From Pseudomonas spelaei (GTDB taxonomy: Bacteria; Pseudomonadota; Gammaproteobacteria; Pseudomonadales; Pseudomonadaceae), in the NCBI RefSeq assembly GCF_009724245.1, contig NZ_WNNK01000009.1, positions 62,001 through 126,000 of the forward strand: DNA of 64,000 bases, read 5' to 3'. The stretch's first letter is position 1. The number at the start of each line of letters is the position of its first letter. The notes under the pieces were generated by a model. The model saw nothing but the letters and a program-made list of their open reading frames with translations. It did not search any database and had not been told where the DNA came from. Both the position numbers and the translations under genes were made by a program. This document shows, piece by piece, positions 1 through 64,000 of this stretch.

Positions 1-698
1 GCTTCCAGGGCGGCTTCGAGGCCAGCCTCCAGATCGCCCAATTCGTTGTTGACGTGAATACGCAGGCCCTGGAATGCGCGGGTAGCTGGGTTCTTGCCCT
101 TTTCCCACGCCGGGTTGGCGACTTTCAGCACTTCAGCCAGGTCGGATGTACGTTCGAACGGCTGGATTTCCCGGCGTTCGACCACGGCACGCGCCATGCG
201 GCCAGCGAAACGCTCTTCGCCGTATTCCTTGAATACACGGGTAATTTCTTCATGGGGAGCGGTGGCGATGAACTGCGCGGCACTGATGCCGCGGCTCGGG
301 TCCATGCGCATATCGAGTGGGCCATCGTTCATGAAACTGAAGCCACGCTCCGGATCGTCCAGCTGTGGCGAAGACACGCCCAGGTCCAGCAAGACCCCGG
401 CCACCTTGCCTGCCATACCGCGCTCGGCGACTTCAGCACCCAGCTCGGCAAAGCTGCGCTGCACAACGACAAAGCGGCCGTCTTCGGCCGCCAGCGCTTG
501 CCCGGTGGCAATCGCTTGAGGGTCTTTGTCGAACCCGAGGAGTTTACCGTCGGAACCGAGTTGGCTGAGGATCAACCGGCTGTGCCCACCGCGCCCGAAC
601 GTGCCATCCAAATAGCAGCCATCAGGGCGTACGGCGAGAGCCTCGACGGCTTCGTCAAGCAGTACGGTGATGTGGTTAAAGCCGCTATCAATAGTCAC
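1..698 (-). CDS. rsmH: 16S rRNA m4C1402 methyltransferase RsmH (MraW), N-terminal part
   Basis: RsmH methylates N4 of C1402 in 16S rRNA using S-adenosylmethionine. About 232 codons are present; the C-terminus runs off the left edge. Reading the minus strand gives the SAM-binding segment [10 protein letters not shown] near residue 32, then [20 protein letters not shown] and DMRMD, all typical of the family. The start is GTG at 698-696, sharing GTGA with the mraZ stop, so the two genes overlap by 4 bases and are probably translationally coupled. It is the second gene of the dcw cluster, after mraZ. Family assignment is secure; only the truncation limits it. Confidence 0.95.
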
Positions 699-1150
699 AG
701 GATCAAATCACGCAGTTCATCAGGCATGGCGCCCGGTTGTTGAATAGCAGCCAGGTCCGCTGCAGAAACAGCATCCCAGGCATCTTCGTCCCACAATTGG
801 AACTTGTTCAGTTGGCCTACCAGCATCGCGCGCTTATCCAACTTGGCGTATTCGCGCAGACGCGGCGGAACCAGGAAACGACCACTGCCATCGAGCTCGA
901 GGTCGACGGCATTACCAATCAGCAAACGCTGCAAACGACGGTTTTCTTCACGCAACGAAGGCAAGGCTCGCAACTTGGTTTCAATCAGTTCCCATTCATC
1001 GAGCGGGTAAACACATAAACAAGGATCAACGGCGTCAATCGTGATGATTAACTGCCCGGAACTTCGCGAAATCAGCTCGTCACGATACCGGCTCGGCATG
1101 GCGAGACGGCCTTTTGCATCGAGACTGATAGCGTTAGCTCCGCGAAACAC
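695..1150 (-). CDS. mraZ: Transcriptional regulator MraZ
   Basis: MraZ is a small AbrB-like DNA-binding protein heading the division and cell-wall cluster; in E. coli it represses its own operon. The product is 151 aa, the usual length, starting with GTG ([20 protein letters not shown]). The two tandem SpoVT/AbrB-like halves can be seen, with a [13 protein letters not shown] motif near the start and the related [15 protein letters not shown] in the second half. An SD-like GGAG lies about 10 bases upstream. A strong promoter and three operator-like repeats precede it (1193-1254). It overlaps rsmH by 4 bases. Confidence 0.97.
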
Positions 1151-1192
1151 AGGTGCGTTTCTCCAAATTTTAGCGTTTTACGTTCAAAAAAC

Positions 1193-1254
1193 CCACTTTA
1201 TGCCACTTTCCGCCACTTGCGCACACTATAGGAATGCGCCCACCACACCGTCAA
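1193..1254 (-). promoter_or_regulatory. mraZ promoter with three MraZ-box repeats
   Basis: On the minus strand a -35 TTGACG (1254-1249) and a -10 TATAGT (1230-1225) are separated by 18 bases. Just downstream, at the expected start of transcription, the pentamer AGTGG occurs three times in direct orientation exactly 10 bases apart (complement at 1213-1217, 1203-1207 and 1193-1197). Known MraZ operators are direct TGGG-type repeats with 10-bp periodicity, so this fits autorepression of the dcw operon. The sequence pattern is direct; the binding is inferred. Confidence 0.8.
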
Positions 1255-1505
1255 GGCGCGGATTAAAGGAAAAGCCTTACAGAACGGAGATTTAGGAAGG
1301 TAAACAGAGGAGAAACGACAGTTTTGCGATATTTTTGACTCAATAACTACAGCCAGCTCAAAGAGCTAGGGCTGAAAGTTAAAGTAATTTATTAAGAGTA
1401 AGATTTTTTTGGTATTACGAAGACACATCTGCCAATGATTCGGCAGGGAGGGATTCTTGCGTTACTACCTGGTTTCTGCTCGAGATTCGGACAGAAGGAA
1501 AAAGG
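1255..1505. other. Intergenic region between the mraZ promoter and the rnpB 3' end
   Basis: This AT-richer stretch holds no convincing ORF. It contains a short hairpin (CAGCC/GGCTG with a nested AGCTC/GAGCT, about 1351-1374) and a CTGCC/GGCAG hairpin near 1431-1448. Either could help end rnpB transcription, but neither is followed by a clear U-tract on the minus strand. Nothing else is recognised. Confidence 0.5.
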
Positions 1506-1859
1506 TGGAGAGTCGATCTATAAGCCGGGTTCTGTCTTGAACAGTCATTCGTCTACGATGGCCATCACTGGACATCTTTAGCAACCTACCCGGTTCCAGC
1601 GCGGGCCACGCCTTGGAACCCTATTTGGTCTTGCTCCAAGTGGGGTTTACCTAGCCACGAACTGTTGCCAGTCGTGCGGTGCGCTCTTACCGCACCTTTT
1701 CACCCTTACCGGCACCGAAGTGCTTAGGCGGTTATTTTCTGTGGCACTTTCCGTAGGCTCACGCCCCCCAGGCATTACCTGGCACTTCGCCCTATGGAGC
1801 CCGGACTTTCCTCCCCCCTCTAATTTTCATAGAGGGCAGCGACTGTCCAATCGACTCTC
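1506..1859 (-). ncRNA. rnpB: RNase P RNA (bacterial type A)
   Basis: This is the catalytic RNA of RNase P, which removes 5' leaders from pre-tRNAs. On the minus strand the conserved class A elements appear in order: GAGGAAAGTCCGGGCTCCAT near the 5' end, GCCAGGTAATGCCTGGGGGG, AAGGGTGAAAAGGTGCGGTAAG, GCCAAATAGGG-like and AGAACCCGGCTTATAG at the 3' end. The 5' and 3' ends (GGAGAGTCGAT and ATCGACTCTCC) pair as helix P1, which sets the boundaries to within a few bases. The length of about 354 nt is normal for the class. Confidence 0.97.
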
Positions 1860-1953
1860 CGCCGCGAAGATTAACGGCACGTGGCTTTCAGGACAAGCTT
1901 TAAAAGCCAACAATGCCATCATGTTCCGACGTGACGCAGGTTAAAGCGCGGAA

Positions 1954-2826
1954 CTATTCACTCTTTTGTTTATCCAGTGCGGCCTGATACAACACATTCT
2001 TACGCACACCGGTAATTTCCGCCGCCAAGGCAGCCGCCCGCTTGAGGGGCATTTCCTTGAGCAGCAAATCGAGGACGCGCATGGCTTCGCTGCCCACGGC
2101 ATCCTCACTCTCCGGTGCCGACCAGCCCGCCACCAACACTACGCACTCGCCGCGCTGCTGATTGCTGTCACCTTCGACGAAGGCCCGTAGCTCTTCCAGC
2201 GGCAGGCCCTTGAGGGTTTCGAAGGTTTTAGTCAGCTCGCGCGCCAGCAACGCCAGGCGCTCACCACCAAATACCAGCTCCATATCTTGCAAACACTCCA
2301 GGATACGGTGCGGCGCCTCGTAGAAAATCAGCGTGCGCGGCTCTTCTTTCAATAACTCAAGGCGCGCACGGCGCCCGACAGCCTTGGCCGGCAGAAAGCC
2401 TTCGAAGATAAAGCGGTCTGACGGCAAGCCGGCAGCGGATAACGCTGCAATCAGCGCGCACGCCCCCGGAACAGGCACTACATTGATACCAGCGGCCCGC
2501 GCCTGACGGACCAAATGATAGCCAGGATCGGAAATCAGTGGCGTGCCGGCGTCGGAGATCAGTGCCACATCGTCGCCAGCGAGTAACCGCGTAATAAAGC
2601 GGCTACCCTCCTCACGCTCGTTGTGCTCGTGACAAGCCGCCAATGGCGTGGTGATGCCAAAGTGCTGCAATAAACGCAGGGAGTGCCGAGTGTCTTCAGC
2701 CGCGATCAATTTAGCCTCACGCAACACCTTCAACGCCCTCGCGCTGATATCGTCCAGGTTGCCAATGGGCGTCGCCACGACAAAAAGCGAGCCTGCAGTG
2801 GAATTCAAAGGACCTGGAGCAGTCAA
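1954..2826 (-). CDS. rsmI: 16S rRNA 2'-O-ribose C1402 methyltransferase RsmI
   Basis: RsmI makes the 2'-O-methyl at C1402, the same nucleotide RsmH modifies. The product shows the tetrapyrrole-methylase fold: FVVATPIGNLDD at the N-terminus, AEDTRHS, ALISDAGTPLISDPG (SAM site) and FYEAPHR. I chose the TTG start at 2826, which gives 290 aa beginning MTAPGPLNSTAGS; a GAGG sits 8 bases upstream. The frame is open to an ATG at 2916 (320 aa), but that adds about 30 unconserved-looking residues over the divergent promoter region. It diverges from lpoA, as in E. coli. Confidence 0.92.
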   Translation of the reverse strand: MTAPGPLNSTAGSLFVVATPIGNLDDISARALKVLREAKLIAAEDTRHSLRLLQHFGITTPLAACHEHNEREEGSRFITRLLAGDDVALISDAGTPLISDPGYHLVRQARAAGINVVPVPGACALIAALSAAGLPSDRFIFEGFLPAKAVGRRARLELLKEEPRTLIFYEAPHRILECLQDMELVFGGERLALLARELTKTFETLKGLPLEELRAFVEGDSNQQRGECVVLVAGWSAPESEDAVGSEAMRVLDLLLKEMPLKRAAALAAEITGVRKNVLYQAALDKQKSE

Positions 2827-3036
2827 AGCGCACACCTCGGTGATTGGCAAAAGCCGCATTGTAGCGTGTAGACGCCTCGAAGACAGGACATTGGGGCTGA
2901 GACCTTTTTCAGTCATCTATCAGGTATTGCAACATTTGCACGACCTAAATAGACGGTTTTACGCCAGCAACATCGCGCCCCGGCCAGTGCTTGGGTACAA
3001 TTCCACGCTAATTTGATCGGTATCAGGAACACTTAC

Positions 3037-4847
3037 ATGATCGCTTGCCTGCGGCTGCTCTCCGCCCTCTGCCTCGCTGCCCTTTTGGCGGCTTGTGCCA
3101 GCTCGCCCTCGTCCAGCCTTGGCGACCTCCCACGGACTCCAGATGCCAGTATCGAGCAACTGCTCGAACAGGCCACCACGGCTAAAACGCCGGAAAAAGC
3201 TGCCTTGCTGCGCCTGAGCGCAGCAGACCTGGCTTACCATCAGAAAAATCCAGGACGTTCGGCGCAAATCCTTGCGCAAGTCCCGCTGGACACCCTCAAG
3301 CCAGCGGCACAGGTTTTCGCCAGCACCCTGGCGGCCGAACTGGCGATGACCCGCAACCAGCCCAAGGCAGCCTTGGCGGCGCTGAATCATCCAAGCCTGC
3401 AAAGCCTGAAGGAGCTGCCGCCCGAACAGCAGGTCCGTACCGGCACCGTGCATGCCCGTGCCTATGAGGCCGACGGCCAGACCCTGGCCGCTGCTCGCGA
3501 ACGCGTCGCCATGGCCCCACTGCTCAGCGGCGACGCCTATAACAGCAACCATGAAGCCATCTGGGCGTTGATTGCTGCACTGCCTGCCGAACAGCTGCAA
3601 GCTACCGGCAACCCGGCGCTCGACGGCTGGATCACCTTGGCCCTGGCGGTCAAGAGCGCAGGTACCTTGGAACAACAGCAAGCTGCCATCGACACCTGGC
3701 GCGCGCAAAACCCTGGTCACCCTGCCGCCTCGCAACTGCCAGTGCCCCTGACCAAGCTCAAGGAGCTGGCCAGCCAGCCTTTGAACAAGATCGCACTGCT
3801 GCTGCCCCAGGAAGGCCCGTTGGCCAACGTCGCCAAAGCCTTGCGTGAAGGCTTCATGGCTGCTCACTACCAGGCTGAACAAGCCGGGCAGAAACCGCCA
3901 GTGGTCGAGTTTTATGACAGCTCGCGCCTGACCTCTATTGACGACTTCTACGCCAAGGCTCAAGCCGCCGGTGTGCAACTGGTGGTCGGTCCCCTGGAGA
4001 AGCCGCTGGTCAAGCAACTCAGCGCTCGCCCACAATTGCCAATCACCACCCTGGCCCTGAACTACAGCGAGACCGATCAGAGCCCGGCCCAACTGTTCCA
4101 GTTCGGCCTCGCGGCCGAGGACGAGGCGCGGGAGGTGTCGCGCCGTGCGCGCGCCGACGGCCTGCACCGCGCAGCTGCCATGGTGCCGAAAGGCGAATGG
4201 GGCGAGCGTGTATTCAAGGCCTTCCGCCAGGATTGGGAAGCCAATGGCGGCACCGTGGTCGGCGTTGAATACGTTGACCAGCCGGTAGCCCTGGCCCAAC
4301 AGATCGCCGATCTATTCCATCTACGCCAGAGCGAAGGTCGCGCCAAGAGCCTGCAAAGCACCGTGGGAACGGATGTCGCCGCGCAGCCTTCGCGTCGCCA
4401 GGACATTGAGTTCATCTTCCTCGCTGTACCGCCGCAACTGGCTCAGCAGATCAAGCCGACGCTGAACTTCCAATACGCCGGTGATGTACCGGTGTATGCG
4501 ACGTCCCATGTGTTCAGCGCCAGTGGCGACAAGAACCAGTACCTGGACATGAACAACATTCTGTTCTGCGAAACACCATGGCTGCTCAACACCACTGATC
4601 CACTGCGCAACCAGGTTGCTGCACAGTGGCCACAAGCCAATGGCAGCCTGGGTCGCCTGTACGCGATGGGCGTTGATGCCTACCGCCTGGCGCCGCGCCT
4701 GGGGCAACTCAAGGCCCTGCCGGACACGCGTATCGACGGACTCTCCGGCAGCCTGGGCATCAGCCCAAGCCAACGGGTCGACCGCCAGTTGCCATGGGCC
4801 CAGTTTGTCAGTGGCCAGGTCCAGCGCCTGCCTGATACCCCGCGCTG

Positions 4848-4848
<1 letters not shown>
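3037..4848 (+). CDS. lpoA: Penicillin-binding protein activator LpoA
   Basis: LpoA is an outer-membrane lipoprotein that activates the class A peptidoglycan synthase PBP1A from the periplasm. The product is about 603 aa with a lipoprotein signal (lipobox LLAAC, lipidated Cys20 from the chosen ATG). A TPR-like, Ala/Gln-rich N-terminal half (to about 250) is followed by a periplasmic-binding-protein-like half beginning KIALLLPQEGPLANVAKALREG. The ATG at 3037 follows AGGA by 9 bases; the frame is open upstream to 3013. Its stop overlaps the yraN start (TGATG). The rsmI/lpoA/yraN order is conserved in gammaproteobacteria. Confidence 0.93.
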
Positions 4849-6483
<1,635 letters not shown>

Positions 6484-6491
6484 TGTAGCCG

Positions 6492-6544
6492 GCCATAACG
6501 AAAAAGGGCGCCATGCAATGCATGGCGCCCTTTTTCGTTATGGC
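6492..6544. terminator. Bidirectional Rho-independent terminator between dolP and the OmpA-family gene
   Basis: Two perfect 25-base complementary arms flank a 3-base loop (AAT). Each arm carries GGGCGCCATGC-type GC pairs flanked by an A5/T5 run, so a GC stem with a U-tract forms on either strand. It serves the convergent genes dolP (+) and the OmpA-family lipoprotein (-). Confidence 0.93.
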
Positions 6545-6550
6545 GTGTGT

Positions 6551-7318
6551 TTACTGGTACTGCTGGTACGGGTTGCCTTGGAACTCGTTGTTCTGCTGAG
6601 GCGCTTGTTGCTGCCCTTGCTGCTGATACTGCTGGCCAGGGATCGGGCCGAGATTGACCTCTACGCGACGGTTCTGGGCACGACCATTGACGTCAGCGTT
6701 GCTGGCAATCGGGTTATCCGGACCGGCGCCGCGGGCACTCAGGTTGGTCGGGCTGACGCCCTGGGAAGTCAGGTAAGTGGCAACGCTCTGCGCACGACGC
6801 TGGGACAGGTCCATGTTGTGCTGGCGACTGCCGGTGCTGTCGGTATAACCGACGATCTGGATGGTGTTCTGGTTGAACTGCTTGAGGGAGCCCGCCAGGT
6901 TGTTCAGTGGCGTGTAGAAGCTGCTGGCGATCGCGGCAGAATCCGTGGCGAAGGTGATATTGCCCGGCATGATCAACTTGATCGTATCGCCCTGACGCTG
7001 TACCTCGACGCCGGTGTTGGCCATCTTGGCCCGCAACTCGGCTTCCTGCTTGTCAGCGTAGTAGCCGTAGCCTGCCGCACCAATACCGGCGACAGCAGCG
7101 CCAATCAATGCGCCCTTACCACGGTTGTTATGGTCAATGGCCGCACCGGCCAAGGCCCCCGCCAGCGCGCCGAGGCCGCCGTATTTGGCAGTTTTGCTCA
7201 TGCCTTGCGAGCCGCCATCTGCCTGCCCTTGGCTACCATCATAAGGATTGGGCGAGGCACAGCCGGACAACAAGGCAACAGCCGTAGCAACAACAAGCAA
7301 ACGACGCGAAGTGAACAT
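6551..7318 (-). CDS. OmpA-family lipoprotein (YiaD-like)
   Basis: This is an outer-membrane lipoprotein with a C-terminal OmpA-like peptidoglycan-binding domain. From the ATG at 7318, which has AGGAG 8 bases upstream, it is about 255 aa. The order is: lipobox LLSGC (Cys20), a Gly/Ala-rich glycine-zipper segment (YGGLGALAGALAGAAIDH ... GAAVAGIGAAGYGYYAD, about 45-90), then the OmpA domain (IQIVGYTDSTGSRQHN, LSQRRAQSVATYL, AGPDNPIASN, NRRVEV). The last 35 residues are Gln-rich and repetitive (QQYQQQGQQQAPQQ). The frame is open upstream to 7465, but that extension lacks a signal sequence. Confidence 0.88.
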   Translation of the reverse strand: MFTSRRLLVVATAVALLSGCASPNPYDGSQGQADGGSQGMSKTAKYGGLGALAGALAGAAIDHNNRGKGALIGAAVAGIGAAGYGYYADKQEAELRAKMANTGVEVQRQGDTIKLIMPGNITFATDSAAIASSFYTPLNNLAGSLKQFNQNTIQIVGYTDSTGSRQHNMDLSQRRAQSVATYLTSQGVSPTNLSARGAGPDNPIASNADVNGRAQNRRVEVNLGPIPGQQYQQQGQQQAPQQNNEFQGNPYQQYQ

Positions 7319-7568
7319 GAAGGAAGCTCCTACTTTTGCATTCTGTGATGCAGAGGACATTGGCAATGGACCTGTGCCGACGTTGGAACACGACAAACGG
7401 TAAAAATTCCGTCCCCGACCAGGCCCACATAAAACTGATTCAACAGCGTTACAACAGATGAACATGGTGAAACCCTAGCAGACGCCTCCTGAATGGGAAT
7501 TGTCATTTTTGCTATAAATATCGCCAGATGGTCGTCACTTGGTGTCAGGAAAAATACCCACCTGCTCC

Positions 7569-8210
7569 TCAAGCCCTGACGAAGGGGTTCTCACGCATCT
7601 CATCTCCTAACCGCGTATCCGGACCGTGGCCGGTCACCACCGTCGCGCCCTCATCCAGCGTGTACAGCCGCTGCTTGATCGAACGCACAATGGTCGCCTG
7701 GTCCCCACCCCATAAATCGGTACGCCCCACCCCACGGCGGAACAACGTGTCTCCGGCAATCAGCAATTTGGCGTCGGCAAACCAGAAACTCATCGACCCC
7801 GGTGTGTGTCCCGGTGTGTGCAAGGCCACCCCGCAGCCACAGGCGAGTTCTTCCTCATCCTCCAACCAGCGATCCGGCGACGGCACCGGTGTGTACGGCA
7901 CACGGAACATCTGGCACTGCATTTCCAGGTTGTCCCAGAGAAATTGATCCTCCTTGTGCAAGTGCAACGTGGCGCCGGTCTTTTCCTTTAACTGGCCGGA
8001 AGCCAGGAAGTGATCGAGATGGGCATGGGTGTGAATGATGCTCACCACTTTCAAGCCCAGCGCATCCAGCCGCGCCAGGATCAGCTCATGATTGCCGCCT
8101 GGATCGACCACAATGGCTTTCTTGCTGATGGGGTCACCAATGATGGTGCAGTTGCACTGCAAAGGGCCGACAGGGAAGGTTTCGCGAATCAGGACGGGAG
8201 GCTGGGACAT
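7569..8210 (-). CDS. MBL-fold metallo-hydrolase, glyoxalase II-like
   Basis: A 213-aa metallo-beta-lactamase-fold hydrolase. The metal-binding motif HTHAHLDH is near residues 60-67, with further ligands in LHTPGHTPGS (His near 131), IAGDTLF (Asp near 153) and VVTGHGP. This arrangement is that of short glyoxalase II-like (YcbL/GloB2) proteins, which cleave thioesters such as S-lactoylglutathione. The C-terminal domain of long GloB is absent. The substrate is not determined by sequence. It stands alone between the OmpA-family gene and the LuxR regulator. Confidence 0.88.
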   Translation of the reverse strand: MSQPPVLIRETFPVGPLQCNCTIIGDPISKKAIVVDPGGNHELILARLDALGLKVVSIIHTHAHLDHFLASGQLKEKTGATLHLHKEDQFLWDNLEMQCQMFRVPYTPVPSPDRWLEDEEELACGCGVALHTPGHTPGSMSFWFADAKLLIAGDTLFRRGVGRTDLWGGDQATIVRSIKQRLYTLDEGATVVTGHGPDTRLGDEMRENPFVRA

Positions 8211-8255
8211 CGGGCTGGCTCGGTATTCTGTGATGATGCCAATTATGCCCGAAGC

Positions 8256-10982
8256 CTACCCCAACAATCCCATCTCCTGCGCCCGGGCTACCGCCTGGGT
8301 GCGACGTTCCACCCCAAGCTTGCCGTTGATATGGCTGGCGTGAGTCTTGACCGTGTGCAGCGAGATAAACAACTGGTTGCTGATTTCCTGGTTCGAGCAG
8401 CCCTGGGCAATCAGATGCAGCACCGCCAGTTCCCGCACGCTCAAGGCTTCATGGGTAGGCGCAGTCTCGACACACGCCATGGCCGGCAAGAGTGCCAGCA
8501 GGTTTTGGTTCAGTAGGCCGGCGTCGCGACCCAGCTGTTCCCGCGTCCAGTCGGGATAACGTTCCAGTAGGCGTTCAAACGGCTGCAACGCCCCACCCGC
8601 AGCGGCTTCAAGTGCCTGGGCAAATGCCTGGCGTGCCTGAGGTTCCTGGCCACCCTCCAGCAACAGCTGCGTCTGCTGGGTCAATGCCATCAGGCCGATC
8701 ATCTGCCGCCCATTGTTGTGGGCCTGTCGCGCCAGCGCCTCGAGTCGTTGCAGCGCGGCAAAAGGTTGATGACGAATGGCATCCAGCGCGGCCTGTTGCA
8801 GTTCGATATGTTGCGGCAGGTGTGGGTGAAACTCCGGCGCAGCCGCCGCCTGTTCACCGTTATAGGTTTGCCCCAGTCGCGTCAGCCAGGCGTCGGCCAG
8901 GTCGGTACGCCCCTGAGCCAACCACAGTTCGCATTTGATCAGGGTAATCATCGCCAGGTAGTAAATCGGTGGCACGTCCCAGATGTGCATCAATCGTTCG
9001 GCTTCAGCCAATTCGGCAAACGCCAGAGGGAAATCCCCGCGGCGGCCTTCAAAGTTAGCGATCACGCAATGACCGATCAAGACGCTAATATCCCGACAGG
9101 CACGGGCCTCGCTCAAACCGGCGCGCAAGCGGGCAATACCGGCCTCTGGCTGACAGCGCACCAGCAGCAAGTAGCCTTCATACAACGCCAGGCGGGCACG
9201 CACCGCGTACAACCGTTGAGGCGCCAACCCGTGCAAACGCTGCAAACCCTGACGGACTTCGTCCAGGGAACGCAGGATTTCACCCCGCGCCTGCAACACC
9301 CGCGCACGGTCGTAATGGGCCAGGGCCTCGAACAGCGGATTGCCGACCCTTTGCGCCAACTCCAGCGAATCGCGGTTCAAACCACGGGCACGCCACAGGT
9401 CGGCATCAACAATGGCCAGATTGGACAGTGTGGACAAGCACATCAGCCGTTGCCCATAACGTTTCTGCGGCAGGCTCTCCAAGGCCTCGGTGCAATACAG
9501 CTGGGTCAACTCACGGTTGCCGCGCCCGCGGGCAATAATCCCGCTAAGGGCCAGCCACTGGGCCAGCATCGACTTCTGGGCGGTAGCCGACGGGGCCGGA
9601 AGGAAACGGCTGAGGTGACTGGATAACTCTTCCGCCGCATCCAGCTGGCAGGCCAAGCCCAGAGCCCAGCTGTAGAGCACGATCAAGCGCGGCGTACTGA
9701 TCAATAGGCTGTCGGGCAAATCCATCTTCCAGCGCAGGAGCATGCCGACGTTTTGCTCGGCCAACAGTTGCTCTTCCGAAAGGTTTTGCACCAGGTTCGC
9801 CGCCACATCCAAATGGCCTGCACGCAACGCCTGCTCCACCGCCTCATCGATCAGCCCCTGTGCATTGAACCAACGACAAGCCCGCAGATGCAGACTGGCA
9901 ATGGGCAGCATCGCACTGGCAGCGCGCCGGGTACGCAGCAAGTCGGAAAACAAATGGTGATAGCGAAACCAGCGGCCCTGCTCGTCCAGCGGCACCAGAA
10001 AAACTTGGTGAGCTTGCAGGTAACGCAAGATCTCCGCGCTGTCGTGAGCCTCACGCACGGCGTCGCACAGTTCGCTGCAAAAGCGCTCCTGAGGCGCGGT
10101 GTCGTAGAGGAATGACTGCACCTCCGCAGGCAGGCAATCGATCACCTCTTCGAGCAGGTAATCACGGATCAGCCCCTCTCCACCGTGCACCCCCTGAGGC
10201 AAGGCGCCGTCGTTGCCGGCTTCAGAGGCGGCCAACAACCAGAAACGCAGGCCGGCAACCCAGCCTTCGCTGCGGCGGATAAGGTTATCCAGGGCTTCGC
10301 CGCGCAATGAACTGCTGTGGCGATCGAGCAACGCCAGGGATTCATCGTTGGTCAGGCGCAGGTCCTGCTCATGCAGTTCCAGCAAGTGCCGGGACAGTCG
10401 TAACCGTGCCAGATGCCAGTCGGGGCGCTGGCGGCTGGTCACCATTACCAGTAGCCCATCAGGCAGGTGATTGAGGAAAAACTGCAGGCATCGGTCGAGT
10501 ACCGGGCCCTGGGCCAGATGGTAGTCATCCAGCACCAGCAGCAAGGGCGCGCGGGTGGACAGGTGCACCGTCAATTCATCAAGCAGCCCGTCAAGCCACT
10601 CTTCAAAGGCGAACGGCTGATGCCGCTGACGCATTTTCAGGAGGCCCAATGACTGGGCACCCAACTGAGGGAAATATTGCTGCAGGCCATCAAGCAGGCG
10701 CTCGAGAAAACGCCCAGGATCGTTATCCCTGGGGCTCAAACCCAACCACAAACTTTGCCAATGGGCCGGCAGGCCTTGGCAGAACTCCACCGCTAACGAG
10801 CTCTTGCCGAAGCCCGCCGGCGCACTGACCAGCAACAAACGCCCGCCCAACCCATCGCTCAGGCGTTCGCACAGGCGTGGTCGCAACACATGGCCGTCAG
10901 GCAACGGGGGTCGATAGAAGCGACCTTCCAGGGTGGGGATCACCGCACTGGCAGGCCCTTGGATTCGGGACAGATCAGTCAT
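8256..10982 (-). CDS. MalT-like LuxR-family transcriptional activator
   Basis: A large (about 908 aa) STAND-type activator of the MalT/LAL class. An N-terminal NTPase has a P-loop SAPAGFGKSSLA near 53-64 and Walker B LLLVLDDYHL near 150. A TPR-like, Leu/Ala-rich middle follows, and a C-terminal LuxR HTH (LSVRELAVLHLIAQGCSNQEI ... LHTVKTHASHINGKLGV) covers the last 60 residues. ATG 10982 (MTDLSR) is preferred because AAGAG lies 7 bases upstream; an upstream ATG at 11015 lacks an SD. Downstream-oriented DUF1329, DUF1302 and acyl-CoA synthetase genes on the same strand suggest it senses a lipid-derived signal for them. That role is inferred from position only. Confidence 0.88.
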   Translation of the reverse strand: MTDLSRIQGPASAVIPTLEGRFYRPPLPDGHVLRPRLCERLSDGLGGRLLLVSAPAGFGKSSLAVEFCQGLPAHWQSLWLGLSPRDNDPGRFLERLLDGLQQYFPQLGAQSLGLLKMRQRHQPFAFEEWLDGLLDELTVHLSTRAPLLLVLDDYHLAQGPVLDRCLQFFLNHLPDGLLVMVTSRQRPDWHLARLRLSRHLLELHEQDLRLTNDESLALLDRHSSSLRGEALDNLIRRSEGWVAGLRFWLLAASEAGNDGALPQGVHGGEGLIRDYLLEEVIDCLPAEVQSFLYDTAPQERFCSELCDAVREAHDSAEILRYLQAHQVFLVPLDEQGRWFRYHHLFSDLLRTRRAASAMLPIASLHLRACRWFNAQGLIDEAVEQALRAGHLDVAANLVQNLSEEQLLAEQNVGMLLRWKMDLPDSLLISTPRLIVLYSWALGLACQLDAAEELSSHLSRFLPAPSATAQKSMLAQWLALSGIIARGRGNRELTQLYCTEALESLPQKRYGQRLMCLSTLSNLAIVDADLWRARGLNRDSLELAQRVGNPLFEALAHYDRARVLQARGEILRSLDEVRQGLQRLHGLAPQRLYAVRARLALYEGYLLLVRCQPEAGIARLRAGLSEARACRDISVLIGHCVIANFEGRRGDFPLAFAELAEAERLMHIWDVPPIYYLAMITLIKCELWLAQGRTDLADAWLTRLGQTYNGEQAAAAPEFHPHLPQHIELQQAALDAIRHQPFAALQRLEALARQAHNNGRQMIGLMALTQQTQLLLEGGQEPQARQAFAQALEAAAGGALQPFERLLERYPDWTREQLGRDAGLLNQNLLALLPAMACVETAPTHEALSVRELAVLHLIAQGCSNQEISNQLFISLHTVKTHASHINGKLGVERRTQAVARAQEMGLLG

Positions 10983-11155
10983 CGCCGGGCTCTTGTAGAA
11001 GGCTGTTGTCGGCATTGCAGATGTCCGCAGACTAGCGGTAAAAGCGGCAGCTTTGTAGATCTTTGCAACAATTGTCTGAAAAAGACTACAACAAAAATTA
11101 ACAGGGCGTTTCCATTACTCGGCTGGGCTCAGCATTTCAAAAACCACAAATAAAA

Positions 11156-11258
11156 TGTGGGAGCCGGGCTTGCCCGCGATACAGGCACCTCGGTGTGTCA
11201 GATACACCGAGGTGATGCTATCGCAGCGATGCGGCGACCCGACAAGCCAGTTCCCACA
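11156..11258. repeat. REP/REPIN-type palindromic element
   Basis: An inverted pair built on GTGGGAGCCGGGCTTGCC at the left and GACAAGCCAGTTCCCACA at the right, with a nested perfect hairpin (CACCTCGGTGT/ACACCGAGGTG, 11187-11215). The same core recurs at 19648 and 31261 in this window. Such elements are typical intergenic repeats of fluorescent pseudomonads, mobilised by RAYT transposases encoded elsewhere. It lies between DUF1329 and the LuxR gene. Confidence 0.85.
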
Positions 11259-11287
11259 CCCGAGGATGCGGCCTCTGTTACAGCAGG

Positions 11288-12655
11288 TTAGCGAACCCCA
11301 TCCTGACGCAAGGCGGCCGGGGTAAAGTCGCTGGTGGTGGCGGTGAAACCGAAGTCATAGGCCTGCTTCTCTTCATTCTTCATGCCCAGCGCCAAGTAGC
11401 GGCCGGACTGCAAGTCGTAGAGGGTTTCCAGGGCGTACCATGGCACTTGCTTGTCGTAGTAGTTCTCGGCATGCGCTTCCGCCACGCGCCACAGTTGGCC
11501 GCGACCGTCGTAGTGGTCAATGACCGCTGCTTGCCAGGTGTCTTCATCGATGTAGAAGTCACGCTTGGCGTAGATGTGACGCTGGCCTTCCTTCAAGGTC
11601 GCGACCACATGCCAGACCCGACGCAGCTCGTAGCGAGCCAGGTCCTGGTTGATATGGCCAGCCTTGATGATCTCGACGTACTTGAGCTTCGGATCGTCGA
11701 GCTTGTAGCTGTTCTCGGCAATGTAGATTTCTTTCTTGCCTTCCAGTTTCCAGTCGTAACGATCCGGTGCGCCGTTGTACATGTCGAGGTTGTCGGAGGT
11801 ACGCAAACCATCGGCAGCAGTACCCGGACCGTCATAGGACACTTGCGGCGCCCGGCGGACACGACGCTGGCCGGCGTTGTAGACCCACGCCGAACGCGGT
11901 TCCTTCACCTGGTCCAGGGTTTCATGCACCAGCAGCACACCACCGGCCAGACGTGCCGGCGCGGTCACTTGCTGCTTGAAGTAGAACAGGATGTTGCCCG
12001 GGTTTTTCGGATCGTAGTCCTTCATCTTGTCGCGGAACACGAACTGATCGCGGAAATACACCAGGCTGAACGAGCCGTTGGTTTGCGGCGTGGCCTGGGT
12101 CACCAGACGGGTCACGCTGCCACCGCGATAACGGGTGATGTGGTTCCAGATGACTTCGACACCACTTTTCGGAATCGGGAATGGAATAGCGGTTTCGAAG
12201 TTTTCCAGACCGTTGCCGCCGGACACCAGGTTGGTGCTGGTGGCGTTTCTCTTGATGGCGGCAAATACTTCAGCCGGCACGGTGGCGCCGCGATGGGTCG
12301 GATAGACCGGCATCTTGAAGGTGTCCGGGTAGCGCTTGAACATCGCGTACTGCCCCGGGGCCAACTTGTCTTTGTACTGCTCGACGTTCTGCGCGGTGAT
12401 GATGAACTGTGGCTGCTCACTGGCATAAGGGTTAGCCAGGAAACCCCGCGCATCCACGGCACCGGCATTGGTTGGCAGCGGTGACCATTTAGGGATGGTG
12501 CCAGCCGCGTTACCGGCCATTTCCGCGCCCATCGGGGTCAGGGTCGTGCCCAGCTTTGACGCTTCATCCGCCGACACGGCCGCCATAACAACGCTGGAGG
12601 CCATGATCGACAGTCCAAGCACACCCACGTGCAACAGACTTTTAGTTATTTTCAT
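11288..12655 (-). CDS. DUF1329 secreted protein (LolA/LolB-like fold)
   Basis: A 455-aa protein of the DUF1329 (PF07044) family, which resembles outer-membrane lipoprotein-sorting factors. It has a cleavable signal peptide (MKITKSLLHVGVLGLSIMASSVVMA) and a mature part with family-like segments LTPMGAEMAGNAAGTIPKW, NHITRYRGGS, SAWVYNAGQRRVRRAPQVSYD and DPKLKYVEIIKAGH. The product is expected in the periplasm or at the outer membrane. It lies 27 bases downstream of the DUF1302 gene, its usual partner, so the two are probably one operon. Biochemical function is unknown; transport or sequestration of a hydrophobic molecule is an inference from the pairing with an acyl-CoA synthetase. Confidence 0.9.
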   Translation of the reverse strand: MKITKSLLHVGVLGLSIMASSVVMAAVSADEASKLGTTLTPMGAEMAGNAAGTIPKWSPLPTNAGAVDARGFLANPYASEQPQFIITAQNVEQYKDKLAPGQYAMFKRYPDTFKMPVYPTHRGATVPAEVFAAIKRNATSTNLVSGGNGLENFETAIPFPIPKSGVEVIWNHITRYRGGSVTRLVTQATPQTNGSFSLVYFRDQFVFRDKMKDYDPKNPGNILFYFKQQVTAPARLAGGVLLVHETLDQVKEPRSAWVYNAGQRRVRRAPQVSYDGPGTAADGLRTSDNLDMYNGAPDRYDWKLEGKKEIYIAENSYKLDDPKLKYVEIIKAGHINQDLARYELRRVWHVVATLKEGQRHIYAKRDFYIDEDTWQAAVIDHYDGRGQLWRVAEAHAENYYDKQVPWYALETLYDLQSGRYLALGMKNEEKQAYDFGFTATTSDFTPAALRQDGVR

Positions 12656-12682
12656 ATTCTGGTCTTCCTGAAATGCATGTGC

Positions 12683-14542
12683 TTAGAAGTTCACGCCGAC
12701 ACTAAGGGCTACGAAATCGCGGTCATCCACTGTGCTGAATTTGCCACCAAAGAAGTTGGTGTAGTTCAGGCTGGCGGTGTAGGTGTTCTGGTATTCGGCA
12801 TCCACACCCAGGCTGACCGCCTTGCGGCCTTCTTCGAAGTTGCCGCCAGGGCCTGGCGAGTAACCCTTCACGTCATGGGACCACGCCACGTTAGGCTTGA
12901 GGTTGACGCCGGCAAACACATCCGGGTATTCCCAGATCGCCCTGGCGCGATAGCCCCAGGAGGTTGCGGTGGTGTAACCGTCGTTGTTGCAGTTGGTGTT
13001 CAGGCCAGCAGCGTTGGGCAGACCGGCACCCGTGCCTGTCGAATTGTTGAGAGCGGCACAGAACCCACCCGGCAGCGTGCCAGGGCCGAAGACCGGGTCA
13101 CGGCCATAACGCGCCTCGTTTTTGCTTTCCAGCCCGCCGACGTGGGTAATCCCAATTTCACCGACCGTGGTCAGGCGGCTCGCACCCATGACCTGATCAA
13201 AGAAATGCGTGAACGTCGTCTGGAACTGGGTGATTTCCTTGCGGTTGTAGCCATGCAGATCCTGGCCTGGAGAGCCTTTCAACACCGAGGCGTTGCCATA
13301 CCCCGGAATCGGCGTGACGCCCGCATAGAGGATGTCGGTGGTGCTCAGCTGTACCGGCGCGTTTGGCCGATAGCTCAACTCGCCACTCCAGGCGGTGCCG
13401 GTAGGCAGCGTGGTGGAGAAGCTCAAGCCGTAGAGGCGAATATCTTCCGGATACTCGACGAAGTAGTTGGAGCTGCCCGCCACGATCAACGGCCGCAGTG
13501 CAGCCAAAGGCCCCAGAGGCCGGGTGTAAGCCGAGTTAGGTGCGCCTTGGGCACTGAAGATCGGTGCACGGCTGTGGTAGTTCATGAAGTACGCGCCGAA
13601 TTCGGTATCCAGCGGTTCGAAGTTGTAGTGCATGGCCACGCCGAACTGGCCGCTGTCCCGCGCATCGCGGTCCGGGCCACGACGCACCAGAACCCCTTCG
13701 TTGTTCACGTCCACACCCAGGGCGTTGAGGGTCGGCATTGCAGCACCGGGAATGGTCGAGCGTTTGTTCAGGACCCGCAGGTTGTTGCTGCAACCATCGG
13801 CAATAACATCAGGTTGGGAGAAGAACGTACCGCAGTTATCCACCACGGTCTGGTCCCACTCCAACTGGTAAAACGCTTCTGCCGACAAGTTATCGGTCAG
13901 AGTCTGCGACACATAGAACATGTTGACCGGAATCAAGCCTTCCTTGATTTCAGCCCCCGGACGACGGAACGCGGACACGTCGATCGGGTTGATGGAGTTG
14001 ATGCCGCCACCAATGAAGGTACTTTCACCCCAGCTCACCACTTGCTTACCGAACCGCACGTTACCCGGCTGATCGGCAATGGAGTAGTTGTGATAAACGA
14101 AGGCATCGAGAATCTGCCCGCCGGAGGACTTGGCGCCCTCTTTGCGGTTGCTGTTGCTGACGTTCTTGAAGTCCAGGTCTTCGTCTTGCAACTTGAAGTC
14201 GTACCAGTACTTGCCACGCACAAACACGCCGGTATCGCCGTACTTCAGTTCAAGATCGTGAATGCCCTTGAAGATCTTTGAAAAGGTCTGCCCGGCCTTG
14301 AAGTTCAAGTGGCCGTCATCGGAAGTCTGCGACAACCCTTTGCCGCCGTTGTTGGCACCGATCAGGTCCTTGTTGGGATTCTGAGTGGACCAGCTGGCTC
14401 CCAGCGACAGGGACGAATCGAAGCTGCCTTCGATTTCACCAATGTTAAAACTGACGCCGAATGCCGGCCCGGCGAGCGTAGAAGCAAGACCGACGGCCAG
14501 GGGCAGTTTCGCCCGGCGCCAGAACTGGTTTACTGAGGTCAT
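12683..14542 (-). CDS. DUF1302 outer-membrane beta-barrel protein
   Basis: A 619-aa protein of the DUF1302 (PF06980) family. The ATG at 14542 (MTSVNQFWRRAKLPLAVGLA) follows GGAG by 8 bases and begins a signal peptide ending near AGPAFG. The mature part has many alternating aromatic/polar strands (DTGVFVRGKYWYDFKL, NVRFGKQVVSWGES, FGAYFMNYHSRAP-like) and ends in SVGVNF, the terminal aromatic signature of BAM-assembled barrels. This supports an outer-membrane pore or binding protein. DUF1329 follows 27 bases downstream. The substrate is unknown; the neighbouring AlkK-like ligase hints at fatty acids or related hydrophobic carbon. Confidence 0.9.
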   Translation of the reverse strand: MTSVNQFWRRAKLPLAVGLASTLAGPAFGVSFNIGEIEGSFDSSLSLGASWSTQNPNKDLIGANNGGKGLSQTSDDGHLNFKAGQTFSKIFKGIHDLELKYGDTGVFVRGKYWYDFKLQDEDLDFKNVSNSNRKEGAKSSGGQILDAFVYHNYSIADQPGNVRFGKQVVSWGESTFIGGGINSINPIDVSAFRRPGAEIKEGLIPVNMFYVSQTLTDNLSAEAFYQLEWDQTVVDNCGTFFSQPDVIADGCSNNLRVLNKRSTIPGAAMPTLNALGVDVNNEGVLVRRGPDRDARDSGQFGVAMHYNFEPLDTEFGAYFMNYHSRAPIFSAQGAPNSAYTRPLGPLAALRPLIVAGSSNYFVEYPEDIRLYGLSFSTTLPTGTAWSGELSYRPNAPVQLSTTDILYAGVTPIPGYGNASVLKGSPGQDLHGYNRKEITQFQTTFTHFFDQVMGASRLTTVGEIGITHVGGLESKNEARYGRDPVFGPGTLPGGFCAALNNSTGTGAGLPNAAGLNTNCNNDGYTTATSWGYRARAIWEYPDVFAGVNLKPNVAWSHDVKGYSPGPGGNFEEGRKAVSLGVDAEYQNTYTASLNYTNFFGGKFSTVDDRDFVALSVGVNF

Positions 14543-14726
14543 CGACGCTACTCCATGTGCATTATTGTTATGGCAGTGAGCTTTTTCCTGGGCGCTTGTA
14601 ACGGCGGGAATACAACGATTCCAAAGCCGGGCGACAACCGAACCTGCGCAGGTCCGCCGCACCGCATCCGTGAAAGCTCTGGGATGGACTATAGCCAGCA
14701 GGGGGTACCGCTTGATCCCTCTAAAG

Positions 14727-14742
14727 TGTGATTTGCATCACC
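14727..14742. promoter_or_regulatory. CRP/Vfr-like binding site upstream of the DUF1302-DUF1329 operon
   Basis: TGTGA-TTTGCA-TCACC matches the CRP/Vfr consensus TGTGA-N6-TCACA at 9 of 10 half-site positions. It lies 184 bases upstream of the DUF1302 ATG, in the 332-base gap 14543-14874. That gap holds no ORF I can support; apart from this site and the hairpin at 14844-14867 I see nothing in it. Control of the operon by a CRP-family regulator is an inference. Confidence 0.5.
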
Positions 14743-14843
14743 AACCCGTCTGCCACAGTCGTTTCGCCATGCCCGCGCACGCCGACGCGGCAAGGATGGC
14801 TGAAAAATTCGAATAAACAAGCTGAAGGCTTGTGTTAGAGCGC

Positions 14844-14867
14844 CGCCGTGCCCGTGAAGGCACGGCG
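14844..14867 (-). terminator. Possible terminator hairpin after the acyl-CoA synthetase
   Basis: A perfect 9-base stem (CGCCGTGCC/GGCACGGCG) with a 6-base loop starts 7 bases past the acyl-CoA synthetase stop codon on the minus strand. No clear U-tract follows, so it may be a weak terminator or an mRNA-stabilising 3' hairpin. Confidence 0.5.
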
Positions 14868-14874
14868 AAATGCC

Positions 14875-16557
14875 TCAGAGGGTAGAAAGGAAGGTGCTGC
14901 TGTTGGCCTGCCATTCAATGATGTCGACACGGATACGTTTTTTGTCGAGTTTTCCGACACTGGTCTTGGGAATTTCCGTAACAATGGCAATCTGGCTCGG
15001 AATCGCCCACTTGCTCAGATGGCCCAGCTCGACAAACGGCTTGAGGTGCTCTTTGAGTTCCCTGGCCCCTATCACATGGCCATCACGCACCACCAGCAAG
15101 GCAAACGGGCGCTCGCCCCACTGCGGATCAGCAACCCCCACCACCGCTACTTCGCGTACCGCCGGATGCCGGCTGATCAAGTCTTCGAGGGCCAGGGAGG
15201 AGATCCACTCGCCGCCCGTCTTGATCACGTCCTTGATGCGGTCGCGAATGTCGATCACGCCAAAGGCATCGAGCGTTGCCACATCACCGGTGTGCATCCA
15301 GCCACCGGCCCACAGCTCGGCGCCCTTTTGCGGCTCGTTGAAATAACCTTCGCTGAGCCACGGCGCGCGCAGCACCAGTTCGCCCTGGGATTCACCGTCG
15401 GCGGGCAGGAAATTACCGTCAGCGTCGATGATCGCCGCTTCCACCAACGGCCCGGGCACACCGGCCTTGATGCGGTAAGTGGTGCGTTCGTCTTCGCTGC
15501 CGGCCATCAACTCTTCGTTGAGGTGGGCACAGGATACCAACGGGCCGGTCTCGGACATGCCGTAGGCAGCGGTCAGTTGAATGCCTCGTGCCTTGGACGC
15601 CTCATACAGCGACCGGTTGAGGGCGCTGCCGCCAATGACAATTTTCCAGCCGCCAAAATCCACACCCTGGCCGGCCTTGGCGTTGAGCACCATTTGCAGG
15701 ATGGTCGGCACGCAGTGAGAGAACGTGACGTTCTCCTTGCGCCACAACTCCACCAGGTACTCGGGATCGTAACGGCCGGGGTAGACCTGTTTCAGGCCAA
15801 GCATCGTGGCGACATACGGGAGGCCCCAGGCGTGCACATGGAACATCGGCGTGATGGGCATGTAGACGTCATTGGTGCCCAGCAGTCGCACGCTGTCGAC
15901 ACTGCCCATGATGGTCGCCACGCCGATGGTGTGCAGTACCAACTGGCGATGGGTGAAGTACACGCCCTTGGGATTGCCGGTGGTGCCGGTGGTGTAGAAG
16001 GTGGTGGCCACCGAGTGTTCATTAAAATCCTGGAAGTCATATTTGGGACTGGCCGCTGCCAGCAGACTTTCGTACTCGCCTACCAGGTTCGGCAGCTCGG
16101 CAGTTTTTTCCTCTGCGTCGGTCAACAACAGGGTTTTGTCGACGGTGGTCAGGTGCCCGGCGATGGCTTGATACAGCCCCACAAACTCACTGTTGACCAG
16201 CACGAAGCGGTCCTCGGCGTGGTTCATGGTGTAGAGAATCTGTTCCGGCGACAGGCGCACATTGATGGTGTGGATCACCGCGCCGATCATCGGGATGGCG
16301 AACATGCATTCCAGGTAACGGTGACTGTCCCAGTCCATGACCGCGACGGTGTCACCGGCCTTGACCCCGGCAGCCGTCAGCACGTTGGCCAAGCGGGCAA
16401 CGCGCTCGATCAGGGTGGGATAGGTGTAACGCAGTTTGTCGCGGTAGACGATTTCCCGGGTCTTCTCATAGCGGGTACCGGACATCAACAGGCGTTTGAT
16501 CAACAACGGGTACTGGTAGGCGCCTTCGGCGGGCGGGATAACACGAGTCTGCAACAT
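14875..16557 (-). CDS. Medium-chain fatty acid-CoA ligase (AlkK-like, AMP-binding)
   Basis: A 560-aa adenylate-forming acyl-CoA synthetase. The AMP-binding P-loop motif is YTTGTTGNPKGV (about 193-204), with AAYGMSETGP, GWMHTGDVATLD, DRIKDVIKTGGEWIS and the catalytic C-terminal lysine motif PKTSVGKLDKK. The sequence closely resembles my recollection of P. putida PP_0763 (alkK family), used for medium-chain acids. It activates free fatty acids to acyl-CoA for beta-oxidation in the cytoplasm. It is upstream of, and on the same strand as, DUF1302-DUF1329-LuxR, and diverges from the hydroxyacid dehydrogenase gene. Chain-length preference is inferred. Confidence 0.92.
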   Translation of the reverse strand: MLQTRVIPPAEGAYQYPLLIKRLLMSGTRYEKTREIVYRDKLRYTYPTLIERVARLANVLTAAGVKAGDTVAVMDWDSHRYLECMFAIPMIGAVIHTINVRLSPEQILYTMNHAEDRFVLVNSEFVGLYQAIAGHLTTVDKTLLLTDAEEKTAELPNLVGEYESLLAAASPKYDFQDFNEHSVATTFYTTGTTGNPKGVYFTHRQLVLHTIGVATIMGSVDSVRLLGTNDVYMPITPMFHVHAWGLPYVATMLGLKQVYPGRYDPEYLVELWRKENVTFSHCVPTILQMVLNAKAGQGVDFGGWKIVIGGSALNRSLYEASKARGIQLTAAYGMSETGPLVSCAHLNEELMAGSEDERTTYRIKAGVPGPLVEAAIIDADGNFLPADGESQGELVLRAPWLSEGYFNEPQKGAELWAGGWMHTGDVATLDAFGVIDIRDRIKDVIKTGGEWISSLALEDLISRHPAVREVAVVGVADPQWGERPFALLVVRDGHVIGARELKEHLKPFVELGHLSKWAIPSQIAIVTEIPKTSVGKLDKKRIRVDIIEWQANSSTFLSTL

Positions 16558-16798
16558 ACTAATCCCTTATCTGTCTGCACGGTCTGGCTGAAAGATTTGC
16601 ACTTTAGAGCCCTTGCGCGCCAGCCAAATCAGCCAAAGGAATGATTTGCAGCCCCCGACGGATGCTAGCTTTGCGCCAGCATCCAGGTTATTTCATGCTG
16701 GTGAACGCCAGCTTTACACCGATCACACTCTACTGATTATTTCATCTGATAGGCTCGGCAGATTACGCCTTCGAACCCTGTCGCAAAAGGTACAGTTG

Positions 16799-17764
16799 AT
16801 GACGAACAATCGCCGCGCCGTCTTCCTCGATCACCCTTCCCTGGACCTGGGAGACCTCGACCTGAGCGGGTTGCGGGAGCATTTCAGCGACTTGCAGTTG
16901 TGGGAGCAAACCACCCCGCAAAACGTGGTCGAACGCCTGCAAGGCGCTCAAGTAGCGATCAGTAACAAGATCCTGCTCAACGCCGAAACCCTGGCGGCCT
17001 GCCCCGAGTTGAAGCTGATCCTGATCGCCGCCACCGGCACCAACAACGTCGACCTGGCTGCCGCCCGCGCCCAGGGCATTACCGTGAGCAATTGCCAGGG
17101 TTACGGCACACCGTCGGTGGCCCAGCACACCCTCATGCTGCTGCTCAATCTGGCGACGCGCTTGAAGGACTATCAACGGGATGTTGATACCGGACGTTGG
17201 CAGCAGGCCAAGCAGTTCTGCCTGCTGGACTACCCCATCGTCGAACTGGAAGGCAAAACCCTCGGCCTGCTGGGGCATGGCGAATTGGGCGGCGCGGTGG
17301 CACGCCTGGCCGAAGCCTTTGGCATGCGCGTTGTGCTGGGGGCGATACCAGGACGCCCGGCCCGCGCCGATCGAGTGCCGTTGAATGAACTGCTGCCGCA
17401 GATTGACGCGCTGACCCTGCACTGTCCGCTCAACGAACACACACACCACTTCATCGGTGCCCGCGAGCTGGCGCTACTCAAGCCTGGAGCGTTTGTGGTC
17501 AACACTGCCCGTGGCGGCCTGATCGACGAACAGGCCCTGGCCGACGCCTTGCGCAGCGGTCATTTGGGCGGCGCGGCCACCGATGTGTTGAGCGTTGAAC
17601 CACCGACCGCCGGCAACCCATTACTGGCCGCCGACATCCCGCGCCTGATCGTCACACCTCATATCGCCTGGGCCAGCCGCGAAGCCCGGCAGCGGATCGT
17701 CGGCCAACTGACGGAAAACGCCCGGGGCTTTTTCAGCGGCGCCCCACAGCGCGTCGTCAGTTGA
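16799..17764 (+). CDS. hprA: D-2-hydroxyacid dehydrogenase (hydroxypyruvate/glycerate dehydrogenase-like)
   Basis: A 321-aa NAD(P)-dependent D-2-hydroxyacid dehydrogenase. It shows the Rossmann glycine motif LGLLGHGELGGAVARLA near 146-161, the substrate/cofactor signature LLKPGAFVVNTARGGLIDE and the catalytic HIAW near residue 285. The best named relative is glycerate (hydroxypyruvate) dehydrogenase HprA, but formate, phosphonate or 2-ketogluconate reductases share the fold, so the substrate is not certain. The ATG at 16799 (MTNNRRAVFLDHPSLD) begins the conserved fold; the open frame upstream to 16613 overlaps the divergent promoter and looks non-coding. Confidence 0.82.
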   Translation: MTNNRRAVFLDHPSLDLGDLDLSGLREHFSDLQLWEQTTPQNVVERLQGAQVAISNKILLNAETLAACPELKLILIAATGTNNVDLAAARAQGITVSNCQGYGTPSVAQHTLMLLLNLATRLKDYQRDVDTGRWQQAKQFCLLDYPIVELEGKTLGLLGHGELGGAVARLAEAFGMRVVLGAIPGRPARADRVPLNELLPQIDALTLHCPLNEHTHHFIGARELALLKPGAFVVNTARGGLIDEQALADALRSGHLGGAATDVLSVEPPTAGNPLLAADIPRLIVTPHIAWASREARQRIVGQLTENARGFFSGAPQRVVS

Positions 17765-17794
17765 TAAACTGCGCCCCTTTTCAAGGAGCAGACC

Positions 17795-18793
17795 ATGGAT
17801 CCGCGCAGTGAAGTACTGCTTCGTCAGGCCGAACTTTTTCAAGGTGACTTGCTGCTGGTCGGCCTGCCCGCCGACGACCTGCTGGGCCGTCTGCCCAATG
17901 CCCATGGCTGGTGCTGGCATGCCGGCGACCAGGCGGCACTGGACGCGCGTTTCGCCGAGCGCAGCCATTTTGGCGTGAACGTGCCCGAGCGTTCGTTCGA
18001 CTCGGCCGTCGTGTTCCTGCCCAAGTCCAAGGACCTGGCCGACTACCTGCTCAATGCCGTGGCCGCACGCCTGCCCGGTAAAGAGCTGTATCTGGTAGGG
18101 GAGAAAAAGGGTGGCATCGAAAGCGCCGCCAAACAACTGATCCCCTTTGGTAAACCGCGCAAGCTTGACAACGCACGGCACTGCCAGCTGTGGCAAGTCA
18201 CCGTGGTGAACGCCTCGCAAGCTGTAGAGCTGGAAAGCCTGGCCGAGGTTTTCGAAGTGCCACTGGCCGACGGGCCACTCAAGGTCGTGAGCCTGCCAGG
18301 CGTATTCAGCCACGGCCGTCTTGATCGCGGCACCGAACTGCTGCTGGAGCATCTGGATAAATTGCCCAGCGGGCATTTACTGGACTTCGGCTGCGGTGCT
18401 GGCGTGCTGGGCGCGGCAGTCAAACGGCGTTACCCCCACAACACGGTCACCTTGCTGGACGTGGACGCCTTCGCAGCCGCCAGCAGTCGCTTGACGCTGG
18501 CTGCCAATGGGCTGGAAGCCGAGGTATTGACCGGTGATGGCATAGACGCCGCACCGATGGGTTTGAACACGATTTTGAGTAATCCGCCGTTCCATGTCGG
18601 GGTGCATACCGATTATCACGCCACGGAGAACTTGCTGCGAAAAGCGGCAAAACATCTGGCAAAAGGTGGCGAACTACGACTTGTAGCCAACAGCTTCCTG
18701 AAGTATCAACCGCTGATCGAAGAGCACTTGGGCGTGTGCGCAATCAAGGCTGAAGGCCAGGGTTTCCGTATTTACCGTGCCAAACGCCCTTGA
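17795..18793 (+). CDS. rsmC: 16S rRNA m2G1207 methyltransferase RsmC
   Basis: RsmC methylates G1207 of 16S rRNA in the assembled 30S subunit. The 332-aa product has the two-domain layout of the family: a degenerate N-terminal methyltransferase domain (about 1-170) and an active C-terminal one with the SAM motif [15 protein letters not shown] near 196-210, LLDVDAFA, and the catalytic NPPFH motif near 264-268. Start ATG 17795 follows AAGGAG by about 8 bases. It is 30 bases downstream of the hydroxyacid dehydrogenase gene, on the same strand. Confidence 0.92.
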
Positions 18794-18844
18794 TGGCTTT
18801 TTGAAAAAGAAGGCTTGCCGAATGGATTTTGCCTAGGCAGAATC

Positions 18845-19045
18845 CGCTCCGTCCTAGGGGAGTAGTCTCCCACGAGCGCCATGCTCGTCCGGCATACGTC
18901 AACATACTTGGTCAACAGACCATGGCGTATGCGACCCAGGAGTCCGCACAGACGGACCGGGGTTTGACAAGACCTATGACACGAACACCTTACCCGGGGC
19001 GGGAAGGCTGTACGTGTCATAGCCGTGTCGACCCGCCCCTGGAAC
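18845..19045 (+). promoter_or_regulatory. yybP-ykoY (manganese) riboswitch leader of the Mn exporter
   Basis: This RNA leader precedes a TMEM165/GDT1 gene. The aptamer landmarks are CCTAGGGGAGTAG at 18853-18865, a CGAGC/GCTCG hairpin, GCATACGTCAACATAC paired back to GACCATGGCGTATGC, a GTCCG/CGGAC hairpin and GACAAGACCTATG near 18966. These match my recollection of the E. coli mntP/alx yybP-ykoY leaders. Two mutually exclusive stems form the likely expression platform: 18974-18983 with 19013-19022, or 18996-19003 with 19032-19039. The latter abuts the SD (TGGA, 19040-19043). Mn2+ should switch translation on; the direction is inferred from known members. Confidence 0.88.
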
Positions 19046-19052
19046 TTACCTG

Positions 19053-19637
19053 ATGCTGGATTCTCTGCTCGTCCCCACCGCAATCGTTGCCTTGGCCGAA
19101 ATTGGCGACAAGACGCAACTGCTCGCCCTCGTTCTCGCTGCACGCTTTCGCAAACCCTGGCCGATCATTGCCGGCATCATTGCTGCGACCCTGGCCAACC
19201 ATGCGGCCGCCGGTGCCGTAGGCGCCTGGTTTGGCAGCTTCTTCTCAGATGCGATGCTGCACTGGATTCTCGCCGCGAGCTTTTGCGCCACGGCCCTGTG
19301 GACCCTGGTGCCGGACAAGCTCGACGATGACGAAGCCAGTACCACTCGCAAGTTCGGGCCGTTCCTGACCACGCTGATTGCGTTCTTCCTTGCGGAGATC
19401 GGTGACAAGACGCAGATCGCCACCGTCATGCTGGCGGCGCAATACCCGGAGCTGTGGCTGGTGATTATCGGTACGACGCTGGGCATGCTGATTGCCAACG
19501 TGCCGGTGGTACTGGCGGGGAATTTTGCAGCGGATAAATTGCCGTTGACGTTGATTCGTCGGTTGGCGGCCACGGCGTTTTTCATTCTGGCAATCGTTGC
19601 CGTCTACAAGGCCATGCAGAGCAGCGGCTGGATCTAG
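19053..19637 (+). CDS. mneA: TMEM165/GDT1-family manganese exporter (MneA-like)
   Basis: A 194-aa inner-membrane protein with six predicted helices in two repeats. Each repeat carries the family's signature acidic motif, EIGDKTQ: AEIGDKTQLLALVLAARF near 15-32 and AEIGDKTQIATVMLAAQY near 112-129. The family exports Mn2+ (MneA of Vibrio/Xanthomonas) or exchanges Ca2+/Mn2+ for protons. The Mn-riboswitch directly upstream supports a manganese detoxification role. It is followed by a REP element and then a convergent gene. Confidence 0.9.
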   Translation: MLDSLLVPTAIVALAEIGDKTQLLALVLAARFRKPWPIIAGIIAATLANHAAAGAVGAWFGSFFSDAMLHWILAASFCATALWTLVPDKLDDDEASTTRKFGPFLTTLIAFFLAEIGDKTQIATVMLAAQYPELWLVIIGTTLGMLIANVPVVLAGNFAADKLPLTLIRRLAATAFFILAIVAVYKAMQSSGWI

Positions 19638-19647
19638 GCCGATCACA

Positions 19648-19737
19648 TGTGGGAGCCGGGCTTGCCCGCGATGTAGACGCCTCGGTCTGTCAGCCATACC
19701 GAGTCGATGCTATCGCAGGCAAGCCAGCTCCCACACA
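19648..19737. repeat. REP/REPIN-type palindromic element
   Basis: Left end TGTGGGAGCCGGGCTTGCCC and right end GGCAAGCCAGCTCCCACACA face each other, with an inner imperfect hairpin (CCTCGGTCTG/CATACCGAG). It is the same family as the copies at 11156 and 31261 and sits between two convergent genes (Mn exporter and M48 peptidase). Confidence 0.88.
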
Positions 19738-19768
19738 GGCCTGGCTGTCCAGGGTTACCGGAGTAAAC

Positions 19769-20587
19769 TCAGGACTTCCTGGCCTGCTGATACAACGGCA
19801 TCACCTTCGGAATCGCCGCCTGCAACGAGGCGATCCGGCTCTCGGAGGCCGGGTGGGTGCTCATGAACTCAGGTGGCGCCCCTTCGGAGGCCTTGGCCAT
19901 TTTGTTCCACAGGGTGATCGCCGCGTTCGGGTTGTAACCGGCCCGCGCTGACAACTCCAGGCCGATCAGGTCTGCTTCGTTTTCATTGCTGCGGCTGTTG
20001 GGCAAGGTCATGCCGTAGTTGGCCACGGTATCGGCCAGCGCCATGCTGTCCTGGCCCAGGCCGAACAACGCACCGGCGCCCTGCTTGGCCATCTGGATAC
20101 CGTAGGCTTTGGACATGGCTTCGCGGCCATGCTCACGCAAGGCGTGGGCAATTTCATGACCCATCACCGCGGCCAGTTCGTCGTCCGTCAGTTTGAGGTT
20201 ATCAATCAACGCACTGTAGACAAAGATCTTGCCGCCGGGCCCACAGTTGGCGTTCATCTCATCGCTTTTGATCAGGTTCACTTCCCACTTCCACTGGGCC
20301 GCGTCCGGACGGAAGGTCGGAGCCTGGGCAATCAGCCGATTGGCTATCGCCTGCACGCGCTTGGCGTTGGCGCTGGTCTTGTCCACCAGGCCCTTGCCGC
20401 TGGCGTCCCCCAACGTTTGCTGGTAGGACTGCGCGTACATTTGGTCGACTTCCTGGCTCGACAACATGCTGAACATGTATTGCTTGCGCTCAACGCCCAC
20501 GGCACCGCCGCTGGTGGTGTTGACCGACTGACAACCGGCCAGCAGCACCGCTGCGCCCAATGCACATACCGCTAATGATTTCTTCAT
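19769..20587 (-). CDS. M48-family metalloprotease lipoprotein (LoiP/YggG-like)
   Basis: A periplasmic zinc metalloprotease anchored as a lipoprotein. From ATG 20587 (GGGAG 6 bases upstream) it is 272 aa with lipobox LLAGC (Cys18). The catalytic zinc motif HEIAH lies in MGHEIAHALREHGREA near 138-153, and the third ligand is in NENEADLIGLELSARAGY. The family (YggG/LoiP, BepA relatives) handles protein quality control in the envelope. The open frame to 20686 upstream lacks a signal sequence. It probably forms a separate transcript; it is convergent with the Mn exporter. Confidence 0.9.
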   Translation of the reverse strand: MKKSLAVCALGAAVLLAGCQSVNTTSGGAVGVERKQYMFSMLSSQEVDQMYAQSYQQTLGDASGKGLVDKTSANAKRVQAIANRLIAQAPTFRPDAAQWKWEVNLIKSDEMNANCGPGGKIFVYSALIDNLKLTDDELAAVMGHEIAHALREHGREAMSKAYGIQMAKQGAGALFGLGQDSMALADTVANYGMTLPNSRSNENEADLIGLELSARAGYNPNAAITLWNKMAKASEGAPPEFMSTHPASESRIASLQAAIPKVMPLYQQARKS

Positions 20588-20701
20588 GACACGCTCCCTG
20601 AAAACATGGCGCGTATCGTAGGCGGTCAATTGTATCGGCGCTAGATACACCAGACGTTTAACTCGTAAATTTAGGACACATCCCACAACTCGGCTCGAGG
20701 T

Positions 20702-21322
20702 TTAGCCCGGCGTCAAACACTCCGGCCCGTTGAGCTTCGGATCATTCACCATGTTGGCCAGCACCCGCTCGCGCAACGCGCCAGGCTCACTGGCCAATAG
20801 CGCCTGCAAGGTATGCAGTGGCGTCTCGGGATCCAGCCACGCCTCTTGCCCGGCCGCATCGAGAATCAAGGGCCGCCGCTGACTCTGCGCGGCCTGAGTC
20901 ACCACCGCCGTACTCAGCCACACCTGCTCCTGCACCGGGTAAGCCTCCCAGATCGCAGCAAAGAACAGCGTCGAACCCTCCCCCGGTGTCAGCCAGTACG
21001 GCCGCTTGCGCTGGGTGCCACGCCATTCGTAGAAACCATTGGCTGGCAACAGGCAGCGCCGTTGACGGAATGCTTCGCGAAACATCGGCTGCTCGGCCAG
21101 GGTCTCCGCCCGGGCATGGGCTGGGGTACGGGACAAATCGGTGAGCCATGGCGGCGTGAGACCCCAACGCGCTCGCGCCAGGGTGCGCTGGCCGTCGGTG
21201 GCGCGCTGAATCAGCACCGAATCATTAGGAGAAATGTTCCACTGAGCCTGCTGATCCGCCGGAAAGCCCGGCAAGGCAGCAAATGAGGGGTTCCAGCGAA
21301 ACAGGGCATAACGTCCACACAT
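20702..21322 (-). CDS. SRAP-family (HMCES/YedK-like) protein with altered active site
   Basis: SRAP proteins form a protective thiazolidine crosslink to abasic sites in single-stranded DNA through Cys2. The 206-aa product begins MCGRYALF and has WNISPND near 28, WGLTPPWL near 53, GFYEW near 96 and RRPLIL near 149. Of the four E. coli YedK active-site residues (Cys2, Asn75, Glu105, His160), Cys2 and Glu99 remain. The NARxET asparagine is His69 (HARAET), and the H-x-R-R-P histidine is Ser147 (SQRRP). It may be a divergent branch with changed chemistry. It stands alone, preceded by DUF2007. Confidence 0.87.
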   Translation of the reverse strand: MCGRYALFRWNPSFAALPGFPADQQAQWNISPNDSVLIQRATDGQRTLARARWGLTPPWLTDLSRTPAHARAETLAEQPMFREAFRQRRCLLPANGFYEWRGTQRKRPYWLTPGEGSTLFFAAIWEAYPVQEQVWLSTAVVTQAAQSQRRPLILDAAGQEAWLDPETPLHTLQALLASEPGALRERVLANMVNDPKLNGPECLTPG

Positions 21323-21358
21323 GGGGCAACACGACTCTTGGAGAAACTGGCTGACAGC

Positions 21359-21619
21359 CTAACAGACCAGCACGTCGGGGAAGCTGTCGGGTTCCTCTCC
21401 AGGCACGGGCAACGCACCGTTGTAGGCAGTGATCAGCTCACGGGCGTAGTCAGCGTGTTCGTCCTCGACCGACAACGCCAGCAAGCCAAACACCGGCAAC
21501 TCCCCCACGCCACCGAGTAAGTCGCGACCTACCAGGTGCGCCTTGACTCCCTCACTGGCGAGCATGTGCTGGAGCAGTTCGCCTTCCATCAGATTTTCCG
21601 GCTCGTAGATTCGCTGCAT
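21359..21619 (-). CDS. DUF2007 domain protein
   Basis: An 86-aa protein of the DUF2007 (PF09413) family, annotated elsewhere as putative signal-transducing protein. The pattern is typical: MQRIYEPENLMEGELLQHMLASEGVKAHLVG, then a Gly-rich turn (GGVGELP) and a beta-alpha unit (LLALSVEDEHADYARELI). No membrane segment or catalytic motif can be seen. It lies 11 bases downstream of the small CPXCG protein gene on the same strand, so both probably share a transcript. Function is unknown. Confidence 0.82.
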   Translation of the reverse strand: MQRIYEPENLMEGELLQHMLASEGVKAHLVGRDLLGGVGELPVFGLLALSVEDEHADYARELITAYNGALPVPGEEPDSFPDVLVC

Positions 21620-21630
21620 GGGCGTACCTT

Positions 21631-21810
21631 TTATTCGTTCTCACTGCGCACGTTGAGCATCCATTCGCCATCATGAACCTGCAGGTCGAAAATAATGGGC
21701 CGGCAGCACACCGGGCAGTCTTCTATATATTGCTGATCGCCTCCGGACAGATCCAGTAACGCCGTGACCAGCTCTCCACAATAAGGACATTCGTACGACT
21801 CCTCTTCCAT
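21631..21810 (-). CDS. CPXCG-motif cysteine-rich zinc-binding protein
   Basis: A 59-aa protein starting at ATG 21810, which follows GGGAG by 6 bases. It carries two Cys pairs, CPYCGE near 8-13 and DCPVCCRP near 31-38, expected to bind one zinc. This is the CPXCG family, small and uncharacterised. The open frame upstream to 21903 has no SD and covers the promoter region shared with the divergent acyltransferase. It is followed at 11 bases by the DUF2007 gene. Confidence 0.85.
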   Translation of the reverse strand: MEEESYECPYCGELVTALLDLSGGDQQYIEDCPVCCRPIIFDLQVHDGEWMLNVRSENE

Positions 21811-21951
21811 CGCGGTCTCCCAAGTGACTTGTGCGTATAATCGCCGGTCTATTTGCAGGGCTATTTTCGTTTGATGCCATTTGCTCAGACTGCGCCCTGT
21901 CACTTATCGATCCAAACCTTTACTTACCCTAGCCGTTTCTAACAAGAGAGC

Positions 21952-23118
21952 ATGATGGGCGAATTCGATACCATCCGACCTTACAACGACAGCGAAGTCC
22001 CGGCAGTGCTGGCCAGGCTGTTCAGTGACAAGGCCTTTCTGGACATCCTGACCCACTTTCGCTTCCCGCGCTTTGCCGGCGCTTTTGGCTGGCTGCTCAA
22101 GCCCCTGATCAGTCACCGCCTGCGCCGTGAGTTTGCCGGCGTCACCACCGTGGCCACCTTGCAAGACAAAGTCGAGTTCTACGTCGACCATACCATTGAC
22201 CGGGCCACCGACGGCGTGACCTATACCGGCGTCGAACAACTCAAGTCCGGCATGGCCTACCTGTTCCTGGCCAACCATCGCGACATCGTGATGGACCCAG
22301 CCTTCGTCAACTATGCGGTTTACCACGCCGGCCTGCCGACGCCGCGCATTGCCATTGGCGACAACCTGCTGCAAAAGCCCTTCGTCAGCGACCTGATGCG
22401 CTTGAACAAAAGTTTTATCGTGCATCGCTCCATCACCGGGCGGCGCGAGAAGATGGCGGCGTATCAGTTGCTCTCGGCCTACATCAACCATTCGATTCGC
22501 AACGATAGCCAGTCGATCTGGATCGCCCAGGCTGAAGGTCGCGCCAAGGATGGGGATGATCGCACTGAATCGGCGATCCTCAAGATGTTCCACATGAGTC
22601 GCAAGGACGAGGCGTTTGCCGAAGTCATCCAGTCGTTGAACCTGACGCCGGTGTCCATCAGCTACGAATACGATCCGTGCGATGCAGCCAAGGCCCGTGA
22701 GCTGTACATCCGCGCGACTACCGGCACCTACAGCAAGGCACCCGGCGAAGACGATGTGAGCATTGCCCTGGGCATCACCGGCTACAAGGGCCGGGTCCAC
22801 ATCAACTTCGCACTGCCGATCACCGAGCGCTTTGAAGATACCAAGCTGTTAGCCATTGAGATGGACCGGCAGATTCTTGGTGGGTATCGCCTGTTTCCCG
22901 TGCACTATCTGGCGTATGCCCAGTGGAGCGACGCCGACCCGCAACTGCAGGTGCCCACCGCAGCCGAGCTGTTCCCGGCCGACGAGTTGGCCAAGGCAAA
23001 AGCAGAATGGGAGCGGCGGCTGAATGCCTGCCCGGCGGAACATCGGCCATATCTGGTGCAGCAATATGCGACACCGGTAAAGAACCAGTATCGGGTCAAG
23101 GCAGGAATTGCACTGTAA
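21952..23118 (+). CDS. PlsC-like 1-acyl-glycerol-3-phosphate acyltransferase
   Basis: A 388-aa acyltransferase of the PlsC superfamily. The catalytic NHxxxD motif reads NHRDIVMD near 105-112, with the glycerol-phosphate-binding region AEGRAKDGDD near 194 and LTPVSISYEYDP near 231. It is longer than housekeeping PlsC and lacks an obvious N-terminal membrane anchor, so it may be a side branch such as an ornithine-lipid or alternative lysophosphatidate acyltransferase. Two tandem ATGs (21952 and 21955) can serve as the start. A REP element follows the stop codon. Acyl acceptor not determined. Confidence 0.85.
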   Translation: MMGEFDTIRPYNDSEVPAVLARLFSDKAFLDILTHFRFPRFAGAFGWLLKPLISHRLRREFAGVTTVATLQDKVEFYVDHTIDRATDGVTYTGVEQLKSGMAYLFLANHRDIVMDPAFVNYAVYHAGLPTPRIAIGDNLLQKPFVSDLMRLNKSFIVHRSITGRREKMAAYQLLSAYINHSIRNDSQSIWIAQAEGRAKDGDDRTESAILKMFHMSRKDEAFAEVIQSLNLTPVSISYEYDPCDAAKARELYIRATTGTYSKAPGEDDVSIALGITGYKGRVHINFALPITERFEDTKLLAIEMDRQILGGYRLFPVHYLAYAQWSDADPQLQVPTAAELFPADELAKAKAEWERRLNACPAEHRPYLVQQYATPVKNQYRVKAGIAL

Positions 23119-23130
23119 CGACTCACTCAT

Positions 23131-23200
23131 GCGGGAGCGGCGGTGCGACTTGCTCGCGAAGGCGGTTGTAGCCGCATTCGCGAGCAAGCACGTTCCCACA
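23131..23200. repeat. REP-type palindrome, second subfamily
   Basis: GCGGGAGCGGCGGTGCGACT at the left, then a perfect CTTGCTCGCGAA/TTCGCGAGCAAG stem, ending in CGTTCCCACA. The core differs from the GCCGGGCTTGCCCGC type at 11156, 19648 and 31261, so it is a distinct REP subfamily. It lies between the convergent acyltransferase and the small membrane-protein gene. Confidence 0.85.
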
Positions 23201-23217
23201 TTTGATCAGTGGTGTTC

Positions 23218-23499
23218 TTACAGGCGGGTACTGAACCAGGACGCTATCAGCGCCAACCCGAGGCAGGCAAACCCCAGTCGGTAAGCAAGGCGCTGGGCAC
23301 GCAGGGTTCGTATGTCCAGGAAAAGCATTGGCTGATCAACTGCGCGCTCTTCGCTAAGTGCGGCCAAATGAGCCAGGGCCCGTTGTTCACGCAGGCGCGT
23401 GATGGACAGCAGCCAGGCGCCGGGGCAAGCGGCCAGCAATGCGAATGCGTTGAGTAGTGTTGCAGCGTTAACGCCGAGCACGGAAAGTGGCAACGACAT
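23218..23499 (-). CDS. Small two-helix membrane protein, unknown
   Basis: A 93-aa protein not recognised by function. Two hydrophobic segments are clear: SVLGVNAATLLNAFALLAA near 5-25 plus PGAWLLSI, and FACLGLALIASWF near 77-89, with a charged, Arg/Glu-rich middle (RLREQRALAHLAALSEERAV). This predicts an inner-membrane hairpin. The second of two tandem ATGs (23499) has GAGG 6 bases upstream and is preferred over 23502. It is monocistronic, diverges from the next small gene, and appears to be Pseudomonas-restricted from memory. Confidence 0.65.
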   Translation of the reverse strand: MSLPLSVLGVNAATLLNAFALLAACPGAWLLSITRLREQRALAHLAALSEERAVDQPMLFLDIRTLRAQRLAYRLGFACLGLALIASWFSTRL

Positions 23500-23686
23500 C
23501 ATGAACCTCGGTGTAACAGTGGCCTTGGTATCAAACAGGTTACAAACCTGCCCGATATGCGCTGCCTGCGCTTACGTAACTGCTCCCTCCCCCATTAACG
23601 GCTAATGTAGCCAGTAATTTACGCCGTCACCTGAACGTCACCTTAACAAGCCACTCTGTTGCCCTTCCAAAGCCCGGGAGCTTGTC

Positions 23687-23896
23687 ATGCTGCACGCACA
23701 AAACCAGGACCGCCTGTACCTGATGACCCAAAGCGAGGAGCAAGAAGCGCTCGTCGGTGGCCTGGCGTTCAATGTCCAGGATCGCCATTGGCTGGTGTAT
23801 TGCGCCCTCGGCGGACACCAGCACGCCGACCTTCCGGAACTGGATTTACTGACTGGAGTGAGTGTGCTGGACTTTTATGTCGAATCGGCCGCATGA
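23687..23896 (+). CDS. Small conserved hypothetical protein
   Basis: A 69-aa soluble, acidic protein (MLHAQNQDRLYLMTQSEEQE ... LLTGVSVLDFYVESAA). I recognise no domain. CGGGAG about 6 bases before the ATG is a good SD, codon use matches the neighbours, and a strong terminator follows 14 bases after the stop, which together support a real gene. Function unknown. Confidence 0.65.
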   Translation: MLHAQNQDRLYLMTQSEEQEALVGGLAFNVQDRHWLVYCALGGHQHADLPELDLLTGVSVLDFYVESAA

Positions 23897-23909
23897 AGAC
23901 TGCAGGCAC

Positions 23910-23945
23910 AAAAAAACCGGGCTCATTACTGAACCCGGTTTTTTT
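23910..23945. terminator. Bidirectional Rho-independent terminator
   Basis: Arms AAAAAAACCGGG and CCCGGTTTTTTT (12 bases each, perfect) surround a 12-base loop. U-tracts are produced on both strands, serving the small gene (+) and yajG (-), which converge here. Confidence 0.92.
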
Positions 23946-23953
23946 ATCCGCGT

Positions 23954-24541
23954 TTATTGCGAACTGAGGAGTTGGCTGATGCTCGGATCCTTGAACAGGC
24001 GAGTCAGGGCGTCACTCAGGACATCACCGACCAACTTGGTGTTGGTTTCCTGGTTCGGCGCCATGCCGAAGCGCTGATCCAGGGACGCCGCGTAGCGGCC
24101 GCTGTAGCGACGGGTACCAGCAGACACATCGGACTTGAAGGTTGCGCCGATGGTGGCTTCAGTCACGTACAAGCCTTCTTTGGGCGACTGATACTTCAAT
24201 TCGGCCAGGGTCACAGTTAACTGCGGGGCACCCGGGGAATTACTGCTCGGAGTGAACCCCAGCAGGCGCACAGCCGCTTCGGCCTGGGCTTGCAGCTTGG
24301 GCAGCACGTCGGCACCGGTCACCGTGATAGCGCTGGTTTCCGGGTACAGGCCACCACGGGTACCGAGGGTCGGCGACGGACGGCCATCAACCACACGCAC
24401 CGACACCGGCTGGCCATGGCCGACGGCTGCCAACGGGGTGGTGATCTTCGGTTGCGGGCTGAGTTGTTGCGGGCTGTGGGCGCAGCCAACCAGGGTCAAA
24501 CTGGTCACAGTGATCAAACCGAACAACAGGCGTTGCAACAT
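23954..24541 (-). CDS. YajG-family lipoprotein
   Basis: A 195-aa lipoprotein of the YajG (PF03923) family, found in many gammaproteobacteria with no assigned function. The lipobox is LVGC (Cys20), followed by a Pro/Gln-rich linker and a domain with VSVRVVDGRPSPTLGTRGG and KEGLYVTEATIGATFK. ATG 24541 is preferred, as GGAG lies 8 bases upstream; an in-frame ATG at 24547 is too close to that SD. Predicted location is the outer membrane, inner leaflet. Stop lies just past a shared terminator. Confidence 0.87.
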   Translation of the reverse strand: MLQRLLFGLITVTSLTLVGCAHSPQQLSPQPKITTPLAAVGHGQPVSVRVVDGRPSPTLGTRGGLYPETSAITVTGADVLPKLQAQAEAAVRLLGFTPSSNSPGAPQLTVTLAELKYQSPKEGLYVTEATIGATFKSDVSAGTRRYSGRYAASLDQRFGMAPNQETNTKLVGDVLSDALTRLFKDPSISQLLSSQ

Positions 24542-24723
24542 ACTCATTTCTCCAGGACTAGATGCAAACAGGGCGCCAGTATAACGGCGCGTGGGCGTCA
24601 CTCACCAGAGATCCTGAACAATGGCTGAACTGACAGCAAAATTACAATTTTGCATAGAATCGTCACTCCAGTGTCATGCCAGACTGGCAATCTTCGAGCA
24701 TGTAACGGATCAGGTACACAGCC

Positions 24724-24957
24724 ATGCGCCTTCTCAAATCACTGTTCATGTCCCACCCCACTCATCGCTACTATGCGCGGCTTGACGCACAAGGCTGCTG
24801 CCTGGCGTTCAAACAGTGCAGCCTGCCGCCCGTCGGCGAGGGCTGGGTGGAAGTCGAGGAGATTCGCCTGAGCTGGATGCACCGTCCATTGCCCGCCAAT
24901 GCCCGGATCAGCCCACGGGTTTCGCACGCACATGCCCGGCAAGCGTTGGCCTCCTGA
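24724..24957 (+). CDS. Small hypothetical protein
   Basis: A 77-aa protein (MRLLKSLFMSHPTHRYYARL ...) with an alternative in-frame start at 24748 (MSHPTHRYYARLDAQG). The core GCCLAFKQCSLPPVGEGWVEVEEIRLSWMHRPLPANARI reads like a short beta-rich soluble protein. There is no signal peptide or known motif. GC3 is high and the frame fits the local coding style, so I regard it as a probable real gene of unknown function. Confidence 0.55.
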   Translation: MRLLKSLFMSHPTHRYYARLDAQGCCLAFKQCSLPPVGEGWVEVEEIRLSWMHRPLPANARISPRVSHAHARQALAS

Positions 24958-25077
24958 CCAGATGCTTAATAAAAGTCATTAAACAGGACCATTTGCGCGC
25001 ATTTCTTCGCTACAATCTCCCCCCGATTATAAGGACGTCTCCTGATCGGGCCTCGCAGCATCGCTAATGCTCTGGTA

Positions 25078-25287
25078 TTAGCTCCCCCGCACCGCCCACA
25101 GAGAGCCGCCCACACAGATCGAGTGAAGCTGGCGAGCTTGCTGTTTTGTCTGCAAAACCACCGCCTTTACCGAATCTGCCAGAGCTGCCATGCGCTCGGC
25201 CACTTGAGTTGTTTGCCCGTTATGCCGCGTGTCGGCAGTGGTTTCGGGCCAGGTGCCAGGCTGGGGCAGCCCTTTTTTGAGGTTCAC
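25078..25287 (-). CDS. Possible small protein, GTG start, unknown
   Basis: A 69-codon open frame with a GTG start: MNLKKGLPQPGTWPETTADT, then an Ala/Gln-rich amphipathic stretch (QVAERMAALADSVKAVVLQT) and a C-terminus CVGGSLWAVRGS. Third-position GC is about two-thirds, lower than neighbouring genes but above random. No convincing SD precedes the GTG. It could be a small gene or a remnant; no function is proposed. Confidence 0.3.
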   Translation of the reverse strand: MNLKKGLPQPGTWPETTADTRHNGQTTQVAERMAALADSVKAVVLQTKQQARQLHSICVGGSLWAVRGS

Positions 25288-25511
25288 GTCTTCAAAAGAG
25301 CGTGAAAAAACGGGTTTTCACAACTTCACAAGAGTGTGGCGAGCAAATGAATAGTTTTGCGTTTGTACAAGCACCATCAGCGTCTGGCACTGCCCAACCA
25401 CACAGGACCGAGTACTCCTCAAGAACCGGAGCTTGAAGCCTGTCCGCTACGGATTTGGTTGCACAATCGGACGTACTTGACCATAAGTCGAATTGCCACA
25501 GGAGCCCTTAA

Positions 25512-25607
25512 ATGCGTTCATACGCAGATCAGGCCCGGTCGGCAGCGTCCGCTGAAGTTGCAAAAAAATTGCGAAGAATCGGACATGGCGATCCTGGCCA
25601 TGGGTAA
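25512..25607 (+). CDS. Possible small ORF or disrupted gene just upstream of mqo
   Basis: An ATG preceded by AGGAG with a 7-base spacer opens a 31-codon frame (MRSYADQARSAASAEVAKKL ...). After it stops, a neighbouring frame (25585-25689, [20 protein letters not shown] ...) stays open to a TAA that overlaps the mqo ATG (TAATG). One frameshift would join them into a roughly 60-aa product. A tiny peptide, a frameshifted remnant or chance are all possible. Confidence 0.3.
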   Translation: MRSYADQARSAASAEVAKKLRRIGHGDPGHG

Positions 25608-25688
25608 CCTGGGGCATCACGTGAACCGCCCCGTCACTCCTGGCAGCCATGCCGTCAATTTGGTGCTGCAGATTTTGGAGACGCGTTA

Positions 25689-27197
25689 ATGGCGCATAAC
25701 GAAGCAGTCGACGTAGTACTGGTAGGTGCGGGCATCATGAGTGCCACCCTTGCCGTACTGCTCAAAGAGCTCGACCCCGGCCTCAAGCTGGAAGTCGTTG
25801 AGCTGATGGATTCGGGTGCCGCGGAAAGTTCCAACCCGTGGAACAACGCCGGTACCGGCCACGCCGGGCTGTGTGAGCTGAACTACACGCCTGAAGCTGC
25901 CGATGGTTCCATCGACATCAAGAAGGCCGTGCACATCAACACCCAGTTCGAGGTGTCGAAGCAGTTCTGGGCGTACCTGACCAAGAAAGGCACCTTTGGC
26001 TCGTCCAGATCCTTTATCAGTCCGGTGCCGCACCTGAGCTTCGTGCAGGGCGAAAAAGGCGTGTCGTTCCTCAAGAAGCGCTTTGAAACCCTCAGCCAGC
26101 ACCACGCCTTCGCGGACATGCACTACACCGAAGACCGTAGCGAGATGGCCGAGTGGATGCCGCTGATGATGCCCGGCCGCCCGCTGGACGAAAAAAACGC
26201 CGCCACCCGCGTGATGAATGGCACCGACGTCAACTTTGGCGCCCTGACCAACCAGTTGCTGTCGCACCTGACCAGTTCGGCGGATGCCCAGGTCAAGTAC
26301 AGCAAGCGCGTCACCGGCCTCAAGCGCAACGGCGCCGGCTGGACCGTGAGCATCAAGGACGTCAACAGCGGCAACTCCCGTGATGTCGACGCCAAATTCG
26401 TGTTCCTCGGCGCCGGTGGCGCGGCGCTGCCGCTGCTGCAAGCCTCGGGCATCGAAGAAAGCAAAGGCTTCGGCGGCTTCCCGGTCAGTGGCCAGTGGTT
26501 GCGTTGCGACAACCCGGAAGTGGTCAAGCACCACCAGGCCAAGGTCTACAGCCAGGCCGCAGTGGGTTCGCCACCGATGTCCGTGCCACACCTCGATACC
26601 CGCGTGGTCGACGGCAACAAGTCCCTGCTGTTCGGGCCATACGCCGGTTTCACCACCAAGTTCCTCAAGCATGGCTCGTTCCTCGACCTGCCGATGTCGG
26701 TTCGCGCCGGCAACATCGGCCCAATGCTGGCCGTGGCCCGAGACAACATGGACCTGACCAAGTACCTGGTCAGCGAAGTCATGCAGTCCATGGAGCAGCG
26801 CCTGGAATCCCTGCGTCGCTTCTACCCTGAGGCGAAAGCCGAAGACTGGCGCCTGGAAGTGGCCGGCCAACGGGTGCAGATCATCAAGAAAGACCCGAAG
26901 AAAGGCGGCGTGCTGCAATTCGGTACCGAACTGGTGGCCGCCAAGGACGGTTCGCTGGCGGCACTGCTGGGCGCCTCCCCTGGCGCTTCGGTGACCGTCT
27001 CGATCATGCTGGAACTGATCGAACGCTGTTTCCCGGCCAAGGCTGCTGGCGAGTGGGCCGCCAAACTGCAGGAAATTTTCCCGGCCCGGGAAAAGATCCT
27101 GGAGACCGATGCGGCGCTGTATCGCAAGATCAATACGCAGAACAACATCAGCCTGGAACTGGTTGAGCAAAGCAACGAGACCGAAAGCTACGCTTGA
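25689..27197 (+). CDS. mqo: Malate:quinone oxidoreductase
   Basis: Mqo oxidises malate to oxaloacetate and passes electrons to the quinone pool; it is a peripheral membrane FAD enzyme of the TCA cycle. The 502-aa product has the N-terminal FAD motif [21 protein letters not shown] (about 6-26), [37 protein letters not shown] and [20 protein letters not shown], all characteristic. GGAG lies 8 bases before the ATG. The next genes toward 29 kb follow the P. aeruginosa PA4640-PA4645 order, so this corresponds to mqoB. It is followed by a strong bidirectional terminator. Confidence 0.96.
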
Positions 27198-27212
27198 GGC
27201 CTCCTTGCCATG

Positions 27213-27252
27213 AAAAACGCCCCGCTCTCCAAAAGAAAGCGGGGCGTTTTTT
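27213..27252. terminator. Bidirectional Rho-independent terminator after mqo
   Basis: Perfect 14-base arms (AAAAACGCCCCGCT/AGCGGGGCGTTTTT) with an 11-base loop and T-runs on both strands. It ends mqo (+) and the PA4642-like gene (-). Confidence 0.93.
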
Positions 27253-27264
27253 TGTCAGAGGAAA

Positions 27265-27552
27265 TCAGCCGCGGGCTTTTTCGATCAGCTCGATGTACTC
27301 GGCGGCGTTGCGCTGGTCCTTGATCACTTCAACGAAGGTCAGGCCATGCTCATCCTTGCCGTCCAGGTCCAGACCGGCTTCCTTGAAGAACCCCAGAAAG
27401 CGCTCGAAGTCGTCGATGCGCAGGCCACGATAGGCCTTGATCAGTTTGTGCAGGGACGGCGACGTGGCGTCTACCGGCTCGAAATCCAGGAACAGCTTGA
27501 TCTGCTCATCACCGATTTCATCACCAATCACCTGTTTCTTATCTTTACGCAT
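27265..27552 (-). CDS. PA4642-family conserved hypothetical protein
   Basis: A 95-aa highly charged soluble protein (MRKDKKQVIGDEIGDEQIKL ... EYIELIEKARG). It matches what I recall as the PA4642 family of Pseudomonas, placed beside mqo in the same order. Predicted mostly helical; no catalytic motif is apparent. The last gene of a leftward run after PA4643-like and WbuC genes. Function unknown. Confidence 0.8.
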   Translation of the reverse strand: MRKDKKQVIGDEIGDEQIKLFLDFEPVDATSPSLHKLIKAYRGLRIDDFERFLGFFKEAGLDLDGKDEHGLTFVEVIKDQRNAAEYIELIEKARG

Positions 27553-27605
27553 TACCGACTCCAGCCTGCAGACATTTACACGGGGCGGGCAGTTTAACTC
27601 CGCTG

Positions 27606-28091
27606 CTACTTCGAACGCACCGCCCCGGTGTGTAAATCCGCCCAGATATGGCCATTGGCATAGCTCAAGTACTGCACATACACCGTGTCGTTGCGCAACA
27701 GATCGACGATCACTCGGTACTGCGTCACGGGGTAAGACAGAGTCAGGGTTTTGCTTTTGTCGTCGAACACCGGTTTTTTCAGACTTTTGCTTTCGGCATC
27801 AAAGCTGAGGATCACCTGTCCGATAGTTGCGCCTTTGTTCAGGGCCTTGCCCTTGAGGCGAATCATCAGCGACGAAGTCACTGGAATCGGCTGCTGGCTG
27901 GATTGACGCTGATTGCCCACCACCACCGAATACTCGGTGACTTGCAGCAATTGCTGCTGTTCGGGGCTTTCGGCCCGCAGGGCCAGCTCATCAGGCGGCA
28001 GGAATTGGCTGTGCAGCGGCGCGGGTGCCGCCGCCACAGACAAACTGAGGGTCAGCACCAAGGCGGCGCAAGTGCGTATCAACAGGCTCAT
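27606..28091 (-). CDS. Periplasmic hypothetical protein (PA4643-like position)
   Basis: A 161-aa exported protein with a clean signal peptide (MSLLIRTCAALVLTLSLSVAAA, cleavage after AAA near 22). The mature part is beta-rich (VTEYSVVVGNQRQSS, SSLMIRLKGKALNKG, TLTLSYPVTQYRVIVDLL) and ends YANGHIWADLHTGAVRSK. No known domain is recognised. It is co-directional with the WbuC cupin and PA4642-like genes. Function unknown. Confidence 0.75.
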   Translation of the reverse strand: MSLLIRTCAALVLTLSLSVAAAPAPLHSQFLPPDELALRAESPEQQQLLQVTEYSVVVGNQRQSSQQPIPVTSSLMIRLKGKALNKGATIGQVILSFDAESKSLKKPVFDDKSKTLTLSYPVTQYRVIVDLLRNDTVYVQYLSYANGHIWADLHTGAVRSK

Positions 28092-28126
28092 GAGCAGGTC
28101 CGTGGAAGATGGCCCAGCACTCTAGC

Positions 28127-28594
28127 TCAATCGAACTGGGCAAGCATCCAGCGCTGATACTCAGCCACTTCGGCATCACCTTCTCGAGGCGCCCAACTCG
28201 CCAGTTCGCCCTCGCCGACTGGCCGATAAGGCCCCGCCTTGCATTCGAACATCACGGTATTTGGCTCCAGCACCACCAGGCCGTGGAACACCCCCGGCGG
28301 CAAATCGACACCCTGGCATTCACCACCGGCCTGCATCACGCGCTTGGCCAGTACTTCACCGGTCTCACTGAAAATCAACAGACCCAGGCAGCCCTTGAGC
28401 ACCAACAAGGTTTCCGCCTTGTCGGCACTCAGGTGGCGATGCGGCGGCACATAAGTCGAGGTTTGCAGGCCCACCGCCATGCGATGGCACGGTTCTTCCA
28501 TCTGATGGAAGTTATGGTGATGCCGGCCACGCGGGCTGTTGGCCGCTTTCTCGGCCAACTCGGCAAACAGCGACTGATCAAGAAAGCTGGCCAT
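28127..28594 (-). CDS. WbuC-family cupin-fold metalloprotein
   Basis: A 155-aa cupin. A His-rich N-terminus (RGRHHHNFHQMEEPCHRMAVGLQ) leads into the cupin core, with putative metal ligands in YVPPHRHLSADKAETLLVLKGCLGLLIF (His, His, Glu) and PPGVFHGLVVLEPNTVMFECKAGPY. WbuC proteins occur with O-antigen clusters but this copy is in a general housekeeping site (PA4644-like). Enzymatic activity is unknown; a sugar-related isomerase or binding role is only a guess from the family name. Confidence 0.82.
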   Translation of the reverse strand: MASFLDQSLFAELAEKAANSPRGRHHHNFHQMEEPCHRMAVGLQTSTYVPPHRHLSADKAETLLVLKGCLGLLIFSETGEVLAKRVMQAGGECQGVDLPPGVFHGLVVLEPNTVMFECKAGPYRPVGEGELASWAPREGDAEVAEYQRWMLAQFD

Positions 28595-28597
28595 TGA

Positions 28598-29155
28598 CTA
28601 CATCCCCTTGACGGCATAAATGCCGTTGGCGTTGCGCCAGTAACCCTTGTAGTCCATGCCATAACCGAAGATGTAGCGATCGATGCACGGCAAGCCAACA
28701 TAGTCGGCCTTCAGGTCCGGACGGGCTTTGCGGTCATGGTCCTTGTCGATCAACACGGCGGTGTGCACTTTACGGGCGCCCGCGTGTTTGCAGAAGTCGA
28801 TGATCGCCCCCAGGGTATGACCTTCATCGAGGATGTCGTCGATGATCAGCACGTCGCGGTCGATGAACGACACTTCCGGCTTGGCCTTCCAGAACAGGTC
28901 GCCGCCGCTGGTTTCGTTGCGATAGCGGGTGGCGTGCAGGTAGGACGCTTCCAAAGGGAATTGCAGATGAGTCAGCAATTTTCCGGCGAAAATCAGGCCA
29001 CCGTTCATCACACAAAAGACCACCGGGTTGGTGTCGGCCATTTCGCGAGTGATGTGAGCGCCGACCTTGGCGATGGCCTCTTCGACTTGCGATTCGGTGT
29101 ACAGGCAGTCAGCCTCTCGCATGATTTGACGGATATGCTCGAGATCAGCGGACAT
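28598..29155 (-). CDS. hpt: Hypoxanthine-guanine phosphoribosyltransferase
   Basis: This cytoplasmic enzyme converts hypoxanthine or guanine plus PRPP to IMP or GMP in purine salvage. From ATG 29155 (GGAG 6 bases upstream) it is 185 aa. The type I PRTase PRPP-binding motif is VLIIDDILDEGHT near 100-112, with VVFCVMNGGLIFAGKLL and the base-recognition tail DRYIFGYGMDYKGYWRN. The open frame extends to 29182. Three bases separate its stop from the WbuC start region; it diverges from upp, so purine and pyrimidine salvage share a 164-base control region. Confidence 0.92.
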   Translation of the reverse strand: MSADLEHIRQIMREADCLYTESQVEEAIAKVGAHITREMADTNPVVFCVMNGGLIFAGKLLTHLQFPLEASYLHATRYRNETSGGDLFWKAKPEVSFIDRDVLIIDDILDEGHTLGAIIDFCKHAGARKVHTAVLIDKDHDRKARPDLKADYVGLPCIDRYIFGYGMDYKGYWRNANGIYAVKGM

Positions 29156-29319
29156 GGCGCTCTCCAAGGGTGCTTGTGGCAAGAAAAGCGGGCGAAGGTA
29201 CGCTTCTGGGACGCAACGATCAAGCCTTAATGGACTAACGTACTAGATGTCTATAGGACAACACCGTCGGATAGATTAATCTAGGCCGGTTTTTTTGCCC
29301 GCCGCCGGAGCCTTTCCCC

Positions 29320-29958
29320 ATGCCCATCCGTGAGATCCGCCATCCGCTGATCCGACACAAGCTCGGCCTTATGCGCCGCGCCGACATTAGCACGAAGAAC
29401 TTCCGTGAGCTTGCTCAGGAAGTCGGAGCGTTGCTGACCTACGAAGCCACAAAAGACTTGCCCCTGGAAACCTATGAGATCCCGGGCTGGGCCGGACCTG
29501 TCCAGGTCGAGAAAATCGCCGGCAAGAAAATTACCGTGGTGCCAATCCTGCGCGCCGGCATCGGCATGCTCGAAGGCGTGCTGAGCCTGATCCCGGGCGC
29601 CAAGGTCAGCGCCGTGGGTGTAGCCCGCAATGAAGAAACCCTGCAGGCCCACACCTACCTGGAAAAACTGGTCCCGGAAATCAATGAGCGCCTGGCCATG
29701 ATCATCGACCCGATGCTCGCCACCGGCAGTTCCATGGTCGCGACCATCGACCTGCTGAAGAAAGCCGGCTGCAAGGACATTCGCGCCATGGTGCTGGTAG
29801 CCGCACCCGAAGGTATCGCCGCCGTCGAGAAAGCTCACCCGGACGTATTGATCTACACCGCCTCCATCGATGAGCGCCTGAACGAACACGGCTACATCAT
29901 CCCCGGCCTGGGCGATGCCGGTGACAAGATCTTCGGCACCAAGCAGAAGGACGCGTGA
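29320..29958 (+). CDS. upp: Uracil phosphoribosyltransferase
   Basis: Upp makes UMP from uracil and PRPP. The 212-aa product has [13 protein letters not shown] at the N-terminus, [14 protein letters not shown] near 78, the PRPP loop [13 protein letters not shown] near 127-139 and the uracil-binding tail [16 protein letters not shown]. Its stop codon overlaps a GTG and lies 2 bases from the uraA ATG, so uracil uptake and salvage are translationally linked. Confidence 0.96.
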
Positions 29959-29960
29959 CC

Positions 29961-31235
29961 ATGCAGGATGAATTCAACGACCCGCTTTGGCGCCAGATCC
30001 TGTCTGGCGCACAGATGCTCTTCGTGGCATTTGGCGCGTTGGTGTTGATGCCGCTGATCACAGGTCTGGATCCGAACGTCGCACTGTTTACCGCAGGCCT
30101 GGGCACGCTGTTGTTCCAGATAGTCACCGGGCGTCAGGTGCCGGTTTTCCTGGCCTCGAGCTTTGCCTTTATCACCCCGATCATTCTCGCCAAAGGCCAG
30201 TTCGGCCTCGCTGCGACCATGGGCGGCGTGATGGCAGCCGGCTTCGTTTATACCTTTCTGGGCCTGGCGGTTAAGGTCAAGGGCACCGGTTTCATCGACC
30301 GTCTGCTGCCGCCGGTGGTCATCGGCCCGGTGATTATCTCCATCGGCCTGGCCATGGCGCCCATTGCCGCCAACATGGCGATGGGTAAAGCCGGTGATGG
30401 CTCCGAGTTGATCCACTACCAGACGGCCATGCTGATCTCGATGCCGGCGCTTTTGACCACGTTGATCGTGGCGGTGTTCGGCAAAGGTATTTTCCGTCTG
30501 GTGCCAATCATCTCGGGCGTGCTGGTGGGTTTTGCCATGTCGTTCTACTTTGGCGTGGTCGACACGGCAAAGATTGCGGCGGCACCGTGGTTCGCCCTGC
30601 CCCACTTCACCGCACCGGAGTTCAACTGGCAGGCGATTCTGTTTATCGTCCCGGTGGCCCTGGCGCCGGCCATCGAACACATCGGTGGCGTGATTGCCGT
30701 CGGCAGCGTGACCGGTCGCGACTACCTGAAAAAGCCCGGCCTGCATCGCACGCTGCTGGGTGACGGTATCGCCACCACCGCTGCGGGCATGTTCGGCGGC
30801 CCACCCAACACCACCTACGCCGAAGTGACTGGCGCCGTGATGCTGACCAAGAACTACAACCCGAAGATCATGACCTGGGCGGCAGTGTTTGCCATCACGC
30901 TCGCGTTTATCGGCAAGTTCGGCGCACTGCTGCAAAGCATCCCGGTACCGGTAATGGGCGGGATTCTATGCCTGCTGTTCGGTTCGATTGCCGCAGTGGG
31001 GATGAACACGCTGATCCGTCACAAGATCGACCTGGGGGAGGCACGCAATCTGGTGATTGTGTCGGTGACCCTGGTGTTCGGGATTGGTGGTGTGCTGGTC
31101 GGCACCGGGACGGGGCCGGACGACTTCGGCCTGAAGGGCATCGCCCTGTGTGCGGTGGTAGCGATTGCGTTGAATCTGCTGCTGCCGGGCAATGACGGCT
31201 GGAAGCACAAGAAGCCGGATGAGCCGTTGCTCTAG
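29961..31235 (+). CDS. uraA: Uracil:proton symporter UraA
   Basis: UraA imports uracil across the inner membrane by proton symport (NCS2/NAT family). The 424-aa product has about 12-14 hydrophobic segments. Family features seen are GLDPNVALFTAGLGTLLFQI, PVFLASSFAFI, the substrate-site EHIGGVIAVGSVTGRDY near 238-254, and GGPPNTTYAEVTGAV. ATG 29961 has AAGGA 9 bases upstream; a GTG at 29955 overlapping the upp stop is a less likely start. A REP element follows. Confidence 0.94.
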   Translation: MQDEFNDPLWRQILSGAQMLFVAFGALVLMPLITGLDPNVALFTAGLGTLLFQIVTGRQVPVFLASSFAFITPIILAKGQFGLAATMGGVMAAGFVYTFLGLAVKVKGTGFIDRLLPPVVIGPVIISIGLAMAPIAANMAMGKAGDGSELIHYQTAMLISMPALLTTLIVAVFGKGIFRLVPIISGVLVGFAMSFYFGVVDTAKIAAAPWFALPHFTAPEFNWQAILFIVPVALAPAIEHIGGVIAVGSVTGRDYLKKPGLHRTLLGDGIATTAAGMFGGPPNTTYAEVTGAVMLTKNYNPKIMTWAAVFAITLAFIGKFGALLQSIPVPVMGGILCLLFGSIAAVGMNTLIRHKIDLGEARNLVIVSVTLVFGIGGVLVGTGTGPDDFGLKGIALCAVVAIALNLLLPGNDGWKHKKPDEPLL

Positions 31236-31260
31236 GCCAACAGCTTTGTGTTGCTGATGA

Positions 31261-31335
31261 CCTCATCGCGGGCAAGCCCGACTCCCACATTTGGAATGCA
31301 TTTCCCTGTGGGAGCCGGGCTTGCCCGCGATGAGG
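31261..31335. repeat. REP doublet forming a near-perfect long palindrome
   Basis: Two REP units face each other: 31261-31289 and 31307-31335 are reverse complements over 29 bases with one mismatch, separated by 17 bases. The core GAGCCGGGCTTGCCCGC is the same as at 11156 and 19648. It sits between convergent uraA and hisC and could form a large hairpin in either transcript, perhaps stabilising 3' ends. Confidence 0.92.
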
Positions 31336-31363
31336 CCGGCCCAGCCAATAAAGAACTGAAGCC

Positions 31364-32416
31364 TTACAGCTCGCCCAACGCGTCGATCAACGCCTGATTC
31401 TGCTCAGGCGTACCAATGCTGATACGCAGGAACTGGGCAATCCGCTCCTGCTTGAAGTGCCGCACGATCACCCCTTGCTCTCGCACCTTCGCCGCCAGCG
31501 CCGCCGCATCATGCTGCGGGTGACGGGCAAAGATGAAGTTGGCCGCTGACGGCAACACCTCAAAACCCTTGGCCTGCAACTGCCCGACGACCTTTTCACG
31601 GCTGTCGATCACCAATGCGCACGTCTTCTCGAAGTACTCTCGATCCTCGAACGCCGCTGCCGCCCCCACAATCGCCAGGCGATCCAGCGGGTAGGAGTTA
31701 AAGCTGTTCTTGATCCGCTCCAGCGCTTCGATCAGGTCCGGATGCCCCACCGCCAGGCCCACCCGCAGCCCCGCCAGGGAGCGCGACTTGGACAGGGTCT
31801 GAGTCACCAGCAGGTTCGGGTAACGGTCCACCAGGCTGATGGCGGTTTCGCCACCGAAGTCGATATAGGCTTCATCGACCACCACCACTGAGTCCGGGCT
31901 GGCCTTGAGGATCTGCTCCACCGCGTCCAGCGCCATCACGCAACCGGTGGGTGCGTTCGGGTTGGGGAAGATGATCCCACCGTTGGGCTTGGCGTAGTCC
32001 GAGGCACGAACCTGGAAATGCTCATCCAGCGGTACCGCGTCGAAGGCGATGCCGTAGAGGCCGCAGTAGACCGGGTAAAAGCTGTAGCTGATATCCGGGA
32101 ACAGCAGCGGCTGATCGTGCTGGAACAACCCGTGGAAGATATGGGCCAGCACTTCGTCAGACCCATTACCGAGGAACACCTGTGCCGTTTGCACACCGTA
32201 ATACTGCGCCACGGCTTGCTTGAGCAGATCGCCATTGGGATCCGGGTACAAACGCAGGTTGTCGTTCAACTCGCCTTGCATGGCCGCCAGCGCCTTGGGC
32301 GACGGACCATAAGGATTTTCGTTGGTGTTGAGCTTGACCAGCTTGGCCAGTTTCGGTTGTTCGCCAGGCACGTAGGGCACCAGGTTCTTGACGAACGGGC
32401 TCCAGAATTTGCTCAT
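31364..32416 (-). CDS. hisC: Histidinol-phosphate aminotransferase
   Basis: HisC transaminates imidazole-acetol phosphate to histidinol phosphate using PLP. The 350-aa product carries [14 protein letters not shown] near 29, FPNPNAPTG near 150, the PLP-binding Lys210 in [13 protein letters not shown], and DEAYIDF near 181. It is the last gene of the leftward murA-hisG-hisD-hisC run and begins 3 bases after hisD. Confidence 0.95.
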
Positions 32417-32419
32417 GTC

Positions 32420-33745
32420 TCAGTTCCCCTGCTTGTCGTCAAGAATGCGGTATTCCGCGCTACGGGCGTGGGCAGTCAGCGATTCGCCGCGCGCCAGCAC
32501 CGAAGCGGTCTTGCCCAGCTGCGAGGCGCCTTGTGGCGAGCAGAAGATGATCGACGAACGCTTCTGAAAGTCGTAAACCCCCAGCGGCGACGAAAAGCGT
32601 GCGGTACCGGAGGTCGGCAACACGTGGTTGGGACCGGCGCAGTAGTCGCCCAGGGCTTCGCTGGTGTGGCGGCCCATAAAGATCGCGCCTGCGTGACGAA
32701 TCAGCGGCAGCCAGGCTTGTGGATCGGCCACGGACAGCTCCAGGTGCTCCGGCGCAATGCGGTTGGCCACTTCGATGGCCTGCTCCATGTCGCAGACCTG
32801 GATCAGTGCACCACGACCATTGATCGATTTCTCGATGATCTCGGCACGCTCCATGGTCGGCATCAACTTGGCGATGCTGGCGGCAACCTTGTCGAGGAAC
32901 TCGGCGTCGGGACTGACCAGGATCGCTTGAGCGTCTTCGTCGTGTTCGGCCTGGGAAAACAGGTCCATGGCGATCCAGTCCGGATCGGTCTGGCCATCGC
33001 ATACCACGAGGATTTCCGAAGGGCCGGCAATCATGTCGATGCCGACCTGGCCAAATACATGGCGCTTGGCGGTGGCGACGTAGATGTTGCCGGGGCCGAC
33101 TACCTTGTCGACTTTAGGCACGCTTTCAGTGCCGTAGGCCAGAGCAGCCACGGCTTGGGCACCGCCGATGGTGAACACCCGATCGACACCGGCGATGCAG
33201 GCAGCCGCCAGTACCAGCTCGTTGATCTCGCCGCGCGGGGTGGGTACCACCATGACTACTTCGGTCACGCCAGCCACTTTGGCCGGAATCGCGTTCATCA
33301 GCACCGAGGACGGGTAGGACGCTTTACCGCCCGGTACGTAAAGACCGGCACGGTCCAGCGGCGTCACCTTCTGGCCCAGCACCGTGCCGTCGGCTTCGGT
33401 GTAGCTCCAGGAGTCCTGCTTTTGCTTTTCGTGGTAGCTGCGCACTCGCGTTGCCGCGACCTCCAACGCTTCGCGCTGGGGAGCGGTGATGCGGGTCAGC
33501 GCCAGTTCCAGGCGTTCGCGAGGCAGGATCAGGTCAGCCATGGAGGCAACGTCCAGGCCATCGAATTGCCGGGTGAAATCCACCAGCGCCGCGTCACCGC
33601 GCTCGCGCACGGCCTTGATAATGTCGAGCACCCGCTGGTTGACCGAATCGTCGGACACACTTTCCCAGCTCAGCAGATGATCCAGATGATGAGCGAAATC
33701 AGGATCGGCAGCGTTGAGTCGGGCAATTGCAGTGGACGTGGTCAT
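32420..33745 (-). CDS. hisD: Histidinol dehydrogenase
   Basis: HisD carries out the final two oxidations from histidinol to histidine with NAD and zinc. The 441-aa product shows [26 protein letters not shown] near 133, [53 protein letters not shown] and [15 protein letters not shown], which carry the zinc and substrate ligands. The gap of 126 bases to hisG contains no ORF. Confidence 0.96.
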
Positions 33746-33871
33746 AGCGAGGGCCTCAATAGAATTGGCAAAAACTCAGGCGCCCTAAACTAGCAGTCGT
33801 TCCGCTTGGGCACCTGAGAATTCTGGCTATGAGGCGGATAGACGGGCGCGACCTAAGGCCGCGCGGGTGAG

Positions 33872-34507
33872 TCAACCGCGGTGTCGAGACTCCACTGCCT
33901 TGCGCAGGGTGTCGATCAACGCCTGGATACGGGCGTGCTGCATTTTCATCGAAGCTTTGTTGACGATCAGCCGGGAGCTGATGTCGGCAATGAAATCCTG
34001 GGGTTCCAGGCCATTGGCGCGCAGGGTGTTGCCGGTGTCGACCACGTCGATGATCTTGTCGGCCAGGCCGATCAACGGCGCCAGCTCCATCGAACCGTAG
34101 AGCTTGATGATGTCGACCTGACGACCCTGCTCGGCGTAGTAACGCTTGGCAACGTTGACGAACTTGGTGGCCACGCGCAGGCGGCCCTTAGGCTCGACGT
34201 CACCGACACGGCCGGCGGTCATCAGTTTGCACAGGGCGATACGCAGGTCCAGCGGCTCATACAGGCCTTGGCCACCGTACTCCATCAGCACGTCCTTACC
34301 CGCGACGCCGAGGTCCGCCGCGCCATGCTCGACATAGGTCGGCACGTCGGTGGCGCGCACGATCAACAGGCGTACGTCGTCCTGGGTCGTGGGGATGATC
34401 AGCTTGCGGCTCTTGTCCGGATTCTCGGTCGGCACGATGCCCGCTTCAGCCAGAAGCGGCAAGGTGTCGTCAAGGATGCGGCCCTTGGACAGTGCGATGG
34501 TCAACAT
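33872..34507 (-). CDS. hisG: ATP phosphoribosyltransferase catalytic subunit, short form (HisG)
   Basis: HisG catalyses the first step of histidine synthesis, joining PRPP to ATP. The 211-aa product is the short form, which lacks the C-terminal regulatory domain and works with HisZ, not seen in this window. Diagnostic segments are [38 protein letters not shown] and the PRPP-binding [16 protein letters not shown]. It lies 128 bases downstream of murA, and a TGGGCAC/GTGCCCA hairpin (34607-34626) in that gap may tune read-through. Confidence 0.95.
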
Positions 34508-34635
34508 GGGAAACGTCAGTCCTTCATCAGGCTATTGCTGCCCGGTCGCAATCGGCGCCGGACACAGATCAAGGCCTTCACGGACCTCGACTTGAAACCA
34601 AATCGTTGGGCACGTCCTTGTGCCCATGTCGAGAA

Positions 34636-36164
<1,529 letters not shown>

Positions 36165-36210
36165 GCTCAACCTCTATCGGCGCCCAGTGCGCGCGGGTCG
36201 CACATCATAC

Positions 36211-36263
36211 AAAAAAGCCCCGCGCCTGCGAACCCCGCATAGCAGGACTCTGACGGGGGGCTT
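36211..36263 (-). terminator. Rho-independent terminator after mlaB
   Basis: On the minus strand a nested stem (AAGCCCC with GGGGCTT, plus inner CCTGC/GCAGG) ends in GGGGCTTTTTTG, a GC stem followed by a U6 run. It lies after mlaB and before ibaG, so it separates the mla operon from ibaG-murA-his. Confidence 0.8.
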
Positions 36264-36278
36264 CTTTAATAATGTGTA

Positions 36279-36584
36279 TTAAGGATGCGCCAACAGCTCG
36301 GTCAAACCGGAAACCTGAGCGATTTCACGCATGTCTTCGGGCAATGCACGGACGCTCACCGGCTTTTTGACAGCCTGCGCATCACGCATGAAACACAGCA
36401 GCAACGACAGGCCGACACTGCTGGACTTCACCACCGCCGAGCAATCCAGCACCAGCGCGGGCGCGGTACTGGCATTGATCAGCGCCTGGCCCTGCTTGCG
36501 CAGGGCTGGCCCGGTGCTGTAGTCCAGCACGCCACTGAGCAACAATTCACCGGCCTCGCCGAGACGGATAGCCGACTCACTCAT
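36279..36584 (-). CDS. mlaB: STAS-domain protein MlaB
   Basis: MlaB is the cytoplasmic STAS subunit of the MlaFEDB phospholipid transporter, which supports the MlaF ATPase. The 101-aa product has the STAS pattern LSGVLDYSTGPALRKQG and VLDCSAVVKSSSVGLSLLLCFMRDA, with the conserved Ser-Ser loop (SSSVG near 55). Start overlaps the mlaC stop by 4 bases. Last gene of the operon. Confidence 0.92.
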   Translation of the reverse strand: MSESAIRLGEAGELLLSGVLDYSTGPALRKQGQALINASTAPALVLDCSAVVKSSSVGLSLLLCFMRDAQAVKKPVSVRALPEDMREIAQVSGLTELLAHP

Positions 36585-37234
36585 TGGGCAGGCTTCTGTG
36601 CAGCGTCTTCGGACTGTGCCTTGGCCTTGGCGACTTCACCGGCCCAACCATTGATGGTTTTGTCCAGGTCATTGCCATTGCGCTGCATCGCGTCCGCAAA
36701 CTGATCACGGAACAGCTTGCCGATGTTGATGCCGTTGATGATCACGTTACGCAGTTTCCACTCGCCGTTGACCTTCTCCAGCGTGTACTGCACAGGGTAC
36801 ACCGCGCCATTGTTGCCCTTGACGCTCATGTTGACACTGGTGCGATCACCGGACTCATCCCCGGCCGGGGCGACAGTAATACCCTGGTTGTTGTACTCGA
36901 GCAGGGCATTGCCGTAGAACTGGAACAGGCCCCTCTTGAAGTTTTCCTGGAACGTTTGCATCTGCGCCGGGGTAGCCTTGCGCGAGTACTTGACGGTCAT
37001 GATGCTTTTGGAGATACCTTCGGCATCCACCACCGGGCCGACAATAGTGTTCAGCGCTTGATAAAAGTCGCTCGGGTCCTGCTTGTACTTTTCCTTGTTA
37101 GCCTTCAAATCGGCCAACATCTTGTTGGTCGTGTCCTGCACCAGATCATGCGCAGAACCTGCAGCAACCGCATTTGCCATCAACGGCAGCGCTGCAAGCA
37201 GTACCAGCAGGCCACGTCGCAAGGTAGAGATCAT
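36581..37234 (-). CDS. mlaC: Periplasmic phospholipid-binding protein MlaC
   Basis: MlaC shuttles phospholipids between the outer-membrane MlaA complex and MlaFEDB. From ATG 37234 (GAGG 7 bases upstream) it is 217 aa with a signal peptide (MISTLRRGLLVLLAALPLMANAVAAG). The Tol-tol Ttg2D-like core shows DLVQDTTNKMLADLKANKEKYK, GNALLEYNNQGITV and KVNGEWKLRNVIINGINIGKLFRDQF. A further ATG at 37249 is in frame but less well placed. The C-terminal 15 residues are Ala/Gln-rich. Confidence 0.94.
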   Translation of the reverse strand: MISTLRRGLLVLLAALPLMANAVAAGSAHDLVQDTTNKMLADLKANKEKYKQDPSDFYQALNTIVGPVVDAEGISKSIMTVKYSRKATPAQMQTFQENFKRGLFQFYGNALLEYNNQGITVAPAGDESGDRTSVNMSVKGNNGAVYPVQYTLEKVNGEWKLRNVIINGINIGKLFRDQFADAMQRNGNDLDKTINGWAGEVAKAKAQSEDAAQKPAQ

Positions 37235-37245
37235 GAACACATTCC

Positions 37246-37713
37246 TCATTTGGCGTCTTTATTAACGGTATTGAGCAGGAACTTTCCGATCAGGTCCTCC
37301 AGCACCAGCGACGACTGAGTGTCATGGATGGTCGAGCCATCCTTGAGCAAGGCTGATTCCCCGCCCACGCTGATACCGATGTACTTCTCGCCCAGCAAAC
37401 CCGCCGTGAGAATAGACGCCGTGGAATCAGTCGGCAGATTATCTACCTTCTTGTCCACTTGCATGGTCACCCGGCCGGTGAAGCTGTCGCGATCCAGATC
37501 GATAGCCGTGACCTTGCCGATGGTTACACCCGCCATGGTCACTTTAGCTCTGACAGTCAAACCGGCGATATTGTCGAAGTAGGCGTAAAGTTTATACGTG
37601 TCGGCCGTAGGGCTGGCCGAGAGGCCGCTGACTCGCAGGGCGAGCAACAGTAAAGCCAGGATGCCAGCCAGCAAGAAAAGGCCGACACCGATTTCCACAG
37701 TGCGGTTTTGCAT
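37246..37713 (-). CDS. mlaD: MCE-domain phospholipid transporter subunit MlaD
   Basis: MlaD forms the hexameric MCE ring of the inner-membrane complex. The 155-aa product has one N-terminal transmembrane helix (EIGVGLFLLAGILALLLLALRVSG, about 7-30) followed by the MCE domain (YKLYAYFDNIAGLTVRAKVTMAGVTIGKVTAI). The C-terminal segment LVLEDLIGKFLLNTVNKDAK matches the hydrophobic central-pore helix. It overlaps mlaE by one base. Confidence 0.94.
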   Translation of the reverse strand: MQNRTVEIGVGLFLLAGILALLLLALRVSGLSASPTADTYKLYAYFDNIAGLTVRAKVTMAGVTIGKVTAIDLDRDSFTGRVTMQVDKKVDNLPTDSTASILTAGLLGEKYIGISVGGESALLKDGSTIHDTQSSLVLEDLIGKFLLNTVNKDAK

Positions 37714-38510
37714 CAGAAATCTCCAAACATCAAGGCGGTCAAAATGAAGTCAAGGCCCAGTACTGCCAACGAGGCGTACACAACGGTCTTGGTGGTGGCG
37801 CGACTGATCCCTTCTGAGGTGGGCTCACAGTCGTAGCCTTGGAATACGGCGATCCAGGTCACTACAAAGGCAAAGACAATGCTCTTGATGATGCCGTTGA
37901 GCACGTCACCGGTGAAGGTCACACTGTTTTGCATGTTGGCCCAGTAGGAGCCGTCGTAGACCCCCAGCCAGTCCACCGCCACCCACGAACCACCCCAAAT
38001 CCCGACCACGCTGAAAATCATCGCCAGCAATGGCAGAGAGATGAAACCGGCCCACAGGCGCGGGGCAACAATGTATTTGAGCGGGTCCACGCCGATCATT
38101 TCCAGGCTGGACAACTGCTCGGTGGACTTCATATTGCCGATTTCCGCCGTCAGCGCCGAACCGGCACGTCCGGCAAACAGCAACGCGGTGACCACCGGCC
38201 CCAGCTCACGTAACAACGTCAGGGCGACCATCTGCCCTACCGCCTGCTCGGAACCATAGCTGGAGAGGATATTGAAGCCCTGCAACGCCAGCACCATGCC
38301 GATGAACACCCCGGAGACCACAATGATCACCAGGGACATCACGCCCACCGAGTGCAGTTGCTTGAGCAGCAGGCCAAAACCGCCACCGATGCCGCCGCGG
38401 CCAAGCAAGGCGTGAAACAGGAAAATCGTCGAACGGCCGAGCACTTCGACAATGTCGATGCCCGAACGGCCGAAAAGGCGAACCTTCTCGATTAAAGATG
38501 TCTTGCGCAT
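37713..38510 (-). CDS. mlaE: Phospholipid transporter permease MlaE
   Basis: MlaE is the membrane-spanning permease of MlaFEDB. The 265-aa product has about five hydrophobic helices and the family motif [41 protein letters not shown] near 118-158, which contacts MlaF. It overlaps mlaF and mlaD by one base each, so the operon is tightly coupled. Confidence 0.95.
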
Positions 38511-39319
38511 CAGCGCTTCCCCAGAAGATCTGAGCGGTAGTCCGCTGCCGGAAAATGAAAAGGCACCGGGCCATCGGGATCGCCGGTCATGAATTGGCGA
38601 ATCCGCGGGTTATCCGCGTTCATCAGCTCTTCAGGCGTGCCCTGACCCAATACCTGGCCATCGCCCACCACATAGAGGTAGTCGGCAATGCTCGCGGTTT
38701 CGGCCAGGTCGTGAGAGACCACGATACTGGTGATGCCCAGGGCATCATTGAGCAGGCGGATCAAGCGCACCAGCACCCCCATGGCAATCGGGTCCTGGCC
38801 GACGAAAGGTTCGTCGTACATGAGAATCTGCGGATCCAGGGCAATGGCCCGAGCCAGGGCCACTCGACGCTTCATGCCGCCGGACAATTCGTCGGGCATC
38901 AGGTCGATGGCACCGCGCAGCCCTACGGCCTGCAGTTTCAGCAACACAATGTCACGAATCATTTCATCGGACAGCTGAGTGTGTACCCGCAGCGGAAACG
39001 CCACGTTCTCGAACACATCCAGGTCGGTGAACAGCGCGCCGCTCTGGAACAGCACACCCATGTGCTTGCGAGCATCGAACAGATCACTGCGCGACAGCGT
39101 CGGCAGGTTCTGGCCATTGACCCAGACTTCGCCGGCACTTGGACGCAATTGCATGCCCATCAGGCGCAGCAACGTGGTCTTGCCGCAACCGGAAGGCCCC
39201 ATGATGCCCGTGACCTTGCCGCGGGGAATGCGAATATCCACATTATTGAAGATGCTGCGCGTACCGCGCTTGAAGGAAAGACCCTTCAGCTCGACCGCGT
39301 AGGCGTTATCGGCACTCAT
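38510..39319 (-). CDS. mlaF: Phospholipid transporter ATP-binding protein MlaF
   Basis: MlaF is the cytoplasmic ATPase of the Mla system, which keeps the outer leaflet of the outer membrane free of phospholipids. The 269-aa product has Walker [10 protein letters not shown] at 41-49, signature [17 protein letters not shown], Walker [14 protein letters not shown], and the switch histidine in IVVSHD. It heads the leftward mlaFEDCB operon and diverges from kdsD across 289 bases. Confidence 0.95.
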
Positions 39320-39608
39320 CTAAACTCCTTGGGATGCAGCCTTTCGCTCAGACACCTTGTTTTGGATAAATGCTTACGGCAAATAACAACAAAGGCTGCG
39401 CGGACCGAACTGGCGGCGAACTATATCACTGTCGATACAGCGCGCCCAAGGCCGGAACAGAGCTTGTTCAGAATCAGGACAGGTAAAAAATTGTAATGAA
39501 GAGGGTTCCCGCAACGCCGCCTGAACTAAAGGCTGACGAACTTGCGTGAGGGAATTGATCATAACCGCTATAATCGCCGACTTTTCGTCAGGCTATACGA
39601 TTTCAGAC

Positions 39609-40583
39609 ATGAGCCAATCCAGCGACCTTATTCAATCCGCACAACGCACCATCCGCCTCGAGCTTGAAGCCGTAGAAGGCTTACTGGCCCATATCGACGC
39701 AGATTTCGTACGCGCATGCGAAATGATTCTGGCCAGCAAAGGCCGCGTTGTCGTGGTTGGCATGGGCAAATCCGGCCATGTTGGCAACAAGATTGCCGCC
39801 ACCTTGGCGAGCACGGGGACCACTGCGTTTTTCGTGCACCCGGCCGAGGCCAGCCATGGCGACATGGGCATGATTACCCGGGATGACATCATCCTGGCAC
39901 TCTCCAACTCCGGTACCACCAACGAAATCGTCACCCTGCTGCCCTTGATCAAGCGCCTGGGCATCAAGCTGATCAGCCTCACCGGCAACCCGGATTCAAC
40001 CCTGGCCAAGGCCGCAGAAGTGAATTTGAATGTGCATGTGGCCCATGAAGCCTGCCCACTGAACCTGGCCCCGACTTCCTCGACCACCGCCGCCCTGGTC
40101 ATGGGCGATGCACTGGCGGTAGCCCTGCTGGAAGCCCGCGGTTTTACCGCCGAAGATTTCGCGTTCTCCCATCCGGGAGGCGCACTGGGCCGCCGGTTAC
40201 TGTTGAAAGTGGAAAACGTCATGCACACCGGCGACGAATTACCACAGGTCCAGCGCGGCACGCTGCTCAAGGACGCGCTGATGGAAATGACGCGCAAGGG
40301 GCTGGGCATGACGGTCATCCTGGAGGCCGATGGTCGCCTGGCCGGGGTTTTCACCGACGGCGACCTGCGCCGCACCCTGGACCGCACCATTGATATCCAC
40401 ACCGCCACCATCGACGATGTCATGACTCCTCATGGCAAGACCGCCCGCGCCGAGATGCTCGCCGCCGAAGCACTGAAGATCATGGAAGACCACAAGATCG
40501 GCGCCCTGGTGGTGGTCGATAGCAATGATCACCCGATTGGTGCCCTGAACATGCACGACTTGCTGCGTGCGGGAGTGATGTAA
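39609..40583 (+). CDS. kdsD: D-arabinose 5-phosphate isomerase
   Basis: KdsD interconverts ribulose 5-phosphate and arabinose 5-phosphate, the precursor of KDO for LPS. From ATG 39609 the product is 324 aa: an SIS domain (GRVVVVGMGKSGHVGNKIAATLASTGT, about 45-72; LALSNSGTTNEIV near 98) and two CBS domains (about 205-324; MTRKGLGMTVILEADGRLAGVFTDGDLRR). The upstream -10-like TATAAT at 39569-39574 may be its promoter. The frame is open to 39546. It starts the long kdsD-npr run. Confidence 0.94.
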   Translation: MSQSSDLIQSAQRTIRLELEAVEGLLAHIDADFVRACEMILASKGRVVVVGMGKSGHVGNKIAATLASTGTTAFFVHPAEASHGDMGMITRDDIILALSNSGTTNEIVTLLPLIKRLGIKLISLTGNPDSTLAKAAEVNLNVHVAHEACPLNLAPTSSTTAALVMGDALAVALLEARGFTAEDFAFSHPGGALGRRLLLKVENVMHTGDELPQVQRGTLLKDALMEMTRKGLGMTVILEADGRLAGVFTDGDLRRTLDRTIDIHTATIDDVMTPHGKTARAEMLAAEALKIMEDHKIGALVVVDSNDHPIGALNMHDLLRAGVM

Positions 40584-41108
40584 ATGACCACCGACCTGTT
40601 GCAACGTGGCAAGCACATCAAGCTGGCGATTTTCGACGTCGACGGCGTGCTGACCGATGGCCGCCTGTATTTCCTCGAAGACGGCAGCGAATTCAAGACG
40701 TTCAACACCCTCGACGGCCAAGGCATCAAGATGTTGATGGCGACGGGCGTGCAAACAGCCATTATCAGCGGTCGCAAGACCCCTGTTGTGGAACGTCGCG
40801 CACAAAACCTGGGGATTCCTCACCTCTATCAGGGCCGCGAGGATAAACTGGTGGTTCTGGACGAGCTTCTTGGCCAACTCAACCTAAGCTATGAGCAGGT
40901 TGCCTACCTGGGTGATGACTTACCTGACTTGCCGGTGATTCGTCGGGTCGGCTTGGGCATGGCGGTGGCCAATGCCGCGGCCTTTGTCCGCGAGCACGCC
41001 CATGGCGTTACGACAGCCCGTGGCGGTGAAGGCGCCGCCCGCGAGTTCTGCGAGTTGATCCTGCGCGCCCAGGGCAGCCTTGAAGCGGCCCACGCCGCCT
41101 ACCTATAG
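40584..41108 (+). CDS. kdsC: 3-deoxy-D-manno-octulosonate 8-phosphate phosphatase
   Basis: KdsC is the HAD phosphatase that releases KDO from KDO 8-phosphate. The 174-aa, cap-less HAD protein has the catalytic motif FDVDGVLTDG (Asp18, Asp20), the second motif near TAIISGRKTP, and YLGDDLPDLPVI at the magnesium site. The ATG directly follows the kdsD stop codon, consistent with consecutive steps in one pathway. Confidence 0.95.
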   Translation: MTTDLLQRGKHIKLAIFDVDGVLTDGRLYFLEDGSEFKTFNTLDGQGIKMLMATGVQTAIISGRKTPVVERRAQNLGIPHLYQGREDKLVVLDELLGQLNLSYEQVAYLGDDLPDLPVIRRVGLGMAVANAAAFVREHAHGVTTARGGEGAAREFCELILRAQGSLEAAHAAYL

Positions 41109-41116
41109 AGCTTTGT

Positions 41117-41689
41117 ATGCTGAGTAAAAAGATTCGCAATTTCCTGTTATTCACTGTCATCGCCGCGTTGTTCGCAGCGGTTGGCTACTGGAATATCAGC
41201 CCGGAGCGCTTCCTCGACCAGCCTGTTGCGCAAGTCGACCAGAGCGCTATCGACTATTACGCCACCAATGCCTACAGCATCCAGTTCCTGCCCGATGGCA
41301 AGGTTCAGTATGAGATGACCTCGGAAAAGGTCGATCACATGAAGGCCTCGCAGATCACGATGCTGACCAAACCGGACATGCAACTGTATCGCGGCGCAGA
41401 GTTCCCTTGGCACGTCACCAGCGAACGGGGCGAAGTCAACCCCGACGGCACTGAGGTCGAGCTGATCGACTCGGTTCGCATCGCTCGTACCGACGCACAG
41501 AACCGCGACACCATCATTACCAGCAGTCGCATGACCGTATTCCCACAGAAGCAATATGCGCAGACCGAGCAAGACGTTAGAATCGACGGCGCTGGCGGTG
41601 TATCGACTGGCAAGGGAATGAAAGCGTATTTGAAAGAAAGCAGGATACACCTGCTATCGAACGTAAGAGGACAGTATGAGGCTCGTTAA
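41117..41689 (+). CDS. lptC: LPS export system protein LptC
   Basis: LptC is a bitopic inner-membrane protein that receives LPS from LptBFG and passes it to LptA. The 190-aa product has one N-terminal helix (NFLLFTVIAALFAAVGYW, about 7-24) and a periplasmic beta-jellyroll (YYATNAYSIQFLPDGKVQYEMTSEKVDH ... AQTEQDVRIDGAGGVSTGKGMKAYL). It overlaps lptA by 14 bases. Confidence 0.92.
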   Translation: MLSKKIRNFLLFTVIAALFAAVGYWNISPERFLDQPVAQVDQSAIDYYATNAYSIQFLPDGKVQYEMTSEKVDHMKASQITMLTKPDMQLYRGAEFPWHVTSERGEVNPDGTEVELIDSVRIARTDAQNRDTIITSSRMTVFPQKQYAQTEQDVRIDGAGGVSTGKGMKAYLKESRIHLLSNVRGQYEAR

Positions 41690-42209
41690 AACCCTCCCTA
41701 TTTTGCTCGGCCTGGGCGCAGCACTGGGAAGCGTGAGCGCCTGGGCTCTGCCGAACGATAGCCAGCAGCCGATCCACATTCAGGCTGACGATGCTCAGCT
41801 GGATGACAAGCAAGGTGTTGCGACCTACAAAGGTGACGTGATCATCACTCAAGGTTCGATGATCGTTAAAGGCAACACCGTCACGCTCACCCGCACCAAG
41901 GCTGGCGATATCGATGTCGTGACCTCGGTTGGCAACCTGGCGTACTTCGAGCAACTGCAAAAAGTTGGCGACCCGAAACCCGTCCAGGGCTATGGCGTGA
42001 CTATTCAGTATCATGCTCAGCAAAACCGCATCGTGCTGATCGACAGGGCCAAGGTCATCAACGACGGCAACACCACCGAAGGCGAGAAAATCGTCTACGA
42101 CACGGTGAAGCAGATTGCCCAAGCCGGTCGCGCCAATGGCGCCACGGTCACCCAGAAGCGTCCACGTATCGACATGGTTATCCAGCCGAAAGAGAAGAAG
42201 ACTCCGTAA
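41676..42209 (+). CDS. lptA: LPS transport periplasmic protein LptA
   Basis: LptA builds the periplasmic bridge that carries LPS to LptDE. The 177-aa product has a signal peptide ([24 protein letters not shown]) and an OstA-like beta-jellyroll: [32 protein letters not shown] ... [22 protein letters not shown]. Its final codon overlaps the lptB ATG (TAATG). Confidence 0.94.
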
Positions 42210-42934
42210 TGGCAACCCTGAAAGCCCAGCATCTGGCCAAGGCCTATAAAAGCCGTCAGGTCGTGCGCGACGTCAGCCTGTCGATCGACAGCGGCCAGAT
42301 CGTCGGCTTGCTCGGCCCCAACGGTGCCGGCAAGACCACCTGTTTCTACATGATCGTCGGCCTGGTACAGGCCGATCAGGGTCGCGTACTGATCGACGAC
42401 CTGGACGTCAGCCACCAGCCCATGCACGGTCGTGCACGGGCCGGTATCGGCTATCTTCCTCAGGAAGCATCGATCTTCCGCAAACTGTCGGTATCCGACA
42501 ACATCATGGCAATCCTCGAGACCCGCAAGGAACTCGACCGCGCCGGGCGCAAGAAAGAGCTGGAAAGCCTGTTGCAGGAGTTCCACATCAACCACATTCG
42601 CGACAACCTCGGCATGAGCCTCTCCGGCGGCGAGCGTCGTCGCGTAGAAATCGCCCGCGCCCTGGCTACTGCACCGAAGTTCATCCTGCTGGATGAACCC
42701 TTCGCGGGTGTCGACCCGATCTCGGTCGGCGATATCAAACAGATCATCCATCACCTCAAGGCCAAGGGTATCGGTGTATTGATCACCGACCACAACGTCC
42801 GCGAAACCCTCGATATCTGCGAAACAGCCTATATCGTCAACGATGGGCAACTGATCGCCGAAGGTGATTCCGCCACCATCCTGGCCAATGAACTGGTCAA
42901 GGAAGTTTATCTGGGCCACGAGTTCCGCCTGTAA
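42209..42934 (+). CDS. lptB: LPS export ABC transporter ATP-binding protein LptB
   Basis: LptB hydrolyses ATP to drive LPS extraction by LptFG. The 241-aa product has Walker [10 protein letters not shown] at 36-44, signature [15 protein letters not shown], Walker [14 protein letters not shown] and the switch motif [13 protein letters not shown]. It ends the lpt unit; 198 bases then separate it from rpoN. Confidence 0.96.
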
Positions 42935-42988
42935 GCATCATCCTGCAAGCAGCGTGGTGTCTGGCCCTTCGCCAAGGAGCGTGAACAG

Positions 42989-43014
42989 CAATAAAAACCT
43001 TAGAATTTTTATTG
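42989..43014. repeat. AT-rich inverted repeat upstream of rpoN
   Basis: CAATAAAAA and TTTTTATTG form a perfect 9-base inverted repeat with an 8-base spacer, 118 bases before the rpoN ATG and 54 bases after the lptB stop. A TATAAT hexamer follows at 43051-43056. It might end lptB transcripts poorly, or act as a protein site near an rpoN promoter; neither is certain. Confidence 0.45.
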
Positions 43015-43132
43015 TTACCGCGCTCTAGGCAAAGCCCCCGATATCAGGCATATAATTTGCTTATGTTTGGCGCTCACGCGCCCTGTCGTGGATGGCGCAC
43101 TGCGCCGGCGAATAAGGTGTTAAGCCCCTGCC

Positions 43133-44626
43133 ATGAAACCATCGCTAGTCCTGAGAATGGGCCAGCAGCTGACGATGACACCTCAGCTGCAACAGGCCAT
43201 CCGCCTGCTCCAATTGTCGACCCTGGACCTGCAACAGGAAATCCAGGAGGCCCTGGAGTCCAATCCGATGCTCGAACGCCAGGAAGAAGGCGAAGACTTC
43301 GATAACGCCGACCCGCTGGCCGATAACGTCGAGCAAAAACCCAATACTGACACCCAGGAACCCTCCTACCAGGAAACCGCCCCGACGGTAGATAACCTCG
43401 AGGAAGGCGAGTGGAACGAACGGATTCCCAATGAACTGCCGGTCGACACCGCCTGGGAAGACGTGTATCAGACCAGTGCCAGCAGCCTGCCCAGCAACGA
43501 CGATGACGAGTGGGACTTCACCACCCGCACGTCTGCCGGCGAAAGCCTGCAAAGTCACCTGCTGTGGCAACTGAACCTGGCCCCGATGTCCGACACCGAT
43601 CGACTGATCGCCGTCACCCTGATCGACTGCATCAACAATCAGGGCTATCTGGACGAAACACTCGAGGAGATCCTCGAAGCCTTCGATCCGGAACTGGACA
43701 TCGAGCTGGACGAAATTGAAGCCGTCCTGCACCGCATCCAGCAGTTTGAACCCGCCGGCATCGGCGCCCGCAACCTCAGTGAGTGCCTGCAACTGCAACT
43801 GCGGCAACTGCCGGTCAAGACGCCGTGGCTGACAGAAGCACAACGCCTGGTCACCGACTTCATCGACTTGCTGGGCAGCCGCGACTACAGCCAACTGATG
43901 CGCCGGATGAAGCTCAAGGAAGACGATCTGCGCCAGATCATCGAACTGGTTCAGAGCCTAAACCCGCGCCCCGGTTCGCAAATCGAGTCCAGTGAAGCCG
44001 AATATGTCGTCCCCGACGTGATCGTGCGCAAAGATAACGAACGCTGGCTGGTGGAACTGAACCAGGAGTCAGTGCCACGCCTGCGGGTCAATCCACAATA
44101 TGCCGGCTTCGTTCGTCGCGCCGACACCAGCGCCGACAACACCTTCATGCGCAACCAGCTGCAGGAAGCTCGCTGGTTCATCAAGAGCCTGCAGAGCCGT
44201 AACGAAACCCTGATGAAAGTAGCCACCCAGATCGTCGAGCATCAGCGCGGCTTCCTGGAGTATGGCGACGAAGCAATGAAACCGCTGGTGCTGCATGACA
44301 TTGCCGAGGCGGTCGGCATGCACGAGTCGACGATTTCCCGGGTCACCACGCAAAAATTCATGCATACCCCACGGGGTATTTATGAGCTGAAATACTTTTT
44401 CTCCAGCCACGTCAGTACCTCCGAAGGCGGCGAATGCTCGTCCACGGCAATCCGCGCGATCATCAAAAAACTGGTTGCTGCGGAAAATCAGAAAAAGCCG
44501 TTGAGTGACAGCAAGATCGCTGGTTTACTGGAGGCACAAGGCATTCAGGTCGCCCGTCGAACCGTCGCCAAGTACCGCGAGTCCCTAGGGATCGCGCCTT
44601 CCAGCGAGCGCAAGCGTTTGATGTGA
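43133..44626 (+). CDS. rpoN: RNA polymerase sigma-54 factor RpoN
   Basis: RpoN directs RNA polymerase to -24/-12 promoters for nitrogen, flagellar and other genes, with enhancer-binding activators. The 497-aa product has the Gln/Leu-rich region I ([20 protein letters not shown] ... [14 protein letters not shown]), an acidic region II (about 55-125), core-binding region III and the RpoN box [10 protein letters not shown] at 474-483. A possible -10 (TATAAT, 43051-43056) precedes it. The rpoN-hpf-ptsN-rapZ-npr order is conserved. Confidence 0.97.
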
Positions 44627-44699
44627 CGGGCGGGCCATAGCGTTCCAGTGGCAGGCATTTGCCTGCCGCTTTATGCACTGGCAACGAAGGAGAAGCTGT

Positions 44700-45005
44700 A
44701 TGCAAGTCAACATCAGTGGACACCATGTAGAAGTCACCCCTCCATTGCGCGAATACGTCGAGCAGAAGCTGAAGCGACTTGAGGGTCATTTCGACAAGAT
44801 CACCAATGTGCAGGTCATCATGAAGGTCGATAAGCTTCAGCAGAAAATCGAAGCAACCCTTCAGATACCCGGTGGCGAAGTGGTCGCCAATGCCGAGCAT
44901 GAAGACATGTATGCATCAATCGATGCCTTGACTGACAAGCTTGACCGCCAACTTAAAAAGCATAAGGAAAAGAACCTGCACCTGATGCAAGGTACAGGTC
45001 GCTAA
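44700..45005 (+). CDS. hpf: Ribosome hibernation promoting factor HPF (short form)
   Basis: HPF binds the 30S A/P site in stationary phase and helps form inactive 100S ribosomes. ATG 44700 has AAGGAG 9 bases upstream. The 101-aa product shows MQVNISGHHVEVTPPLREYVEQKLKRLEGHFDK and GGEVVANAEHEDMYASIDALTDKLDRQLKKHKEK, typical of the short form. A perfect GGCAGGCA/TGCCTGCC hairpin (44650-44667) lies between rpoN and this gene. Confidence 0.95.
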   Translation: MQVNISGHHVEVTPPLREYVEQKLKRLEGHFDKITNVQVIMKVDKLQQKIEATLQIPGGEVVANAEHEDMYASIDALTDKLDRQLKKHKEKNLHLMQGTGR

Positions 45006-45015
45006 CTCTCCCCCC

Positions 45016-45480
45016 ATGATCCGACTTGAAACCATCCTGACCCCCGGCCGTTCCCTCGTGAACGTGCCGGGCGGCAGTAAAAAGCGCGCCCTCGAACAAA
45101 TTGCCAACCTGATCGGCCGCGAAGTGCCCGAATTGGATACGCAAGCTGTGTACGAGGCTCTGATCGCCCGTGAAAAGCTCGGCTCGACCGGCTTTGGCAA
45201 CGGCATCGCGATTCCCCATTGCCGCCTTAAGGGCTGCGAGTCGCCGGTAAGTGCACTGCTGCACCTGGACGCCCCTATTGATTTCGACGCCATTGATGGC
45301 GCGCCGGTCGACCTGCTGTTTGTCCTGCTGGTACCGGATGCCGCCACCGATGCGCACCTGGAACTGCTCAAGCAGATCGCCAGCATGCTCGACCGCAAAG
45401 AAGTACGCGACAAACTGCGCAGCGCCAACAGCAATGAGGCGCTGTATCAGGTTGTCCTGGATGAACAGAACGGGCGGTAA
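45016..45480 (+). CDS. ptsN: PTS IIA-like nitrogen regulatory protein PtsN (EIIANtr)
   Basis: PtsN is the final phosphoacceptor of the nitrogen PTS, adjusting potassium transport and other targets by its phosphorylation state. The 154-aa product has the active-site His68 in [10 protein letters not shown], with [26 protein letters not shown] characteristic of EIIA. It lies 10 bases after hpf and 2 bases before rapZ. Confidence 0.96.
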
Positions 45481-45482
45481 TC

Positions 45483-46340
45483 ATGCGTTTGATCATCGTC
45501 AGCGGACGCTCCGGCTCAGGTAAAAGTACTGCCCTCAATGTTCTTGAGGACAACGGCTTCTATTGCATCGATAACTTGCCCGCCGGTTTACTGCCCGAGC
45601 TGGCGGAGCGCGCCCTGATCCACACTGAACTGGCGCAACCGCTGGTGGCCGTGTCCATCGACGCCCGCAACCTGCCCAGCCACCTCACGCGCTTCCCGGA
45701 ACTGCTCGAAGAAGTGCGTAGCAAGCATATTCATTGCGATGTGTTGTACCTGGATGCCGACGAAGAAACCTTGTTAAAGCGTTTCTCCGAAACCCGTCGA
45801 CGCCACCCACTAAGCAGTCCACACCGTTCGCTGGCCGAAGCCATCGAGGACGAGACCAAGCTGCTGGGCCCGATCATTGATTTGGCCGACCTGAAGATCA
45901 ACACCACGAACCTGAACCTGTATCAACTGCGCGATGCCATCAAGCTGCGCCTGTTGAACCAGCCGGAGCCCGGCACAGCGTTCCTGGTGGAGTCGTTCGG
46001 CTTCAAACGCGGCATGCCGGTGGACGCCGACCTGGTATTTGATGTGCGTTGCCTGCCCAACCCGTACTGGAAGCCGGAACTGCGCGACCAGTCGGGCCTG
46101 GACCAACCGGTGGCCGAGTATCTGGCGGCACAACCGGATGTCGAGGAAATGTTCCAGGACATCTCCAGCTACCTGCTCAAATGGCTGCCACGTTTTGCTG
46201 CCAGCAATCGAGCCTATGTCACCATCGCCATTGGCTGCACCGGTGGGCACCATCGCTCTGTCTACCTGACAGAACGCCTGGGCCAGGTGTTGCAGCAAAC
46301 CCTCAAGAACGTCCAGGTTCGCCACCGCGACCTTAGCTGA
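45483..46340 (+). CDS. rapZ: RNase adapter protein RapZ
   Basis: RapZ binds nucleotides and, in enterobacteria, hands the small RNA GlmZ to RNase E to control GlmS and thus amino-sugar supply. In Pseudomonas the target is not established. The 285-aa product has Walker [12 protein letters not shown] near 6-16, an [15 protein letters not shown] segment and the C-terminal [10 protein letters not shown] region ([12 protein letters not shown]). It lies between ptsN and npr as in E. coli. Confidence 0.95.
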
Positions 46341-46356
46341 AAGGAACACCCCCGCG

Positions 46357-46629
46357 ATGCCCGCTCTGGAAATTGAAATCATCAACAAGCTGGGTTTGCA
46401 TGCCCGGGCCTCAGCCAAGTTTGTCGGCGTTGCGGGGCAGTTTCCCTGTCAGATCCGAGCCGGGCGCACCCCGGAATCCATGGTTGATGGCAAAAGCATC
46501 ATGGCCATGATGATGCTGGCTGCGGGCAAGGGCACCAAGATCCACTTGAAAACGGAAGGCGAGCAAGAGAATGAAGCGATGGCGGCTCTGGTAAAGCTGA
46601 TCAACAACTACTTTGACGAGGGTGAATAA
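46357..46629 (+). CDS. ptsO: Phosphocarrier protein NPr (HPr family)
   Basis: NPr relays phosphate from PtsP (EINtr) to PtsN. The 90-aa product has the active histidine His15 in NKLGLHARA and the MVDGKSIMAMMMLAA segment, with the site-2 serine present (Ser near 48). Nine bases separate it from rapZ plus an SD AAAGGA. It is the last gene of the kdsD-npr run, before a hairpin. Confidence 0.95.
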   Translation: MPALEIEIINKLGLHARASAKFVGVAGQFPCQIRAGRTPESMVDGKSIMAMMMLAAGKGTKIHLKTEGEQENEAMAALVKLINNYFDEGE

Positions 46630-46646
46630 GCCCTCTCTTGACCTCT

Positions 46647-46672
46647 GATCGTTCCCACCGACGGGAACGATC
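46647..46672. terminator. Terminator-like hairpin between npr and the ZIP gene
   Basis: Perfect 10-base arms (GATCGTTCCC/GGGAACGATC) flank a 6-base loop between two convergent genes. No long T-run follows, so it may be weak or partly Rho-dependent. Confidence 0.65.
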
Positions 46673-46684
46673 AATAGAAGCGCC

Positions 46685-47578
46685 CTACCCCAGCGCCGTA
46701 TCCATCACCATCATCAAGCAAAACCCGACACACAACCCCAGGCTGGCCAGCTTGTCGTGACCATTGCGCCGCGACTCGGGTATCACTTCGTGAGTCACGA
46801 CCAACAGCATTGCACCGGCCGCCAGTGCCAACCCCAAGGGCAACAGTAACTCGGCCAGACTTACCAGCCAGGCGCACAATACGGCGAACACCGGTTCGAC
46901 CAATCCAGACGCGGCGCCGATCAGGAACGCCTTGACCCGCGACATCCCCGCACCCGCCAGTACCAACGCAATCACCAACCCTTCCGGCACATCCTGCAGC
47001 GCGATGCCCATGGCCAGGCTATCTGCGTCAGGCATGCCGCCACCCGCCGACACGCCAACTGCCATGCCTTCGGGAATGTTATGGGCAATGATGGCAAACA
47101 CAAACAACCAGATACGCGGCGGGATAACCGGGTGCTCCGGCGTACCCACCAGCATTTCCGGACTGGCACCAGAGACTTTTCGATCCACCAGAAACAGCCC
47201 GAACGCCCCCAGCATGATGCCGAAACTGATCAGCCCGCTGGCCGACCAAGACGATAAGCCAAGACTTTCGGCTGCAGCGATACCGGGCACGATCAGCGAA
47301 AACGCTGTCGCCGCCAACATCACCCCAGCACCAAAACCGAGCAACGTATCACTCACCGCCAAGGGCATCCGGCGAATAACCAGCACAGGGACCGCGCCCA
47401 AGGCCGTACCGAGGGCACAGATGGCCCCACCTTGCAGGGCACGCAAGATGCGCGGCTCCAGGTCCAGCCAGGCCAGCCCTTGGGCTACCAGCAATGCAGT
47501 TCCTGCCAACAGCAACAGCGAGCCAAATGCATAACGAAACATCCGCACGCTGCTGATCGCCAGTGTTTCAGTGCCCAT
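46685..47578 (-). CDS. ZIP-family divalent metal transporter
   Basis: A 297-aa inner-membrane transporter of the ZIP family (zinc/iron and related metals). About eight hydrophobic segments are visible, with the transport-site motif HNIPEGMAVGVSAGGG near 165 and QDVPEGLVIALVLAGAGMS near 193. A His-poor cytoplasmic loop (DRKVSGASPEMLVGTPEH) sits in the middle. It follows sodA on the minus strand at 32 bases, in the same position as PA4467, and is likely part of the same metal-responsive block. Metal preference is not determined. Confidence 0.9.
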   Translation of the reverse strand: MGTETLAISSVRMFRYAFGSLLLLAGTALLVAQGLAWLDLEPRILRALQGGAICALGTALGAVPVLVIRRMPLAVSDTLLGFGAGVMLAATAFSLIVPGIAAAESLGLSSWSASGLISFGIMLGAFGLFLVDRKVSGASPEMLVGTPEHPVIPPRIWLFVFAIIAHNIPEGMAVGVSAGGGMPDADSLAMGIALQDVPEGLVIALVLAGAGMSRVKAFLIGAASGLVEPVFAVLCAWLVSLAELLLPLGLALAAGAMLLVVTHEVIPESRRNGHDKLASLGLCVGFCLMMVMDTALG

Positions 47579-47610
47579 AGTCGGCCTTAGATCTTGTTAT
47601 AGAGAGGGTG

Positions 47611-48222
47611 TCAGGCGAGCGCAGCGTGGTAGCGCTCGGCGACTTCTGGCCAATTGATGACGCTGTAAAACGCGTTGATGTATTCCGGACGACGGTTCTG
47701 GTACAGCAGGTAATAGGCATGTTCCCAAACGTCCAGACCGAGAATCGGTGTATTGCCGCCCATTAGCGGGCTGTCCTGATTGCCGCTGCTTTCCACCACC
47801 AGGGTCTTTTGCGGAGTCACACTCAACCAGGCCCAGCCACTGCCAAAACGGGTCAATGCGGCTTTAGTGAACGCTTCCTTGAAACTGTCGAAACCGCCCA
47901 ACTGTTCATCAATAGCCTTGCCCAGCGCACCATCCGGTTTGCCTCCGCCTTTAGGCGACATGACGGCCCAGAACAACGAGTGGTTGGCATGGCCTCCGCC
48001 TTGGTTGATCACCGCGGCCCGCAGTTTCTCCGGCAGTTGCTGGACGCTGGACACCAGCTTCTCCACCGGCCACCCCGCCCACTCGGTGCCTTCAACAGCC
48101 GCGTTCAGGTTATTGATGTAGGTCTGATGGTGCTTGGTGTAGTGAATCTCCATGGTTTGCGCATCGATATGCGGTTCCAGGGCGTCATAGGCGTAGGGCA
48201 AGGCAGGCAAGGTGTAGGTCAT
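47611..48222 (-). CDS. sodA: Manganese superoxide dismutase
   Basis: SodA removes superoxide. From ATG 48222 (GGAG 9 bases upstream) it is 203 aa. The manganese ligands lie in His27 ([12 protein letters not shown]), [11 protein letters not shown], and [10 protein letters not shown]. The Gly-rich GGGHANH and the NQDSPLMGG glutamine segment are the manganese-type rather than iron-type signature. It starts one base from the orfX stop in the Fur-type operon, which makes sense because iron-free SOD is needed in iron limitation. Confidence 0.95.
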
Positions 48223-48223
48223 A

Positions 48224-48667
48224 TCAATGTGCTCCATAGTGAGGACTGTTGCGGGTCGACGCATCCGGTTGCGCCGCGTGGCTGCCCAACAAGCGATAGG
48301 TACGGGGGTATTCGCCGTGATCGCTGATGAAATTCAACAGTTCAACGTAGGTTTTGCTGCTCTGACGCAGAGCCGCCTCCCGCAGTAGCGGGTTCAGGCG
48401 GGTGTCCTGCATGGTCTGCAACAGGCGCTGGTGAATGGCGCAGAGGTATTCCGCGCTTTCTTCCGGCTGATTCAGGCGCAGGTGCAGGTCTGCGAGGTTG
48501 TGATGGGAGATGACGCAAGCCGCCACTGCTTCATCGGCATCCGCCCAGCGCTCAAACAACACTTGGGCCAAGGCCAGGGCCTGCAGGTAGTGCTCGCGAG
48601 CATCCACCAACTCGCCTCGCATAAAGCAGCGATTAGCCCTTTCGATCGTGCGTTTCCAGTGCTCCAT
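48224..48667 (-). CDS. OrfX of the fagA-fumC-orfX-sodA operon (TPR-like)
   Basis: A 147-aa helical protein ([20 protein letters not shown] ...) with TPR-like repeats: [44 protein letters not shown]. It corresponds to PA4469 in gene order, between fumC and sodA. Function unknown; a scaffold or regulatory role is only a guess from the TPR pattern. It starts 27 bases after fumC. Confidence 0.85.
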
Positions 48668-48694
48668 GGTGAGCCTCCAAAGCAGGGTCGGTGA

Positions 48695-50063
<1,369 letters not shown>

Positions 50064-50071
<8 letters not shown>

Positions 50072-50459
50072 CGGAGGATCCTTGCACCAGGTCAGAAAAG
50101 GAAATGGAAGGCAGCAACTCACAGGTCGCCAGTTGCCAGGCAAAGGTCTGCCAACGTTTGAGGCGGCAGGCACAGTGGGACAAATTTTCCAGGTCGCGCA
50201 GGGGACGCCAGGCTTGATCGAGGCACACGGAGCGCCAGTGCCAAGGCAAGGCGGTATCGCTTGCGGTGTCGATCAGCAGGCGGAACGAGGTTTCGGCGAT
50301 GGTCCAGGGGTGAGTCGCCGTGCAGCACGCCAGATACCGGCCTTCATTCAGGTAATGTTCGATCAGACGAGGCTCATCAGGATCGAGGCCGCAGCGAATC
50401 TGACGACTCATCCAGCGCCAGCTTTCCAGGTAGGGATCCTCATGCAGGACAGAACTCAT
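50064..50459 (-). CDS. fagA: Fur-associated gene product FagA
   Basis: FagA heads the iron-repressed fagA-fumC-orfX-sodA operon of Pseudomonas; its own function is not known. From ATG 50459 it is 131 aa, with a GTG 9 bases upstream as an alternative. The sequence is Trp-, Cys- and His-rich (SWRWMSRQIRCGLDPDEPRL, CCTATHPWTIAETSFRLLID, HCACRLKRWQTFAWQLATC). A Fur-box pair lies just upstream. The assignment rests on operon position plus sequence recollection. Confidence 0.85.
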
Positions 50460-50474
50460 GATCCACACTCATTC

Positions 50475-50510
50475 GGTAATGATACTTATTATTAAATGAT
50501 ATTGAGAATC
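50475..50510 (-). promoter_or_regulatory. Two overlapping Fur boxes upstream of fagA
   Basis: GGTAATGATACTTATTATT (50475-50493) matches the 19-base Fur consensus GATAATGATAATCATTATC at 15 positions. TTAAATGATATTGAGAATC (50492-50510) matches at 12. They overlap by two bases and end 15-50 bases before the fagA ATG. Iron repression of the operon follows from the known system and this match. Confidence 0.85.
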
Positions 50511-50564
50511 AAAACAATAGCATCCCACCAATCGTCTGCCGCGCAACGTGATCTCCAGGCACAA

Positions 50565-50599
50565 AAAAGGCGCGCCACCCAATGGGTGGCGCGCCTTTT
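50565..50599. terminator. Bidirectional Rho-independent terminator upstream of the fag operon and after pmbA
   Basis: Perfect 16-base arms (AAAAGGCGCGCCACCC and its complement) flank a 3-base loop (AAT). pmbA ends here on the minus strand, and the T4 tract lies on both sides. Confidence 0.9.
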
Positions 50600-50614
50600 C
50601 AAACCGTCGGAGCG

Positions 50615-51961
50615 TTAGCTACCGGCGACCGTCATCCTCTCGATCAGCACCGAACCCGTGCGGATATTGCTGCGAAGCTCCAGGTCATTACCCACCGCAA
50701 CAATCTGCTTGAACATGTCGCGCATATTGCCGGCGATGGTCACTTCCTGGACGGCGAACTGAATTTCGCCATTTTCGACCCAGAAACCCGCCGCACCACG
50801 AGAGTAATCACCCGTGACCATGTTCAGGCCATGCCCCATTAATTCGGTAACCAGCAAACCACGCCCCATACGCCGCAACAGCGCTGCCTGGTCTTCATCA
50901 CCATGGGTCACGAACAGGTTATGCACGCCACCGGAGTTGGCAGTGCTCGGCAGGCCGAGTTTGCGCCCTGCGTAGGTGCCCAACACATAAGACACCAACT
51001 CACCACTCTCGACAAACGGCTTGGCATAGGTCGCCAAGCCATCGCCGTCGAATGCCGAACTGCCCATGGCACGCATCAGATGCGGCCGCTCATCAATGGT
51101 CAGCCACTCAGGGAACAGCTTCTGACCGATCGACCCTTCCAGGAACGAGGATTTGCGGTACAGGTTACCGCCGGAAATCGCCCCCAGAAAACTGCCGAAC
51201 AATCCACCGGCCAGCTCCGCCGAAAACAGCACCGGCACTTCGCAGGTTGGCACCGGGCGCGCGCCAAGGCGGCTCGCCGCTCGTTGCGCGGCACGCTGGC
51301 CAATGCTGACCGGATCAGCCAGCAATTCGCCCTGGCGGTTCACGTCATACCAGTAATCGCGCTGCATCTGGCCATCGGCCTCGGCAATCATCACGCAGCT
51401 CAAGCTATGGCGAGTGGAAGCATAACCCCCAATGAAACCATGACTGTTGCCATACACGCGGCAACCCTGATGGGTACTCAAGGTGGTGCCATCGGCATTC
51501 TTGATCCGGCTGTCAGCATCAAACGCTGCCGCTTCACAGGTCAGCGCCTGTTCGATGGCCTGCTCCGGGGTGATATCCCAGGCATGAAACAGATCAAAGT
51601 CCTTCAAGTCCTTGGCCATCAAGGCTTTATCAGCCAGCCCCGAACTTTCGTCTTCAGAGGTGTGCTTGGCAATGGCCAGCGCCGCAGCAACGGTCTCGCG
51701 AATCGCTTCCGGGCCACTGGCGGACGTGCTTGCCGAACCTTTGCGCTGGCCGACGTACAAGGTGATGCCAAACCCTTGGTCGCGGTTGAATTCAACGGTT
51801 TCCACTTCCCGCTGACGCACCGACGTCGACAACCCTTGCTCCAGGGACACCGCCACTTCACAGGCACTGGCCCCCTGGCGCTTGGCCTCGGCAAGGATCT
51901 GCTCGACTTGTTCCTGCAGTGCCGGTAACGCTTGCGGACCGACGCTTTGGGCTGCACTCAT
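50615..51961 (-). CDS. pmbA: Metalloprotease PmbA (TldE)
   Basis: PmbA pairs with TldD as a protease that processes microcin B17-type peptides and degrades CcdA antitoxin. From ATG 51961 (GGAG 6 bases upstream) the product is 448 aa. Family segments are SVRQREVETVEFNRDQGFGITLYVGQRKGSAST, FSAELAGGLFGSFLGAISGGNLYRKSSFL and LGLPSTANSGGVHNLFV. The zinc motif HExxxH is absent, as expected for the TldE partner. The tldD gene lies beyond darP. Confidence 0.95.
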   Translation of the reverse strand: MSAAQSVGPQALPALQEQVEQILAEAKRQGASACEVAVSLEQGLSTSVRQREVETVEFNRDQGFGITLYVGQRKGSASTSASGPEAIRETVAAALAIAKHTSEDESSGLADKALMAKDLKDFDLFHAWDITPEQAIEQALTCEAAAFDADSRIKNADGTTLSTHQGCRVYGNSHGFIGGYASTRHSLSCVMIAEADGQMQRDYWYDVNRQGELLADPVSIGQRAAQRAASRLGARPVPTCEVPVLFSAELAGGLFGSFLGAISGGNLYRKSSFLEGSIGQKLFPEWLTIDERPHLMRAMGSSAFDGDGLATYAKPFVESGELVSYVLGTYAGRKLGLPSTANSGGVHNLFVTHGDEDQAALLRRMGRGLLVTELMGHGLNMVTGDYSRGAAGFWVENGEIQFAVQEVTIAGNMRDMFKQIVAVGNDLELRSNIRTGSVLIERMTVAGS

Positions 51962-52069
51962 GGTTTTCTCCACTCAAATTCTGCTTTCGGTTAAGGCCTT
52001 CGAGCGACCGGGCCGGACAAGCGGCCCCCGACTGGTTATCATGGCGGCGTTTCTTTGCGGACTGCCACC

Positions 52070-52591
52070 ATGGTTGATTCTTACGACGACTCCCTCGATG
52101 GGGAGAAAAGCAAAACCCAGGTCAAACGCGAGCTGCATGCTCTGGTTGACCTTGGCGAGCGCCTTACAACGCTCAAGCCTGACTTGCTGGCAAAACTGCC
52201 CTTGACCGACGCCATGCGCCGGGCCTTGGCCGATGCGCCCAAGCACACCGCGAATATCGCGCGTAAACGGCACATCATGTTTATCGGCAAGCTGATGCGC
52301 GACCAGGACACTGACGCCATTCTGACTTTGCTCGACCAAATGGATGCCTCCACTCGCCAGTACAACGAACGTTTTCACAATCTGGAACGCTGGCGTGACC
52401 GCTTGATCGCGGGCGACGACGCCGTCCTGGAAAAGTTCGTCCTGGACTACCCGGATGCCGACCGCCAGCAACTGCGCTCCCTGATCCGTCAGGCCCAGCA
52501 CGAACTGGCGCAGAACAAGCCACCGGCCACCAGCCGTAAAATCTTCAAGTACATCCGTGAGCTGGACGAGACTCAACGCGGCCTGCGCTGA
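52070..52591 (+). CDS. darP: Ribosome-associated protein DarP (YjgA)
   Basis: DarP is a 50S assembly factor found with late large-subunit intermediates. From ATG 52070 the product is 173 aa, basic and helical ([81 protein letters not shown]). It lies between pmbA and tldD, on the opposite strand, an order kept in pseudomonads and many gammaproteobacteria. Confidence 0.92.
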
Positions 52592-52636
52592 TCCTCTTCC
52601 CCGGGTGGCGACCTTCGCCACCCGAAGCTCCCGTGC

Positions 52637-54079
52637 TTATGACCCCGTGCCACCCACGGTGATCGCGTCAATTTTCAAGGTCGGCTGACCAACACCCACC
52701 GGCACCGACTGCCCATCCTTCCCGCACGTCCCCACACCGCTGTCCAACGCCAGGTCGTTACCGACCATCGACACCTTGCTCATGGCTTCCGGGCCGTTAC
52801 CGATCAGTGTTGCCCCTTTGACCGGCGCGGTAATCTTGCCGTCTTCGATCAAATACGCCTCGCTGGTGGAGAACACGAACTTGCCGCTGGTGATGTCCAC
52901 CTGCCCGCCACCGAGGTTGGCGCAGTAGATACCGCGTTTCACCGAAGCGATGATTTCGGCGGGATCGCTTTCGCCACCCAACATGTAAGTGTTGGTCATG
53001 CGCGGCATCGGCAGGTGCGCGTAGGACTCACGGCGACCGTTACCCGTACGGGCTACGCCCATCAGGCGGGCGTTGAGCTTGTCTTGCATGTAACCCTTGA
53101 GCACACCGTTTTCGATCAGCGTGGTGCATTCGGTCGGCGTGCCTTCGTCATCGACGCTCAACGAGCCACGACGCCCGGCCAGGGTGCCGTCATCGACGAT
53201 GGTGCAGAGTTTGGAGGCAACCATTTCACCCATGCGACCGCTGTAGGCCGAACTGCCCTTACGGTTGAAGTCGCCTTCAAGACCGTGACCTACCGCTTCA
53301 TGCAGCAGAACTCCGGACCAGCCCGAGCCCAGCACGACCGGCAAGGTACCCGCCGGGGCCGGAATCGCTTCCAGGTTAACCAGCGCCTGGCGCAGCGCTT
53401 CACGGGCATACCCCATGGCGCGGTCTTCGGTCAGGAAATAACGGTAATCCGTACGTCCGCCACCGCCATGGCCACCACGCTCACGACGACCGTTTTGCTC
53501 AACGATCACACTGACGTTAAAACGCACCAATGGCCGTACGTCTGCGGCCAGACCGCCGTCGGTGGAGGCCACCAGGATTCGCTCCCAGACGCCGGCCATG
53601 CTCACGGTGACTTGCTGGATACGCGGGTCCAAAGCACGAGTTGCCGCATCCACACGCTTGAGCAGCTCGACCTTTTCGGCCCGGCTGATCACTTCCAGTG
53701 GGTTATCCGGCGCATACAACTGAGCCACATCCTGGGTGCTGAACGCCTGCACCGTACCGTTTTGCCCGGCACGGGAGATCGAACGAGCCGCGCGGGCGGC
53801 CAAACCCAGCGCTTCGAGGGTGATGGCATTGCTGTAGGCAAAACCGGTTTTTTCACCGGATTGCGCTCGCACACCCACCCCTTGGTCCAGGTTGAAACTG
53901 CCTTCCTTGACGATGCCGTCTTCCAGCGCCCAGGACTCGGAGATCTGCCCCTGGAAATACAAATCGGCGGCGTCGATACCCGGCCCGGCCAGATCGCCCA
54001 GCACGGTTTGCAAGCTTTCGATGGTCACGCCACCGGGCGCCAGGAGGTGTTCACTGACTGAGGACAACAACTCGCTCAT
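52637..54079 (-). CDS. tldD: Metalloprotease TldD
   Basis: TldD is the catalytic partner of PmbA/TldE. The 480-aa product has the zinc motif HEAVGH at 260-265 within [25 protein letters not shown], matching the HExxxH site of the family. The N-terminal domain (about 1-250) gives way to a C-terminal beta domain with [19 protein letters not shown] and [33 protein letters not shown]. It is 16 bases after the nitrilase-family gene on the minus strand. Confidence 0.96.
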
Positions 54080-54095
54080 AGGTTTGGCCTTAAAT

Positions 54096-54944
54096 TCATC
54101 GTTCTGAAGCAGGTCGCTGCGCGCCCTGCGAGAAAAAGCGCCGATGGTTCACCACCGGCATGCGCGCCCGTATCGACGCCTGTTCACTGCTATCGCGTTC
54201 GGCCAGCAACACCGCTTCGCCTTGATCCTGTTGTGTCAGCACTCGCCCCCAGGGGTCGACAATCGCTGCATGGCCGAAGGTTTCCCGTGGCCCCGGATGC
54301 ACGCCGCCTTGAGCGGCTGCCAGCAGGTAACACTGGGTTTCGATGGCCCTGGCACGAATCAACACGTCCCAATGTGCAGCCCCGGTCACCGCCGTAAACG
54401 CCGAAGGTGCGGTAATCAGTTCAGCCCCGGCAGCCCGTAACTCGCTGTACAGCTCCGGGAAACGCAAGTCGTAACAAACCGTCAGCCCCAGACGGCCCAC
54501 GGGGGTATCCGCTACCACCACCTGACTACCGTAAGCATAGTCATCGGATTCTCGATAACGACCTCGGGTGTCGGCCACATCGACATCAAACAAATGCAGC
54601 TTGTCGTAACGGGCGACGATCTCACCGTGTTCATTGATCAGCAACGAGCAGGCATTGGACTTGGCCGTCGGCTGTCCTTCGGGCGGTAGCGGCAAAGTGC
54701 CGGCCACTATCCATAAGGTGAGGTCGCGGGCGGTCTGTTTCAACCAGGGCAAGATTGGGCCTTCACCCAAGGCCTCGGCACGGCCGATCTCGGCGACGTC
54801 ACGACGACCCATGGCAGCGAAGTTCTCCGGCAGGACCGCCAGCCGAGCACCGCCGGCAGCCGCCTGCTCAAGCAGACGACGTGCCTGGGCGAGATTGGCC
54901 AGCACGTCGCTTTGGCTGACCATTTGAATGACTGAGATGGACAT
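54096..54944 (-). CDS. Carbon-nitrogen hydrolase, NIT1-like
   Basis: A 282-aa nitrilase-superfamily hydrolase. From ATG 54944 (AGGAG 6 bases upstream) the catalytic triad is visible: Glu40 (VLPENF), Lys115 ([11 protein letters not shown]) and Cys157 ([13 protein letters not shown]). The [19 protein letters not shown] segment is typical of Nit1, which removes deaminated glutathione. It lies between yhdP and tldD, as in other gammaproteobacteria. The deaminated-glutathione role is inferred from the family. Confidence 0.9.
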
Positions 54945-55042
54945 GACGGGCTCCTGCATTCGAGACGGATGGATCATGACACTGTAAAGGCGGCCCTGCG
55001 GACCGCATCGCAGCCTCGTGCCTCGGCAGCGGCTACCGGACG

Positions 55043-58000
55043 TTATTGTGGCTTTTCAAATGGTTTGTCGAAGCTGATTTTCGGGTCCTTCCAAGGGCCT
55101 TGAACCTTGTATTGCACGCTGGCAAAACGAGAAACCCGGTCACCAATCAGCTTGTCGATCAAAAACAATGCACCACCAATGGCCGGCGCCCCAACGATCA
55201 ACGCCGCGATCGGCAGGTTGTTGGTCACCGGCAAGGTCACCAGCAGCTTGGCATCGACCCGGTCAGCCACCAGGTCCAGGGTGCCGTTAATCTCCAGGTT
55301 GGTGGATGGACCAGTCATGGTGATCGGCTCACGAGTGACAAACACGCCGTTACTGGCCGCCAGCAAACCCTTGACCCGGTCATAACTCAAACCCTTGCCG
55401 AGCAAGTCGGAAAAGTCCAGGCGCAAACGTCGACCAATGGAGTTGAAGTTCAGCAGACCAAACACCCGCAGGGCCTGAGCTCCACCTTCTACTTCAACGA
55501 ACTGACCTTTGCGGAAACTGGCGTCCAGGCTGCCGGAGAAGCGCTTGGGCCCGACCCAGGCCGGCGAACCCGGCCAGCGCCCGTCCACATCCAGATGGAA
55601 ATCCTCGCTGGTCACGGTCGGGGCAAAACCCCAGCCCTTGAGCACATCAGCGATGTTCTTGCCATCCAGGCGCCCTTTGTACCAGCTGCTGCTGACGCCC
55701 GGCGCACCTTCCCAGCCACCGGCGCCTTTGAGTTGCATGCCCTTGAGACCCAGGTCGAGGTTATTGAAAGCCATGCCCTTGGCGGTCGGCCGAACCTTCA
55801 GCGACCAGGCACCAATCAAATCTGGCCCCTGGAACAGTTGGTCAATGGCGATATCCAGTGCCGGGATCTGCTTGGGATCTACATCCGCCAGCGGGTCTGG
55901 CGCATTTTCATCGGCCTGCACCGAGGGGTCGACCGCCGGCAACTTCACGTACTGCAAGTTGACCGCAATCGGTGCGCCTTTGGCATCCGGCAACCCTACA
56001 GTGCCTTTGGCTTGCAGGCTGTCGAGTTGCAAAGCCCAGGCAGCCGGCTTGCGATCCAACAGCAACGTGACCTGATCGAACTGAGTGCCAAAACCGGTCA
56101 GCTTGCCGACCTTGAAGTTCGCACCGCTCAACAGTTGCTTGGCACTGCCGCCCGGGTCATTGCCGGCATAACGATCCGCCAGCTTTTTCCAAGGGTCGAT
56201 ATCCAGCTCCGACAACACGCCACGAATGCGCAGGCCTTTAGCGCCTGGCAACAGCGCATCACCGTCACCCAGAAACAGTTCACCGCGACCGTCAGCAAAA
56301 TTGTCCGCCGGCGCAGCAAAGGTAAAGTTCGCTAACTCGCCATAATCAAACCAGTAGCGCCGCTCCTTGCCTTGCAAGGTCATGCGGAACACCGTGTCGC
56401 GCCCCTGGCTGGCGGGCATACCGAAGGGTGCTGGCAGATCGACCAGCGTGCCCTTGAGGTTGGAGCTGACCATCAACTGACTGTCAGCGCCGTCCAGGTT
56501 CAATTGCAACTGGTAAGGGATATCGCCTGAGACCGGCAATGGCTGGCTGACCTTGAGCCAGTCGGTCAGTTTCTTGACCGCCACCTGCCCCTTGGCTGTG
56601 ACCCGGGTACTGAGATTGCCAGGCTTGCCATCGGCAAAGATCTGCGCGGTGATCGGCCGGTCAAACGCCTGGGCACTAATATTCTGGCCGCTGAGGCCCT
56701 TGGCGCTGTCGAAGCGGAAGTCACCCTTGAGTTGACTCAGGTCCAGCGCAGGCTCGGCCAACTGCAGCCGTGCCTTGTCCGTCTTGAAGTCCACTACGAT
56801 CTTTGGCTCGGTGTTCTTGGCCAGCGGAACATCCAGGTCCAGATTCCCCTGCAAATCGCCCTCGCCTTTCCAGCCGGCAAAGGTCGATGCCGTACCAATC
56901 GGCGCTTCCTGGAGAATTTTCAGACCATCCCCCAAGCCGCCGGCAAAACCACCGGTCAGCAACAGGTGACTGTCCTGCCCGCTGGGAGCGTGGGGAATGT
57001 TGACGTAGATGTCCTTGACCTTGGTGTCGAGTAACTGCCCCTTGCTGGCCAGGATGCGTACACCGGTCTCTTCGACAAACACTTCACCTGCGACCTTGCT
57101 GACATGAGGCCAACCAGGCTGGAACGCCAACTCGGCGTCATGCACCTTGAAAAACAGGCTGATATTGCGCGCAGCCGTCGCTGCATCGTGGTTCAGCGAG
57201 CCCTGATACTGGAAGAAACCTTGATCCACAGCCCCCTTGAGAACCGCCGTACGCAGCCATTCGTCCAACGCCGGGCTCAGGACCGCCGGCAGGTATTTGG
57301 AAGTAAAACGCCCGTCGCCGTCGACCATACCGACCCGCAGGTCCATGTAGTCTTCCTGGCTATGGTCAAAATGCAGGCGAATGAGGAAGTCGGCAGCGAC
57401 CTTGCCCTCTTCTCCCAGCACCTTGATATACGGCGCGATCAGGGTGAAACCTTCTTTATCCAGCTTCCAGGTCAGCCGGGCGTTGGCCTGGATGTACTGC
57501 CAGGGCTTGGCGAAGATCGGGAACAGATGCAGCGAAAAATCCTTGCTGTCCATGCGCAGTTCGCCATGCCCCAAATCACCGCTGATGCTGCCGGTGACAT
57601 TGCGGGCCGCCGGCGCACCGAAATAGGCATCGAAGCCGATCCGATCGAGGTTGGCGGTAAAGCTCACTTTCTGGTCGGTGGTGTCCTGGGGACGATAATC
57701 CGCCAGTACATTGCGCAAGGTCCCGGTCGCTTTCAGATGCTCGACCGCCTTGGCTACGCCTTCCGGCAGAGGTGCCAGGGCATTGAGCAAAGGCGTGATG
57801 GGGGTCAGGTCCAGATGATCAGCCTGCAGATTCCAGACTTCCTGCGCATTGCCCGTGGCCAACGTCTGCTGCAATTGCAGGCGTGACTCCCAGCGAGTCT
57901 CCCCCAGGTTCATCGCCAGGGAGTCGAAGAGCACCTTGAGGTCGCTGTCACTGCGCTGTACATAAGCCGTCAGTGCCAGGTTCTCGATGTGCGCCGGTTT

Positions 58001-58858
58001 GCGGTCGGCATAGCTGAGGCGCAATTGCGGAGCGTTGAGGCGCACGACAGCGCTTTGCACGGTGCCTTGGCCCCAGTTCAGCCAGAACTCGCCACCGGCC
58101 TTGAATTCACTGAGCTTCCATTGCTGGGTCAGTTTTGCCGGGATCCAGCGGGCCCAGTCACTTTGTGGCAGGCTCAGGTAAGCCTGGACCTCTGCGTACT
58201 TCAATTGGTCAGCCCTGATCCGGGTGCGCAGGTTCAGCGCCAGGGGCTGGCCATCCGGCAGGGTCAACCGTGCGTCGAGGCGTTGACGGGAGGCACCCAC
58301 TTGCAGGTTCACACCAACATAGGTGAGTGTGACTGGCTCCTGGCCGAACGGTTGCAAGGTCACCTGGCTATCAAGCAGCGACAGCTCCGACACCATTTGC
58401 ATGCGTGTGAACAACTGCTGCGGATCCAGCGGTTGGTCATCCTGCACCGGCAGGCCTTGCAGCGCCCAATGGCCGTCCTTGTCCTCTTTGACGCTGACCT
58501 GCAGGCCACTGACTTCCAAGTGCGCAATACGCACTTCCCACGCCAGCAGGCTGGCCCAGACATCCGGCACCACTTGCACCTGGTCCAGGCGCAGTGCACT
58601 GCTGCCTTCTCCGACCATCACATCGTGAGCCAGCAACACCGGCGCCAAGCCACTCCAGCGCCCTTCCAGGCTGCCAATGCTCAAGGGCATATCCACCGCG
58701 GCCCGTGCCTTGGCTTCGATTTCACCCCGGTATTGCGCCACCAACGGCGTCAACTCACGGCCCAGGCTGACGTAGACCGCTGCCAGAACCAGCAGCAAGG
58801 CGCACAGGCCAAGGCCCCAGCGGGTCAATGCGGCAAAAAAGCGTATCAGACGCTCCAT
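55043..58858 (-). CDS. yhdP: AsmA-like intermembrane lipid transport protein YhdP
   Basis: YhdP is one of the large AsmA-family proteins that, with TamB and YdbH, help carry phospholipids to the outer membrane. The 1271-aa product equals E. coli YhdP in length. It has an N-terminal transmembrane helix (about 13-32) with positively charged ends, then a long repetitive beta-rich periplasmic region of AsmA-type groove repeats. The C-terminal part shows FNSIGRRLRLDFSDLLGKGLSYDRVKG, diagnostic of the DUF3971/AsmA-2 region. It is 75 bases downstream of rng and ends near a Pro/Lys tail. Confidence 0.94.
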   Translation of the reverse strand: MERLIRFFAALTRWGLGLCALLLVLAAVYVSLGRELTPLVAQYRGEIEAKARAAVDMPLSIGSLEGRWSGLAPVLLAHDVMVGEGSSALRLDQVQVVPDVWASLLAWEVRIAHLEVSGLQVSVKEDKDGHWALQGLPVQDDQPLDPQQLFTRMQMVSELSLLDSQVTLQPFGQEPVTLTYVGVNLQVGASRQRLDARLTLPDGQPLALNLRTRIRADQLKYAEVQAYLSLPQSDWARWIPAKLTQQWKLSEFKAGGEFWLNWGQGTVQSAVVRLNAPQLRLSYADRKPAHIENLALTAYVQRSDSDLKVLFDSLAMNLGETRWESRLQLQQTLATGNAQEVWNLQADHLDLTPITPLLNALAPLPEGVAKAVEHLKATGTLRNVLADYRPQDTTDQKVSFTANLDRIGFDAYFGAPAARNVTGSISGDLGHGELRMDSKDFSLHLFPIFAKPWQYIQANARLTWKLDKEGFTLIAPYIKVLGEEGKVAADFLIRLHFDHSQEDYMDLRVGMVDGDGRFTSKYLPAVLSPALDEWLRTAVLKGAVDQGFFQYQGSLNHDAATAARNISLFFKVHDAELAFQPGWPHVSKVAGEVFVEETGVRILASKGQLLDTKVKDIYVNIPHAPSGQDSHLLLTGGFAGGLGDGLKILQEAPIGTASTFAGWKGEGDLQGNLDLDVPLAKNTEPKIVVDFKTDKARLQLAEPALDLSQLKGDFRFDSAKGLSGQNISAQAFDRPITAQIFADGKPGNLSTRVTAKGQVAVKKLTDWLKVSQPLPVSGDIPYQLQLNLDGADSQLMVSSNLKGTLVDLPAPFGMPASQGRDTVFRMTLQGKERRYWFDYGELANFTFAAPADNFADGRGELFLGDGDALLPGAKGLRIRGVLSELDIDPWKKLADRYAGNDPGGSAKQLLSGANFKVGKLTGFGTQFDQVTLLLDRKPAAWALQLDSLQAKGTVGLPDAKGAPIAVNLQYVKLPAVDPSVQADENAPDPLADVDPKQIPALDIAIDQLFQGPDLIGAWSLKVRPTAKGMAFNNLDLGLKGMQLKGAGGWEGAPGVSSSWYKGRLDGKNIADVLKGWGFAPTVTSEDFHLDVDGRWPGSPAWVGPKRFSGSLDASFRKGQFVEVEGGAQALRVFGLLNFNSIGRRLRLDFSDLLGKGLSYDRVKGLLAASNGVFVTREPITMTGPSTNLEINGTLDLVADRVDAKLLVTLPVTNNLPIAALIVGAPAIGGALFLIDKLIGDRVSRFASVQYKVQGPWKDPKISFDKPFEKPQ

Positions 58859-58933
58859 GTCAGGCGACCCTCAAGACGGTAATCGGACGGCAGATCAAGG
58901 TCTGCCGGTCTCGTTGAAAAAAACATACGCGAA

Positions 58934-60391
58934 TCAGAGCAGCACCACGTCGTATTGTTCCTGCGAATACATGGTTTCAACCTGGAAGCGAATCGTGCGA
59001 CCAATGAACCCTTCCAGCTCTGCCACATTGCCTGACTCTTCATCCAGCAGTCGGTCGACCACTTTCTGATTGGCCAGCACCCTGTAGCCCTCAGCCTGAT
59101 AGGCGCGTGCCTCTCGGAGAATTTCCCGGAAAATCTCGTAGCACACCGTTTCCGGGGTTTTCAGTTTTCCGCGTCCCTGGCAACTGCTGCAGGGTTCGCA
59201 CAACACTTGCTCGAGACTCTCGCGGGTGCGCTTGCGGGTCATCTGCACCAGGCCCAACTCAGTGATCCCGATAATGTTGGTCTTCGCGTGATCCCGCTCC
59301 AGTTGTTTCTCGAGGGTACGCAACACCTGGCGCTGGTGCTCTTCATCTTCCATGTCGATGAAGTCGATGATGATGATCCCGCCCAGGTTGCGCAGGCGCA
59401 GTTGGCGAGCAATCGCCGTGGCGGCTTCGAGGTTGGTCTTGAAGATGGTTTCTTCGAGGTTGCGATGGCCGACAAAGGCCCCCGTGTTGACGTCGATGGT
59501 GCTCATGGCTTCCGCCGGGTCCACCACCAGGTAGCCGCCAGACTTGAGCGGCACTTTGCGCTCCAGGGCCTTCTGGATTTCGTCTTCGACGCCATACAGG
59601 TCGAAGATCGGACGCTCTCCAGGGTAATGTTCCAGGCGATCGGCAATTTCCGGCATCAGCTCGGCAACAAATTGCGTGGTGCGCTGGAAGGTTTCCCGCG
59701 AGTCGATGCGAATTTTCTCGATTTTTGGGCTGACCAGGTCGCGCAGCGTGCGCAAGGCCAGGCCCAGGTCTTCATAAATGACGCTCGGTGCACCAATGGT
59801 TTTGATCTGCGCGTCGATCTGATCCCACAAGCGGCGCAGGTAGCGGATATCCATGAGGATTTCATCCGCCCCGGCACCTTCGGCGGCGGTGCGCAAAATA
59901 AAGCCGCCCGCTTCCTTGATGCCTTCCTGGGCCACGCAATCGCTGACCACCTTTTTCAGGCGCTCACGTTCGGCTTCATCTTCGATCTTCAGGGAAATAC
60001 CGACGTGAGCCGTACGCGGCATGTACACCAGATAGCGGGAAGGAATCGACAGCTGGGTCGTCAGTCGCGCGCCCTTGGAACCAATCGGGTCCTTGGTGAC
60101 TTGCACCACCAGGCTTTGCCCTTCATGCACCAGAGCACTGATGCTTTCGACGGCAGGGCCCTCGCGCAGGGAGATTTCCGAGGCATGGATAAACGCGGCG
60201 CGGTCCAGGCCGATGTCGACAAACGCCGCCTGCATGCCCGGCAACACCCGCACCACCTTGCCTTTATAGATATTGCCGACGATCCCGCGCTTCTGGGTGC
60301 GCTCCACATGCACTTCTTGCAAAACACCGTTTTCTACCACCGCCACGCGTGATTCCATCGGCGTGATATTGATCAGAATCTCTTCACTCAT
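58934..60391 (-). CDS. rng: Ribonuclease G
   Basis: RNase G processes the 5' end of 16S rRNA and degrades some mRNAs. From ATG 60391 the product is 485 aa. N-terminal S1-like RNA-binding segment (RGIVGNIYKGKVVRVLPGMQAAFVDIG), catalytic region with STIDVNTGAFVGHRNLEETIFKTN, FIDMEDEEHQ metal-site motif, and the zinc-link CEPCSSCQGRG near 407-417. It lacks the long C-terminal scaffold of RNase E. Order maf-rng-yhdP is conserved. Confidence 0.96.
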   Translation of the reverse strand: MSEEILINITPMESRVAVVENGVLQEVHVERTQKRGIVGNIYKGKVVRVLPGMQAAFVDIGLDRAAFIHASEISLREGPAVESISALVHEGQSLVVQVTKDPIGSKGARLTTQLSIPSRYLVYMPRTAHVGISLKIEDEAERERLKKVVSDCVAQEGIKEAGGFILRTAAEGAGADEILMDIRYLRRLWDQIDAQIKTIGAPSVIYEDLGLALRTLRDLVSPKIEKIRIDSRETFQRTTQFVAELMPEIADRLEHYPGERPIFDLYGVEDEIQKALERKVPLKSGGYLVVDPAEAMSTIDVNTGAFVGHRNLEETIFKTNLEAATAIARQLRLRNLGGIIIIDFIDMEDEEHQRQVLRTLEKQLERDHAKTNIIGITELGLVQMTRKRTRESLEQVLCEPCSSCQGRGKLKTPETVCYEIFREILREARAYQAEGYRVLANQKVVDRLLDEESGNVAELEGFIGRTIRFQVETMYSQEQYDVVLL

Positions 60392-60461
60392 GGCTGGGTC
60401 TCGTTCAGGCGTTTTCACAATAGTGACCGATCGCTTAAGGCTTGGCGCGCAAATACGGCGT

Positions 60462-61058
60462 TTAGCGCACGGTAAGGTTTTGCCAACAGGGTATGCCGAA
60501 TTGGCCCAGCAGTTCCGCGGTTTCGCACACAGGCAGTCCTACAACGGCGGAGTAGCTGCCATTGAGCCCGGCCACAAACACCGCGCCCAGCCCTTGGATA
60601 GCATAGCCGCCCGCCTTGTCTTGGGGTTCGCCGCTGTGCCAGTAAGTGGTGGCTTCGTCTGCCGATATCTTGCGAAACCGTACGCGACTGCTCACCAGCC
60701 GCGTTTCGCAATGCTGGCCGTCAAGCAGGGAGATGGCAGTAAGGACTTCGTGTTCACGATCAGAAAGAGCCAGCAACATGGCCAGGGCGTCGGCCTGGTC
60801 CAGCGGCTTGCCGAGGATCTGACCGTCGAGGATCACTGCGGTATCGGCGCCCAATACACAGGCGCCCAACGTATCAGCCAACGCTGCACGGCCAGCCGCT
60901 GCCTTGCCACGGGCAAGGCGTTCGACGTAGGACACCGCTGATTCATCGGCCAGGGGAGTTTCATCAATAGCTGCGCTGACCACGGTGAAAGGCACACCGA
61001 TCTGGGTCAGGAGCTCACGCCGCCGGGGGGATCCGGAGGCCAGATAAAGCGAGTTCAT
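60462..61058 (-). CDS. maf: Maf-family nucleotide pyrophosphatase
   Basis: Maf proteins hydrolyse dTTP/UTP or modified nucleotides to the monophosphate, limiting misincorporation. From ATG 61058 the product is 198 aa. Motifs [10 protein letters not shown] near 8-17, [38 protein letters not shown] and [27 protein letters not shown] are typical. The [13 protein letters not shown] segment is the dTTP/UTP (YhdE) type. It is 51 bases downstream of mreD. Confidence 0.94.
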
Positions 61059-61109
61059 TCCAGACTCTCCCTGTGGGGTTTGATAACCAGGCAGAGCCTC
61101 GAGATCCAT

Positions 61110-61598
61110 TCAGTTGATTTTGTAGCGGCGACGCAACCCACGCAGGCCAAAACTGATCCAGGGCCACAGCAACGCACTGACCAGCGCCGGCAGAACCAGC
61201 GCCAACGTCGGCTGGCGATTACCGGTCAAGGCGCTGAGCCACAGCTGTACCAACTGGGCCAGGCCGAATATCACCAGGATCACCAGGCACTGTTGCCACA
61301 TCGGGAACATGCGTAAACGCTGCTGCAGCGACAGTACCAGAAAGGTAATCAACGTCAGGATCAAGGCGTTCTGACCGAGCAAGGTGCCGTACAACACATC
61401 TTCGGCCAACCCCAGACACATGGCCGTGACCATACCGACCTTGTGAGGCAGCGTCAGGGACCAGAATGCCAGCAACAACGCCAGCCACAGCGGGCGCAGG
61501 ATTTCCATGAACTGCGGCAACGGCGAAACGCTGAGCAGCAAGCCGATGGCGAAGGTCAGCCAGACGATCCAGCCATTACGCGAATGAGTACCGGCCAT
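61110..61598 (-). CDS. mreD: Rod shape-determining protein MreD
   Basis: MreD is an integral inner-membrane component of the elongasome. The 162-aa product has about five hydrophobic segments (WIVWLTFAIGLLLSVSP, LWLALLLAFWSLTL, VGMVTAMCLGLAEDVLYGTLLGQNALIL, VILVIFGLAQLVQLW, LPALVSALLWPWISF). The GLAEDVLYGTLLGQ segment is conserved in the family. Its ATG overlaps the mreC stop by one base. Confidence 0.93.
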   Translation of the reverse strand: MAGTHSRNGWIVWLTFAIGLLLSVSPLPQFMEILRPLWLALLLAFWSLTLPHKVGMVTAMCLGLAEDVLYGTLLGQNALILTLITFLVLSLQQRLRMFPMWQQCLVILVIFGLAQLVQLWLSALTGNRQPTLALVLPALVSALLWPWISFGLRGLRRRYKIN

Positions 61599-62719
61599 TA
61601 TTCCTCCCTCTGCCGAGTGGTTGCCGGCGCCGCCGCCGGTGGTTTGGTGGCGGCAGGAGCCACAGGTGGCTTGGCGGCAGCCGGAGTTGCAGGCTTGACG
61701 GGGCGCGCACTGTGGGCAACAGGCTTGGCAGGTGTGGCAACCGGTGCGGCAGGTGCGGCAGGCGCTGCCGGTACCGCAGCGGGTGCAGCGGCTGGAGCCG
61801 GTTTCGGCACGGTTGCCGGAATAATCGGTGTGGTGCCGTTTTGCTTGTCTTCCGCTTCCTGGGCCTGGGCGGCTTCGTTAGCGCGTTCTTCCGGGGTGCG
61901 GTTGTCGCTGAACACTAGCAGCAGATAACGACTGCGGTTCAAGGCGGCGGTCGGCACGGCACGGACAATGGCGAATGGCTGGCCGGAATCGTGAATCACC
62001 TCCTTGACCGTCGCCACTGGGTAACCTGCCGGGAAGCGCTGACCCAGGCCGGAGCTGACCAACAGGTCGCCTTCCTTGATATCAGCGGTGTCCGCTACAT
62101 GACGCAGTTCCAGGCGTTCAGGGTTACCGGTGCCGCTGGCAATCGCCCGCAAACCATTACGGTTGACCTGCACCGGAATGCTGTGGGTGGTGTCGGTGAG
62201 CAACAGGACGCGGGAGGTATACGGCATCAACTCCACCACTTGGCCCATCAGGCCACGGGCATCGAGCACCGGCTGGCCAAGGACCACACCGTCGCGCTCA
62301 CCCTTGTTGATGATGATGCGATGCGTGAAGGGGTTCGGGTCCATGCCGATCAACTCGGCCACTTCGACCTTCTCGTTGACCAACGCGGAAGAATTGAGCA
62401 ACTCGCGTAGCCGAACGTTCTGCTCGGTCAGGGCCGCCAGCTTTTGCATACGCCCCTGCAACAGCAGGTTTTCGGTCTTGAGTTTTTCGTTTTCGGCGAC
62501 CAGCTCGGTACGGCTGCCAAACTGGCTGGCCACACCTTGCCATAGCCGTTGCGGCAGGTCAGTGATCCAGTAGGACTGCATCAGCACCAGCGACATCTGG
62601 CTACGCACTGGCTTGAGCAGTGTGAAGCGGGCATCGACCACCATCAGCGCGACCGATAGCACGACCAGCACCAACAGGCGCACGCCCAATGAGGGGCCTT
62701 TGGCGAAAAGCGGTTTAAT
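61598..62719 (-). CDS. mreC: Rod shape-determining protein MreC, probable ATT start
   Basis: MreC is a bitopic periplasmic protein linking MreB/MreD to peptidoglycan synthases. The product is 363 aa from TTG 62689, or 373 aa from ATT 62719 (MIKPLFAKGPSLGVRLLVLV). GGGAGGAG lies 6 bases before the ATT, while the TTG has only a weak AAGG; no ATG or GTG exists between. I prefer the ATT. An N-terminal helix (LLVLVVLSVALMVV), a coiled coil (LVAENEKLKTENLLLQGRM) and the double beta-barrel domain follow. The last 90-odd residues are Ala/Pro/Lys-rich and look disordered. Confidence 0.9.
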   Translation of the reverse strand: MKPLFAKGPSLGVRLLVLVVLSVALMVVDARFTLLKPVRSQMSLVLMQSYWITDLPQRLWQGVASQFGSRTELVAENEKLKTENLLLQGRMQKLAALTEQNVRLRELLNSSALVNEKVEVAELIGMDPNPFTHRIIINKGERDGVVLGQPVLDARGLMGQVVELMPYTSRVLLLTDTTHSIPVQVNRNGLRAIASGTGNPERLELRHVADTADIKEGDLLVSSGLGQRFPAGYPVATVKEVIHDSGQPFAIVRAVPTAALNRSRYLLLVFSDNRTPEERANEAAQAQEAEDKQNGTTPIIPATVPKPAPAAAPAAVPAAPAAPAAPVATPAKPVAHSARPVKPATPAAAKPPVAPAATKPPAAAPATTRQREE

Positions 62720-62803
62720 AAGCCGCTCCTCCCAGGCAAATGTTTTCTTTATTCATACGGCATCAAACCGGCCTGGATGCAGATTGAAGAAGATAAACGC
62801 CAA

Positions 62804-62829
62804 CAGGCAGCACTGCAAAGTGCTGCCTG
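62804..62829 (-). other. Intra-operon hairpin between mreB and mreC
   Basis: A perfect 11-base stem (CAGGCAGCACT/AGTGCTGCCTG) with a GCAA tetraloop lies 30 bases past the mreB stop codon. No full U-tract follows on the minus strand. Such a stem could attenuate read-through or protect mreB mRNA 3' ends, giving MreB in excess over MreC and MreD. The role is inferred. Confidence 0.6.
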
Positions 62830-62859
62830 CGAGCGAAACATGGGCGAACCAGCAACATC

Positions 62860-63909
<1,050 letters not shown>

Positions 63910-64000
63910 CTAGGCAACGCGTGGGTAAAAAAGTGCGGCAAACTCTAACAACGACAGGGATTTTGGGCAAGGCGCCAATATGTTAAATTGACCGACTTTC

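Follow-up and report, generated by a model that had tools for sequence, protein, structure and literature searches.

The window analysed here, a 64,000-nucleotide stretch from Pseudomonas spelaei (source assembly 6.57 Mb in 97 contigs), carries on its minus strand a gene for a 206-residue SRAP (PF02586) protein of a divergent core Pseudomonadaceae form (positions 20702–21322; ATG start, TAA stop). Among named genomes, Pseudomonas sp. CBZ-4 matches most closely (99%), with P. fluorescens-type names next at 97%, and database records label relatives 'SOS response-associated peptidase'. Upstream on the same strand lie the gene for a DUF2007 protein (PF09413; 21359–21619), 36 nt from the SRAP start, and, 11 nt upstream of that, a gene for a CPXCG cysteine-rich protein (PF14255; 21631–21903), which, judging from the spacing, is probably the first of the transcription unit. 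The downstream neighbour encodes an M48 metallopeptidase with what by eye resembles a lipoprotein leader (19769–20587, minus strand). No LexA-like box matching the one pattern tried was found in the whole window at up to two mismatches, and no sigma-70-like site in 20450–22100.

This neighbourhood is fixed. Within 6 kb of the SRAP gene in named Pseudomonas loci longer than 12 kb, DUF2007, PlsC and CPXCG genes were present in 68/68 and the M48 gene in 67/68; nine further family loci had DUF2007 and PlsC near SRAP in all nine cases, CPXCG in eight and M48 in seven. DUF2007 is not an exclusive mark of the branch, since a 29% match to DUF2007 also lies roughly 1.8 kb from a SRAP of family f20 with a full active-site tetrad (L220), on the opposite strand. 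A mobile or phage gene was ruled out by the constant neighbours in 68/68 loci and by the near-absence of the gene from plasmid and phage records: among 1,671 matching plasmid records none exceeded 60% identity, one of 51 matching phage records did so (MT836019), and the best 80 of 368 relatives on viral contigs reach at most 39% identity to the window-type SRAP. The single phage match (MT836019.1, 13094–13609) is 90.7% identical to residues 35–206 of the window protein and lies in a 14.7 kb faecal record without annotation, titled 'Bacteriophage sp.', which is probably a piece of Pseudomonas chromosome deposited as phage.

The Pfam SRAP model matches the window protein at E 1e-44 (153.1 bits; cut-off 27.1), and its AlphaFold2 model, built from 69 input sequences, has a mean pLDDT of 91.5 and a pTM of 0.89. 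At E ≤ 0.001 the model matches 21 PDB chains, comprising HMCES, YedK and the structural-genomics entries 1zn6, 2f20, 2bdv and 2aeg, the last four given as SRAP in the 2013 family description (PMC3765255). The best structural matches are to human HMCES (VIA-align Z 24.1–24.5 over 204 aligned residues, 6oov reaching 24.5), followed by the YedK–DNA entries 6nua, 6nuh, 6kcq and 6kbz (Z 23.1–23.7), and the alignments to both sets of structures span 199–204 residues. Given these whole-length matches and the quality of the model, the predicted structure is that of a complete SRAP domain, which belongs to the superfamily both by its Pfam score and by its modelled fold.

Within this fold, the active site departs from that of known cross-linkers. 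Aligned to E. coli K-12 YedK (L203), the window protein reads C/H/E/S at YedK positions 2, 75, 105 and 160, which bears out the first-pass annotation on both of its residue-level claims, that Cys2 and Glu99 are retained and that His69 and Ser147 stand where YedK has Asn75 and His160. The codons, all on the minus strand, are those of Cys2, the N-terminal nucleophile after removal of Met (21317–21319; MCGR start), His69 in the motif HARAET (21116–21118), Glu99 in the motif GFYEW (21026–21028) and Ser147 in a shortened loop (20882–20884). Two further residues shared with YedK are Arg71, the NAR arginine (21110–21112), and Arg149, the H-x-R arginine (20876–20878), which we take from work on HMCES to have a DNA-binding role. 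The His160 loop itself is shortened by six residues, beyond a single-site change, the distance from Thr142 to the RRP motif being 6 residues in the window protein and 12 in YedK. The protein thus has the SRAP fold, Cys2, glutamate and both arginines in common with YedK and differs from it at the two other tetrad positions, at an overall identity of 26–27% in the structural alignment. Human HMCES has the full tetrad, unlike the Pseudomonas branch, which lacks two of its residues, or three in members without Cys2.

These substitutions are a property of the family. In the family alignment of 206 sequences (199 distinct, 79 from named genomes), His occupies position 69 in 189, Gln in 17 and Asn in none, the short His160 loop occurs in all 206, and Glu99, Arg71 and Arg149 are unchanged in every sequence, those without Cys2 included. 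Position 147, by comparison, takes ten residues (Ser 101, Asp 27, Asn 24, Gly 13, Pro 13, Thr 7, Ala 7, Tyr 7, Glu 5, His 2). The earlier proposal of a divergent branch therefore holds in the form of a conserved Pseudomonadaceae clade marked by His or Gln at position 69 and the shortened loop; of the two residues suggested as its markers, the first serves and Ser147 does not. The two sequences with His147 (L231 and L241; HLRRP, short loop) both lack Cys2, and the histidine may have been regained or kept by chance. Among named Pseudomonas loci, taken as the best 80 of 575 matches, an open reading frame was obtained in 79, every one with His69 and [SNA][QL]RRP, which rules out a sequencing or annotation artefact; extraction required Cys after Met, so this set is uninformative on Cys2. 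The one locus dropped because the usual start was absent (L116) likewise encodes HARAET and SQRRP.

Each of the 89 genomes searched in the window's genus (G000–G088) had a SRAP match, 25 of them a single one by an eye count, and the gene was read in 12 of these 25, chosen for their short match. All 12 carry the divergent form, which can consequently be the sole SRAP of a genome; in two of them (G013 and G028) it also lacks Cys2. By these sequence comparisons, the divergent form is the ordinary core chromosomal SRAP of Pseudomonadaceae and not a single-strain oddity.

Loss of Cys2 is widespread in this family. When 298 family genomes were searched for the start motif, 233 gave a match, the other 65 being genomes that may lack the gene or have an altered start. 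Of the matched genomes, 161 read MCGR, one reads MCSR (G602) and 71 lack Cys2; the matched DNA of the latter encodes Ser (49) or Thr (22) at residue 2 and nothing else. They are distributed over g51 (21 Thr, 3 Ser), g128 (16 Ser), g123 (13 Ser), g1, the window's genus (9 Ser), g132 (3 Ser, 1 Thr), g119 (2 Ser) and g131, g133 and g50 (one Ser each), and a further g51 genome, G501, retains Cys2. Eight codons are used for these residues (AGT, AGC, TCC, TCT, TCG, ACC, ACG, ACT), which indicates that the residue is maintained even as its codon varies. Residue 2 is thus small in every Cys-less member, and a small residue at this position allows methionine aminopeptidase to expose the alpha-amine. 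Gly3, otherwise nearly invariant, is replaced by Ser, Ala or Thr in L463 (G602, MCSR), in L187, L188 and L195 (MCSR/MCTR) and in the g51 Thr2 members (MTSR/MTAR).

In a Cys-less set of 71 sequences, made up of the whole gene from 70 of the 71 genomes (all except G488) and L054, Arg4, His69, Arg71, Glu73, Glu99, Trp100, Arg149, Arg150 and Pro151 are invariant; 44 of the 206 positions are invariant in this set, so that invariance of a single residue is not rare. On a gene tree computed with residues 1–3 taken out, at least five changes at residue 2 are required (four on a coarser tree), the base of the family being poorly resolved. A single clade for all Cys-less rows was rejected (AU p 0.023), from which we conclude that Cys2 was probably lost at least twice; with the g50 row L462 left out, a single origin was not rejected (AU p 0.148).

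The tree also places the window protein in a supported branch of 18 rows that have Cys2 throughout. For YedK, the mutant study reports 'only a very modest' effect of N75A, cross-linking at least 10-fold slower with H160A (about 10-fold for H160A/Q), the worst performance with E105A/Q and severely slowed cross-link reversal with H160Q (PMC9436759). Since the window protein keeps Cys2 and Glu99, and the two residues it has lost matter less in YedK, it probably cross-links slowly, and the behaviour of H160Q fits a protein that reverses poorly. Of the earlier suggestion that it binds DNA without reversing a cross-link, the absence of reversal is therefore in keeping with the YedK data, while the behaviour predicted for the protein is slow cross-linking and not pure binding. 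It would be possible to stop there and regard the whole branch as slower SRAP cross-linkers of the known kind, in which Cys2 and Glu99 matter most and His69 replaces the hydrogen bond of Asn75, an explanation in line with the Cys2-containing 18-row branch and with a nearly normal N75A and a slow but competent H160A (PMC9436759). We consider it unlikely, as it leaves unexplained the loss of Cys2 in relatives at the same locus, including nine from the genus of the window.

Another way to preserve the known activity would be for His69 to have taken over the acid–base work of His160, so that the active site was rebuilt and not lost. His69 is present in 71/71 Cys-less sequences and Gln69 occurs only together with Cys2 (17/135), an association with a Fisher p of 0.0008 that assumes independence of rows which are in fact not independent. 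Glutamine is incapable of acid–base work, and its occurrence in 17 of the 135 Cys2 members makes such a takeover highly improbable.

The gene is under purifying selection, as judged from median dN/dS values of 0.08–0.44 across sub-groups (largest pair 0.57; NG86, dS 0.15–0.8). Most Cys-less groups have medians of 0.15–0.27 (g123 0.08), compared with 0.08 for the whole Cys set and 0.44 over 12 pairs for a small mixed Cys set, a rough comparison because the groups are of unequal depth; wider dS limits gave medians of 0.09 (Cys) and 0.36 (Cys-less), which are unreliable since deeper pairs are mixed in. Intact frames together with the medians of 0.08–0.44 rule out a decaying pseudogene.

Erosion of the SRAP active site is also seen outside Pseudomonadaceae. 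Seven sequences of family f8 (L010, L166, L167 and L171 in g8; L187, L188 and L195 in g66) keep Cys2 and Asn, replace Glu by Asp or Gln and have lost His, another order of residue erosion on the evidence of the alignment. Their genes are probably orthologues of the Pseudomonadaceae branch, given DUF2007 and/or PlsC near SRAP in the four f8 loci checked (DUF2007 in three, PlsC in four). In family f36, all four tetrad residues are gone in the 11 sequences read (L170, L173–L180, L183, L185), with Ala or Thr at position 2, HCAR, Ile, Val or Leu for Glu and Thr, Ser or Gly for His; R4 and the arginines of the NAR and RxP motifs are still present. A large gene that by eye encodes an M16-type peptidase follows SRAP in 5/5 f36 loci and in one f37 locus (L184), and two of the f36 genomes also have a full-tetrad SRAP (L186, L202). 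The f36 and f37 sequences form long branches in the tree and have neighbours different from those of the Pseudomonas branch.

These losses could mean that the chemistry has become unnecessary. According to this explanation the branch consists of pseudoenzymes that have lost their residues by drift, and only binding of abasic or single-stranded DNA, or a protein–protein role with the DUF2007 and CPXCG proteins, is left. Every tetrad residue is lost somewhere (Cys2 in 71/233, Asn in 206/206, His in 204/206, Glu in f8 and f36), the 11 f36 sequences lack the whole tetrad, and most Cys-less groups are under looser constraint. The invariant columns of a 52-row alignment (A1: M1, R4, P32, W53, W59, A70, R71, E73, R89, W100, R149, P151, W162) are scaffold residues and arginines and include no tetrad residue. 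Two observations speak against drift: Glu99 is unchanged in all 206 Pseudomonadaceae sequences, and residue 2 changes to Ser or Thr only, although single-base changes from Cys codons would also have added Phe, Tyr, Arg, Gly and Trp. We regard the pseudoenzyme explanation as a real possibility and place it a close second.

The reading that we tentatively put first is that the branch may be shifting from thiazolidine trapping to N-terminal-amine chemistry or to plain binding of abasic DNA, with the window protein part-way. The data show the residues, clade, locus, conservation and predicted fold of the branch, and its chemistry is inferred throughout. A fast and reversible thiazolidine trap would depend on the parts given up, namely the support of Asn75, the loop carrying His160 and, in a large number of species, the thiol of Cys2; binding of abasic ssDNA and use of the amine would rely on the parts kept, namely the fold, Glu99, a small residue at position 2 and two arginines. 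We propose the following hypothetical sequence of steps, in which (i) Glu99 would activate the alpha-amine of residue 2; (ii) this amine would form a Schiff base with an abasic aldehyde that is already ring-opened or with a 3'-end aldehyde; (iii) in species with Ser2 or Thr2 the Schiff base would end in hydrolysis or strand cleavage, giving a lyase-like protein; (iv) in the window protein the Cys2 thiol would still close a thiazolidine, slowly because ring opening would proceed without His160, and with poor reversal. The suggestion of changed chemistry made from the sequence at the outset thus appears plausible and gains weight from the relatives that have lost Cys2.

Such a scheme draws on what is described for YedK in the mutant study (PMC9436759). 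With C2A and with C2S a Schiff base can be trapped by borohydride, and C2A acts as an AP lyase; C2A H160Q forms the Schiff base at the rate of C2A with 2.5-fold slower lyase activity, and C2A E105Q is 10-fold slower in Schiff-base formation and 25-fold slower as a lyase, so that Schiff-base formation by YedK needs Glu105 and not His160 (PMC9436759). At a 3'-PUA end His160 matters less, although the N75A variant was weaker on that substrate (PMC9436759), and the two conserved arginines could contact DNA according to the 2013 description (PMC3765255). On balance the residues retained in the branch resemble the amine-chemistry part of the mechanism, while His160, Asn75 and the thiol resemble the part that serves fast ring opening and stable trapping. 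The Cys-less relatives would be natural counterparts of YedK C2A and C2S, with Ser or Thr at position 2 and the glutamate kept, and the C2A structure (PDB 8d2m) matches the window model at Z 23.5; they differ from these mutants in also lacking Asn75 and, in all but two of 71, a histidine at position 147.

Several points weigh against the amine-chemistry reading. The motif around Glu99 is strongly conserved and the residue may be structural, and the glutamate is also lost in f8 and f36. The looser constraint in most Cys-less groups is as expected of an eroding enzyme, a single Cys-less origin is acceptable without L462, and His147 is present in L231 and L241. In formaldehyde-blocked YedK, whose Cys2 is unavailable, H160Q suppressed strand cleavage (PMC9436759), and loss of the histidine would thus hamper a lyase step on ring-closed sites. 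The most specific version of amine chemistry, in which the housekeeping SRAP of a large bacterial family is no longer a suicide cross-linker and has become a turnover enzyme, a Glu99-dependent abasic-site lyase working through the alpha-amine of an N-terminal Ser or Thr, with the Cys species caught part-way, is in our view doubtful; if true, nature would have run the YedK C2S experiment. The repeated change of Cys2 to Ser or Thr with Glu99 kept is, we think, surprising and directly testable.

The 2013 description gives the SRAP cysteine, glutamate and histidine as absolutely conserved (PMC3765255). A core gene of a large genus that is without this histidine in 204/206 sequences, and whose relatives at the same locus lose the cysteine, indicates that function is not simply transferable from YedK or HMCES. 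Cys-containing and Cys-less members at one locus form a natural series on SRAP roles beyond trapping, which bears on whether a thiol is required at residue 2 and on the possibility of turning a suicide protein into an enzyme. No paper on this Pseudomonadaceae branch was found among titles and abstract openings of the published literature, most subscription papers being outside reach.

The window genome also encodes a second SRAP (L001; contig C14:94285–94926; Pfam SRAP E 6e-47), so that one genome holds two types, a divergent core form and a canonical phage-like one. L001 belongs to the same Pfam family as the window protein and differs from it in having the full tetrad (MCGR, NAR, FEW, HDRRP); its identity to viral-contig SRAPs reaches 92%, and a lysis-type gene, named by eye, lies nearby. 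The full tetrad was present in 157 of 160 viral-contig SRAPs (156 on first scoring, plus L267), in scans whose residues are partly built in, as they favour the EW motif (first scan) or pieces of the canonical query (second). The incomplete ones are L307, which has N/E/H and no MCGR start found, and L322 and L329, which have C/N/E and in which the frame stops and the contig ends, respectively, ahead of the His position. Among 50 class-level SRAPs, a non-random set of the 30 best-scoring and 20 hand-picked from lower in the list, 45 have all four residues, and the alignment is doubtful for three of the five misses, which are very divergent rows. One genome of the window's genus, G034, has nine SRAP matches, compared with one to four in the other 88.
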